This document shows, piece by piece, positions 1-64,000 of a stretch of 64,000 nucleotides of DNA. Every line of letters starts with the position of its first letter. Position 1 is the first letter of the stretch. Location of the stretch: positions 32,017,598 to 32,081,597 of the forward strand of contig NC_030385.2 in NCBI RefSeq assembly GCF_001625215.2. The letters are read 5' to 3'. Source of the stretch: Daucus carota subsp. sativus. Lineage: Eukaryota; Streptophyta; Magnoliopsida; Apiales; Apiaceae. A program made the position numbers and the translations under genes. The notes beneath the pieces are model-generated. The model searched no databases. It was given only the letters and a program-made list of their open reading frames with translations, and was not told where the DNA came from.

Positions 1-2530
1 CTTTTTAATATTACTGGTAAATATTAAATTTATAAATTTTAAAATCTTAATAATTAGTAAATCAAGTTTTCTTTTTCCGATATCTTTTAATAGTTTTTAC
101 ATTGAACGATAATCATTATTAATATTGGATGGTCAATATGACTTGTGTTTTGTAACTTTGAAAAGATAAAAATATAAACTCAAAAATTTCATTTTAATAG
201 AATATATATGATTAAATATAATTCGAACACTAATAAAATATAAAATAAAACAAAATTAATTTAATATAATACACTTAATTCAATTAAAAATTTTATAAAA
301 AAGGTGGGTGGAGTCGATGAAACTTTGTATTCTAAATATTTAAAATTTAATATAATACACTTAATTCAATTAAAAACTTTATAAAAAGGTGGGTGGAGTT
401 GATGATACTCTGTATTCTAAATATTTAAATAACTATATTTTTTAATTCATAATATAAGTTAATATCAGACTCTTAATATTCTTAATTTAGTTTTAAGTTA
501 TAACTTATAATTAATTACTTATTATTGAATTAGTTTATTAAGAATAAGTTGATTTTATATCTTTTTGGTCATGTGTACACTTAGAAAACAAAACAATTAA
601 TATATCTCAATATTAAAAGTGATCCAAAATCTTTATCATCCTAAACACTTTATTTTTTAATTTTTTTTAAATTAATAAAAAGGTAAAAAGTATTATATCC
701 ATCCACTTCAACATTGTAAGCCCCTCTGCTAAGACTTAAATTATTATACTCTGAGAAAAGATTTCATACAGCCAACAAAGTTTCTACAAAGGAGTTATAA
801 AAAACCAGTTATATTCACGGAAGGATCTCTATATTGTATATTCTATATCGCCAACATATACTGGTTCACATTTGCAAGAGGTGCAGGATCTCCAGAATTC
901 ACAAAACCATCAACTTACACAACTTTATTAGCTAAATATGTAACAACAGAAACAGAATACGTCTCTGAAACCTTGCTAGCTCCTCAACTTGGAACTTTTA
1001 TAATACTATATGGACATATGCAATACTTCTACCCATCTACGAATGCTGCTTGTTAGTGATTAAAGCCAAGTAGGACGCAACAGTGGTACGAAACTAAGTT
1101 TGTTCTCCTTCAGAGCTTTGAATATAAGAAGTCTGCAACAGGCATCTTGCGGCATGTGGTTACTGCAGAGGGAGTTCTGAATATCCTTTCAACTGAAACT
1201 GCCAAATCAAGCAAGATCTCTTCCAAGGACAGCTATAAGCCATGAACACAGGATTTCAAAGAGCACATACCATTTTGTGATGTCCCAATAAAACCCTACA
1301 ATTAATATTTACAGGAGAAAGAAGCCTAATTAAGGAAGTTGAATATATGCACAAAGTTAAAAACACCAGATTCATGTGTTGTGATGTGTCCAACATAACT
1401 ATGTAGAGACTAAACTAAAGCCAAGAAAATCAACACAATGTACGACCTGCCTAACAGAATAGATTATCCAAAATATTATCATAGTAAATTCAAGCCTCCT
1501 TATGGTTAATAACATGGCAAAGACACCTGAGATTATCAAGCATTAGATTTTATACCAATAGGCAGCACACAGCTGTGAAGTAATTTTAATTTTTAATATA
1601 AAATACCTTGTAATGAGAGAATCACCATCACTTTTGTGTGTATTCTGCGATGATTTTGACTACGGAACATCACTGCGGCCTGGGTGACAGATTTTGAAAT
1701 TTGTGAAAGAATAGATAACCATTTTTATGAAATAAAAGGCTGAATTGTAAAATTTATATCAAAGTGGTTGCCAAATATAATTAATGTGACATGTAAAAAT
1801 TGTAGAAAACCACTTCTAACGACTGAAAAAAATAGGTACTTTGTGAATGAAGGTTCTCATTTATTGAGATGAGTATTTGGTTAACTTAAATCCAATCTAA
1901 CCTGGTTTATTTAGTGACAAATTCCTGACAGAAACACTTTTAGCTAAGTAATGAGGTGCAAAAAATACTCATCCTATGAGTTCATTGATCATTATGCAAA
2001 AAATACTAAGGCCGCCCTTGCATATGACATGGGTTTTCCTGTCAAAATATCCTATGAGTTCATTGATCATTTAATATGCACTGTAACAAAAAAGTCGCCA
2101 AAATCTGTGATAAGTAATAAGGCATAGAGTAAACATATTAAGCACACTTCATTCCGCCAAATAGTAATCATGTCGGAATTGATAAGTCTTTGCCTGTTGA
2201 CACAGCATTAGTATGGTTTGGGGTGTTTTGACAACTTGGATCAAACATGTCAAAATAAAAGACCGGTAAATATATGATAATGCCATGTATTCATTCTTTT
2301 CCCTCGCCTGCTTAATTTTAGGGATATAAGAGTATTAAAGTTATAAATAAATACTTTAATCGTTCAATCTTTACCTGTTTCTACTTTTCTATGATAGTAG
2401 TTGTAGTAACATCAAATTTAATCTGTTCTACATAGGTTTTTATTAAATGTATGATAACAGAATGGGCATCTCTGACACAACCATATAACAGGTTCCATCA
2501 GTGATGGCCTGCAAACACTTCGGTTCACAG
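1..2530. other. AT-rich intergenic stretch
   Basis: I see no supported gene here. The first 700 bases are strongly AT-rich and contain a two-copy tandem repeat. The rest is moderately AT-rich with only short open frames broken by stops on both strands. It could include the 3' flank of the minus-strand exon that ends at 2531. Confidence 0.5.
259..431. repeat. Two-copy tandem repeat, unit about 87 bp
   Basis: Two adjacent copies of the same segment, each containing ACACTTAATTCAATTAAAAA followed by GGTGGGTGGAGT and ending in ATTCTAAATATTTAAA. They differ by a few substitutions and small indels. Confidence 0.85.
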
Positions 2531-2787
2531 CTATTTAGAATCATCACTGCTGTTTGTGGGTAGAGGGAGTTTAAATTCTCGTACTACAAAAGCTGCAAGA
2601 AAGTATTTGGTTTGAGCGAGTTTTTCAGTACCTTTGCTGTTGGTGAAGGAGATGTAGTTGTCATTAATCTTGCTAAAGATCACAGAGCTTCCATGTGAAT
2701 ATTTAGATGCACAGGAGAAGAGGTTGACTATGAAAGCAACCAAACTACTGTCTTCCGGCACTCCAGTTAGAGCTTCTTCAATGGAGT
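2531..2787 (-). CDS. Orphan terminal exon, product not recognised
   Basis: An open frame on the minus strand encodes 84 residues up to a TAG stop. It is preceded by a plausible acceptor (TTCTGGCTAG) at 2788, and the frame runs open through the acceptor, as expected of an internal or last exon entered with one base from the previous exon. The peptide begins SIEEALTGVPEDSSLVAF, has a hydrophobic centre, a lysine/asparagine-rich middle and ends LPLPTNSSDDSK. I do not recognise the family. No convincing upstream exon of the same gene was found before 4.3 kb on the minus strand, so this is either the last exon of a gene whose other exons are short, or a gene remnant. It could also be a chance open frame, although the amino acid composition looks protein-like. 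Confidence 0.35.
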
Positions 2788-4138
2788 CTAGCCAGAAGAG
2801 GATATGAATGGTCAGTTAGTATATTTTTGGGTCATGTTCTATTAATGTTTTTACATGATACCTGATTTTATAGCATGCAGCATACCTTGGCGCAGATTTG
2901 AACCTGCCACTTAGACTAAATGATATCGTTAACGTCCATTACAATATTTGCGTGAAGGAGGAGAAAAATTTAAGGACAGATGGACTTTTATAACCTAGCA
3001 CAACAGTACAAAACATTATAAATCATAACCAAATCAATCATCCAAACAACACGATTACGGATCAAGAATGTAAAACTCACCCGGTTTATTTGGATTTGAA
3101 TTTTCTGGATTATCCATCACATTAATACATATTGCAGATGCTCACAAATATACGATTCGATATTCAAATGTTAGACATGTCAAAAGCATTAGAGTTTGAA
3201 CTGGGGAGCAATGTAATCAAAATTAATGTTCGTTTTGGTAAGCAGCATTATATCAGTAGTAATTGTAGGACCTCTCGACGGGTTAAACGCCATACAACAC
3301 ATTATGCATACCGTTCAAGGATACAGCTAATGAAGAGGCCCGGGCAACATGAACATCATTGGCACTTTTCGAGAAACTATTAATTTCAGCAATATTAATT
3401 TCAGTGCTCAATTATCACACAATTATCTCCCGAAATTGCAGCACAATTCTACACACACTAAGCTATTCTATGTGAGTCATTATTTAGTACAAAATCAATA
3501 ATAAAACCATGTATGAAAATATGGCACACCTTTGCCCCAAACTAATTACAATTGCAATTAACAATCAACTAAAACTAAAACTAAAAGAGAAAAAAGTATA
3601 TACTAATAAAAATGATTTAAAAACTATTGAAAAATGGAATTATGTACACACCTGGTGGATGAAGTGCAGAAATAAGCCACAATTTTCACGATGATGCCGA
3701 CAGTTTTACTGTTCACGATCAATGTCACTGATTCACTGCGATTTGAAATTCAAGGAGGAATTCGTGCCTGAAATCATGGCTCGAAATAACTGTCTAATAT
3801 TTTCAAAAATTTCCCCGGATCATCCAGCAGTTTTCGGATCCTATCAGAAACTATTAAAAAATAGAACCACCAGTTACAACAGAGTCTAAAAAACTAAAAC
3901 AAAACGCACCACCACTATCACATAATGAAACATTATACAGAAGAACTGACCATTATCCATGGTTCCTGATATGTAAAAATTGATGCCAGCAATCGTTTTA
4001 TGGTAGAATTACGATCAGAATTCGGATGAAGGTCACCGGTTTCTGAAATTTGAAATCGAAGGAAGAAATGGTGGCTGAAATCATGGGTTCCGTAACTGAT
4101 AAAGGATATGCAAAATGACCAACCATGCCCTTTCCTAA
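2788..4138. other. No clear gene; degenerate minus-strand coding-like pieces
   Basis: Short open frames only. A motif near GAAATCATGG with similar flanks occurs at about 3770 and again at about 4077 and 4424, suggesting diverged copies of one sequence. Minus-strand translation around 3790-3850 gives coding-like but stop-interrupted peptides. Confidence 0.4.
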
Positions 4139-4309
4139 AAACATAATTGAAACACAACAGATGCACTCGTATAAAATGGCGTTCCCTATATTGCTTGTTG
4201 TATAAGACTTGCTCATAATGTCACCAACAACAGTATACATCTGTCTCCTGGCCTGCTTATCACCATTGCCGAGAAGTGCTAGTATCTTCAGCAACTTGAG
4301 GAGTGCTAT
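4139..4309 (-). pseudogene. AP-4 complex subunit epsilon-like fragment
   Basis: Minus-strand translation from about 4309 to 4139 gives a stretch containing LLKILALLGNGDKQA, then MYTVVGDIM and TSNIGNAILYECICC. From memory this matches the alpha-solenoid trunk of plant AP-4 epsilon adaptin, the large subunit of the adaptor complex that acts in trans-Golgi vesicle sorting. The intact protein is about 900 or more residues; only about 55 are recognisable here. The similarity stops abruptly after CICCVS, where the frame continues into unrelated sequence, and no neighbouring adaptin exons are present on either side. I therefore read it as a captured or decayed gene fragment and not a working gene. 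It lies next to the diverged GAAATCATGG repeats, which may belong to the element that carried it, but this is inference. Confidence 0.6.
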
Positions 4310-4753
4310 TATCCATGGTCAATAAGCTCGGAGTGGTCGGAATGAGGAGAAAGCGAGGTCGCGTTTGGAAGCGGGATCACAGTTGTGCACAATTTTGAAA
4401 TGAACGTGGTAACTGACCGCTGAAATCATGGATTGTCAAAACTGAAAAACGTACTGACCCGCCCAAGTTCGGATAATCCGGAAAATCATTCAGCAATACA
4501 CTGTTAAATGTTCCGGGTAAGGACCCGTTTTGGTTTGGATGGTCCAGTCTGCTTGTGCAATTACGCTGAAGTCCCCAGACGTGTATATTTTTTTTGTAGA
4601 GTAAGGGCAGAACCTGTAATTTGGCACATCCTTTGTATTCAGGAATTAGGATTATACATATATATATATATATCATGCTTGCCGATCTCGTTTGTCATCG
4701 TGTATGCCTTTTGTACAAATTCATTAGCTGGAAATCTATTCGTAACCTTGTTA
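4310..4753. other. No gene seen
   Basis: Minus-strand open frame to 4676 gives a peptide without recognisable features. A short (TA)n run lies near 4657-4671. Confidence 0.4.
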
Positions 4754-5067
4754 TAGCATCTCCAAGGGTAGAGACTTTTTAGCTATATCATCCATTTGGC
4801 ATTTATGTGTCATCTAGTTGGCATGTTTAGAGGATGTGTAAAATGTGAAACACTCCAACCATTACCTCTTAGCAAAAAAATATGAATAACTAAAATTGGG
4901 GTAGCTAGATTTGGAAGACCTCTAAATGAATTATGCATAATTTTAGATAATATGATTATACATAACATCATTGGAGTTAACATAGAACCTATTAGCTATA
5001 ATTTTAAATTATTATCTATATATTATATTATAACTAACAACTATACATAACACCCTTGGAGATGCTC
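4754..5067. mobile_element. Tourist-like MITE (PIF/Harbinger type)
   Basis: The left end reads GCATCTCCAAGGGT and the right end is its reverse complement extended to GAGCATCTCCAAGGGT. TTA flanks both sides (4751-4753 and 5068-5070), matching the 3-bp target duplication of PIF/Harbinger elements. The interior is AT-rich and non-coding. The left end has lost or changed two terminal bases. Confidence 0.75.
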
Positions 5068-5070
5068 TTA

Positions 5071-5570
5071 CGATCCTAATTCCTAAGCCCATTTAAAATT
5101 AGAAAGCCCAAAAAGCTTTCTCTTTTGTTCCTGGTATAAAAGGATGTGCTTTGATTAAGCACATGATTTTAGGGCCTAGCCCAGTTTAAAATGCTTCCAC
5201 GAATGTATAAAACTAGTTGTCACGCTGCGTCTTCTTCAACTCATACTCAAACTAGTTAACCATTATTCTTCTAAAATCTACATACATCTGCAGAATTTGA
5301 AAAATAACGATAGGGATAAGTTATGAACTAGTAGAATTGTTAAAGCAAAAGTTTGGTATCAGTTTATCAAATAATTAGAAATAGTGCTCTTCTCATTTAT
5401 TTAGCAAGTCAGCTTCTGCATTCTGGATATATATATTACAGATACTCAGTACTCACCACTATATTACATTAATCTACCATCTTGAATATGCAATCATGTA
5501 CTAATATATTAGATAAGTATCACAACAGCATTCAAATCTATGAATGCATATATAGTTCCAGAGGAGAGAT
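5071..5570. other. 3' flank of the RGF locus, no gene
   Basis: AT-rich sequence downstream (on the minus strand) of the RGF stop codon at 5571. It would hold the 3' UTR and polyadenylation signals; no further coding potential was seen. Confidence 0.45.
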
Positions 5571-6405
5571 TTATTTGTTGTGAATTGGTGTTTTCCGCTG
5601 TGGTGGGCTATAATCCTTCTCCAGAACCACAAGCCTTTCCTCCACTCCCTCATTTAGAGCCTCCTCTTCCTCGTATGGTCTTCGCGATTTTGAGCCCTAC
5701 ATGATACTCATCGATTACATGTTAAGCTTCTTTCTTGAAACTTTACTGTTTACAAGACTATTTCAGCATATACATGTACTATAAGAACTGATAAACTAAA
5801 TGACAGTTTTGCTTTATGACCATTGAGTTCCTAATTACCAGTTGGAATATTTTCTTTAATTAGCAGGAATACTTATTATTTTTGAATATATATTCTTAGG
5901 GGAACTGACTCTCCACTCCACGGAGTAGAGGCAAGGTCTGTGTACGTCTTATTTTCCGCATACCCTGCTCTTCGAGCATCATACACTGCCTAACTAAGTT
6001 TCAGTTATAACATATTGCATGTTGCAAAAAGTGGAGACGACAACTTGATGGGAAGCGCTGTAGGAATCACTATATGAGTACTGTATATTTAGCTGCATAT
6101 ACATGGGACCAGAACTATTTAGTGCATAAACATGAGCATACACATATAATGCACACGGATCTTTTGGCCTTTTCATACTCTGTTTGGAGACACTGAAAGA
6201 GACATTTTACCAGTCACAATTCTCCCACTGCCCCCTGTTCAGAGTACTAACTTATAAGTACTCGGTGATTAGTTACTTAATGATCAACTAATTACCTCTG
6301 CCAGAAGTTGTTTTGCATTTTGAGAGGTTGGCTGATCAATCCTGTTGGGGGATGACATTGACTCATCAATCCTTTTTTCGGACAGTGACACATCAATCTC
6401 ACTCC
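5571..6405 (-). CDS. RGF/GOLVEN (CLEL) peptide precursor, 3' exons
   Basis: Two minus-strand exons end in a secreted-peptide motif. Exon 6405-6296 (acceptor ATGCAG, donor GAG|GTAATT) encodes SEIDVSLSEKRIDESM and a polar continuation. Exon 5696-5571 (acceptor ATGTAG) encodes an acidic segment and ends DYSPPQRKTPIHNK before TAA. The D-Y start, prolines, basic centre and P-x-HN end are the signature of root meristem growth factor peptides, which are tyrosine-sulfated at the DY, cut out of a precursor and sensed by RGI receptor kinases in roots. Phases agree between the two exons. The first exon requires one base from an upstream exon. No good signal-peptide exon with the right phase was found between 6406 and 6711, apart from a hydrophobic MIIVILFAII frame near 6493 that cannot be spliced in with a normal intron. 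It may be a tandem gene with an unresolved or lost first exon, or the alternative 3' end of the upstream RGF gene. Confidence 0.75.
5905..5990 (+). repeat. Possible TS-type SINE remnant
   Basis: The segment GGAGTAGAGGCAAGGTCTGT followed by GTACGTCTTATTTTCCGCATACCCTG resembles the conserved right part of plant TS SINEs, which in many dicots reads GGTAGAGGTAAGGTCTG-CGTACA. Only this part is seen, inside the last intron of the RGF 3' exon pair. Confidence 0.4.
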
Positions 6406-6710
6406 CTGCATGTTAATTACATCCCTATTAATGTTTCGTCATAGGATAACACAATAATACTCTTATGAATTATTGCAAATAATATCACAATAATCATGAA
6501 TTCTGGTCATAGTATAATTAGCAAGTTTCATGGCTCCCTTTGTTATGATAATGTATATTAATATTGATTGAACCTACAAAATACAAGTATTTTCGTGCTA
6601 AAAGCTAGAGTGCTGGATCTTTATATGAACCGGTGCTGGAGATCTAATCATCGGTGTGATTTTTTGAGTTGAGAGTCTAATAAAAGTTCTGAGAACTTTG
6701 AGTTGGCTGC

Positions 6711-7538
6711 TTAATTGTGAGATGGAGGACGTGTCATTGGTCTGGAATAGTCGGAGAAATAAACAGGATTTGTGTGCTGGTGCTTTGGTTGCAAGTGCCA
6801 TGACACTGAAACTAGAGTAGACTTGTTTGAAATAACACCTCTGTGATCTTCATGAGTTTTTTCCTGCTGAGAAGTATCAGTTTCCTTTGCTGCGTCTGGA
6901 ATGTCTGCACTGTCCTCGTCGGCATTATGAACACTTTTCTCAACCAGGCTCTTGTTTGCATTTGTATCTTCGTCTTGATTCATCTTAAAGTTGACAACCT
7001 TAGCCATCTGGGAAAAAAAATCCCAATAGAAACATAAATCACCAGATGTAAACATATTTGTCAATTGTCGTGGTAAGTATAAGTATTTGTGTACATAGCC
7101 ATCATTTTTTTGAGATCTATATATATTCTATATAATATAAACAAATTTTTATGATCTTCAAATATTAAAATACTGCTGGTTCTACCGGAGCTTTTCATGA
7201 AAATCAACTTTACTAATAAAATTCACAATTCTAAAACCTTGAAATTTGTACTCATTTTTAGCGTGAGACAGTGAGATTGACTCTTCTGCATTCTGAAAAA
7301 TTGCATATTCTCACATTTTCTTAAAAGTGCAGAACGATAATTCTCACGTTAAAATATCAACCCCGCCCTAACTAATTAACATTTAACATATAAGAATACC
7401 AGAGAAAAATATATAGAGACTTACCTTGGCTGGAAAAATTTGTTGGGGGAAATCCTTATCGAAAAGCGGAAGATGGCGAGCGATACAGGCATGCATGCAG
7501 AGGAAGATAAAGATGAGAAGAGATGCAACAGAGTACAT
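6711..7538 (-). CDS. RGF/GOLVEN (CLEL) peptide hormone precursor
   Basis: Two minus-strand exons, 7538-7425 and 7007-6711, make a 136-residue precursor with phase-0 splicing (donor AAG|GTAAGT, acceptor TTTTTTCCCAG). Residues 1-20 (MYSVASLLIFIFLCMHACIA) are a clear secretory signal peptide. The middle (about 45-105) is acidic and low in hydrophobics, as in other precursors of the family. The last 13 residues, 124-136, are DYSRPMTRPPSHN, the canonical RGF/GLV/CLEL domain: D-Y for tyrosylprotein sulfotransferase, S-x-P, then PP-x-HN at the very C terminus. The mature peptide would act in the apoplast on RGI/RGF-receptor kinases to maintain the root stem-cell niche or control gravitropism. The start is chosen because it opens the signal peptide. 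A second RGF domain lies downstream on the same strand, and exon 2 contains a usable internal donor (CAGAG|GTGTTA at 6839/6838) in phase with it. Confidence 0.88.
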
Positions 7539-8530
7539 GATTCTAATGATGATGATGATGATTGCTTGACCAGGTAGTTATATGGATAGGTTGTACTAGA
7601 AGTGCATATGAATGTGATAACTAGAAAGGAGTATATTTATATGAGTTTGATTGAAGGAGATTTAACCGAGCAATCTCAGTCGTAGCAAGTGATAGATAAG
7701 AAGATAGAAGAAGCTAGAGCGAAGCAGGGTTGTGGCATTAAATAAAGGTGGTGAAAGAGAGTAGTTCTGGTGTTAAGTTTGTGATGAGACGAGACAGTCT
7801 ATGGAGAGAAACGTTTCGGTCCACGTCTCCAGTGGACTCCCCTTGTCTACTGATATTTTCTATCACCAGTCCTCTCACCTCTTGTATATATTCTATACAA
7901 ACCAAGCGTTTCAAGAGCTTCACCACACTTCCTTCCTTGGCCCCTCAACAACTATGCATGCATCACTATTTATGCATGTGCGTCCGGTTCTGCCTGTAAC
8001 TGTGTATACGGTTAAACCTGAATTAACGGATACTATCAGAGAATTTTATCCTATGTATTATCGGACATCCGGATTTGACTATCGCTCATCCAGAAAATAT
8101 TAAAATATAAATATTTGTTTGTAAGACGGTTAAACCTAAATTGTCAAAAAATCATAGTTTGTGTGATTTATTATACAAGCTTAAATATATTTCATTCGAC
8201 AAGTTTATATGTGCATGGAAAGGTCGCTCGCAACTAATTACGCATCTATGCCGAGTAATTCAAACAGAAACATAAAATAAAGACACAGTTAAGTGACGGC
8301 AAAGACTAAAGCCAAATGGTAAGTTAACAACATGCTAGAGTCCACCGTGTTTGTTCAAACCGATCTCATTTTGTCTCCCTGGATCGCTGTTTCATTCATG
8401 TTTCGTGGCTCCGTGTTTTCCACCTTAATTTCTTACCACAGCACAATACCTTCTTTGACCTTTTTTTCTTTAACTGAACATTTTAGTTTCTCGTGTACAG
8501 GTCCATGAATACTAAAATAACTTATTCAAC
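7539..8530. other. RGF upstream region, no gene
   Basis: Holds the probable promoter and 5' UTR of the minus-strand RGF gene, including a (GAT)n-like run just upstream of the ATG (7545-7560) and TATATTTATATG near 7632-7643. Several overlapping open frames at 7738-8103 show no recognisable family and lie on both strands at once. Confidence 0.45.
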
Positions 8531-8748
8531 CTTGTTCTGTTTTTTTATATGACGCTTTGACTTGTGACACTTTGACCGGGTAGTTAAAAATATTATTTTT
8601 TAAAATTTCCTTTTCTGAATAATAGTATATAATCAAAATTTTTATTTAGAAAAAAAAATTCAAAAAATAATATTTTTAACTACCCGGTTAAAGCACTTAA
8701 AAGTGTGTGCCAAAAGTCAAATCGTCATATAAAAAAAACAGAGGGAGT
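8531..8748. mobile_element. Palindromic MITE
   Basis: The whole segment is a long imperfect inverted repeat. The left arm holds TTTTTTTATATGACG and ACCGGGTAGTTAAAAATATT; the right arm carries their reverse complements and ends ACAGAGGGAGTA, similar to Stowaway ends (CTCCCTCTG). The arms are about 100 bp each with a short loop, so a transcript would fold into a long hairpin. Confidence 0.75.
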
Positions 8749-11281
8749 AATAACTTTATGTTCTCCATCCCTTTTGACTATTACCTAGTAAAATAAATTA
8801 TATTTTAACTGAAATGTATATATACAATATAATTTTAAACGATTAAAAAATTATATCACTTGAATGCATATTTAATTTATCTTTTATTTATCAAAATAAT
8901 AAATATATTTTAATATTTAATCAAATATCGATTGTTTTGATTTTTTGAAAATCAAAAGACATATAACTAAGAAGTATTGGAACAGGTAGTTCCTTCTTTG
9001 TTTATGTAAGGATCGAAGAGGAATCCTTTTAGGTAATAATTACAATGTTAAATGCTCCTTGTGATGTTAAATTTTCTTCGGTAGTGTTAGATGTACAAAA
9101 AATTTGTATATGATGACATCACAATTGATGCAGTGAGTTTTAACAAAAATTATATATTTTAATTAAACCCCAACACATGACATCTCAACAAATTTGTTGT
9201 GCACAATTATATCCCTCGGGCATTTTTTTTGTATACATGTAGGAACGATTTATGCTTGGCTGCAGCCCACAACGATTTAACCCAAGCAGAGCTTCTAATT
9301 TCGATTGACTTTAAGCAACATATGATTTCTATTAATGTTACGGATTTGATCAATTACTTCTAAATTGCATTCAGAATGAGTAAATTTTAGGATCCCCAAA
9401 TGGTTCATGAATATCAAATTATGCTACTTAATTTGTCGTGTAAATGTGCACACTTCATTTTTAATACATATTCCTTGTCAACTATGCATTTAAAATATTC
9501 ATTATTGTTTGGGGATGATTTTGTGAACTCTAGCATTCTCCTCGGAATATGACTAATGTTGTGCCTCTAAATTGGATCTGGAGTGAGTTCTCCGGTGCAT
9601 TTTTGTGCGACAAGACAAACACATACATGTGGAACTACCTCGTAAATGCATAAATGTTGGAAATCTTGTTCGGATCCAATATCAAACATGTAGTAGTAGC
9701 ATTGCTGTTGGAACCAAGAGAATGCACTGTAATTCAAGCTGGCACTTTTAAGTATGGAGCTTGCAGAAGTCCCTGCGTGCATGTCTACTTAATACCCTCC
9801 AATTTTCTTAAACTCAGACCCCATTGTCTTCAATCTCGAAATCATCGTCCACATATCTTTATTCATTGTACATAGTTCTACTCAATTCCCTTCATTCTTC
9901 TATTCTAGATCTAGGGTATTTATATGCCGACACACAAAGCTTCAAGTGCACATAGTCCTATCACCTATGGTAGAAATGTGGCAACTTATGAAATCCGTAG
10001 AGCAACATGAGACATATATTTTGAAATTACAGACATAAGTCCCACATTTTTTGGCCTAGCCAGAGAAGGTCAGGTTGCTAAGCTAACGTGTGACTGAGTT
10101 TACAATGCTAATGTGTGGCATGAGTCACCACGTCGACGGTCTACCACTTGTCTATTACTCTCACACACGTTGATCATCTGCTCACTTGTCCACTCCTCTC
10201 ACACACGTTGATCTCATACATTGTTTTGATATATATTTTTTCCATATATTAAATTTTACTATTATTTGTATATACATAATTCTTGGAATGCGTGGCAAAA
10301 AAAAAAGTAAAGTGAAATGAAAATACTGATTTACCGAAAGTCGTAACACATTTTCTTTTAGAGCGGTAAGAAATTATCGATGAAAGTCGTAACACATTTT
10401 CTTTTAGAACGGTAAGAAATTATCAATCAACATTGAACACCCCCTTTGATGAAAAAAATGGACATATTACTTTGTCAATTTAATCAATGAACACTTGATT
10501 GCCAACCTATTATAATTCTATGATTGGAGCTCTCATTGTCAAGAGGTTGGCTCAAGATAGCTCTTATGATTGGAGCTCTGCCGGTTGGCTTAAGATTGCT
10601 CTTAAGAGCTGCCCCCATTATAATGCTGTAAAACATTGAACTAAACTATCCTTCTCGATGAACTCCAGAACACATCGATCACAGAAACACGCACACATAT
10701 ACTGATAATAGCTGCCAAAATATTTAAGGTCAAAAGTTAACCAAGAAATTCAAGTTATAATTGCATATAGCTACAAATCGATCAAAACTCGATGCGAAAA
10801 TTAGATTTGATTCAAATATAATTATATTTTGTTATATTTAAACAAGGAGTACAGTAATCTCCTGTCGAATTATAATCACATATATGCATCAACAAATCCT
10901 TTTTCACGGTTGATATTGTACTTCGAATTTCAGTCACAATATGCATATCAGATGTCACTGAAAGCAACCACTACATTAACAGGACAAACTAGCACACAAT
11001 TGGGCAGCAGAGCTAACTTATTTATTTCCGAAAAAAAATGTTACATTTGCACATATTCTCTCTCTTTTCTCTTACATCACTTAATATATACAGGAAATGA
11101 AGCTATTAGATATCACAAACATGTTGAGGCAAGCCAAAGCACCCTGTAATTAGCAAACAAGCAACTCTTTGAACCTGCAAAATGTTGCCACCTTCTAGCT
11201 CCAGTAATGCATTCATTAATCGGATTAATTAAGAATGGCACATGTAATATATGGTCGCAACTGGATTAATGGAATTTATGA
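8749..11281. other. Intergenic region with short tandem repeats
   Basis: No supported gene. A minus-strand frame at 9567-9782 and an overlapping plus-strand frame have no recognisable family. Short tandem duplications occur at about 10130-10215 (CTCACACACGTTGATC twice), 10336-10427 and 10520-10600. Confidence 0.4.
10336..10427. repeat. Tandem duplication, 46-bp unit
   Basis: Two adjacent copies of GAAAGTCGTAACACATTTTC followed by TTTTAGARCGGTAAGAAATTATC, with one substitution and small end differences. Confidence 0.9.
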
Positions 11282-14200
11282 TCATGCTCGAAGAAGATTA
11301 TTCACAGTTACCGTCACAGAATTCGTTCGTTGCAAATCCTGCATGTACCAGAAACACTTATTGAACCATATAGTGAAGGGCAGCTATACACAAGAACAAT
11401 GCAGCTCACAAGTAACTGGCACACAATACAGAAAATGACGAATATATTGAAGGAACTTTGTCCATATTTATCTTATTAAGGTTATAGGAAATGACAGTTT
11501 TTTCTTCCCCCCAAGGTAAACTAGATTCTTATGATATTTGGAAGAAATCCAAAAAGTTCACTACATCTAAAAACACACCGTCAAGGGGTCATTGGTTCGC
11601 TGATACAAGGAATGAGGCTCTGGGTTTGGAGTAAACAGAGTTCATACCTAAGAGTAAGTGATATACTTCGTCCTATATCTATATCATAGCACCAAAAACA
11701 GAATACACCACTCCAATGGTATGCTAAACATCCTGCTAAAATAGCACAATGCTGTAGTTTGCGTTATACATGGAACAAAATATAGATAGAAGCTATATTT
11801 GACAACTCATCAAAGAGTGGATAAAAAAAAAAGGGATGAGGAGGTACTTTGAAAGTGTGGGATACTTGAGAATTAGTTAAATTTGTATTGAAAAGTGTGG
11901 TGTATTTCGAAATTAGTTATATATGAAACAAGAGTTAGAACAACGCATTGAAAACACCGTTCCATTTTAACACCCAAAGCCACTTTTGATACTAAATTAT
12001 ATAACAATAGCTCCATTTATGTTAGCACAACCATCGGACTTGCTTAAATGTCTAGTTGGATCATTTTTAGTTTTCAAACCCGTATGTTTTTAAAACCCTA
12101 ACAGGGGAGATGTTTACAATTGGTGGTGAGGTATCAATTTAAATTTTATTATTTGATTTTAATTTATAAGATTATATGTAAATTTTAAATACAAATATTT
12201 TATATAATGATCTTTTGATCTTACATTAGTAAGATTTATTTTTATTTAATACCAACCGGCTTATTCATACATATTATTTTATATGAAAATATTAGTTAAT
12301 ATTTAGTTCAATATTTTGCCAACCATGTGTAACAATCTCATTTCACATTGTGTGTGTGTGTGTGAGTGTGTGTGTGTATTAAAACCAGAAAAGTTATGTT
12401 TTAATACTAATTAAGATGAAATCAAAATAGTAGAGAGATACTTATATTCAAAGATTCACAAACATAAATATTATATACACAAGCAAACATTTTTCCATAA
12501 TCTTTACAAAAAAACATTTTCTTATACAATAATAAGTGGATTTAGCTAATGACTCAAATGTTATAAACCAAACACATGATATGAGAAATGGATTTCCGAA
12601 CCCATAGCATCCCAATCCGATTCATGATTCCACTTTCTAGACCCATCTCACTCGCTCCGCAAACCAAACGATGCCTAAAGGAAACTTCTATGCTCATTCC
12701 GCGAACCAAACGATGCCTAAAGGAAACTTCTATGCTTATACTTATATCCAGTAAATCGCAGCATGCAAGATTATAGAGAATTTAAGTACTTAATAGCCAT
12801 TGATCATATACGTATTACTGATCTGTATCCGCGTAAAGGTATAACATATTAATTCTAAAGCAATAGGAACTAATATTACCAATCCCACCCTTTATTGCTA
12901 TTTATGTTCCTAGAGACTCACACACTTATCTAAGCTTAAACTAAATAGTGCATCCTTCATTTTCAGAAATGTAGTTGAATATGATCTCATTATTCAAAAA
13001 TATGGATTAAATATAAACACTAGTTATATATATACTATAAAAAGTACTATCAGTACATACCTGGAATATTAATTCATCCGGGACATGGGGCAAGACCTCT
13101 CGTACTGTTTCAGCCATGGCAAGTATGCTTGCTAGGTTCTCATTAGCAGCACGAGAAGTTCGCACATGTACTCCACCTGCATTTCCACTATATCTTACAC
13201 TGCCAGGAGAAGTAACTGTTGAACTAGATGTACTAGCTTGGGAGGAACTTGCAGACCAAAGGTTCCAAGCATTGTCTTCCAGGGCAGTCTGAGCATAAGT
13301 TTCCCCTACAGCTGCAAGATGTCTCATCATCATCTGAACTCTTCCCAACCCAACTGACCTCATAGTTGTAGATGGGCCCGCTCCATCAAAACCCAGCCAA
13401 GCAGAATCCGTTCCTCCACCCCTACAGGAAAACATACAAACAACTGGTACAATAAACGTAGTACCTCAAATTGAAGAGGAAGAGGGAAAAAAATTGGTCC
13501 TGCCAAGTACCCGCTTAAACTCTCCACATGTGAATGCTTACCACAAAAAGAAAAAAAAAAACTTATTAACTTTCTCGCTAGGGATCAATACTTAAATGCA
13601 CACTTCAATATCTAACTAAGCTGCTCAGAGGTTCATCTGGTACTTCAACTGTTTATGTGCCTTGTAAATGATTGCATGCAATCTGCGAGGCTTAGCCTAG
13701 CAGATTCCCATCCCTCTTGGTAATAAGAGGTCGAGGGTTCATGTCTCGGAGGAGGCATGTGTAACAGTGTAACTGAGTTTTTAATTACTGTCTTTGACTA
13801 TAATAAAATAAAAGATGATTTCATGCAAGACATTTCTGACAAAAAGGACCAAGTTTGTTTATATTGCCCTCTTCAACAAGCAACAGTCAAAAAATTATAT
13901 AAAGACTGAAAAGACAAATCGACGTAAACTTTGAACAAAACAAAATTAATGAATAAGCACCAACATGTCAGTGCAACAAACAAACCTCCAATCACCACCA
14001 TCCAAAGGATTCACTGTTTGGTCAGGTGAAACCCCTGCAGGCAAGTTAGGAGCAGGAGGAAGTCTATCAAGCCTCGAACTTAGTTGCCGGGCAAGTTGTT
14101 CATCACTTGAAACTTCTCTAGCACGAGGATTTACATCGTCTTCTGGTCTTCCCACAAAAAGAGGCTTCCGACAAGTAGGGCACAAGTAATTATTATTCAA

Positions 14201-17200
14201 ACCTTGATCCAACCTGGGTTCACATACCATTTCAGCGTTTAGTTATGTCATAGAAGTGCAACTCACAGTCACAGAGCAATCTACACCATATTTGAGGCCA
14301 TACCAAGATCTCAAGCAAGCAAGATGAAAAAGATGATGGCAAGAAAGCTTCTTGGCTTTGGCCATAGGTTCCTATTATATATAAGTTATATTAGATAATA
14401 TCATCCACATTGATAAAAACTTTTATTGTATACACTTAAACTTACCCTGCAGATAGCACATTCATCATCATAGGCTTGTAGCTCTTCATGTGTTGCATCA
14501 GGAAGTGCCCCATGAAGAGTGCTTAAAGCTATCGTCAACTTGATAAATCCTTTATTACGTTTCACAATAGCACTTAACAATGCCTAGATTATACATGAAG
14601 TGGAATGAGGACTATGATTCAAGAGTTAACAGATTCAGATCAACCAAATTAACTAATCGCTGAAAATTGTAGCGGCGCTAGCAAGTATAAGACTTACCCG
14701 TATATTTAGGAACAGGACTGCATCTACAAGATGAAAGGCCATCCCGTGAAGCCACCATATATGCACGTAATGACCAAGAGCCATCAGCAGTGTCATCATG
14801 TCTAGTACAAAGCCCAAATTTCTCACAAGAATGCCTTTCCATTCGTTTAATGACCCTACAGTCATAACCATTATTTTAGCAGAAATTTATATATAATCGA
14901 TTAACAATAAGGGTAACTATATATTATTTGATAAATTACATATGTGGCTGTAAAGTAATAAAAGGTATCATGTCCTATATTTAAGTATGGTGGGGAATAA
15001 TTATGTGATATTTAATTATGGTAGCACATTAACGAATGTTATATACGATTATGTTAGAATATGATCCTGGTAAGCCCTTCTCCTAAAACCTCAAGGTGTA
15101 TGTTAAGTGACCAATTCTCCTCAAGGTGTTAGGAGGAGGGCTTACCAGGATCATATTCTAACATTCCCCCTCACTCGAAAGCCCATTTATGGGTCGAGAG
15201 TGGATCACGGGCGCCCATCTTTTGGGGCATAACATTGCCTTCGTGTCCTTAACAAATTCTGAGAATATTGGGGGTCACAGGGAGTCGAACTCGAGTCTCC
15301 CGCGAGCCTAGGCTCTGATACCATGTTAAGTGACCAATTCTCCTAAAACCTCAAGGTGTTAGGAGGAGGGCTTACCAGGATCATATTCTAACAGATTAGC
15401 ATTTGATCGAGTTGCAAATCAAAATAAAGCAGGTTGATAGCGTATTGTCCTCAAATGTCAAATTTAAACAGAACTCTTATATTGCTAATTTCTTATGAAT
15501 GCACAGATGATATATCTTTTGGCCTTTTCTCTATGGTACACTTAACCATCCGGTTAACAAGAACATTAACAACCAGCTAAACTAAACGTAAAAGAAACTT
15601 TTGGAGAAAAGGTACTGAATATAGACACTTCCAGAAATAGATATAACATAATTTATTTTGCAGATTTTCCAAGCAAGATAACAATGACCGGTGGTAGTCA
15701 TAATCCTGTTTCTAATCCTTAAGGACCATCAAGTTACATATACTACCCTTAATTAGGATATAAAGAACTAAATAAAATAAGAGAGAATTGCATAAAATTG
15801 CAAGTTGGATTAGCAAACCTGCTGATATATCAAAAATGTTCGATTTACCCTGGGATGTGCTATCTTTAGCAGAGTTATGGAGCCATATATCAAGTAACTG
15901 GAATCCATGAACTACAATAGCCTAAAATTGAACATTACACAAGCAGCGATCTATATCAGTATCTAAGTTAGTTACGGTCCAGCCGGAGAAAAATATGTGC
16001 AAGATTTTCGATGAACTTGTACCTGTAGTGTCTCGAAAAGTATACTTAGGGGCTCATAGAACAATAAGAAGAACATAGATGACACTATTGTTCCATAAAG
16101 CATCAGGCAAGTCCTTATCCTGCAACCATCAACCAAAATAATGAGAATTTCCGAAAAGTGTGCGTCTAGATGGGCGAGGGTAATATATTTAGCACGAGTA
16201 TTACTTAATTTCTCCATATTAATCTAATCTATAGCTAAAATCCTCTGCGAAGTGCGAACCAAAATCCTGCCAACTATATCTGCATACCCAACAACGAACT
16301 ATATGTTTAACATTTCCTTAAGGGTGTTGAGCGTTACCAGAGCAAGTCAACGATGAAGACTAGCAACAGAACAGAATACACACGGAAGTATGTCCACGGA
16401 GTAGCAGAAGGAGAAGCATTCAAGCGATCAAGTCGATCTCTAGCAAGAGCTTGGAACATCTATACAAGAAAGAAGCACAAAAATGTCACTGTTAAATCTC
16501 TTACAAACTATTATATCTCACTACATACCTTTAAGGAGCACAGAATGACCAGCCATGCAGTCCATAAGCTCCCCTGGTATATTGTTGGCGGGACTACCAG
16601 TGGAAGAAAGGTTCCCTATAATAGTCATCAACACACAAACTCACACCATGAGTTTCACTATATAAAACAATATTTCAACTTGTGAACTGTACTTAAAGTA
16701 GCAAATATCAAACGAGCAAAACAGTCAAGAATGTCTATTAACTTCTATCAGTCGATAAACATTAAACAATTAAGTTTGAACCCTCCAGAACCACAAAACC
16801 GTTAGTAACTTGCAGCATTGTCATTAGACTCCCGTCAAGTTGGCAAAATTTCTTTCTTTCTTTCTTTCTTTAACATCTAAAAATTATAGAAATCTTTATT
16901 GATGGCTATCGGCTGTATCAAACTCACAAAGATTGTACGCTAAATCCAGATAACTACACCATATCATCATTATGACTACCTCCAGATTGTAGACCACCTT
17001 TTTTCCTTACTATTCAAAAAATTAACAAAGGTCTTTACTTTTGTACCAGCTTCATTTACAATCATACAGTATTGAATTTACTTCCAACGCCAATCCATGC
17101 CCATCAAAATATATAATTTTAAAGGGAAATAGCTAGGACCGGGAAATCATAGAAGGTGCCACATTACAACATCTACATTGTGTTATAAGATCATATGACC

Positions 17201-18248
17201 TTATATATGACATAATTAACGAGCCGCTCAACCAGTTTCCGACTTTCAGAAGAGTGCAACTCAGCAAAGAATATAGTCTGCAGCAAAGAGTAGAGAACAT
17301 GAATCAAAGATTTAGTTAGGAGACCACTTGTGTAACAAGGACAATATATAAATATAAATTACAGTGTACTTACGAAACCATAAAAAGTGACTTAAAAACA
17401 TGACCAACATACTACAGGACCAACTGACACACAACACAACAACTTAACCGTATAATAACTGTCCTACTTTCAGCGATAGAACTTTCAAATGTGACACTAT
17501 ATTTAAAGAATGCCCAGGCACCTTATAAAAAATTTCCTCGATAACACTAAACTAAAGTCTGCAAATCATAGGGCACAAAACATTTTAGAGATACATAGCC
17601 CTCTTCAAAACATGCTAGAATTGCTTATTTAAATGAATCACAACTACGGATAAACATATTTTTCGGTCTTAATTATCATATAAGTACCTAGTGACGCTGC
17701 ACTTTCTCTAAAATTGGGCAAAAATTGAATTGTTCAAATTCCGTTCCTAGATTATTAAAGTACTACACTATAACATATATCTGCAGTTTGACAAAGTTCT
17801 TTTTCTTTTTTACATGTTCAATAAATTGTCAAAAAACACTGACCTCTTGCACCGCATATTTATGATAAAACTGACCACATTAGTATGATTGAAAAACCGC
17901 CAGAAAAATATTTAACTCGCTTAAATGATCTTTGATACATAGTAATAGTATCTTGTTGCTACATGGAATAACTGTGACTAGAAAATTTTACTAGAGACAA
18001 TCGATTACCTTGAGAGACAGAATGGCCAGAACAAATATGTTAAATACAAAATTTGCTACCAATGCAATTGATGTGTAAGAATCCAAAAGGGACTCCAGAG
18101 CTTCAACAACATTTTCAGAGAGAACAAAACTTTGACTAATCAAGCCATCCAGTAAAAGTTTTTCAGGTGACAGTATCGTCCAGTAACGAAGGCCCGCGTA
18201 GCTCAACGCAGTAGAGAATAATGAAATTGTTACGTAGCTCACACCCAT
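11282..18248 (-). CDS. RIN2-like: RIN2/RIN3-like membrane RING-H2 E3 ubiquitin ligase
   Basis: Twelve minus-strand exons join without phase conflict into 578 codons: 18248-18009, 17277-17200, 16615-16529, 16459-16338, 16119-16023, 15921-15819, 14855-14698, 14583-14446, 14371-14304, 14213-13986, 13421-13061 and 11338-11282. The protein starts MGVSYV, has several hydrophobic segments in residues 1-330, then a RING-H2 finger (C337, C340, C352, H354, H357, C360, C375, C378). After that comes a conserved SSDEQLARQL stretch and a C-terminal CUE-like region (about 530-575, with MAETVREVLPHVPDE and DLQRTNSVTVTVNNLL). Arabidopsis RIN2 and RIN3, which resemble mammalian AMFR/gp78, have the same order and about the same length. 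They are membrane E3 ligases that bind RPM1 and promote hypersensitive cell death. All metal ligands are present, so the product looks functional. The donor of exon 2 (AAG|GTCATA) is atypical. The last exon codes only 18 residues after a 1.7-kb intron. Confidence 0.93.
12345..12378. repeat. (GT)n microsatellite
   Basis: TGTG repeats interrupted once by GAGTG, inside the long last intron of the RIN2-like gene. Confidence 0.85.
12659..12736. repeat. Tandem duplication, about 42-bp unit
   Basis: Two near-perfect copies of ACCAAACGATGCCTAAAGGA plus AACTTCTATGCT within the last RIN2-like intron. Confidence 0.9.
13681..13800 (+). mobile_element. tRNA-derived SINE candidate
   Basis: A box A-like stretch (GAGGCTTAGCCTAGCAG, 13687-13703) is followed about 25 bp later by a box B-like stretch (GGTCGAGGGTTCATGTCTC, 13729-13747), the spacing and order of a pol III promoter from a tRNA. 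No tRNA cloverleaf is completed, and an AT-rich tail follows. It sits in the 13422-13985 intron, opposite to the RIN2-like gene. Confidence 0.55.
15052..15393 (-). mobile_element. TRIM element with rearranged 3' LTR
   Basis: Read on the minus strand: a 70-bp LTR (15393-15324, TGTTAGAATATG...CACTTAACA), a PBS TGGTATCAGAGCC (15323-15311) matching the initiator tRNA-Met 3' end, a short non-coding interior, and a purine-rich GAGTGAGGGGGAA tract. A second 63-bp LTR follows (15163-15101), and then an inverted partial LTR copy (15100-15052). GATTA flanks both outer ends (15047-15051 and 15394-15398), so the inverted piece was inside the inserted unit. It lies in the intron between exons 6 and 7 of the RIN2-like gene. 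TRIMs encode nothing and depend on autonomous LTR elements. Confidence 0.88.
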
Positions 18249-20477
18249 CGACAATAAATTAACTCCTTTTACTACAACCAACGTTTTAAAATTTCACGAG
18301 ACCAAAATAACATAACCTATTGCCTAAATGTTGGTTCCATTACATAAATAAACATCACACTGTACTATTTCTCAGATCAAAATAATTTTCTGATCACTGT
18401 CCAGACATATTGATCCACAACAAAGAAACCTGCACCATAAATTAGGAAAAACAATTAGAATATTAACAAATTCTTCAACAAATATAATTGTTAAATGACC
18501 CCTAAGCATGCCCCCTAAAGTTCTTTTATGCCTAAAACTCAATTCAATATAAATATTTACACCTAACAAACCACTTAGGATAATCTAGTTACTTAAGTCA
18601 AATGTGTCATCTTGACTCATAAGCCAAGCTAAAATCTTGAAATTAGGAAATTCTGGTATACAAATATGATTGACTAATTGACAAAATATATATACATAAT
18701 CCCTGATCATGTCCCATAGATTTCTTCTACGCCTAATATATCTAATTAATTCAATTCCTCGACAACTAGCAAACCACTTCAGAACAAGCGATTACTTAAA
18801 CTCAAGTGTCGTTGTCTGAACTCATAACGCTAAATTCTTGATATTTGAAATCCTTCTATGCAAAAATAATTGCTTAAATGATAAAACAAACTTATTAGCA
18901 TCTGATCATGCCCCGTAGACTTATTCAACCCATGTTATAACCAACCTAATAAAATTCTTCAGAACTAGCGAACCACTCAGAATAATCTCGTAAATAAACT
19001 CAATCTGATCGTTTAAACTCAAACCTCAGCTAAAAGCATATCAATTGTGGTTTGTGGACACATAGCTTCATCAAAACGAAGTCAATTCAGAAAATTCCAG
19101 CTCCAATTTAGAGTCAAACAATCAAAAGAGAGTTGAATTACAATATGACACCATCACATCATTCAAAACTTGATCAAATTAAAGAAATCAACAATAGTTT
19201 ATAACAAAATCAATAAATTGATGAATAACAAACAATTAAATTGATATATACATGTACGAATTGTTGGAGATTGCAAACCTGATCGATCCTTGAGATAGCG
19301 CGATCTTATTGACCTCGAGAATTAGGGCGAGATTGGGGCAATTTTTGCGGGAAAAGCGTATAGTAAACCTCTTTTCTGCTTTTATTTTGTGTTTTGTTGG
19401 TCTTGAAGGGTAGGTTGGTGTAATAAAATTAATAGTGGATATTAAAATGCTTGGACTTTGTGACCATGAATTTTGATTTTCTCATCTCGTACAGAGTTGG
19501 TTAAATTTGGTCCCTGTGTATATAATATCGAGATTTTGAAACTTTGAATTATTGTATCAAATAAAATACAGGAGAACTTTTTTACACATTTTCTTTTAGA
19601 AACATAATAAAGTATGCCTAAATTTAATAAAAGGAAATGTATAAAATAATAAATAGGACAAATGAATAGTGAAATAGTGCTGCTGTTTGTTAGTTTGTCG
19701 TTATCTTCAATAATTAGGTTTGGGGTCTCAGTATTACCGAAGGCTGTTCTTCCCATAGACCGGCTATGATTCTCTTTTTCGTGTTTAGATGTGTTTGTAA
19801 TGTTTTTTTTATTTGTCTCGATATTTTTTTCTTAACTTTGTTTTTGGTCGGGAAATATAATTTTATTTGATCATGTTATTTTATTAAATGACTTTAATGC
19901 TACTTTCTGTCAATCAAATTCATCTATCTAGGTTAGTGTTTATTTTTGACACACGTAACTAGCACTTTGTAATTGTTTTCAATTTTTTTTAAAATCTAAC
20001 ATTACTATTTTATTCAGATAAAAATTCGGGAAAAAATATTAAACTATAATTTACCTGCACCTTAAAATATTAATTAAAACTTAAAAGAAATAAGGACATT
20101 AAAAGTGGGATGGATAAAAATAATTAAAATCAGACTAGGATATTAATTTTTATTTATATTTTATTTTTTAAAATAGGATCTTTTGGTTAGACTAAAATAA
20201 ATTATGTAAGAAGTTATTTATAAGAAGTATGTTCTTTCAGAAATGAGCTGCATTACTCTGTAGCTCTGTGAAAAGGCTCTTGTCTTCTGCAGATGCAATT
20301 TTGCTTAATGAAACTAATGTACATTGACATATATGTGCAACAAAGTCCTCTAGCTATCCTATTTGATCATGTAACATTCCTCTTCTACTCTATGGACTAA
20401 AAGTTTTAAACCAAATCCTGAAATGTTGCAATTAAGTCTTGAGACTTGGAGAGTCATTCCTAGATTTTGACTGAAAA
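18249..20477. other. RIN2-like 5' leader region and intergenic DNA
   Basis: A probable donor (TCAG|GTTTGC, about 19280) suggests a non-coding first exon at about 19281-19330 and a 5' UTR intron of about 1 kb before the start codon at 18248. From 19.4 to 20.4 kb only AT-rich sequence is seen, including the 3' flank of the transporter gene. Confidence 0.5.
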
Positions 20478-22170
20478 TTACACTTCAAGGGCTGCAGGAG
20501 TCCTCGAAGTAGGGATGACTCTTCTTGATTGGTGAATCTTAGCTCCCACTTCCGCTACGACAAGCCTGGTCAGAAACAAACCAGATACTAGAGCCGCTGT
20601 CATGAGCATTGTAAAAACTGCACTCCAGCTGTTAGTAGAGATATAACCAGTCAGCAATGGTCCAATTGCAGCCCCTATCGAGCCAGTTCCATCGATGATT
20701 GCTGTGACAGTCGCGAGTGCTCTTGCATTGCCTCTCAAGGAGCTGTGTGTCCCTAAATCAGCTGACACGGCTGTAGTTATTAGAGCATAAGGCCCATTTA
20801 CGAACACACCAGTGATCAACATGAGAATTATGTTGACAGTCATCGAAACATGTCCGTAGTTTCTGTATAGGTAGAGGGCAGGGATAGCACAGTACATAAA
20901 ACTTGCAGCAGTTATGGCTCTGGCATCAAGGCGATCAGAAACGTGACCAGCCAAAATTCCACCAACTACACCTCCAACATCGAATAATGTGGATAGATTT
21001 CCAGCAGCTTCATTTGACAAGTACTCGCCAGCTATAGCTGCAACACAATTAGGTAGAAATTAGGATCAAAGTATAAACTCTAAAACAAATCTGTGGAGAA
21101 ACATTATCTGAAATGAACATATGTTACACAAAAGCAAATTATACATTGGCTTAGTGTAATTAATTACCTGTGTGACTAACGTAAAATGGGAGCCAGTAGA
21201 GAAATGTGTAAGCAACCAATTTCGCGAAAAAGAGGCAGAGGGCAAAAGGAGCAACCCCAGGAATTTTCCATGCTTCTATAAACCCCACAGCTGATTTATC
21301 CCCATCTGTATCTGAGCTCAACAAAGGTTCTCTCACTCCCTCTCCTGCCTTTTGTGGAACATATAAATCATCTTCAGAGTTATCACACCCAACAGCCCCA
21401 GGGCTAACCGGCAAGAACAAAAACAGGACTAATCCAAAGAAAATAATCATTATACCAGGGACAACCATAGACCATCCCCAACCATACTTTAACAAGGTCG
21501 AAGCAACTAATGATCCGGTAATGTTCCCAAGCGATGTATGAGCATTCCAAATTCCCATTATAAGTCCTCTCTTTTTCTTTCCAAACCAGTTTCCAACAAC
21601 CGCAACTACTGAAGGCCATCCAGTTGATTGGAACAAACCAGCCAGCATTTGAACAACCAGGAAGTAATAAAACACATGGATATTCGCCCAGTATCCCACT
21701 CCATATAGTGCTGTAAACACACCAGTTCCCACCATTCCGATTGTCAGAAAAATCCTCAGATCCATTCTATCACCCATATGCCCCGAGAAAAACATCCCCA
21801 TGGCATATACAAAAAGGAAAGCCACATCAAGCTGACCGAGCAAAGCAGTTCCATCTTGCCCATCAAAGGGTGCCCAGCCACCTCCTAACACCCACGATTG
21901 CTTACTACTAGCAGTCAAATTATTAGCTTCAGCTCTTTTAAAGAAGGATGTTAAGCTCAAGTCCGGAGATTGAGGATCGAGTGCACTTTTCACAATGCTG
22001 GTGGTTTTCCTAGTAGCATGATAGCTTGTGTACGCCAAAAATGTCACAATTAAGACAATTGCTTGGTGAGTTTTGAAAGACAGATTCGATTTCTTAGTGT
22101 ATTCCAAGAACCGGATTCCCGGAGGCTTCCCACACCTTTTCACTTCAGCAGAATCCATTATAGAACCCAT
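20478..22170 (-). CDS. Putative glycerol-3-phosphate transporter (MFS, SLC37/G3Pp-like)
   Basis: Two exons, 22170-21168 and 21037-20478, with a phase-1 intron (ACAG|GTAATT ... GTTGCAG|CT) give 520 residues. The sequence has about 12 hydrophobic segments and a charged central loop (with NSEDDLYVP and [12 protein letters not shown]) between the two six-helix halves, as in the major facilitator superfamily. Family marks include the N-terminal [39 protein letters not shown] (MFS motif A position), [17 protein letters not shown] and the second-half [17 protein letters not shown]. These match plant putative glycerol-3-phosphate permeases related to SLC37 and bacterial GlpT, organophosphate antiporters. 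In Arabidopsis, family members respond to phosphate starvation. The ATG at 22170 is used because the frame just upstream has no earlier ATG. A leader intron is likely, with a donor at about 22799 (CCAG|GTATGC) and an acceptor near 22208. Confidence 0.92.
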
Positions 22171-22900
22171 GTGTGGTTCTGATTGCAATAAGGCCTACCT
22201 TCTTCACCCTGTAATTAGCTAGCTGAAACAAGAAAACAAGATCAGATTAAGAATACAATAAGACAAAAAAGCTGAAGTCCACTAATATACGTGAATTACA
22301 CTCTTGCATTTGTACAAAGTCCACTTAATGTATTCAATAATCAAATCGATAACCAATAAGTACGCCGTAATTCATTTTTATAATTCTGTTTAACATCAAT
22401 TTCTTCAATTCTTCAAATAGCAAAAAGAACTTGAAGTTCCCTGGTTCAGGGGATTGGAAAGGTCCCGATACACCAGGAAACACGTTTACATTTTATCCCG
22501 TAATTTAAACGCGTGATCAGCCGCCTGATATGCGGCATCTCAGCAATCTCGTACAAAACTTATTAAGAGTACATGAACATGACTAATACACAAAACCACA
22601 ACATAGAATAAAATTCAGAACCCATTGTCTTAATTCAGACGCCAAACTACATAGAACCAGATTAAACACATAACTGTAGTAAATATAGATGGTTCAACTT
22701 GTAACCGAAAATTCAGCATTTCAGAAGCAGGAGTAATACAAAGGCAAATAAAAAGTTACAAATAAAGCAATGAAAAAGAGATTTCTAGACAAGAGCATAC
22801 CTGGTATTAACTGAGCTTGATGGAGTGGTGCTGCGATATGTATGTGCAGAGACCGTGTGTATGTAGTTTAAGAGCTAGAGCTGAAAGGATGAGTTTAAAT
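22171..22900 (-). promoter_or_regulatory. Probable 5' UTR with leader intron of the transporter gene
   Basis: TACCAG|GTATGC on the minus strand at about 22799 and CTAATTACAG|GG at about 22208 would bound a leader intron of about 590 bp, with a non-coding exon upstream of 22800. Leader introns are common in this transporter family, but no transcript was available. Confidence 0.5.
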
Positions 22901-25328
22901 ATAAGACGAGGCAGCGTCTGATGATGTCTGAAACTGTGGCAAAATGCATAAACGTCTAAAGTGTATTTAATGAGGAGGTTGCTTTTTATATGACGGATGT
23001 ACCCATGCTCTACCTTCTTATTTACCAAGGACGAAACTTCCTCCTTAACGACAATCGACAAACAGCAGCGCAGTTTGACATAATAATGAAAACTGCTTAT
23101 GTGGTTACATCATAAAGGTAAAAAGGAATTTAAAACGATATTCGAATATAATGTTCGAGAGAAATAATGTAATACAGTATATCATAGGCCGTTATATATT
23201 AATGTGGCCCATTCCATTATGATCAATTAGAGTATAACTAATTCGAGTATATTACGATCTATTTTTTGGATTTTAATCTAATTCGAAGGATAAGCACACA
23301 TGTTAAATTAAATAAATCTAGTATCATATTGTACGAGAAGACGAGTGTACGTGTTAAAACAATAATATGTAATTAGATCAACTATTTCTCAGTTAAAATT
23401 CACCGCATGGGGATGCTAATCTGCTCCAAATCACTATTAGGAAAACACCATTTTAATACGGAAATGCGGAAAAATCGATTATTATTGATATTAATACTAC
23501 ATACATGGTTATCCGTTTTTGATGAATATAGTTAACAGAAATTTCAAAGAAAGAAAAATGAAAAACAATTTTGCCAAATGTATATGTAAAGTAGACAAGT
23601 ACGTGTGGTAACTTGTTAAATAGGTGTTCAGAGTTCCGTCTGAGCTAGGTTAAACCGGGTTTGAGTGGTTAAGTTCAGGATTAAAATGATCTCATCCTTC
23701 TTTCTTTGCCTAATATCCCATCTTATAGTTTTTTAGATTCAGTTCTTTCGTACTTACTCCATCCCATTTTATTGCAATTTGTTTAACTTATATATCTTTA
23801 AAAAAAAAAAATATTAGACATAATTTTAATTACAGAAAAAGAGTTATTGACGGTTAGATAAGTGTATTTTGTAAATATGTTGTTGTAATAATTTTAAATA
23901 GATGTTACAGGTGAAAATTTCATCCTTTATGTGACATCCAACAAAAGAAGAAAGTGAATAATTTTTTTTAATCAAGTTTAAATTTATAATATAATATCTC
24001 GGGTCAGTTTTTTTTTTTGCCAGAATATCTCGGGTCAGTAAAATCAAACCCTAATTAGTCATTTTGTCGATATTGCAAAATTATAATGTACTGGCATACT
24101 TTTCTGATATATACTGGCATACTTTACGAGATATTATCAGGGAACCGATTATTCACCAAAGTCATGATAAAAATATATAAATTGCAACCACAGGAATTTC
24201 TAAACATACAAGAATTTGTTATGGAAGAACGCTTTTTGTGGATAATTTCATCCGTTCTGCCAGCTCTATAAAGTGAGAGTGAGGAGTAAGCAAGTCCAAA
24301 TCACAAGGAAATTTCGCATTTTGTTTGCTGATAAACAGCGACTCCTTCGAGTTTTGTGGCCATCTATTTACCCAGCATTAAGTTATTAAAAGCCAGCTCC
24401 TCATCGTCATGTCTTGGCTCATGCAATTAAATAAAAGTTGTAAAAGTTTCACAACCACTTGTAAATTAGAATAATTTTGGTGGACAGTAATAGTGCTGAT
24501 TCATGCACCTGTGACTTATGTGTCGGATTACACTATACATCTGCTGATATAAACGTACAAGTAAAACAAGTCGGCACATTTGTTTTCAACAATGACTACG
24601 CTAAGGTCGCACCAATTAAGACTTGGCTAGGAAGAGACTAGAACGAGGTGCAAGTGTTGTGAAATCGACACATTGTCTACCTAGCTCGGTCCACACCCAG
24701 TTTAGTATTAAGTATTGGTTGGCTGAGCAAAATTGTGTAGAAAGTTTGTTGGTGCATCAGTGCATGCGATGCGACCCGAGCCAACATATTTCGCACATTT
24801 CGTAGACTTATCGTCTCTTCCTAATTATTTGTTTATAAATTTCTAGATGATCGAGTGAGTTGCCCCTAATAATTGATTGATATTTTAATTTATTTATTGT
24901 TGGATCTATTTAGAAGTGTTATCAAAATTGTTGTATCTAGAGAAAAAACGTTGATAAAAAAGTGCTATTATGGGAACAGTTTTGCGAAAAAAAAAAAAGA
25001 AGTTTTTAAGCTAAAAAAATGTTGTTTAAATGGAAAACCTTTCTTACGGTACCTATGACCAATTATCATTGCCTATAAAAATTATGTTAAAATTCATCAA
25101 AAAGATTTTTACCACTGTAATGACAAATGACAGTATTGTGCGTGCTGGGAAATGGCTTTTCAATAAGAGTCAATTTTGCTTCTTTCCAAAATAGTTTAAT
25201 CGGTTAGTTATAAGTCTTACAGGATGTTTGACCCAGGCTTTTAAACCCGGCTTATGGAGTTATAAATTAGAAGTATTTATTCATGGTTTTTGTACAAAAA
25301 GTCGAAATACTTATGAAAAACTAATAAT
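22901..25328. other. Intergenic AT-rich region
   Basis: No supported gene on either strand. The segment near 23752-23800 (TACTCCATCCCATTTTATT) looks like a single end of a Stowaway-like MITE. The remaining short frames have no family features. Confidence 0.45.
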
Positions 25329-25330
25329 AC

Positions 25331-25692
25331 AGTTAAACCTCTTTAAAGTAATATTTTTTGGACCGGGAAAATATATTACTTTACCGAATTTTATTATTTT
25401 ATCAAATTTCTATATGTTTATAAATTATAATTCATTATTTTTAAAAACAAGAATCAGTTAAATGCAATGTATTTAATTTAAAATTATTTTTAAAATAATT
25501 AATCATATGTGAAAACTAAATTCATGCATGCACTAGATGTTGAGTATACATGTTACAACATGAGCAAAACATACCGAAATTATTTATCGTTTAAATAAGG
25601 TCGAGGATGAGGTTAATTTTTGCCTTGGTGGAAAGAAAAAACAAACTACTATAGATTCATATTTTAAAAAGGACTGAATTTTGAATTCATAT

Positions 25693-25742
<50 letters not shown>

Positions 25743-25914
25743 GAATTATTACTTCACATATTAACCGGGCCTTTAATGAATTTCTAAAATTTTATTATCT
25801 TATACTTTTAGCGAAAATATTACTTTACGACATTGGCCCAAGTTGGGACCGACAAAATTTATTACTTAAGCGAGGTTATTACTTTATCGGATATTACTTA
25901 ATCGAGGTTTAACT
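25331..25914. mobile_element. Non-autonomous TIR element with TA flanks
   Basis: Left end TA|CAGTTAAACCTC and right end GAGGTTTAACTG|TA are perfect inverted repeats, and similarity of the arms continues inward (AAAGTAAT and ATTACTTTA motifs repeated on both sides). The interior is non-coding and includes a (TA)n run. TA flanks suggest a Tc1/mariner-like target duplication; assignment is by structure only. Confidence 0.65.
25699..25736. repeat. (TA)n microsatellite
   Basis: About 19 uninterrupted TA units, inside the TIR element. Confidence 0.95.
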
Positions 25915-26881
25915 GTATTTAGATTTTGTTTCATAGCTTCTATTTTTTCTCAAACACTTTTATCACTTCTTTGCCTGATTTGCTTAATAAATACATTCAG
26001 GCTGGTACACCAAGCAATTATTCTAAATATTTATTACTCGTGCAGTTATACTAAAAAACTTATCATCAAAAATTTAATGTTAATACTATCTTCTAATTAT
26101 TTTTAGAAAATTTTATAGTATAATCAACACGTATTTTAATAGTTTTGTATAGTACGATTTCAAAAACTATTATGAAAATTTTCATCCTTCATGATAAAAG
26201 TATAATATTTAAATTTTATAAAAATAAATTGTAAAATTATTATTTTAAAATAAGAATAATTATAAAAAAAATAGGGGATAGAGAGAATCTTTTGTGCGCA
26301 TAGCTATTTAAATTTTAAATAGCAAAACCATAGTCTGGTTTACTGTGGGAAAAGAACATGGTTTTACTTTTGAGTATAGATTGCTCATATGACTATGACT
26401 ATATGAGCAATAGCCAATTATCCTAGAACTAAATTAATGGCAAAATCGTAATATTCGCTTCATGTAGGACCTAATCTTAATCTTATAAGTCAGGCTATAA
26501 TTGTTACGATTTTGCGTCACGGCATCACACAGCTATATTCGCATATTTGAAGGAATAAACCCTTTCATTTTATTTATTCAAGTTTATTGAAAACATGTGC
26601 CCCTTGCTATTTATATTATGTGGCATAATGGTTGGACCAGACGACTCCATTTCCCTACATAAATCATTTGCTACTCCTTTGTAACAATGTTCATCGTACT
26701 CTTGGTCATGGAATATGCGCACGTCTATTTTAATATATATTATTATATTCTCCAGCATTATAGTGGCAAATAATACAGAACACTTCGTTTCATGAAATTT
26801 AATTTATTTATCAGGATGTGTCCTTGTGTGGTTTGCTCTCTTCTTCTCTCTTGCAGACCAGCTCATTTGCTTGGTGGATAA
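25915..26881. other. Intergenic AT-rich region, no gene seen
   Basis: Only short stop-rich frames. Nothing in it was recognised. Confidence 0.45.
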
Positions 26882-27130
26882 AGGGGCCGTTTAGGTGAAC
26901 TTAAAACAAGTGTTTATTGCTTAAAATAAACAAGTTGAGTAGAAGTTAGAAGCAAGCTAAGATTTATAAGTGATTAAAGTGTTTGGTAAATAAGTAGAAA
27001 TCCTGAAACAAAAGCTAGAATTCCTAGCTTTTTATAAGTGCTTCTTGGCTTTTTACACAAACAGTACGAATAAGTGCTTTTAACTTATAAGCTGATATGT
27101 CCGGCTTAAAATGGGTTGCCAAACACCCTC
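26882..27130. mobile_element. hAT-like MITE candidate
   Basis: Starts GGGGCCGTTTAGGTG and ends GCCAAACACCCTC, imperfect inverted ends of the GGGYGTTTGGC type. The interior has many AAGTGCTT/AAGCACTT-like and TTATAAGT motifs common in such MITEs. A clean 8-bp target duplication could not be fixed. Confidence 0.5.
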
Positions 27131-28823
27131 AAAATAATTTATAGACTTTATTCATGTTGGGCCCGCGTCTTGTATTCTCATTTGCTCGGAGGAGAAGGCT
27201 ACTTAACGTAATGACTAGCCCAATAGTACGAGGGCCTGAGGCTAATGAGCAAGTCCAATGCATCGCGTGACAGTGAATGCTACTATTACTGTTATTTATT
27301 TATTTTTTTGATAAATGAGATTATTGTTTTTATTATATCGAATTTTTATGAACTACTATATTCAATGTGCTATGCTTAAAAATGATTGATCCATACCTCA
27401 TTTTTTACATTATCAATATTTATGACGGAGATCAAGAATTGAATGATATTATAGTGTACTTTATCAAATATCAAAATTATATTATATTACATTGGATAAA
27501 GGTTGTCGTGAAATTTATATTGAATAAATTGGGGCAAGATCCTAACAATATTTTACTTTATTATATTGATGGATTTAAGAGAAGTCACGTTTTCTTGAAT
27601 CTGGACAATTCTCACGAGTTGTCTGCGAATATATTCAGTTAAAAACATTATTCTTATAAATTAATTTTTACACATTTTTCTAATATTTATATGTTTCTCT
27701 TTTGTCACTCCAGTTATTGTGTATTTAGAAATTTAGCATTCAATTATAATTTCTTTTATTTTACTTACTGGTGTTAGGTTCTTTTTACCACTAAAGTTAA
27801 GTTCGACTTTGATTATTAACATTGTATTAATTCTTTATAGCATTATTACAATATAGTGGTAATATGTAATATTTTGATAATTTGATATATGTCTATATCA
27901 TTATATATAATAGTTTTTATGTACACAATATCGTTTATCTTCGATGGAAAGAGTTTGATACGCAGTTTACGGGTTCTGAATGATGCATGATAGAGGACAA
28001 TCATCGAAGATTGAGTTTTCCTCTTTATTTATTTATTTTTATCTTGAAAATCGTATTAAAATTTATGAAGATAAATTTAAGAGAAATCTTAGGATAAACT
28101 AATGGATTGAAACCTTAATAGTGAAATGCATCATATTACTCGATTAGACTTTCTAAAATTCTAATTACGATTTTTCCTGATTTCAATATTCTATCGCCTC
28201 ATTTTATGTTATTATTGTTGTATATAAAAACATAAACATACATCACATAATCAAAATATTACATACTATCACTATGTATAAATGATGCTGCAAAAAATTA
28301 TCATAATACTAATAACCATATCTGAACCTAAGTTAGTGACTAAAAACAAATATAAACAACATTAATGCATTTAGTTGAGTGGTAGGTTTCTAAAAATATA
28401 ATAAGTTGGGTGACAAAAAAAATCAATTTTTCCTTCTTACTAATTTCATTTTGCTACATAATATTTAAATTTTTTAATGATAATAAATACCATCAACTTT
28501 TTAACCATAATTTCAAAGGATAATGAAAACTTGGGATAATGTTTTGGGTTCATAGAATTTTCCAATATGAAATGAAATACCATCATATTTTTAGAATAAT
28601 TTAAAATTTTACTTTAAATTTTTGATACAATTTTTAAAATTCAAGCGAATATACCTGTATATCATGAATGATTGAATACATATGTTTTGTTGTTAAAATC
28701 TCAATTAAATACAATACGATAAGATTTGCTTTCTCAAAAAAACATGACTTGTTCAGCAATTATGTTTTAAAAATGTATTTATCACTCTTTTTAAATTATT
28801 ATAATTAAAAGATATCATTTATA
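27131..28823. other. Intergenic AT-rich region
   Basis: No gene supported; a plus-strand frame at 27367-27642 has no recognisable family. GAGCAAGTCCAATGCAT at 27250 is a single end of the Tourist-like family that occurs complete at 60985-61335. Confidence 0.45.
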
Positions 28824-29074
28824 CTCTCTCTGTCCCATTAAATTTATACATTTCTTTTTAACTGCTCGACATGCACTCCAATACTCTTATAAAACATACT
28901 TATATAACTTATTTTTAAAATTTTCTTTTTTCGTATAAATATATAACATTCAAACATTTATTCATAAAAGAAAAATCTTAAAAATAAGTTATAGAAGTAC
29001 ACTTTACCGGAGCATTAAAGTCCGTGCCGCGTCCCCGTCCCCCAAATGTATATAACCCAGGGGGACGGAAGGAG
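28824..29074. mobile_element. Stowaway-like MITE
   Basis: TA|CTCTCTCTGTCCC at the left and GGGGGACGGAAGGAG|TA at the right form the typical Stowaway ends with a TA target duplication. It is 251 bp and non-coding, with the arms similar inward (TTTATACATT and AATGTATATAA). Confidence 0.82.
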
Positions 29075-29540
29075 TATTAATTATAACAAAACTATATTAG
29101 ATATATTAAAAATAATATATTTCAAGAAGGAATCTTGTATCGTACGAGTAATAAAATAAAATAAATATAATGGAAGAATTGATATATTTCAAAAAGTATT
29201 TTTTTTTCCCACGAAAAGTACTTTTTTTAGAAAAAAGAATTAACTGAATCGAGACCCAGAGTACTTGTTATATCTCCTCTCTCCTCCGGCCTCCGTTTTT
29301 CGCCTCGCCGCAGCTAACAAGGTCAGTTATCTCTCCCACTTGTTCCTGTTCGTGTCTCTCTCTTTCCCCACAAATACATATCAAACATTTTCAACGTAGT
29401 ATTGAATTCGCTTCTATTTATTTAAAACCTAGCATAAGTTCCCCTAATTTTCAGTATCTAAAACCCTAGCTATTCAAACTCTTGCGCAAATTGCGTTCAA
29501 TTTGCAGGTGATTTTTCATTTTGTCGTTGTACAAACCCAA

Positions 29541-32500
29541 ATGGCCTTACTGTTCAAGGTAATTTTACTTTCGAGCTCATTGCACGCATCATTTCGTGTG
29601 TTTTTTCGACGTTGTTTGAGCTGTGGTACATGTAAGAGATGCATTACATGTTGATGTAGCATTTTTAATTGATGCACAAGCTTACCGGATCTTACATTGC
29701 TTGTATATGATTGGAAGCTAATTAGAAATAAATTTTTTGGAAGCTAATTAGTAAGAAAATGATGGAACGAAACTTGACTAAGTATTGTTTATTTCTGAAA
29801 GTCGCTACAGAGGTAGATTAAGAAAGTGTGACATCTTATTAATTTTATGTCGAATTTGATGTTTAGGGTTAAATCAAAAAAGAAATCACATTATTGTGGA
29901 AGTTAATTGGCACCTAAGTGTAGTCTACTGATCCTTTTTTATTATGTATTTTATGATCAATATGCCTATGTTATATTTCCAACAGACACAAGTTTTGCCT
30001 ATATTTGAGAAATAGGGTAGTATGGTTGGACATATAATTAGCAGATAATTATCTGACTGCGAGAGAGATGAAAAGAGTGGGGAAATAAACCTTGACAAAG
30101 TATTATTTATGACCTGAGCGGAGGTAGAAGACATATGATGTGGGCACCTTACTAGTACTAAATTGTTGTATTTAGCATATAAACTAAAAAAAATTGTATT
30201 TCAATATGGAACTTAATTGTTATATACATGTAAGTTACTGGTTGTTCCATTATGTATTTTTGTACAAAACCTAAGTTTTGGATCGTGTCTATGGTTGGAA
30301 CTTGTGGCATATAGGTATAGGTTATTTCTGACTATACACATATCTATTTAGTATTGATGTTCATCTACTTTGTTTATTTTAAGCCTTTTGCTGTAGTATT
30401 TTCTTATATAAGCATCCAAGATAGCCTTTCTGTTTACATTTTTTTTCAAAGTTGTTTATGCCCATGTGTTGTTATTTTCTTCTTCACTGTTAGGATCCAA
30501 ACAAGATCTCTGCGTATAGGGATAGAAGGTTTCAAGGTTCACAAGAAGAATTTGAGCATGCTCTCCTGACTTCAACAACTGTTTATGTTGGCAACATGTC
30601 TTTCTACACAACTGAAGAACAAGCATACGAACTGTTCTCTCGAGCTGGAGAAATCAAAAAAATCGTAATGGGATTAGATAAGAACACTAAAACTCCTTGT
30701 GGTTTTTGCTTTATTATGTAAGTTCCCTATCTTTACAATTGTTTCTGGAGTGTTGTGTTTCTTTTGCAGTTTCTTGTGCTTTTAGACATGCAAACTTCCA
30801 TGCATTTTGTCCTAAGGTTGTTTGCGATTATGATATGTTGCTATAAAATATTATTGCTCTCGTCGGTAGTTCTGAAGACTCAAATCTTCTAGATGTATGA
30901 ATTTCTCAGGCAGTATTATTTGGTGTTGGACTTTTATCATCATATTTTTATAAGTTGATGATTTATTGTGGTCTCTTATTCAGGGTATTTCTGCCCCTGT
31001 TAGCTGCTGAAGTTATTTAACATCGTGTTGTTTTTTATTTAGTTGAAACACAGTCTCTTAGCCAATAAATAACTAAAAGGGAGTAAGTGTTAAAGTTCTA
31101 GGCTAATGCAGCTCTGTGATACATTTCTGTAGGTACTATTCTAGAGATGATGCTGAAGATGCTGTTAAATATATAAGTGGGACAATACTTGATGATCGAC
31201 CTATTCGTGTGGATTTTGATTGGGGTTTTCAAGAAGGAAGACAATGGGGACGTGGTCGAAGTGGTGGCCAGGTGATTTATCTTTTAATTGTTACTTGAGT
31301 TTCTACACTCAAAGCTGCACTACATCTGACACGAATCTTATTTTTCAGGTGCGCGATGAATATCGCACTGACTATGATCCTGATATCCTTTTAAGCATAT
31401 AAGATTTTATTCTTGTCCTCTTCAACTATGCCACTTATAGTTTTCAACAAGCAGTGACTTGCTACATTTGGACCACCTAGTCACTTTAATCAACATTTTA
31501 AGTCCCTCTTTCTATCTGCAGTCATCATCTACTGCACATCTTCTCTTTCTTCTACTCCATGGTATAAGATTGTAAAAGTCTGCCTCTGTGTCCTAGGCAG
31601 GCCCGGCTCAATCATAAAAGAGGCCCTGTGCTAAACTTAAATGTTGGGCCCTTTTATTGAAAACAATTCACACCGCATAAATACTTTCAGTACATCCTTA
31701 AGAGAAAAATCTAGATTTCTGTTACATTGATCATAACTTAACTATAATTTACATATTTTATTATATAAAAAAATTAGTAATCACCAAACTCTCTTATGTT
31801 TTATTTACGTGTCTTCTTTTCTCTAGAGTTGGGTGCGATTCTGTCCAATACATATAACATATATACCGGGCCTAGACTTATTGGAGGCCCTTGAAAATTT
31901 TCGTCCCTGTGCCTTTGGGCTGACTGCACAGGTTAATAGCTGGCCCTGGTCCTAGGTCGAAGTTATGTGTGCTGTCAGAGCCGTGCCTGAGGGTGTTCCA
32001 AGTGTTCAACGGAACAGGGCTCAAAATTTTGAGGGGCCCATTTTTTAGTGCCTTATACACATAATAATATAGTCTTGGAAAAAAAAGTAATTATAATTTC
32101 ATTTCAAAAAAGAAAAATGCAGATAGAATAAAGTTTAAAAAATAATACGCGCTAACTAGTTATCAATTATAATTATAAGTAAACTTAAAACATGTTATAT
32201 TGATCTTAAAGATTAAAATTAATCATAATAATTTAATATAGACTACTAATCTTACTTATTTCATTGAACTATAATACAACCGTGAACACTAAGGTTTTGT
32301 AGACAACTTCTACATTTTATCATTTTTTTAGTAATTCAATTCTTAGGTGATTAAATTATTTTATTTTATAACTACATGCAATGTTTACATATTAAATGAA
32401 AAATATTAACTTATAAAATTACATTGATTAAATTATATATTTATATAAAATTTAAATAGGTTTACATATAAATTAGGTTTATGTCATTGTTTTTTTGTTT

Positions 32501-35463
32501 ATAATGATTACATCTTATTAATTATGTACTTGTAATTTATCTCTTGATTTTCGATATATTTAAATTATATTATAAAAGAAGATATTTAGTTAATTTTTGG
32601 ATTTTATTTACTTTATTATTTTATTTTATTTTAATTATAGGGCACCCGTCTAAAATTTTGTACAAAGCAACATAAAATCTCAGGCACGGCTCTGTGTGCT
32701 GTGAACCACCTGGCTCCATTTTTGTGCATTATCTCTGCCTGTTCAGTATATATTTTCATCCCTTGAAAATTTTCGTCCCCTGAAAATTTTCGTCCCCGTG
32801 CCTTTGGGCTGACTGCACAGGTTAATAGCTGGCCCTGGTCCTAGGTCGAAGTTATGTGTGCTGTGAACCACCTGGCTCCATTTTTGTGCATTATCTCTGC
32901 CTGTTCAGTATATATTTTAGTTCTGTAATTGCTTCTCATTCGTTTAATTGTCATTACAAGAAATGAAGTTGGTCAGTTTAGCTTTTAAGCAACCCAGTAT
33001 CATTAAGAAAATACATATCATTCTTTAGTGATGGAGCAATATCCTTAAGCTATAATCAGTGCTGTATATGTATCTCAATTACCCCCTATACAAATCTTAC
33101 CATTCGAGCACTTTGTTTTGTGAACAACCAGTTAGGACTTAGGAGTGACCAAGTCCAGCACATCACATGATAATAGTTTCGGTTTACGTATTATGCAGTG
33201 ATATGTTTCTATTTACGAAGGTGGTAGCATTATTGTAGAACTTTGATATGTTTAAATACAAATTTATTGAATGCTCCAGTATTAAATTAATGTATTCTGG
33301 GCCAAGGTCTACTTGTCCCAATGTGTATTAGTTGAATCTTTACTTCTCCTTAACTAGCTGTACGCAGAGGTGGTTATGGAAAATTAGTTCAGAAGGAGCT
33401 GGAAGCACAAAGGGAACTAGTAGATTACGGTGTAGGGTCTCTGGGCTCTTTTCCACCTGTTATGCCATCTAATTGTAAGTTCAGAACTTTATCTATTTGT
33501 AATTTGCAATGCAATATTGTTACATAACTATCACTCCACTCTTGGGATTTGACTTGCATTTAACTACCAAGAGCTCGATGCTATTATGCGATTTAATGGA
33601 AGGTCACCAGTTTGTTAAAACTTTGCCATTTTTTAAATTATTATTTTTTGAGGGGGGATGATTGAAGGTGGTCCCTTCCTTTAGTTACTTAAAGGACACA
33701 ACTAGGGGTCGCTGAAGGTCAGCTGCCCCCATTGCCCACACATCCATTGAATCAATTTTAAAATAAATAACATGGACACAGACACACACACGCACACACA
33801 CTGCTTCTTTAGTTCTTGTATTTAAGAATAGAATCTCTTAATATGTTATTTACGCAGCATGAAAATTATATATATGTACGTGCATGTATGACTTTCAACT
33901 GTTATGATAAAGTTGATGCTTGATAGTTGATAGTAATCTAAACGTACTTTAACTTTGAATTGGAAATAGAAGTATGTGTTAATAATATCATTTATGGATT
34001 TTACTAATTTAATTGATTTAAATTATATCAATATATCCTTTTTCTGTAAATTGTTTCTTCCTCCTTTAATCCTGTCTCTTCTCTGTTTGTAATTGATGTA
34101 GAGTGTAGAGAATACTGGAAAAAGTGTTTCTTATATGTGTCATGTAAGTGTAATATTGTGCGTCTCTTAAGGTGAAATCGCAGGTTGTCTTCACTAAACC
34201 CTGTGAAAGAGTAACGACACTAAGAAACATGATGTATATAGGGCTCAACAGCCTACCTTTATGATATAATTAGTCTTAAGGATATGGAAACAATAGACAT
34301 TTCGTTCAGCGGATTAGATAAGGCCTATCTTATGTATGACATTTGCAAATTAGTTAGGGAAAGTCGATAACCTTTTTCAAGAAAAAACAAGTGATGTTAC
34401 AAAGTTGTTCGTGGTAATTACCTGGTTTAAGAGGCTAATAGACTATAGTGGTGGACCTGTCTTTTCCTTCTCACATTTTCAGATCAAAGTAAAATAGTAA
34501 AATAATAATAATTGTATAGATGGAATTGTTCACTGGCTCTTACCCTTTTAGCTGTTAATAAATGCCTTTGTGGCTCGTCTTGTTGACCAGGATGGAAGGT
34601 TTGTTTATAATTGTTTCAGATTGCAGTTTGCATGTTTGAATTTTATTCACTATCCTGAATTTCCATGTTCTTTTTGTCTGTCTTGGCATTAATGCTTTTT
34701 GGGTCGTCTGAATGTATTCTATAGATGGTAGAAACAGTGGAAGACAGGGCTATGGCGGTTCTAGTCGACAAGGTAGAGGAGGTATTGATCTTTTAAAGAA
34801 TCAATTAGCATCCCAAATCATTTCTATGATTATGTTATTGCTGTAAAAAATATTTAAATTTGCATTATGTATGGAAAATTAGATTATCAGCGGAAGAGAC
34901 ATCGGGAAGATGACCGTTTTGGACCAGAGATCACCAAAAGAACTTCAGATCATGATTCTCGTAGAAATTCTGATCATGACTCCAGACCGGTAAAAACTAA
35001 ACACCAATGCTCACATGTCGCAGTTACTTATATTTTCTGTAGCTAACACATATATTTAGGTCTCGACATAACAAAATTTGTATATTAGATTTGCTGTATC
35101 TACTATTTAGTGATGCCCAGAGCGGGCTGTGGTCAAAGATGGGGATGTTGCCTTTCATCTCTTACTGCAACAAATTGAAAGTTTCAATGCTCATTACTGG
35201 CATTTGTCTGATGCAGCTAATTGAAAATTGCTAATATTTAACTTTTACTTGGGCCCTTTTTTGTGTCCGAGGACAAACAAAAAAAGTCCTTTGCTAATTG
35301 TTCCTGTCCTTTAACTTGCCTGAAATTTTGATCCATATTATTTCCTATTAACCAGGAAAAGAATCCACGTTTCCGAGAAAGTGGTGACCAGGAAAAGAAT
35401 CCACGTTTCCGTGAAAGTGGCGATTCTGACGAGGATGAAGACGATCGGAAAAGACGCCCTTAG
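29541..35463 (+). CDS. CBP20: Nuclear cap-binding protein subunit 2 (CBP20)
   Basis: Eight exons (29541-29558, 30494-30717, 31133-31271, 31349-31382, 33364-33474, 34725-34781, 34883-34989, 35356-35463) give 265 residues without phase conflict. CBP20 binds the m7G cap of nascent RNA and, with CBP80, promotes splicing, miRNA processing and export. An RRM spans about 34-112, with RNP2 VYVGNM and RNP1 GFCFIMY. Tyr14 and Tyr37 are at the cap-stacking positions, and [13 protein letters not shown] and [20 protein letters not shown] are highly conserved. The tail is basic and acidic, with a YQRKRHRED nuclear-localisation-like patch and a duplicated [11 protein letters not shown]. Exon 4 ends in an AT-AC U12-type intron (31383-33363), as in Arabidopsis CBP20. 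Length is close to the Arabidopsis protein (about 257). The gene looks intact. Confidence 0.96.
31598..31948. mobile_element. hAT-like non-autonomous element 1 (CBP20 intron)
   Basis: Ends CAGGCCCGGCT and AGCTGGCCCTG are inverted repeats, flanked by the 8-bp duplication GTCCTAGG (31590-31597 and 31949-31956). It is 351 bp and non-coding. An 8-bp duplication is characteristic of the hAT superfamily. Confidence 0.85.
31976..32694. mobile_element. hAT-like non-autonomous element 2 (CBP20 intron)
   Basis: Ends CAGAGCCGTGCCTGAG and CTCAGGCACGGCTCTG are perfect 16-bp inverted repeats, flanked by the 8-bp duplication TGTGCTGT (31968-31975 and 32695-32702). It is 719 bp, AT-rich and non-coding. Confidence 0.93.
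32778..32919. repeat. Second copy of the 31891-32752 segment, lacking hAT element 2
   Basis: GAAAATTTTCGTCCC...CCTTTGGGCTGACTGCACAG...GTCCTAGGTCGAAGTTATG...TGTGCTGTGAACCACC...CAGTATATATTTT repeats the sequence around 31891-31975 joined directly to 32703-32752. It carries only one TGTGCTGT, that is, the unoccupied hAT target, plus the right end of hAT element 1. Confidence 0.92.
33475..34724 (+). other. CBP20 intron 5
   Basis: GT-AG intron of 1250 bp (GTAAGT ... TCTATAG). It contains a short (CA)n-like run near 33775-33800 and no other recognised feature. Confidence 0.7.
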
Positions 35464-36442
35464 CTGGGTCCAAAGTACTGACTTATGCAGCATATCAATC
35501 CTTTGTTTAAAGCCAGAAATTACTATTATAGATTTGCTTGTAATGTGGGGCACATAATATTGTATCTCAGGAAAATATTTCATTGCATTTGTTTCTCCTA
35601 TTTCTAATGTGCATCTTAGGACAGTAGGGCGTTGCTGTTGTTTCTCAAAATTATAGGAATTGCCTAGATTGTTGGGATCCTCAATTTTCCTAAACTTCAT
35701 CAGGATCTAATGCTTATAAAGTATTCGACTCCATCGAACTGTTCCTCCCTTTTTTCTTCTCTCCCTTTTTTACCTATATTGTTTGTCGGCGCTCATCAAT
35801 GTTTTGTATTTCATACATCAAAATTGTCATCTGTACATGCCTTGGCGCCCATCAAGGTTTTGTAATTTATACATCAAATTTGTCATCTGTACTTGCCTTT
35901 TGAGGTCCGAGGATGCTAGCATGACATTTTGGCAATTAGCTTTAACTAAAAGGTCTTTCGATTTTAATATGATCGTACGACCATTTAAGCAATTTGTACA
36001 TTAGGAACTTCATGTTAATTAGAATGTACAATAAAGAAAATGGAGAGACTTTTAGAAACAAAAGCTTTTTTTTTTTGTTTTTTCTTAGTTTATCCAATTT
36101 ATCATGAAAGGTAAAAGGGGGGTAAAGGGACCATGTGTTGATTGTTCGCTAAATGTAAGTTTTCTTCTTCCGTGTGTAAAAAAGGAATAAATAAATCAAT
36201 CAAATTCCGGGAGGTTTCATGAAGTGCTTCTTTAGGAGTTAAACTTCCATTTGTCCATATTTCAAGAAAGAGTATTTCTTGTTTATCATTCCCGTGAATG
36301 GTGAATCTAATAGAATCCTGATGTGAGATGATTTCGAGTACTAAAATATGAATGACAAGTTGTTTTTAAATAGATAATCGATTCTATTGGCTTCAAGTTT
36401 ATAACCTGGACGAATTAAGATTATGTACAATTTAGATATATA
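35464..36442. other. CBP20 3' flank, no gene
   Basis: It contains the presumed 3' UTR and a short duplicated motif (CATCAAnGTTTTGTA, near 35795 and 35848). No further coding region is supported. Confidence 0.5.
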
Positions 36443-37425
36443 CTAGCTTATAGCCCGTGCAAGGCACGGGAGCTTTTTAATTATTTATAAACTTTTTAAA
36501 TATATTTTAAATATTGTGAAAAAAATTAATTTATAAATAATAAATTAAAATTGTATGTATCATGCCAAAGTATTAAATTCTTTCTATCAAATTTTAAAGT
36601 ATTTTAAGTAGAATATGTGACGCCAACTCCTATTAGATTATATTTATAAATGTATTTTATATTAGAATTATTATAATGTGATTTAAATATTTTTCTAAAA
36701 ATTTTTATGATTCGAGATTAAAATTGATAAACACGATTTGTTTTGAATTAAGAAGATGAATCATAAACATGCAATAAGACGGTAGAATTTGTTTGGATTA
36801 AGAAAAAGTTTTTGTATTCGTTCCTCACATAAATCGGGCTTATTAATTTTAAAATATATTAGATAAAAATAATTTTTTAACGGTGCGATTTATATGATTC
36901 TACAAATAAAATTGGTAGAAAATATTTATTTTAGATTAAAAAAATTATAAACACGTGAAATACAGAATTTGTTTTGAATTTGGAAAAGGAATTATAAACA
37001 TGCGAGTAGATATCAGTTGTCTTATGGAACAGAAGTTAATATTGTTCTAATCTAACAGTGCTTATTTGTTCAATATACAATCCGATGGATAAAAATAATT
37101 TTGTGACTGCAATTTATACGATTCTACAATTAAAATTTGTAGGAGATATTTATTTTGGATTAAAAAAACCAAAAACACATGAAAGACAGAACTTGTTTTG
37201 GATTCTGAAAATTAATTATAAACATGCAAGTAGAGGTCAAAGGAATTATAAACATGCAAGTAGATGTCAGTTTCCTTATAGAACAGAATTTAATTTTTTT
37301 CAAATCTAACGGTGCTTATTTGTTCAATATACGATCCAACGGATGATAAGCTTTTGGACCATAGGACCATGCGACCAAATTATCTCCCTTACGCTTATTA
37401 TATATAAGTAAGTATATAATAGTTG
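36443..37425 (-). mobile_element. Helitron-like non-autonomous element
   Basis: On the minus strand the element ends with a hairpin CCCGTGC-CTT-GCACGGG (36470-36454), 7 bp, then CTAG (36446-36443) followed by T, the structure of a Helitron 3' terminus inserted between A and T. The other end near 37425 (TATTATATACTTAC, then TATAATAAGCGTAAGG) resembles Helitron 5' starts, but the exact TC was not found. The interior holds two tandem units of about 240 bp and a partial third. No Rep/helicase coding is present. Confidence 0.62.
36855..37345. repeat. Tandem repeat of about 240 bp inside the Helitron-like element
   Basis: Two diverged copies share GATAAAAATAATTTT, GATTCTACAA, GGAATTATAAACATGC, GTAGATRTCAGT and GTGCTTATTTGTTCAATATAC in the same order. 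An extra short copy of AATTATAAACATGCAAGTAG occurs in the second unit. Confidence 0.8.
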
Positions 37426-38202
37426 CAGATGTAACATAACTACAAAAGTTTAGCTTTTGCATCTCCAACATGGTGTACTTAAATAATATAAAACATTACT
37501 TATGTTAAATATGTTAAATTTATGAGGTGTTGTAGTCTAATAAAATTACTCATAATAATTGACCATACCTTAAAAATAATATTTATTAATGTGATAATAG
37601 ATATGGATAATGATAATACACGTGTTTGAGAAATATGCTAATAATTCCAGATTAGTGGAATGCTTATTTGGAGTTTAGCAAACTTTTTACTAATTGTTCA
37701 TATATTTTAGTTTTTACATATCAGTTAAGATTTTAGCTAATGATTTTACTAGTCTATTTCAAGCAAAATATATATTTTTTCTGAGGGAACAAAATTTAAA
37801 AAAATAATATTTTTTGAATGTTTGCGGAACAATGTTTGCTTCTCATTCGTTCCAACATTCATTCCAAATATCAAGTCAATGAATATATTAAGCCCAAGGA
37901 CAGTAGCTTATCCGAAAAAAAAAGCCCAAGCACACTAAAGTAGAAACAGGATCTGGGACTAAATTTTTTTTCTCATACTCTTCCATAACGTCTCGGAGAT
38001 ACTCTTGCTTCCATATATATTGCAGCCCCTGATTTAGTTAACACTAAAGAAATCAAGTAAACTTGAGTGCTGATCAGGGAAGGAAACAGTTTTCTTTACG
38101 GACATATATACACATTGAAAAGCTATAACAATCTATAAATAATTATCTATAAACAATCATAAACAAATCCTGAAGAACTGTGACCATAATCATCTCCTAG
38201 CC
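37426..38202. other. Upstream region of the first F-box gene
   Basis: AT-rich sequence without a gene. It must contain the promoter of the plus-strand F-box gene starting at 38203; no confident TATA element was assigned. Confidence 0.4.
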
Positions 38203-39113
38203 ATGAAGATGGGTGTAGAGATTAAAGCTACAAAGAAGACGAATTTCAAGAAAATCAACCGCGATAAAAACATATTGAACTCCATTCCAACCGCTCTCAT
38301 CACAGAAATTGTAGCTCGTGTAGCAGCATGTTCGTCTGATGACTTGTTCAACACCTCTCTAAGGTATATTAGAAATTTCGATGTACAAAATTTGAAAATC
38401 TTCTTGATCATATTTAAATTGCATGCTTAGTCTTTTACACGTTCATGCAGCTGCAAAACTCTGAAAAAAATAGCGGATGATAAATATATCATTCAACATG
38501 TTTCACTTGACAAATTCTCCGTGATTCCATGGACATCGAAAGAGGAGGCTATCCTGGACCGCTGCGCCAGCTGTGAAAATCCAGAAGCTCTGTACCGGCA
38601 TGGAATTGTAAGCATTAGAAATCCCAGTTCATATTTACCTTGTATAATTTTGTCATTATATTATATTTTCTAAGATTAATATTTTGTAATATATAGATAA
38701 AGTACTTTGGAATCAAGAAGGATTTAAAAAACTCGGGCCTCAAATATCTGCTAAGGGCTGCAGATTTACGGCATCTTGGGGCAATGTATGTGATTGGGAT
38801 TATCATGATAGTAGCTGGAGGTGAAGGTAAACAAACGGGGATAAAAATCATCTGCGACGCGATGAAGAGATTAAAGACATCGAGAAAAGAAATTAGAGAA
38901 ATTCGGGAGAAATTTTCGAGCACAATTGGTCGAATGTGGGTGAAAAACACAACGGGGGTGGAACAGATAATTAGGCCAGTTTGTTGCAGAATTCACCAAC
39001 TTGCGAAGCCTGCAGGGTGGGATGAGGACGAAGATGTTGATTTAGAATGTGAAGCATGTTGGTGTGATCAACAAATATTCCGTCTGTGGGATGTTATACC
39101 TTATTACATCTAG
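38203..39113 (+). CDS. F-box protein, At2g35280/At1g67623-like (copy 1)
   Basis: Three exons (38203-38363, 38451-38607, 38697-39113) join to 244 residues; introns are AG|GTATAT...GCAG|C and ATT|GTAAGC...ATAG|A. An F-box-like motif covers about 26-75 (ILNSIPTALITEIVARVA, then LFNTSLRSCKTLKKIADD), followed by YIIQHVSLDKFSVIPW and NPEALYRHGI, the arrangement of Arabidopsis At1g67623 and At2g35280-type F-box proteins. The C terminus has a conserved cysteine cluster CEACWCDQQIFRLWD. Such proteins are expected to link substrates to SKP1-cullin ubiquitin ligases; the substrate is unknown. The start is the first in-frame ATG, with a second ATG two codons later. The paralogue at 55710 has the same intron positions. 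A stack of mobile elements begins 0.6 kb downstream. Confidence 0.85.
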
Positions 39114-39233
39114 TTAGCTACCTAAATTCCCAAGGTTGTTATTGGATCCAATTTTCGGTGTTCAACTGCATATATTACACCATCACACCCCTCAAATTAA
39201 TTTCTTCACATATATATTAATTAAATAGAAAAA

Positions 39234-39651
39234 AGTTTCATGTAGTCCACATATCTACTGTAGTACCGTAGACCACGTATGTTCTGCAACTATAGAATGA
39301 CATAAAAACATTGCAAAATGTGTTATCTTGCAAATCATGTTCTATAAACATCATTATTTTGTTAAAAATTTTGACAATCCTAAACATTTTATAAGTTAAA
39401 TAGTGAAAAACACATTATTCTGCAAAACATGTTAAGTTTGCAGAACATATTTACATATTACAGAACATATGTGTTCTACTTGTCGAACATGAATGATTTT
39501 CAATATTTTTCATGAAATAGTGATATTTATAGAATGTATTTCACAAAATAACAAGTTTCATACATTTTGCAATATTTTTATGTCATTCTATAGCTGCAGA
39601 ACATACATGGTCTACGCTACTACAGTAAATATGTGGATTACATGGAACTTA
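39234..39651. mobile_element. Inverted-repeat MITE
   Basis: The left arm AGTTTCATGTAGTCCACATAT and the right arm ATATGTGGATTACATGGAACT are inverted repeats of about 100 bp, including CTACTGTAGTA and TATAGAATGACATAAAAA on both sides. AAATAGAAA occurs just outside on both sides, compatible with a 9-bp target duplication, although the exact right boundary is uncertain. The interior is AT-rich with repeated AGAACAT motifs and no coding. Confidence 0.7.
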
Positions 39652-40337
39652 ACTGAAATAGAAAAATATGAATGCAGGCATAGACTCTGTTAGTTATTTC
39701 TTGCTCCGGCTAATATTATGATCTTGATTAAAATTTTCAAGAAGGGAAAATTAATTCTAAAGTCCCTGAACTATATGCAATTTTTTCTCTAGGTCCCTGA
39801 AGTATAAATGTCAATTCATATGTAATTCAACTCTTGATTTTTTCCTACCTGGGTCTTTCTGTTAGATCTGATTTGACGTCGTTAATTTTTCCGGCGAACT
39901 TGGTCGGAAAAGCTCAAATCCGGTGAGGGATAAATATCAAATAGGTGACTCGTTTCGTCCAAATATATCAATTGAGTTACTGCTTTCCAAATTGACTCAA
40001 ATTAGACACTCATTTGAAAAATTTGTATCAAAAATATCACTCTATCGTTAGTCAAAAATTTGAAAGTATTATATATTGAGTTTCGCACATTTTTTATGAA
40101 TGGTATTACATCCAAATGAAAGATTCCGAGTCCTACTATTTTCGCTAATATTTTTAGATTTTTAAAATTTTATCAACTATTTATTTTTAATTTTTTGATT
40201 GTTTTATTTGATTTAAATAAAAAAAAATAAATAGAAGATTAATTTTAAAAAATCTAAAAATATTATCTGTAATACTAGAACTCAGAATCTTTCATTTGGA
40301 TGTAATACCATTCATAAAAATTGTGCGAAACTCAATA

Positions 40338-43241
40338 TGTAACAACCGCGAAATTTCAAGTATGTAAATTTATTATTTAATTTTAAGCAGTTACAGTTAT
40401 TTATAATAATTGTGAAATTATTATTTAATAAAAATATTGGTACGTTAAATATTTAAGGCTAATACGAGTTTAGAATATGTTGGCTAGCAAATTAGATTTA
40501 GTTACCTACCAATAAAAATTAAATATTAGCTACGTAAATAAATTGGTAGACGTAATTTTTTATGACACGGAACATTTTTATATTACGGGTTAGCTAAAAT
40601 AAATATTATTAAAGTTTTGAAATATATAGAAAAATATTAGAGTAATTATTTAATTAATTATTCTAGTATTTTCGAGTAATATTGTATATATTTAAAAAGG
40701 AATTATTAAATGAGTCGGGACTGAAATATTTGTTAAATAAACGAAACAAAATCAAGCAGTGCGCGACGTTTAATTGCGGGCAAACAAATAAATAAAATAA
40801 TAAAATAATTAAAAATTACAAACCGACTAAATAAAACCAGGACATGGTTTTTGGTGGCACACAGGAGGTTGAATAAACCGTGTGCTATATGGAGTAGTGG
40901 CCAAGTAATTAAATCATTATAATTAATTAAGTATGTTTAATTTGCTAAGCATGATTAAAAATTTGCTATAAAAGCCAAGATACAGAGCAAGCTACCATTT
41001 TCACATAATTCGTCAAAAGAGAGGATAATCAGGAGAACTAGATTAAATTGCAGTACCATGCAGAAAGTTCAAGGCTCCTTTAAATACAGTAAGTATTATA
41101 TATGTCAGCATCAATTTCTTTCCTTTAATTGCTTGGTCCCATCATTAATAATGCTAATATACTCTTATAAGCTCTCTTGTGATATATAAAAGAGTATTGT
41201 GGATAGCTTCTAACGTTGTGAATGTAAAATTTAATAGGAGTTCATGTCTATGTTGGTTTATCACTTGAATCATCGGAAAAATTTGAATTGATTATGAATT
41301 AAGGTTTGTACTCTAAAAAGAAGGGTTTTGAATTATTGAGGTTGGAGAAATCAGAGGGAAAAAAAAAAGTGGTTGGACTGATGGGTTGTACGGCGGAATT
41401 CGCCGAGAGATGTGGAAGAAAAGGAACTGAGAGAGAGAGATATTACAGCGGGGAAAGGTGGCCGTCGGAGCCGAGCTCCGGCCGACGAGGATGATGGCAG
41501 TGTAGGTGGGAAGATGAGGGAGGTGGGTAGAGGGTGAAAAATAATTTCATGACCCGGGAATTAATTAAATTAATTAAAAAGGAGGTGAATTGGTTAATAA
41601 AACAGGGAATAAATAGAAATTAGTAAAATAATGAATTTGGTGGAGTACTTGTAAGTGGGATTTAAATAAAATAAAGAGGTTTTGGAAATTGCTTAATATA
41701 AGAGGAGTAATTAATTAGTTAAGAGAAGTGATTATTGATTTACGAATCATTTAGAAAGGTGGGATTTTGTAGAAATTTGAATGAGGTGAGTTAAAAAATA
41801 TTCATTCATTCATAATTTAATACATTATGGAGTAAGAAAGCTTATAATATTTTATTTAATGCAGAGCGGGTAACAAAAGAAAAGAATAGTTTGATTAAAG
41901 CTTATAATATTATAAAAAGGAACTATTCATCATAAAGTAGATCATTTAAGATCATTCTTTTATAAGGATATTGATTACAATGTTGTGTGATATAGAGTAT
42001 TTATTATCTGGAAAGGACGAAGTTTCACTGTGCGAGCTAAGCTAAGAAATATTTTATAGCAAAGGAGACCAGGCAAGTTCACTATCCCTGTCTTGATGTA
42101 AAGTTTTTCGTGCCTATTTGATAATTTTGTGAAAAGTATTAATTGTGAAGATATTATATTTTGTACCATTGTGAATCGAGAAAATATCTTTGTTTCATTT
42201 TGAAGGCTTTCAAAATATTGTTCACATACTACTTTCTATAATTCGAGCCCTCCCATTATTCGGGAATGAGCTGATCCTATAACGATAATATTTTGAATTT
42301 TCGAAACTTGATGTGAATACATTGCAGTGATGGTCTCAATTTACTTCTTTTGGAGATCATCTTATCCTTTGGAATCTAATTCTTCTAAATTATTTTTAAC
42401 TTCTACCTTCGGGTAATCTTTGTTATGATGAAAGGGTGCATTGTTCGCACTTCTTTGATAGAGTTGAGGGTGATAATTGAGAAGTGTTTGTTTGAGAAAA
42501 TTTCCTTGTATTCGGAGGAATCTGTTCAAGCTGGTCAACACGAATTTATTAAATTGGTGGGAGAGTTGAAATGTACTATCTGGTAAGGCAGATAGTAGGG
42601 TTCCAGTGTTAAACCCTGATGCTAGCAAAGAGAGTGTTGGTGTGTCTTCAGTGGTTACGATCAGACCACTAGGACTACACAGGAGAACGGTATTCACGAA
42701 ATGGTGCTGATCGAGCCATGTAGTGTTACCGAAAGGTGGAAGACCAGCATTTTCAGTACTTGAAATTGTGTTGTCATTTGATGGTAACTGTTTTGTTACT
42801 TTGACTTGAATTGTCTTCTATGCTTTATTCGCATATCCTGTTAATGATTGTTTTGTGCTATGTGGACTTGCTGAGCAATTAGTTGCTCATTTTTTGCATC
42901 TACTTTATTTCTTTTGAGCAGTAAAGAGTTAGTATGGCACAAATCAAGAGAATCGCCCGTAAACGGATTTTGGCAAAGTAAAGGAGAAGGCACATCACAT
43001 GAGCTGAAGCTGCTAGGCAACGTCGTTTGGTTATACCATCTACAGTTATTATAATAGTCTGTAATCAGATTTGTTATTATGTAATAAAGTTAGACCTGGT
43101 AGAAATGTTGTAAGACGATCGACCCTGGACTTGTGGGGCAATAATTGTGCTTGTATAATATTAATATAATGCAAGTGTTGTTTTGAGCCAGATGTTTAGT
43201 GACGGACCAGATCTGCGAGATGCGGATCTGGGGGCGTCACA
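40338..43241 (+). repeat. 5' LTR of the gypsy element
   Basis: 2904 bp. It begins TGTAACAACCGCGAAATTTC and ends in CTGGGGGCGTCACA, and is nearly identical to the 3' LTR apart from the MITE in the latter. Short frames inside it are not genes. Confidence 0.95.
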
Positions 43242-43245
43242 AGTT

Positions 43246-43257
43246 TGGTATCAGAGC
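43246..43257 (+). other. Primer binding site of the gypsy element
   Basis: TGGTATCAGAGC lies four bases after the 5' LTR and is complementary to the 3' end of plant initiator tRNA-Met. Confidence 0.93.
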
Positions 43258-45117
43258 TGTAGTTATATCCTTAGGATTTAAGAAACCCTAGGAATATAAC
43301 GAGCGAGAATGATACGAAGTTTAAGATAGGTGCCCTAGTTGAACCTATGTCCATACGTGGGAGAACATATGTGCCAAATAAACTTTTAACGAAGGGTTCA
43401 TAGACCCTATAAATATAAATATTTATGGTTACGAGCAATGGTAGTAGTTATTAGTAATGATGTTTGTTGTATTATGTAGATGTCAGGTTACGAGGCTGAT
43501 TCTGATCCAGCGATGGAGATTGATATGATAGATAACAAGTATGAGAATTTTCTTAAACAGATAGTAGAGCCACCAGAACCTGAGATCATTAATATAGTAT
43601 CTGAGGAGATCGAGAATAGAAAATTTTTTGAGTTCACTAAGAGTGATTGGATGAATATCTTTTCATCTTTACTTGAGTTGATTTCTTTTCCCACTGTTAC
43701 CACTTCTACTGTTCCTCCACTTATTTTTTTAGAGTAAAGACCCTCTCATTCTGGACTTGCTTCGACATTTCGAGCCTACAATTCTTTCTTATAGTCCTAT
43801 TACCACATATACTTCTGATTGTTATCATTTTGGGACTGTTGTATCATCTTTGATTATGGATGCTCCTATATCACCCTTGAGTAGCCACACTTTTGTTTAT
43901 ACACTATCGGAGCCTCGAGTTCGAGATTCCACACTGTTACCACTTTATCTGAAACTTTTGTACCATTTACAGTTTTATCTACTATTCTAGATTCTGCACC
44001 TCAAACTACTCCTTTTCAAATTAGTGGATCTTCTTTTGTACCAGTTTCTATACCTCCAAGTGGCGACTTTGTACCACTTTTGGAGTATATGTCTTTGGTT
44101 CGCCACTACAAGCAGTTGAGAGAGTCTATCGATGACTCTAGATTTGAGATTCCAGGATCTTATAATCCTGTGTCTATTACTGCGGGTTCAGATTTTCTTG
44201 CTCGGGTGTTTGGTATGGAGATTGTGTATAAGATTTCTGTTTCTATATTTGAGGGAGTCCGTGCTGATATCTGTGAGAACCCTCCACCGGCTCATGATAT
44301 GTAAATGTTAAACTTGTTACAATACTGATAAATAAAGCCTTTTCTGAGTTCCAAGGTAGGGTCTCAAAGATATATGGTTGATATATTTGTTGTGTTATGT
44401 ATAATTTGACTTTGGGAGATAACACACGTAGTCTGTGTGTATCTTGGTTATGGCATATGATGTATCTGGAGGATATGTGGACACTATATAGTATCAGAAT
44501 AGAGAATCGTGCACTTCCTTTTATCTGGATGCAGATGCTATAGTTTCGATCAGTAGATCATTCTGGCAGTAGAGATATGTATAGGTGATCTTTTGTATAG
44601 TGATGTCCAGATTAGACTTGATGTGGTAGGATGATGATCAGATCACGTGTACTTTCTATATCATGACTCATAAAAACTTCGGATATTATGACCACTTTAG
44701 GAGGATGATAAATCTTTATGTCATATTATTGTTTCTTTTTTTGTCTATACTTTCCCTATGCTTCTTGCACTTGTCAACTACTTTTGACCTGTCTCATTTC
44801 TGTCAGCTATCTTGCATTTGCTACATCAATGATCCAATGTGAAGTCTTCAACTTTTAAATTTTTTAGAGGTTTTCAAGAAGAGAAATGTTTCAGTTTCTA
44901 AAGTTTAGAGTTTTCAAAAGAAAAGGTGCAACTTTTAAAGTTTCTAAAAGTTTACAAAAATATGCAACTTTGGTACAACTTGCCTTTTTAACCAAAGTGT
45001 GGAACCTGTTTTCAAAAGTTTTATACTGTGTATTTAATAAAATTGCACCTTGTTGTACCTTTGGATAAACCTTGTATTTTGTTTAATGATGAGACCTATT
45101 AAACTGTTTCGTCTACT
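43258..45117 (+). pseudogene. 5' internal region of the gypsy element, degenerate
   Basis: A frame beginning at 43480 (MSGYEADSDPAMEIDMI) is a plausible start of the original polyprotein leader, but it stops at 43735. Further frames at 43757-43990 and 44080-44304 continue in other phases. No domain is recognisable here; the proline/serine/threonine-rich composition and position suggest a decayed N-terminal gag extension. Confidence 0.55.
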
Positions 45118-45621
45118 CTTTTTGTAAAGCATAATGTAACGTAAATGTAATTACGATAACTCAACACAACAAAAGACAGGAAACAATAGGTAAGTATAAT
45201 ACAGGAATCTACAGGTTGGAGATTCGATACGAACAGTCAAAGACAATCAAGATATCTGAGACGAGCATCCGTCCACTGAAAGAAGTTCATTAATATGTTC
45301 AAGTCTCAGTGAAGAATAAAGTTCTATGTGTTTCTGCTATCAAGATTGCCTGAAGATCAAGTATCAAAGACCAGAAGATTCCAGTATATTTGATTTGATT
45401 ATTTATAATCAAATTTATCGAAGCAACATCTAACCCGGAATGATTGCTCAAGTATATTATCAAGCAAAGGATTCAAAGAATTATTTCAGTTCGAGTCGTT
45501 CGTGAACCAGACCAGTGCACAGGACGTCAGGACATACGAAAGTATTCAGTGGATTCGATCAACGGATTAATTGATCAAGTCAATCGAGCTGCTCCAGGAT
45601 ATATTGCCAAAGAATTCATTA

Positions 45622-45676
<55 letters not shown>
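45622..45676. repeat. (AT)n microsatellite
   Basis: About 27 AT units inside the solo LTR. Confidence 0.95.
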
Positions 45677-45680
<4 letters not shown>

Positions 45681-45829
45681 TGTGAATTACATGAATTTGA
45701 ATAATTCAAGTAATTAAATTAACACAATTAATAATATAAATATATATATATATAATGGTGCAAATGGGAGTACAAGGAAAAATAACTAAGTATACTACAG
45801 GGAAGGGGCCAACACTTGTGAAGCGCAAA

Positions 45830-46170
45830 CTTTGACTAAAGTCAAAGTTTGCGCCTCAATACTTTCCAGTACTTAGATTTTTCTAAGTATATACACTGCA
45901 TACTGATACTACAAGGAAGTGGCGCAAGGTTTGACCTCAAGTCAAAGCGCCAACTTTGACTTGAGTCAATCCCTTCGAATTTAACTAAGGCAATGCTCTC
46001 AGGGATACAGTAATGCTCAAGTGAGGCGCAACCTTTGACTCACGGTCAAAGTTTGCGCCACACACTCCCCAACCGTGTCCCAGGCGCAACTTCAGTATTT
46101 TTATCTAAGGCATCACTGTGGAGTACTGTTGGGCGCAACATTTGACTCCCCTGGCGCAAGGTTTGACTTT
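45830..46170 (+). promoter_or_regulatory. Cluster of W-box-like TTGAC motifs in the solo LTR
   Basis: Ten TTGAC/GTCAA cores occur in about 340 bp, most as TTTGACT next to GCGCAA and several as inverted pairs (GCGCAAACTTTGACT...AGTCAAAGTTTGCGC). TTGAC is the core bound by WRKY factors. The cluster lies 190-530 bp upstream of the TATA box, where LTR enhancers usually sit. Binding is inference. Confidence 0.6.
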
Positions 46171-46356
46171 TTATATATACATATATATATATGATTCAAA
46201 GCGCAACTTTGATGTATATATATATGTGTATATAGAACCTGCGCCCCTTCATGCATACAATTGGAGTTAGTTTTATTTTTATAAAACGAATCCGTCCAGG
46301 ACGAACTCAAGTCGTCCAGGACGAACTCGTTAACCATGGTTAGATTTTGTAAAGCC

Positions 46357-46365
46357 TATAAATAG
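46357..46365 (+). promoter_or_regulatory. TATA box of the solo LTR
   Basis: TATAAATAG in a local context typical of plant LTR promoters, about 330 bp before the LTR end. Confidence 0.7.
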
Positions 46366-46699
46366 AGCCTTGTAGTTTCATTTGAAACTAACTACACACT
46401 TTGTAAGTGCACACACTATACACATTCTCGAGAGTTGAATTAGAATATCGTTTTTATCGAGAGTTTGTAATAGAGTGATTGTAGTCTCTGCAGCCGACAC
46501 TTGTGTTGGAATTTGTAGCACCCGAGGATTATTTCTAATACAAGAATATTCCCCGACTTGCTGGAGTTATTTATTTACGATTGATTTAACATGGACTGAA
46601 ACAAGATTATCCGCAATTAAATTAAATCGAAGAAATTGGTACGACGTATTCAACCCCCCCCTTCTACGTCTGATTGGACCTAACACTTTTATATAGAGA

Positions 46700-49600
46700 T
46701 GAATTCAAAACTGAATGAAAACCCTATTGATGAATCAATACCAGATGCTTCACCTAGACTTCAAACCAGACCCAATCTTGTTCAATTACTTGTTGATCTT
46801 CTTCAATAACATACCTAGAATTTTCAAAACAATTCTGAGAGAAGTTCTTCGAGTCAATTTATCAGACCTACCCTTTCCCTCAAATCTTTCAAATTCTTAC
46901 AACCCCTATTGTTTAAAGGTACTATAGATCCCGTTGAGGCCAAGATATGGCTAAGAGAAGTGGAGAAAAACTTTTGAAACAGTTGGTGTAGAAAAGGATA
47001 TGAAAACTAACTTTGATACTTATATGCTTAATGTAGAGGCTAATAATTGGTGGGAAGCTAAGAGATTTCTAGAAGAGTCTAGTGTGATGTCATGAACTAG
47101 GTTTACAAAGTTATTCCTAGAGAAGTATGTTCTTAAACACCTAGAGAATCAAATGGAGCTCAAATTTCTAGAGCTTAAGCAAGAGAATATGTTAATAACG
47201 GAACACGAAGCTCAATTTATCGAACTTTTGAAATTTATTCCACATCAAGTAACTACGGACGAAAAGAAAGCTAGATGTTTTCAGTCAAGCTTAAAGCCCT
47301 GGATTCAGAATAGAGTTGTTCTCGAAATTACTAATTATGCGACGTTAGTGCATAAAGTTGTATCGTTGAGTCAAGTAGTGAGTTGTTTGACAAAGAGAAA
47401 GTCGATAGGAAGAGGAAACTCTCGCAGAATAATCAAGATTTTGAAAAAGAAACCTTGAAATCATAGTGTGAAGAAGCCTTTTGTGAAGTAAGAGATGTCG
47501 AGAGCATAGAATATAGGTAATATAGAAGGAAATCAAGGTTTAGATCTTCGCAGACTGTGCACATGTTATAAAGGAGACCCCTGTTGCCTGAGTATAAGAT
47601 CTGTGAAATACGCCATTTATGAATAATATTACGTTTCACACTGTTTCGGCTCAAGTTGACCTCAAATCTCATTTTGAAAATTGAGAAGTTTATAGTGTAT
47701 CTTGAGTCCTTCCTTGTCTGGAAGTGACTGCTCCTAATAATCAATATTTTTTTTGACGTTACAAAATCTTTTGTGATTCATGATTTAATATTCGAGAATT
47801 GGAATACATATATACCACAATGATGATCTCAATCTAATAATTCTAAGAGATCATTCCGTATTTGATCCTATTTTCGATTCTATCCACTGAAAATCCTTGA
47901 TTTGTGATTAAAGGATGCATTGCTCGCATTCCTTGGAAGAAATGTGTTGAGAAACAAGTATGGTAGATCAAGTTCGTCCAAATTGTGAGATAACGATTCA
48001 AAAGCAAATCTTTGATATAGATCTTATTTCCTTGATATTTCTTCAGTCTGATTGGGATGAACAACCCTAATTATAGGGGACACAAGGTATACCTGTCTGT
48101 GTGATAGGAGTTGGATGGGACACCATCACTTGTGTGTGTTGTGATTACAAGAAGGTTAACAACCTTTAGTAGTGTCTTAATTTGGACACGCAACACTTAG
48201 TTCATTTGATCAAATTATTCTCCCAGTCATTCTTTTATTTCAATAAAAGCTATTTTGAAAAATCATTGACCGGTGATTATCATTGTGAAAGACTTCTATA
48301 TATCCAACAAAGTTTTGAAATTCTTATTTCCTTGAAGTTCTCTTCAGAATACTCAGATTTTAAATTTTTGATTTTGTTCTTTTCCAATATACAGTTCTTC
48401 TTTCAAAGGTGTTTTAAGAAGATCTTGTATGGAGACATCAAATCTAGACCCTCTGATTTGAGGATTGTTACATTGATTATCGAAAGTTAAATAAGATGAC
48501 CTTTTACCTAAGGTTGATGATTTGTTTAATCAGTTGAAGAGAGCATCTTACTTTTTAAGGTAAACTGGAGATCTGGATACCATCAGTTAAAGAATCAGGT
48601 CTGAGAATGTACCTAATACAGACATTATGAGTTGATGCCTTTTGGATTGACTAATGCACCTACAACATTTATGGATACTATGAATAGAGTATTCGAGAAA
48701 TATTTGGACAAGTTCATTATTATATATCAATAATATTTTGATTTATTCTAAGCCAAAAGAAGAGCATGTTGAGCATCTTAGGATAACTTGGATATTTGGA
48801 GGAAAGAAAAGTTTTATGCTAATTTCTTAAAATGTGAATTTTGGATGGAGCAAGTACTGTTTCTAGGTTACATAGTTTCTAAAAAAAAAAAGTATATCAG
48901 TAGACCTTGCAAAGATCGAGATAGTATCGAATTGAGAAAGACCTAAGACCCCAACTGAAGTAAGAAGTTTTTTTTATTTAGCTGGATATAATAGAAGATT
49001 TGTAAAAGATTTCTCTAATATTGTGACTCCTTTGACCAAGTTGACTAGGAAAAAAAAAAAGAAATTTGAATGAACGCCTAAGTGCGAAGAGAGTTTTCAG
49101 GAATTAACGAAGCGACTTACAATGTCACCTGCGTTAGTTTGACCTGATGAGACTGGAAACTTTGTAATCTATATTAATGCATCTCATAAGAGACTATGAT
49201 GTGTTCTTATATAACATGGAAAAGTGATAGCGTATGCTTATAGGCAACTTAAGGATTACGAGTTAAGATACCCTACCCATGACCTAGAATTAGCTACTAT
49301 AGTATTTGCTTTAAACATTGATGACATTACTTGTATGGTGAGAAATGTGAGATATTTACTGATCATAAGAGTTTGAAGTAATTGTTTACTCAGAAGGAAC
49401 TGAATATGAGACAAAGAAGATGGTTGGAATTGAACAAGGATTATGATTATACGATTTAATATCATTTAGGAAAAGCCAATGTAGTTGCTAATGCTTTAAG
49501 TAGAAAAGAAAGAATCAATGTGATGTCTTTACCAAGCGAGTTGATCAGAGAGATGGAAAAGTTAAATTTAGAAGTTAAGGGTTCAGACCTTAAAGATGGG

Positions 49601-50696
49601 AGGAATAGCGTTCTAAGTTATCAGGAGACGGTATTTAAGTGTAAAGGATGAGAAAAGAATTAGAAGGTTTGCAAACAGGATTTGGATTCCTAACATGACA
49701 GATCTCAAAAGAGATATTCTAAGTGAAGCACTCGAATAAAGATATTCTATTCACCCGGGAAACACCAGGATGATCAAGATTTAAAGAAGAATTATTGGTG
49801 GCCTAACATGAAAAGAGAAATCGTTGAGTGGGTAAGTAAATGTCTGACTTGTCAAAAAGTGAAAGCGGAGCACCAGAGACCTAGTAGATCATTGCAGCCA
49901 TTAGAGATCCCAAAATAGAAATGGGAACACATCACCATGGATTTTATAGTTGGATTACCAAAGACTCGAGCTAATCATGATGCTATTTTGATAATTGTAG
50001 ATAGGCTGACGAAATCTGCACATTTTTTTTCCTATTAGTGAAAAGTATGCAATGAAGAGTTTAAAAAGCTATATATGAATGAAATTGTGACTAGACATGG
50101 AGTGCCAATGACAATTGTTTCAAACAAGGATGCAAGATTCACTTCAAGATTTTGGCAAGCTTTTCAAGAATGTTTCGGAACTAAGCTCAATCTAAGTACG
50201 GCATATCATCCTCAGAGTGATGGGCAAAGCAAATATGTTAAGAGTTTGTTCTTTGGATTTTAAAGGAAGCTGGAATGATCACTTACATTTAGTGGAGTTT
50301 TCTTACAACAATAGCTATCATTCTAGCATAATAATGGCCCCTTATGAAGGATTATATGGCAGAAAGTGTAGATCACCTCTTGTATGAGTTGAAGTTGGAA
50401 AGAAAAAGATATTGAGACCCGAATTAGTCCAACAACCCACCCAATCAATCGAGAAGATACGTAAAAGATTAGTTGCAACGCAAGATAGACAAAAGAAATA
50501 TGCGGACTTAGAAAGAAAAGACAAAACATTTGAGGTCGGGGAAAAAAAGGTACTTTTGAAGGTATCACCCTGGAAAGAAATAGTCAGATTTGGGAAAAGA
50601 AACAAATTAAATTCAAAGTATGTTGGACCCTTTGAGATTTTGAGAAAAGTTAGAGTTGTGTCATATCAAATGGCTTTACCCCCAGATTTACAACAT
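46700..50696 (+). pseudogene. Decayed gag-pol of the gypsy element
   Basis: Fragments in changing frames. Gag-like helices lie at 47153-47440 (KFLELKQENMLITEHEAQF). RT has [16 protein letters not shown], with [10 protein letters not shown] where active enzymes have YxDDIL. After it comes an FLAGYNRRFVKDFSN-type tether segment; RNase H fragments around 49130-49320 include [17 protein letters not shown]. Integrase has DFIVGLPKT and then TRHGVPMTIVSNKDARFTSR. Frameshifts and stop codons break every domain, and the RT acidic pair is replaced by asparagines, so no active polyprotein is made. Confidence 0.85.
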
Positions 50697-50704
50697 ATTC
50701 ACGA

Positions 50705-51030
50705 CAGTGGCGGACCCAGAATTTTTTGCGAGTGGGTGCCTTATATAAATGTTAACAAAGGCAAGGAGGAGATTTAGAACACTGAGAGACGAGAAGGCAG
50801 TTAAAGTTTTCTTTTTCACTCTTATTTCTGTGTTGTGGACCTTGTGCCTGCTGTAAGATTGTTTTATATGGACTCTATTTTAGTTTATCAGGCTTTACCT
50901 AATAGGCTAGTAGTGGGTTCATGTGAATAATCCAATGGTTTTCGTTATAATCTTTACTATATATAATACACTCAGGAGCAGCCAAGTGGGTTCCTTGGCA
51001 CCCAGTACCAAGGCTGTAGGTCCGCCCATG
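50705..51030. mobile_element. hAT-like MITE in the gypsy pol 3' region
   Basis: It starts CAGTGGCGGACCCAG and ends GTAGGTCCGCCCATG, with the 8-bp duplication ATTCACGA on both sides (50697-50704 and 51031-51038). Removing it restores the local pol sequence across the site. It is 326 bp. The CAGTGGCGGA end type is common in plant hAT MITEs. Confidence 0.9.
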
Positions 51031-51038
51031 ATTCACGA

Positions 51039-51308
51039 TGTATTCTACGTATCTCTTCTAAAATCTTACAAGACCGACGATCGACATGTCCTGAATTACG
51101 AGCCAATAAACCTACCATCAGATCTACCATATGGAAAAAAAAAAATGCGCCGGTGGATATTGTAGATTCGATATATCAAGGATTGAGAAATAAGGAAGTG
51201 AAATTGATTAAAGTAATATGGCGAAATCAAGCGATAGAAGAAGCCACGTGGGGGCTGGAAGACGCAGTGAAAGCAAAATATCCAGAATTATTTCAACATC
51301 AAATCTGA
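51039..51308 (+). pseudogene. C-terminal pol remnant of the gypsy element
   Basis: It continues the pol frame after the MITE (FYVSLLKSY, then a segment ending near WGLEDAVKAKYPELF). The last part resembles the C-terminal tail following integrase in plant Ty3/gypsy elements. It is broken by a frameshift near 51140. Confidence 0.75.
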
Positions 51309-51342
51309 TTCCGAGGTCGGAATCCTTTAAAGGAGGGAAGAA

Positions 51343-54300
51343 TGTAACAACCGCGAAATTTCAAGTATGTAAGTTTATTATTTAATTTTAAGCGGTTACA
51401 GTTATTTATAATAATTGTGAAATTATTATTTAATAAAAATACTGGTACGTTAAATATTTAAGGCTAATACGAGTTTAGAATATGTTGGCTAGCAAATTGG
51501 ATTTAGTTACCTACCAATAAAAATTAAATATTAGCTACGTAAATAAATTGGTAGACGTAATTTTTTATGACACGGAACATTTTTATATTACGGGTTAGCT
51601 AAAATAAATATTATTAAAATTTCGAAATATATAGAAAAATATTAGAGTAATTATTTAATTAATTATTCTAGTATTTTCGAGTAATATTGTATATATTTAA
51701 AAAGGAATTATTAAATGAGTCGGGACTGAAATATTTGTTAAATAAACGAAACAAAATCAAGCAGTGCGCGACGTTTAATTGCGGGCAAACAAATAAATAA
51801 AATAATAAAATAATTAAAAATTACAAACCGACTAAATAAAACCAGGACATGATTTTTGGTGGCACACAGGAGGTTGAATAAACCGTGTGCTATATGGAGT
51901 AGTGGCCAAGTAATTAAATCATTATAATTAATAGTATGTTTAATTTGCTAAGCATGATTAAAAATTTGCTATAAAAGCCAAGATACAGAGCAAGCTACCA
52001 TTTTCACATAATTCGTGAAAAGAGAGGATAATCAGGAGAACTAGATTAAATTGCAGTACCATGCAGAAAGTTCAAGGCTCCTTTAAATACAGTAAGTATT
52101 ATATATGTCAGCATCAATTTCTTTCCTTTAATTGCTTGGTCCCATCATTAATAATGCTAATATACTCTAATAAGCTCTCTTGTGATATATAAAAGAGTAT
52201 TGTGGATAGCTTCTAACGTTGTGAATGTAAAATTTAATAGGAGTTCATGTCTATGTTGGTTTATCACTTGAATCATCGGAAAAATTTGAATTGATTATGA
52301 ATTAAGGTTTGTACTCTAAAAGGAAGGGTTTTGAATTGTTGAGGTTGGAGAAATCAGAGGGAAAAAAAAAAGTGGTTGGACTGATGGGTTGTACGGCGGA
52401 ATTCGCCGAGAGATGTGGAAGAAAAGGAACTGAGAGAGAGAGATATTACAGCGGGGAAAGGTGGCCGTCGGAGCCGAGCTCCGGCCGACGAGGATGATGG
52501 CAGTGTAGGTGGGAAGATGAGGGAGGTGGGTAGAGGGTGAAAAATAATTTCATGACCCGGGAATTAATTAAATTAATTAAAAAGGAGGTGAATTGGTTAA
52601 TAAAACAGGGAATAAATAGAAATTAGTAAAATAATGAATTTGGTGGAGTACTTGTAAGTGGGATTTAAATAAAATAAAGAGGTTTTGGAAATTGCTTAAT
52701 ATAAGAGGAGTAATTAATTAGTTAAGAGAAGTGATTATTGATTTACGAATCATTTAGAAAGGTGGGATTTTGTAGAAATTTGAATGAGGTGAGTTAAAAA
52801 ATATTCATTCATTCATAATTTAATACATTATGGAGTAAGAAAGCTTATAATATTTTATTTAATGCAGAGCGGGTAACAAAAGAAAAGAATAGTTTGATTA
52901 AAGCTTATAATATTATAAAAAGGAACTATTCATCATAAAGTAGATCATTTAAGATCATTCTTTTATAAGAGCATCTCCAACCATCTAAAACACTTGGCTA
53001 AAAGATGAGTTGACATACTTAAAATAAAAAGATTTAACCAACAGCTTCAAAAACTCAACTCCAACCATGATCAGCTGTTGTCTATAAATTTAGCCAACCT
53101 CCTATGGATGGCTAAATTTGTCGAACCTCTACAGGTTTGTAAGAAAATCTGTAGGAAGATTGTACATCATTTATTACTATATTGAACTGATATATTCTAT
53201 TTTAACAATTTAAAATATTAATAACATACTATTTTTAAATTATAGTCAACCAATATAGCCAGTACCATTGAAGCAAAATGTCTTACAGGTTCAGCAAATT
53301 TTACATAATGTCTTACAGGTTCAATTTAGCCAACAATTATAGCCAATGCCGTTGGAGATGCTCTAAGGATATTGATTACAATGTTGTGTGATATAGAGTA
53401 TTTATTATCTGGAAAGGACGAAGTTTCACTGTGCGAGCTAAGCTAAGAAATATTTTATAGCAAAGGAGACCAGGCAAGTTCACTATCCCTGTCTTGATGT
53501 AAAGTTTTTCGTGCCTATTTGATAATTTTGTGAAAAGTATTAATTGTGAAGATATTATATTTTGTACCATTGTGAATCGAGAAAATATCTTTGTTTCATT
53601 TTGAAGGCTTTCAAAATATTGTTCACATACTACTTTCTATAATTCGAGCCCTCCCATTATTCGGGAATGAGCTGATCCTATAACGATAATATTTTGAATT
53701 TTCGAAACTTGATGTGAATACATTGCAGCGATGGTCTCAATTTACTTCTTTTGGAGATCATCTTATCCTTTGGAATCTAATTCTTCTAAATTATTTTTAA
53801 CTTCTACCTTCGGGTAATCTTTGTTATGATGAAAGGGTGCATTGTTCGCACTTCTTTGATAGAGTTGAGGGTGATAATTGAGAAGTGTTTGTTTGAGAAA
53901 ATTTCCTTGTATTCGGAGGAATCTGTTCAAGCTGGTCAACACGAATTTATTAAATTGGTGGGAGAGTTGAAATGTACTATCTGGTAAGGCAGATAGTAGG
54001 GTTCCAGTGTTAAACCCTGATGCTAGCAAAGAGAGTGTTGGTGTGTCTTCAGTGGTTACGATCAGACCACTAGGACTACACAGGAGAACAGTATTCACGA
54101 AATGATGCTGATCGAGCCATGTAGTGTTACCGAAAGGTGGAAGACCAGCATTTTCAGTACTTGAAATTGTGTTGTCATTTGATGGTAACTGTTTTGTTAC
54201 TTTGACTTGAATTGTCTTCTATGCTTTATTCGCATATCCTGTTAATGATTGTTTTGTGCTATGTGGACTTGCTGAGCAATTAGTTGCTCATTTTTGCATC

Positions 54301-54641
54301 TACTTTATTTCTTTTGAGCAGTAAAGAGTTAGTATGGCACAAATCAAGAGAATCGCCCGTAAACGGATTTTGGCAAAGTAAAGGAGAAGGCACATCACAT
54401 GAGCTGAAGCTGCTAGGCAACGTCGTTTGGTTATACCATCTACAGTTATTATAATAGTCTGTAATCAGATTTGTTATTATGTAATAAAGTTAGACCTGGT
54501 AGAAATGTTGTAAGACGATCGACCCTGGACTTGTGGGGCAATAATTGTGCTTGTATAATATTAATATAATGCAAGTGTTGTTTTGAGCCAGATGTTTAGT
54601 GACGGACCAGATCTGCGAGATGCGGATCTGGGGGCGTCACA
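51343..54641 (+). repeat. 3' LTR of the gypsy element
   Basis: 3299 bp including a 395-bp Tourist MITE and its 3-bp duplication; without them it matches the 2904-bp 5' LTR in length to within 3 bp. Only scattered substitutions and small indels distinguish the two by eye. Confidence 0.95.
52969..53363. mobile_element. Tourist-like MITE in the 3' LTR
   Basis: GAGCATCTCCAACC at the left and GTTGGAGATGCTC at the right are flanked by TAA on both sides (52966-52968 and 53364-53366). The 5' LTR has the empty site TTATAAGGAT at the equivalent position, proving both the insertion and the TAA duplication. It is 395 bp and non-coding. Confidence 0.96.
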
Positions 54642-55238
54642 CAATATATAATACTTTCAAAATTTCGACTAACGATAGAGCAATATTTTTGATACAAAAT
54701 TTTCTAACGGGTGTCTAATTTGAGTCAATTTGGAAAGCAGTAACTCAATTGATATATTTGAACGAAACGAGTCACCTATTTGATATTTATCCCAATCCGG
54801 TGAGCTTGAATTTTCCGACGAGGCTAATTTGAACATTAAAAATCACGAAAATTATATGAACATGCTCATAATCACACGATCTATCAATTTACATCATTAT
54901 AATTCGAATAAAAGCTATTAAAATGAAAACTAATATTCAACTCAAAATTCGGAAATTACTAAACTAAATTTTGATGGTATAGATGGATAGAGGATTGAAA
55001 AACGAGCAATTTGATTACTCAAGTTTCAAATTTGGATACCGGAATCACCTTCAAAATTATCTTTGATTCTCATGAACTGAAGAAGAACTAACAGCGTCAA
55101 ACCAGATCTAACGGAAGGACCCAGATAGGAGAAAATCAAGAGTTGAATTACCTATGAATTGACATTTATAGTTCAGGGACCTAGAAAAAAAAATGCCTAT
55201 AGTTCAGGGACTTTAAAATTAATTTTCCCTTTCAAGAA

Positions 55239-55709
55239 AAGAAACCTTCGTGCAAATTGATTTCCTTTTTTTTCAAATGTTATTTTTCTCCAACGAAACA
55301 TGATTTAAAAGTTTATTGCCACCATTATGTTGTTCATTAGTCAAGACATATATATTACGGCCTTGATTAATTTTTTTGCACGAAAGAAGTTTTCATGGAA
55401 GTTGATTTCCCAAATATGAATGGGATTTTGTGTATAGTATACACATAAACCACATAATTAAGATTAGTCCCGTTTGTCATAGGAAAAAATTGGAAATGGA
55501 ATTTTAGTACGTAAACTTACTTTTTATATTTTTAGTTTTTTAGTGTAATGTAGAATTTAACAAAACCTATACGGAATAGGAGAAGGTAAACTGATCCAAG
55601 TACCACAAATACCAGAAGGAAACCGTTTTCTGAACATACGCATATAAATAGAAATCTCCGGGCACATCAAAGTATCGATACAAAGCCTTCCATCTCCACA
55701 AATTTCAAC
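55239..55709. other. Upstream region of the second F-box gene
   Basis: AT-rich sequence between the Mutator-like element and the F-box start codon. It presumably holds the promoter; nothing specific was recognised. Confidence 0.4.
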
Positions 55710-56661
55710 ATGGGTGTAGGTATTAAAGCTACCAAGAAAACAGATTTCAAGAAAACACACACTAAGAAAAATATATTGGAGTCCATTCCTGACGAATTGA
55801 TTATCGACATTGTAGCCCGCGTAGCAGCATCTTCTTCCTCTGACTTGTTCAAGGCCAAGCTCAGGTATAATACAATTTTCTGTCTACATAATCACTTAAT
55901 ATTTATATGATGGCATGCTTAATAATTCTGTAATGTGTTCATGCAGCTGCAGAACCCTTAATAAATTTGCGGATGATAAATACATTATTCAACGTGCTTC
56001 ACTTGATGATTTTCCCGTAGTTCCATGGACACCGAACAATCGCAAACAAGCAATCTTTTCGGAACGATGCGCAGATTTAGAAAATCCAGAGGCTTTATAT
56101 CGGCGTGGGATTGTAAGTGTTTAGATATCAGAGTATATTTGCATAATTTAATACGATCAATTCATTATATTTTTTGAAATGAGTATTGCTACGTAACCCA
56201 AATTCTGTTCCCAAATTTTTCTTTGCTTACTTCTCTGTTCATATTTATATGTTTAAATATTTTAGGTAGGATATTTCGAAAAGATGGAGATGAGTTCAAG
56301 CATCGACTGTTTAGTGAGAGCCGCAAAATCTGGACATCTTGAAGCTATGTATGTGCTGGGAATTATCATGATACTGCATGGAGATCAAACTAAAGAACAA
56401 GGGATGAAGATCATCGTCGACATGAAGACATTACAGACGAAGGAAAACATTGACATAATTCGGGAAAGATTTTCAAGAACACTTGGATCAATGTGGGTGA
56501 ATAACACTATGGTGGTGGGACTAGTAATGCCGACTTGTTGCACGATCGCAGAACATCCAAAGTCTTCGAGGTGGGGAAAGCTTGAAGATTCAGAATGTGA
56601 AGCGTGTTCTTGTGATCAGGAAATAGTTCATCTGTGGGAAATTTTGCCTAAATCAATCTAG
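55710..56661 (+). CDS. F-box protein, At2g35280/At1g67623-like (copy 2)
   Basis: Three exons (55710-55864, 55947-56112, 56266-56661) make 238 residues with the same intron phases and positions as copy 1 at 38203. The F-box-like region is at about 23-72 (ILESIPDELIIDIVARVA, SCRTLNKFADDKYIIQ), followed by ASLDDFPVVPWTP and NPEALYRRGI. The cysteine cluster CEACSCDQEIVHLWEILP closes the protein. Identity to copy 1 is clear throughout (MGVxIKATKKTxFKK at the N terminus, WVxNT and CCxI nearer the C terminus), so the two arose by tandem duplication and were later separated by 15.5 kb of mobile DNA. It is probably an SCF substrate adaptor of unknown target. The frame is intact. Confidence 0.86.
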
Positions 56662-57292
56662 TGGTCAAATTTAGCAGGGAATAAAGATACATATCACTTT
56701 TAAACAAGTGGCAAAGAGACCCAAAAAACTGCTGTAACATTCGGAGTAATAAATTTAGCAGAGAAGAAACAGTAGTAGAAATTATCATTTATACAAATAT
56801 TAACCCCGTTATTGTATCTCAAACAAATCATGCCAAATATATTATATGGGGTAAAATGTTGAAAGCCAATGTACACATGCTATCCTCCAGAAGTTATGTA
56901 CATATATACTTTCATTTGTCTCTATCATTTAGTAAATAGTCCAGCACACATCACTTTGTTTTTTTATCTGACCCTCTGCACCAAGGGCAGGAATTTCCAG
57001 GCATAACACAATCACGAGTGGCACTTTCAAGCTAGGCAGATGACATCAGCTCCCTGCAGTTTGTATCATGGGAACAATCTTCTGTATACAATATCTGAAA
57101 CAGACATTCATACTACCTTGCCACACATTGATCTCTGCGCAGTTATACCAATTCTGGAGCAATTTTATTCTAAATCTATTTCGCGCAATTGTAAAATGCT
57201 GTTATATGAAATATACATCTAAGGGGAGCATATGCAACTGTATATTACAAAATTCAATGTAGCCTGCATTACTTTGGTAATTCTTTCCTGGT

Positions 57293-57328
<36 letters not shown>

Positions 57329-57984
57329 TGATCTATCAATACCCCCACGATTTTTCTTAGCTTGCTGGCCATAACTAGTAATCATCTCTAAGCCAAGGTT
57401 CAAGTCATTTAGCTAAAGTAATTACAATTCATACAGCTCACTATGGGTCAAATACATAATTTTCTTAAGGACAGCCAAAAGCTTAAAAGAACATTTAGAT
57501 AGTGCCAAGTGGAAGCCAGTCCACAGGCCTACACCAATAGTTTGAGATATATGATTTACCTCACAGTTGAGAAAATGGTGATCCTTTTCAGCAGCTGGTC
57601 TACACATGCACAGTTGCACACTAACCAAGTCCATCTTTTTAACTATTTGAATTAAAATCCCAATAACCCAAAAACCAAGTTAAAACTCCAACAGGAAAAT
57701 CTTAGTTATATGTGTGAAAAATCAGCCTAAAAACAGACCATGACAGAGTTAAAACAATGATGTTATACCTACCTCATCACTTTCTCCTTTAGTAATAAAT
57801 TGATGATAGGAGATTAGTCTCAACAAAGCTGTGAGAACAAAAAAAAATCCGCCCATAAAAAGTATAATTTAAAATCCAACACACAAATTCATCAAACACA
57901 ACAAATCATAAACATGTCTACCTCTTCTGACTTCAACTTTCAGACATTAAGCAACAGTATTCAGTAATATAATTGGACGGGATT
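56662..57984. other. Intergenic region between convergent F-box and LUC7 genes
   Basis: 3' flanks of two convergent genes, with a 34-base G run at 57293-57326. Overlapping small frames at 57040-57262 have no recognised family. Confidence 0.5.
57293..57326. repeat. Homopolymer run of 34 G
   Basis: An uninterrupted G run. Its length is likely inexact because homopolymers this long are poorly resolved by sequencing. Confidence 0.9.
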
Positions 57985-63645
<5,661 letters not shown>

Positions 63646-64000
63646 CACTCTTAAGATCGAGAGAGATCGAGGGACAGAGAGAAGTGTGTGTATATGCTTA
63701 GGAGCTGGTGTTGGTTTTAGGGTTTTTAACCAGAAAAGAGGATCGATTATTTGTACATCTCAGGATAAGCGTTAATATTCGGTAGGAGCGGCATTTTTAG
63801 TAGCAAATTAAAATTGTATTTAAATTTAATATATTCTGAGTGATGTAAAAGTGGATTAAAACGCATAATACTCGTCTTATATTTTAAATTTTAAAATCGG
63901 TAGACTCTATTGTTTCAACAATTTTAATTATATATTTAAAATTTTTAATTTCCCCATATTGATGACCCGGATACTGTCCCATAACACTTACATTCTGTTT
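63646..64000 (-). promoter_or_regulatory. 5' UTR and proximal promoter of the LUC7-like gene
   Basis: A GA-rich leader on the plus strand (CT-rich on the transcript strand) spans about 63655-63690. Upstream sequence is AT-rich without a confident TATA element. Confidence 0.45.

Follow-up and report, generated by a model that had tools for sequence, protein, structure and literature searches.

A carrot RGF/GOLVEN gene that appears able to make two different peptide hormones through the choice of its 3' end

Analysis of a 64-kb carrot window (the whole stretch of DNA analysed, 64,000 nucleotides, to which all positions refer unless another locus is named) identified two intact RGF domains, DYSRPMTRPPSHN and DYSPPQRKTPIHNK, on the minus strand, together with a single signal-peptide exon. 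The probable explanation of this arrangement is a single RGF/GLV/CLEL gene with two alternative 3' ends, which would give either a 136-aa H-like precursor or a 172-aa R precursor. That is, the gene appears able to make two different RGF/GOLVEN hormones via the choice of its 3' end. The features of the locus are as follows.

7425..7538, minus strand: coding part of exon 1, common to both forms, 114 nt, with the predicted signal peptide MYSVASLLIFIFLCMHACIARHLPLFDKDFPQQIFPAK, donor AAG^GTAAGT, phase 0
6839..7007, minus strand: exon 2 core, common to both forms, acidic propeptide, 169 nt, ending in phase 1
6838..6839, minus strand: phase-1 donor CAGAG^GTGTTA within exon 2, where the switch is proposed to occur
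6711..6838, minus strand: H-like extension of exon 2, translated if the donor is unused, terminating in DYSRPMTRPPSHN and a stop
6714..6752, minus strand: RGF domain 1, H-like, DYSRPMTRPPSHN, from the motif scan and the gene model
6554..6586, minus strand: candidate poly(A) elements of the H-like form, TTGTAT (6586), AATATT (6565) and AATATA (6559), weak motif matches
6296..6405, minus strand: exon 3 of the R form, 110 nt, phase 1 to 0, GSEIDVSLSEKRIDE...LLAE, donor GAG^GTAATT
5571..5696, minus strand: exon 4 of the R form, terminating in DYSPPQRKTPIHNK and a stop
5574..5615, minus strand: RGF domain 2, group R, DYSPPQRKTPIHN plus K, from the motif scan and the gene model

A first-pass annotation had described two RGF domains on one strand and one signal-peptide exon (7538-7425), and this description was confirmed, with all minus-strand coordinates holding; the motifs start at 6752 and 5615 and are thus 1137 bp (1.1 kb) apart. 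A six-frame scan with three RGF-like patterns found only two RGF-like places in the 64 kb, both at this locus, and a chance origin of the motif pair was ruled out, since both motifs are intact and are the sole ones in the window. The hydropathy maximum of exon 1 is 2.97, compared with 2.68-3.38 in four paralogues, the signal peptide being predicted from this hydrophobic stretch. Exon 2 starts at 7007 and is preceded by TTTTTTTTCCCAG. Its internal donor at 6839/6838 ranks top among the four phase-1 GT dinucleotides of the exon, yet is weak, agreeing with the consensus at 4/8 positions.

Exon 1 and exon 2 read to the stop at 6711 encode 136 amino acids ending in DYSRPMTRPPSHN, and exons 1-4 (114, 169, 110 and 126 nt), with exon 2 cut at 6839/6838, encode 172 amino acids in a stop-free frame ending in DYSPPQRKTPIHNK; the H and R forms share all of exon 1 and the 169-nt core of exon 2. 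The earlier claims that the exon at 6405-6296 needs a phase-1 donor, that such a donor lies within exon 2 before the H-like domain, and that splicing there would yield a 172-residue precursor with the same signal peptide were all borne out, exon 3 running from phase 1 to 0 and the four-exon product being free of stops. As to the 136-residue form, which had been attributed to intron retention, the length proved correct; the form is probably a composite terminal exon, with a putative poly(A) site in intron 2, rather than plain retention, and the candidate poly(A) elements, which are motif matches only, lie approximately 125 to 152 bases past the H-like stop. The H-like extension has 42 open codons after the donor, followed by a complete motif and then the stop, and its GC content (0.41) is exon-like, the values being 0.45 in exon 1, 0.42 in the exon 2 core, 0.45 in exon 3 and 0.48 in exon 4, compared with 0.29 in intron 1, 0.32 in the remainder of intron 2 and 0.36 in intron 3.

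The window also contains several repeats. A MITE-like inverted repeat at 8540-8737, with arms of 44 and 31 nt that are 89-90% complementary, is located about 1 kb upstream of the start codon. Direct repeats at 40337-43241 and 51342-54641, which are 99.2-99.7% identical and about 11 kb apart, the second copy having an insert of about 400 bp, are probably the LTRs of a recently inserted retrotransposon, and a 242-bp direct repeat (62416-62656 and 63022-63263, 99.2% identical) has a start-to-start distance of 606 bp.

Both domains carry the residues D1, Y2, P10 and N13 that mark RGF/GLV/CLEL peptides in a C-terminal 13-residue motif (positions as given in the available text of Furumizu and Sawa, PMC8329595), and both also retain H12, with the stop following immediately in the H-like domain and one residue later in the R domain. 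Domain 2, DYSPPQ-RK-TPIHN with one further K, has R/K at positions 7 and 8 and the seed-plant HN end, as group R does, and lacks the C-terminal extension of 9-18 residues that lycophyte group R carries according to the same text. Domain 1, DYSRPMT-R-PPSHN, has R8 and falls outside strict group H, which is defined by histidine at position 8 (Furumizu and Sawa, PMC8329595); it is therefore termed 'H-like', because it has PPxHN, stops directly behind N13 and resembles H genes on C9. An approximate H-type consensus query retrieved two C9 genes (E 7.7e-9 and 6.5e-6) and then domain 1 of the window as the third match (E 0.93, 50% identity), and outside the motif the H-like region of the window matched the two C9 and the C3 H regions no better than shuffles (113, 334 and 783 of 1000, respectively). 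The profile PF21529 (GLV1-2) scored 22.4 bits on the last exon (E 2.3e-4), 19.9 bits on the 172-aa protein and 20.7 bits in the genome search, all under the curated cut-off of 28.1, and the gene is therefore assigned to RGF on account of its motifs and exon organisation rather than of a Pfam match.

In the carrot genome (441,086,747 bases in 11 contigs), the PF21529 search identified 12 places, six of them over the cut-off, with the window outside those six. After an H gene (C9:15935138) and two repeat-borne gene fragments (C9:41849972 and C7:28000179) were removed, nine R-type loci were left, the window included, of which one (L024 on C1) may be decayed. Exon models were made from the DNA, by eye and by script, for five single-R loci (L006, L007, L020, L021 and L022) and for the C3 locus L025; L023 and L024 were read as sequence. 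The widest motif patterns were applied to L024 and L032-L035 only, and narrower ones to the window with L001-L007 and to L006, L007 and L020-L029. In the genome, the queries made from exon 1 and from the C3 H exon matched only their own loci, a 20-residue H-type query matched only the C3 locus, and a 15-residue AtRGF1-like query, which had no control and so says little, gave no match; the genome counts given here accordingly cover R-type loci.

Two R-type paralogues, L006 (C2) and L020 (C8), were modelled with four exons, of 120, 166, 47 and 153 nt and of 120, 163, 47 and 156 nt, respectively, and with phases 0, 1 and 0, while the models of R-type L022 (C2) and of L007 and L021 have three exons each, with phases 0 and 0 in the former and 1 and 0 in the latter two. 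L006, L020 and L022 resemble the window gene in having a signal-peptide exon, a phase-0 first intron and the R motif in the terminal exon, and L006 and L020 also match its phases 1 and 0 and nearly equal its exon 2 length (166 and 163 vs 169 nt). Alignments of the R form with L020 (E 9e-10) and L006 (E 2e-9) cover almost the full length at 23-24% identity, the E values referring to a database of only 10 proteins. No H domain was found by the motif patterns within the stretches fetched for L006, L020 and L022, and reading past the exon-2 donor in L006 and L020 (GTATGT and GTATTT) leads to an immediate stop, after KKGM and KKGI, respectively. The H-type gene L033 (C9), read by eye, has a signal-peptide exon ending in ...SSRACNARPLGAPLSCK in phase 0 and then a single terminal exon with DYDPPRTHPPIHN; its TxPPxHN-type motif ends its second exon, and the H form of the window gene has the same plan. 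These structures indicate that the 136-aa form is organised like an H-type gene, that the 172-aa form is organised like an R-type gene and, given the four-exon R plan of L006 and L020, that the H-like domain sits in intron 2 of an R-type gene. The gene anatomy, the phases, the intact frames and the presence of the same plan in modelled paralogues are established. The suggestion of alternative 3' ends sharing one signal peptide is supported by the two paralogues, whose models have a splice site at the equivalent position, identical phases and an exon 2 of similar length, and by the resemblance of exon 3 to that of the C8 paralogue.

Other motif-like sequences were noted among the paralogues. 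L032 and L033 have a second, degenerate motif-like stretch (ECDPPKTHPPS and ECDPPKAHPPA, respectively) upstream of the true RGF domain. At L024 (C1:18543500-18550500, position 2330, minus strand), an RGF-like end with an odd C-terminus, DYTPARRKTPVYT followed by a stop, has PVYT, comparable to PIYN at the C3 locus, and a variant class or decay is possible. The RGF fragments DYSLARRRSPIHN and DYSLERRRSPIHN, at L026 (C9:41845500-41852500, near 4500) and L028 (C7:27998000-28005000, near 2218), respectively, are L021-like by eye and have no evident signal peptide nearby; the compared stretches of the two loci are 97.7% identical over 745 bp, and the fragment is apparently carried by a mobile-element-like repeat.

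The region from the internal donor to exon 4 contains 34 candidate AG...GT exons of 20-300 nt with compatible phases, and exon 3 stands first among them by its donor (7/8 consensus positions; next best 5). Its opening, GSEIDVS, scored 28 against GGEIDIS of exon 3 of L020 on C8, a score equalled by 27 of 5000 shuffles, and the best other candidate scored 15. The comparison with exon 3 of L006 gave a score of 16, which falls short of significance (equalled by 1332 of 5000 shuffles) and is exceeded by that of a candidate exon at 6234 (21 vs 16). The exon 2 core has no significant protein similarity to that of L006 (equalled by 1652 of 2000 shuffles) or of L020 (by 305 of 2000), and exon 2 of L006 and of L020 resemble each other (0 of 2000); to judge from these scores, the exon 2 cores are diverged beyond alignment. 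The splice sites of intron 1 are strong. The internal donor GTGTTA (4/8) is, jointly with one C3 site, the weakest among 19 donors compared, and the acceptor pyrimidine fractions are 0.35 for exon 3, the lowest of 18, and 0.45 for exon 4, the second lowest, tied with the C3 R exon. Decay of the R route could also account for its poor donor and acceptors.

A second locus with two domains was found on C3 (L025, C3:2127000-2134000), where, on the minus strand (2938-3479 and 2358-2459), an H-like DYYGPKNHSPRHH and an R-like DYSPATRKLPIYN, each followed by a stop, are 580 bp apart and downstream of a common signal-peptide exon, MKISVVFISLLVLSSFLHEVQG. The C3 domain DYYGPKN-H-SPRHH has H8. Both terminal exons fit the phase-0 end of exon 2 of this locus, and none of 11 candidates for a phase-1-to-0 exon was convincing, which suggests that the terminal exons would be mutually exclusive last exons rather than products of an internal-donor route. 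The H-like exon does contain CAGAG^GTGTT (CAGAGGTGTT) in phase 1, ten bases identical to the window donor, a likeness that was noticed post hoc. Since both motifs are off consensus (S9 and H13 in one, Y12 in the other), L025 may be decaying. Counting the window and L025, an H-like domain lies inside the gene at two of the nine R loci.

In the proposed mechanism, exon 1, which encodes the signal peptide, would be spliced to exon 2. If the weak donor at 6839/6838 is skipped, translation would continue into the H-like RGF domain and terminate at 6711, with the transcript ending at a poly(A) site in intron 2, which would give the 136-aa precursor; if the donor is used, exons 3 and 4 would be joined on, giving the 172-aa precursor that ends in the group-R RGF domain. 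Which end is chosen is probably decided as slow splicing, with its weak donor and weak acceptors (6405 and 5696), competes with early polyadenylation, and this race in intron 2 would set the ratio of the two hormones, which splicing or cleavage factors could shift. Candidate S1P-type sites were identified by pattern in exon 1 (RHLP), in the H-like tail (RGVI) and in the R tail (RLVV), and both forms could use one processing route, since the common exon 1 has RHLP, a possible site for SBT6.1; the CLEL6 sites known for this S1P-like subtilase are RRLR and RRAL (available text of PMC7162652). The production of both transcripts, the poly(A) site, the regulation, and the secretion and activity of both peptides are inferred.

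The one-gene model is supported by the GSEIDVS match of exon 3, the exon-like GC content of the H-like extension and the dual locus L025, and what counts against it are the weak sites of the R route, the lack of significant similarity of the exon 2 core to L006 and L020, the lack of a significant match to exon 3 of L006, the want of a good phase-1-to-0 exon at L025 and the other exon plans modelled for L022, L007 and L021. Two tandem genes, an upstream H-like gene made of exons 1 and 2 and a downstream R gene with an unrecognised first exon and promoter of its own, were the alternative put forward in the first-pass annotation, and it has been weakened to the point of appearing quite improbable. 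It would agree with the two H-type genes on C9 (L032 and L033), where no R motif was found in the 19.5 kb fetched around and downstream of each (9.9 + 9.6 kb), and with the reading of L033 as a two-exon gene. The R plan, however, depends on exon 1 together with the 5' portion of exon 2: in L006 and L020 a signal-peptide exon and a phase-0-to-1 exon precede exon 3, and both are present here upstream of the H-like domain. A start for a separate R gene could be sought at ATG 6497 (MIIVILFAIIHK), which has a phase-1 donor before exon 3 and, with a hydropathy of 2.49, is the sole strongly hydrophobic one of the five ATG frames of at least 15 aa from the donor to exon 3 (next 0.61), but it would require a 55-nt intron and has no basic n-region. 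Introns of 55 nt are shorter than usual plant introns. All other ATG frames of at least 15 aa from the donor to exon 4 (four before exon 3 and six after) have hydropathies of 1.4 or less, compared with 2.97 for exon 1. A hidden signal-peptide exon for the R part was rejected as unlikely because its best candidate, ATG 6497, implies that 55-nt intron.

It is also unlikely that the gene makes a single peptide and carries a relic, either with the R end decaying and H made, or with R made and the H-like domain left over in intron 2. The weak donor and acceptors of the R route would fit the former, and the nine introns of the five single-R paralogues yielded no H remnant (27 tests in all, with three H queries; the top result, from the C3 query in intron 2 of L020, was equalled by 14 of 200 shuffles), which indicates that the H domain is not generally kept; against a relic of either kind stand the intact frames, the conserved motif residues, the prompt stops and the exon-like GC content of both ends. 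Direct joining of exon 1 to exon 4, with exon 2 of the H form and exon 4 of the R form as mutually exclusive last exons, is highly improbable: the phases fit (0 to 0), the product would be a 79-aa R precursor, and the terminal exons of L025, both phase 0, could likewise be joined directly to its exon 2, but exon 3 would be left unexplained despite its 7/8 donor and its match to exon 3 of L020.

A wider proposal may be considered, namely that an H/R dual gene was ancestral in seed plants and that the two-exon H and the four-exon R genes each lost one 3' end, with the window locus, perhaps together with that on C3, retaining an old form still displayed by conifers. This proposal is tentative and rather doubtful. 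The phase-0 first intron after the signal peptide in L033, L006, L020 and L022 counts for it, as do the presence of both the H and the R plan within the window gene, the H-like domain that separates the signal peptide from the R exon at two of nine R loci, and the CAGAGGTGTT donor sequence that the C3 locus carries in the same phase, although this was noticed after the fact. It is countered by the H regions of the window and C3, which outside the motif were matched as well by 783 of 1000 shuffles, by the nine introns in which no H remnants were found, and by the splice route at C3, which is probably different; in addition, Furumizu and Sawa (available text of PMC8329595) suspected independent origins of the gymnosperm pairs.

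A peptide switch by splicing had been thought unusual for this family, which is contradicted by conifer CLEL genes with an alternative donor: the same kind of switch was predicted in spruce for CLEL14/22, CLEL18/23/24, CLEL15/25 and CLEL20/26 (Strabala et al. 2014, available text of PMC4016512). The window gene has the anatomy by which these dual genes were defined there, a common N-terminal part, an alternative donor in the terminal coding exon and a second CLEL peptide downstream. It differs in that its donor is AG^GTG rather than AG^GTA, and in that the conifer models have some EST support (PMC4016512). Fang et al. 2021 (PMC8708909) reported one RGF domain per protein in 203 genes from 24 species, and Arabidopsis CLEL6/GLV1, which has a group-R end and whose eCLEL6 peptide, GEEVVVMDYPQPHRKPPIHNE, resembles DVVAMDYAQPHRKPPIHN of L020, encodes one peptide per gene (PMC7162652), unlike the two-peptide model of the window gene.

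Among the matches listed from the open-licence PMC literature, a set without subscription papers, none described a dual RGF gene for any angiosperm, and the window gene is therefore, as far as seen, a fresh case of a known but poorly documented kind of gene in a new branch of plants. It would surprise specialists because earlier description was limited to gymnosperms. If both forms are made, one promoter governs two hormones that belong to one family and differ in their active ends, the choice being made by splicing or polyadenylation, and a mechanism predicted in conifers would extend to a eudicot root crop that is transformable and in which it is directly testable. In the available text of Furumizu and Sawa 2021 (PMC8329595), H/R pairs with a shared N-terminal part were recognized in gymnosperms only, independent origins were suspected, and the prevalence of such pairs within and outside gymnosperms was posed as a question, on which the window gene, if the one-gene model is true, would bear, while offering a concrete hypothesis for the split of the H and R peptide classes. 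Like the gymnosperm pairs, which comprise two precursors of one species that have their N-terminal part in common and carry either an H or an R peptide, the window gene would join an H-like and an R end to one N-terminal part; it differs from them in belonging to a eudicot genome and in that its domain 1 is without the strict group-H residue (PMC8329595).
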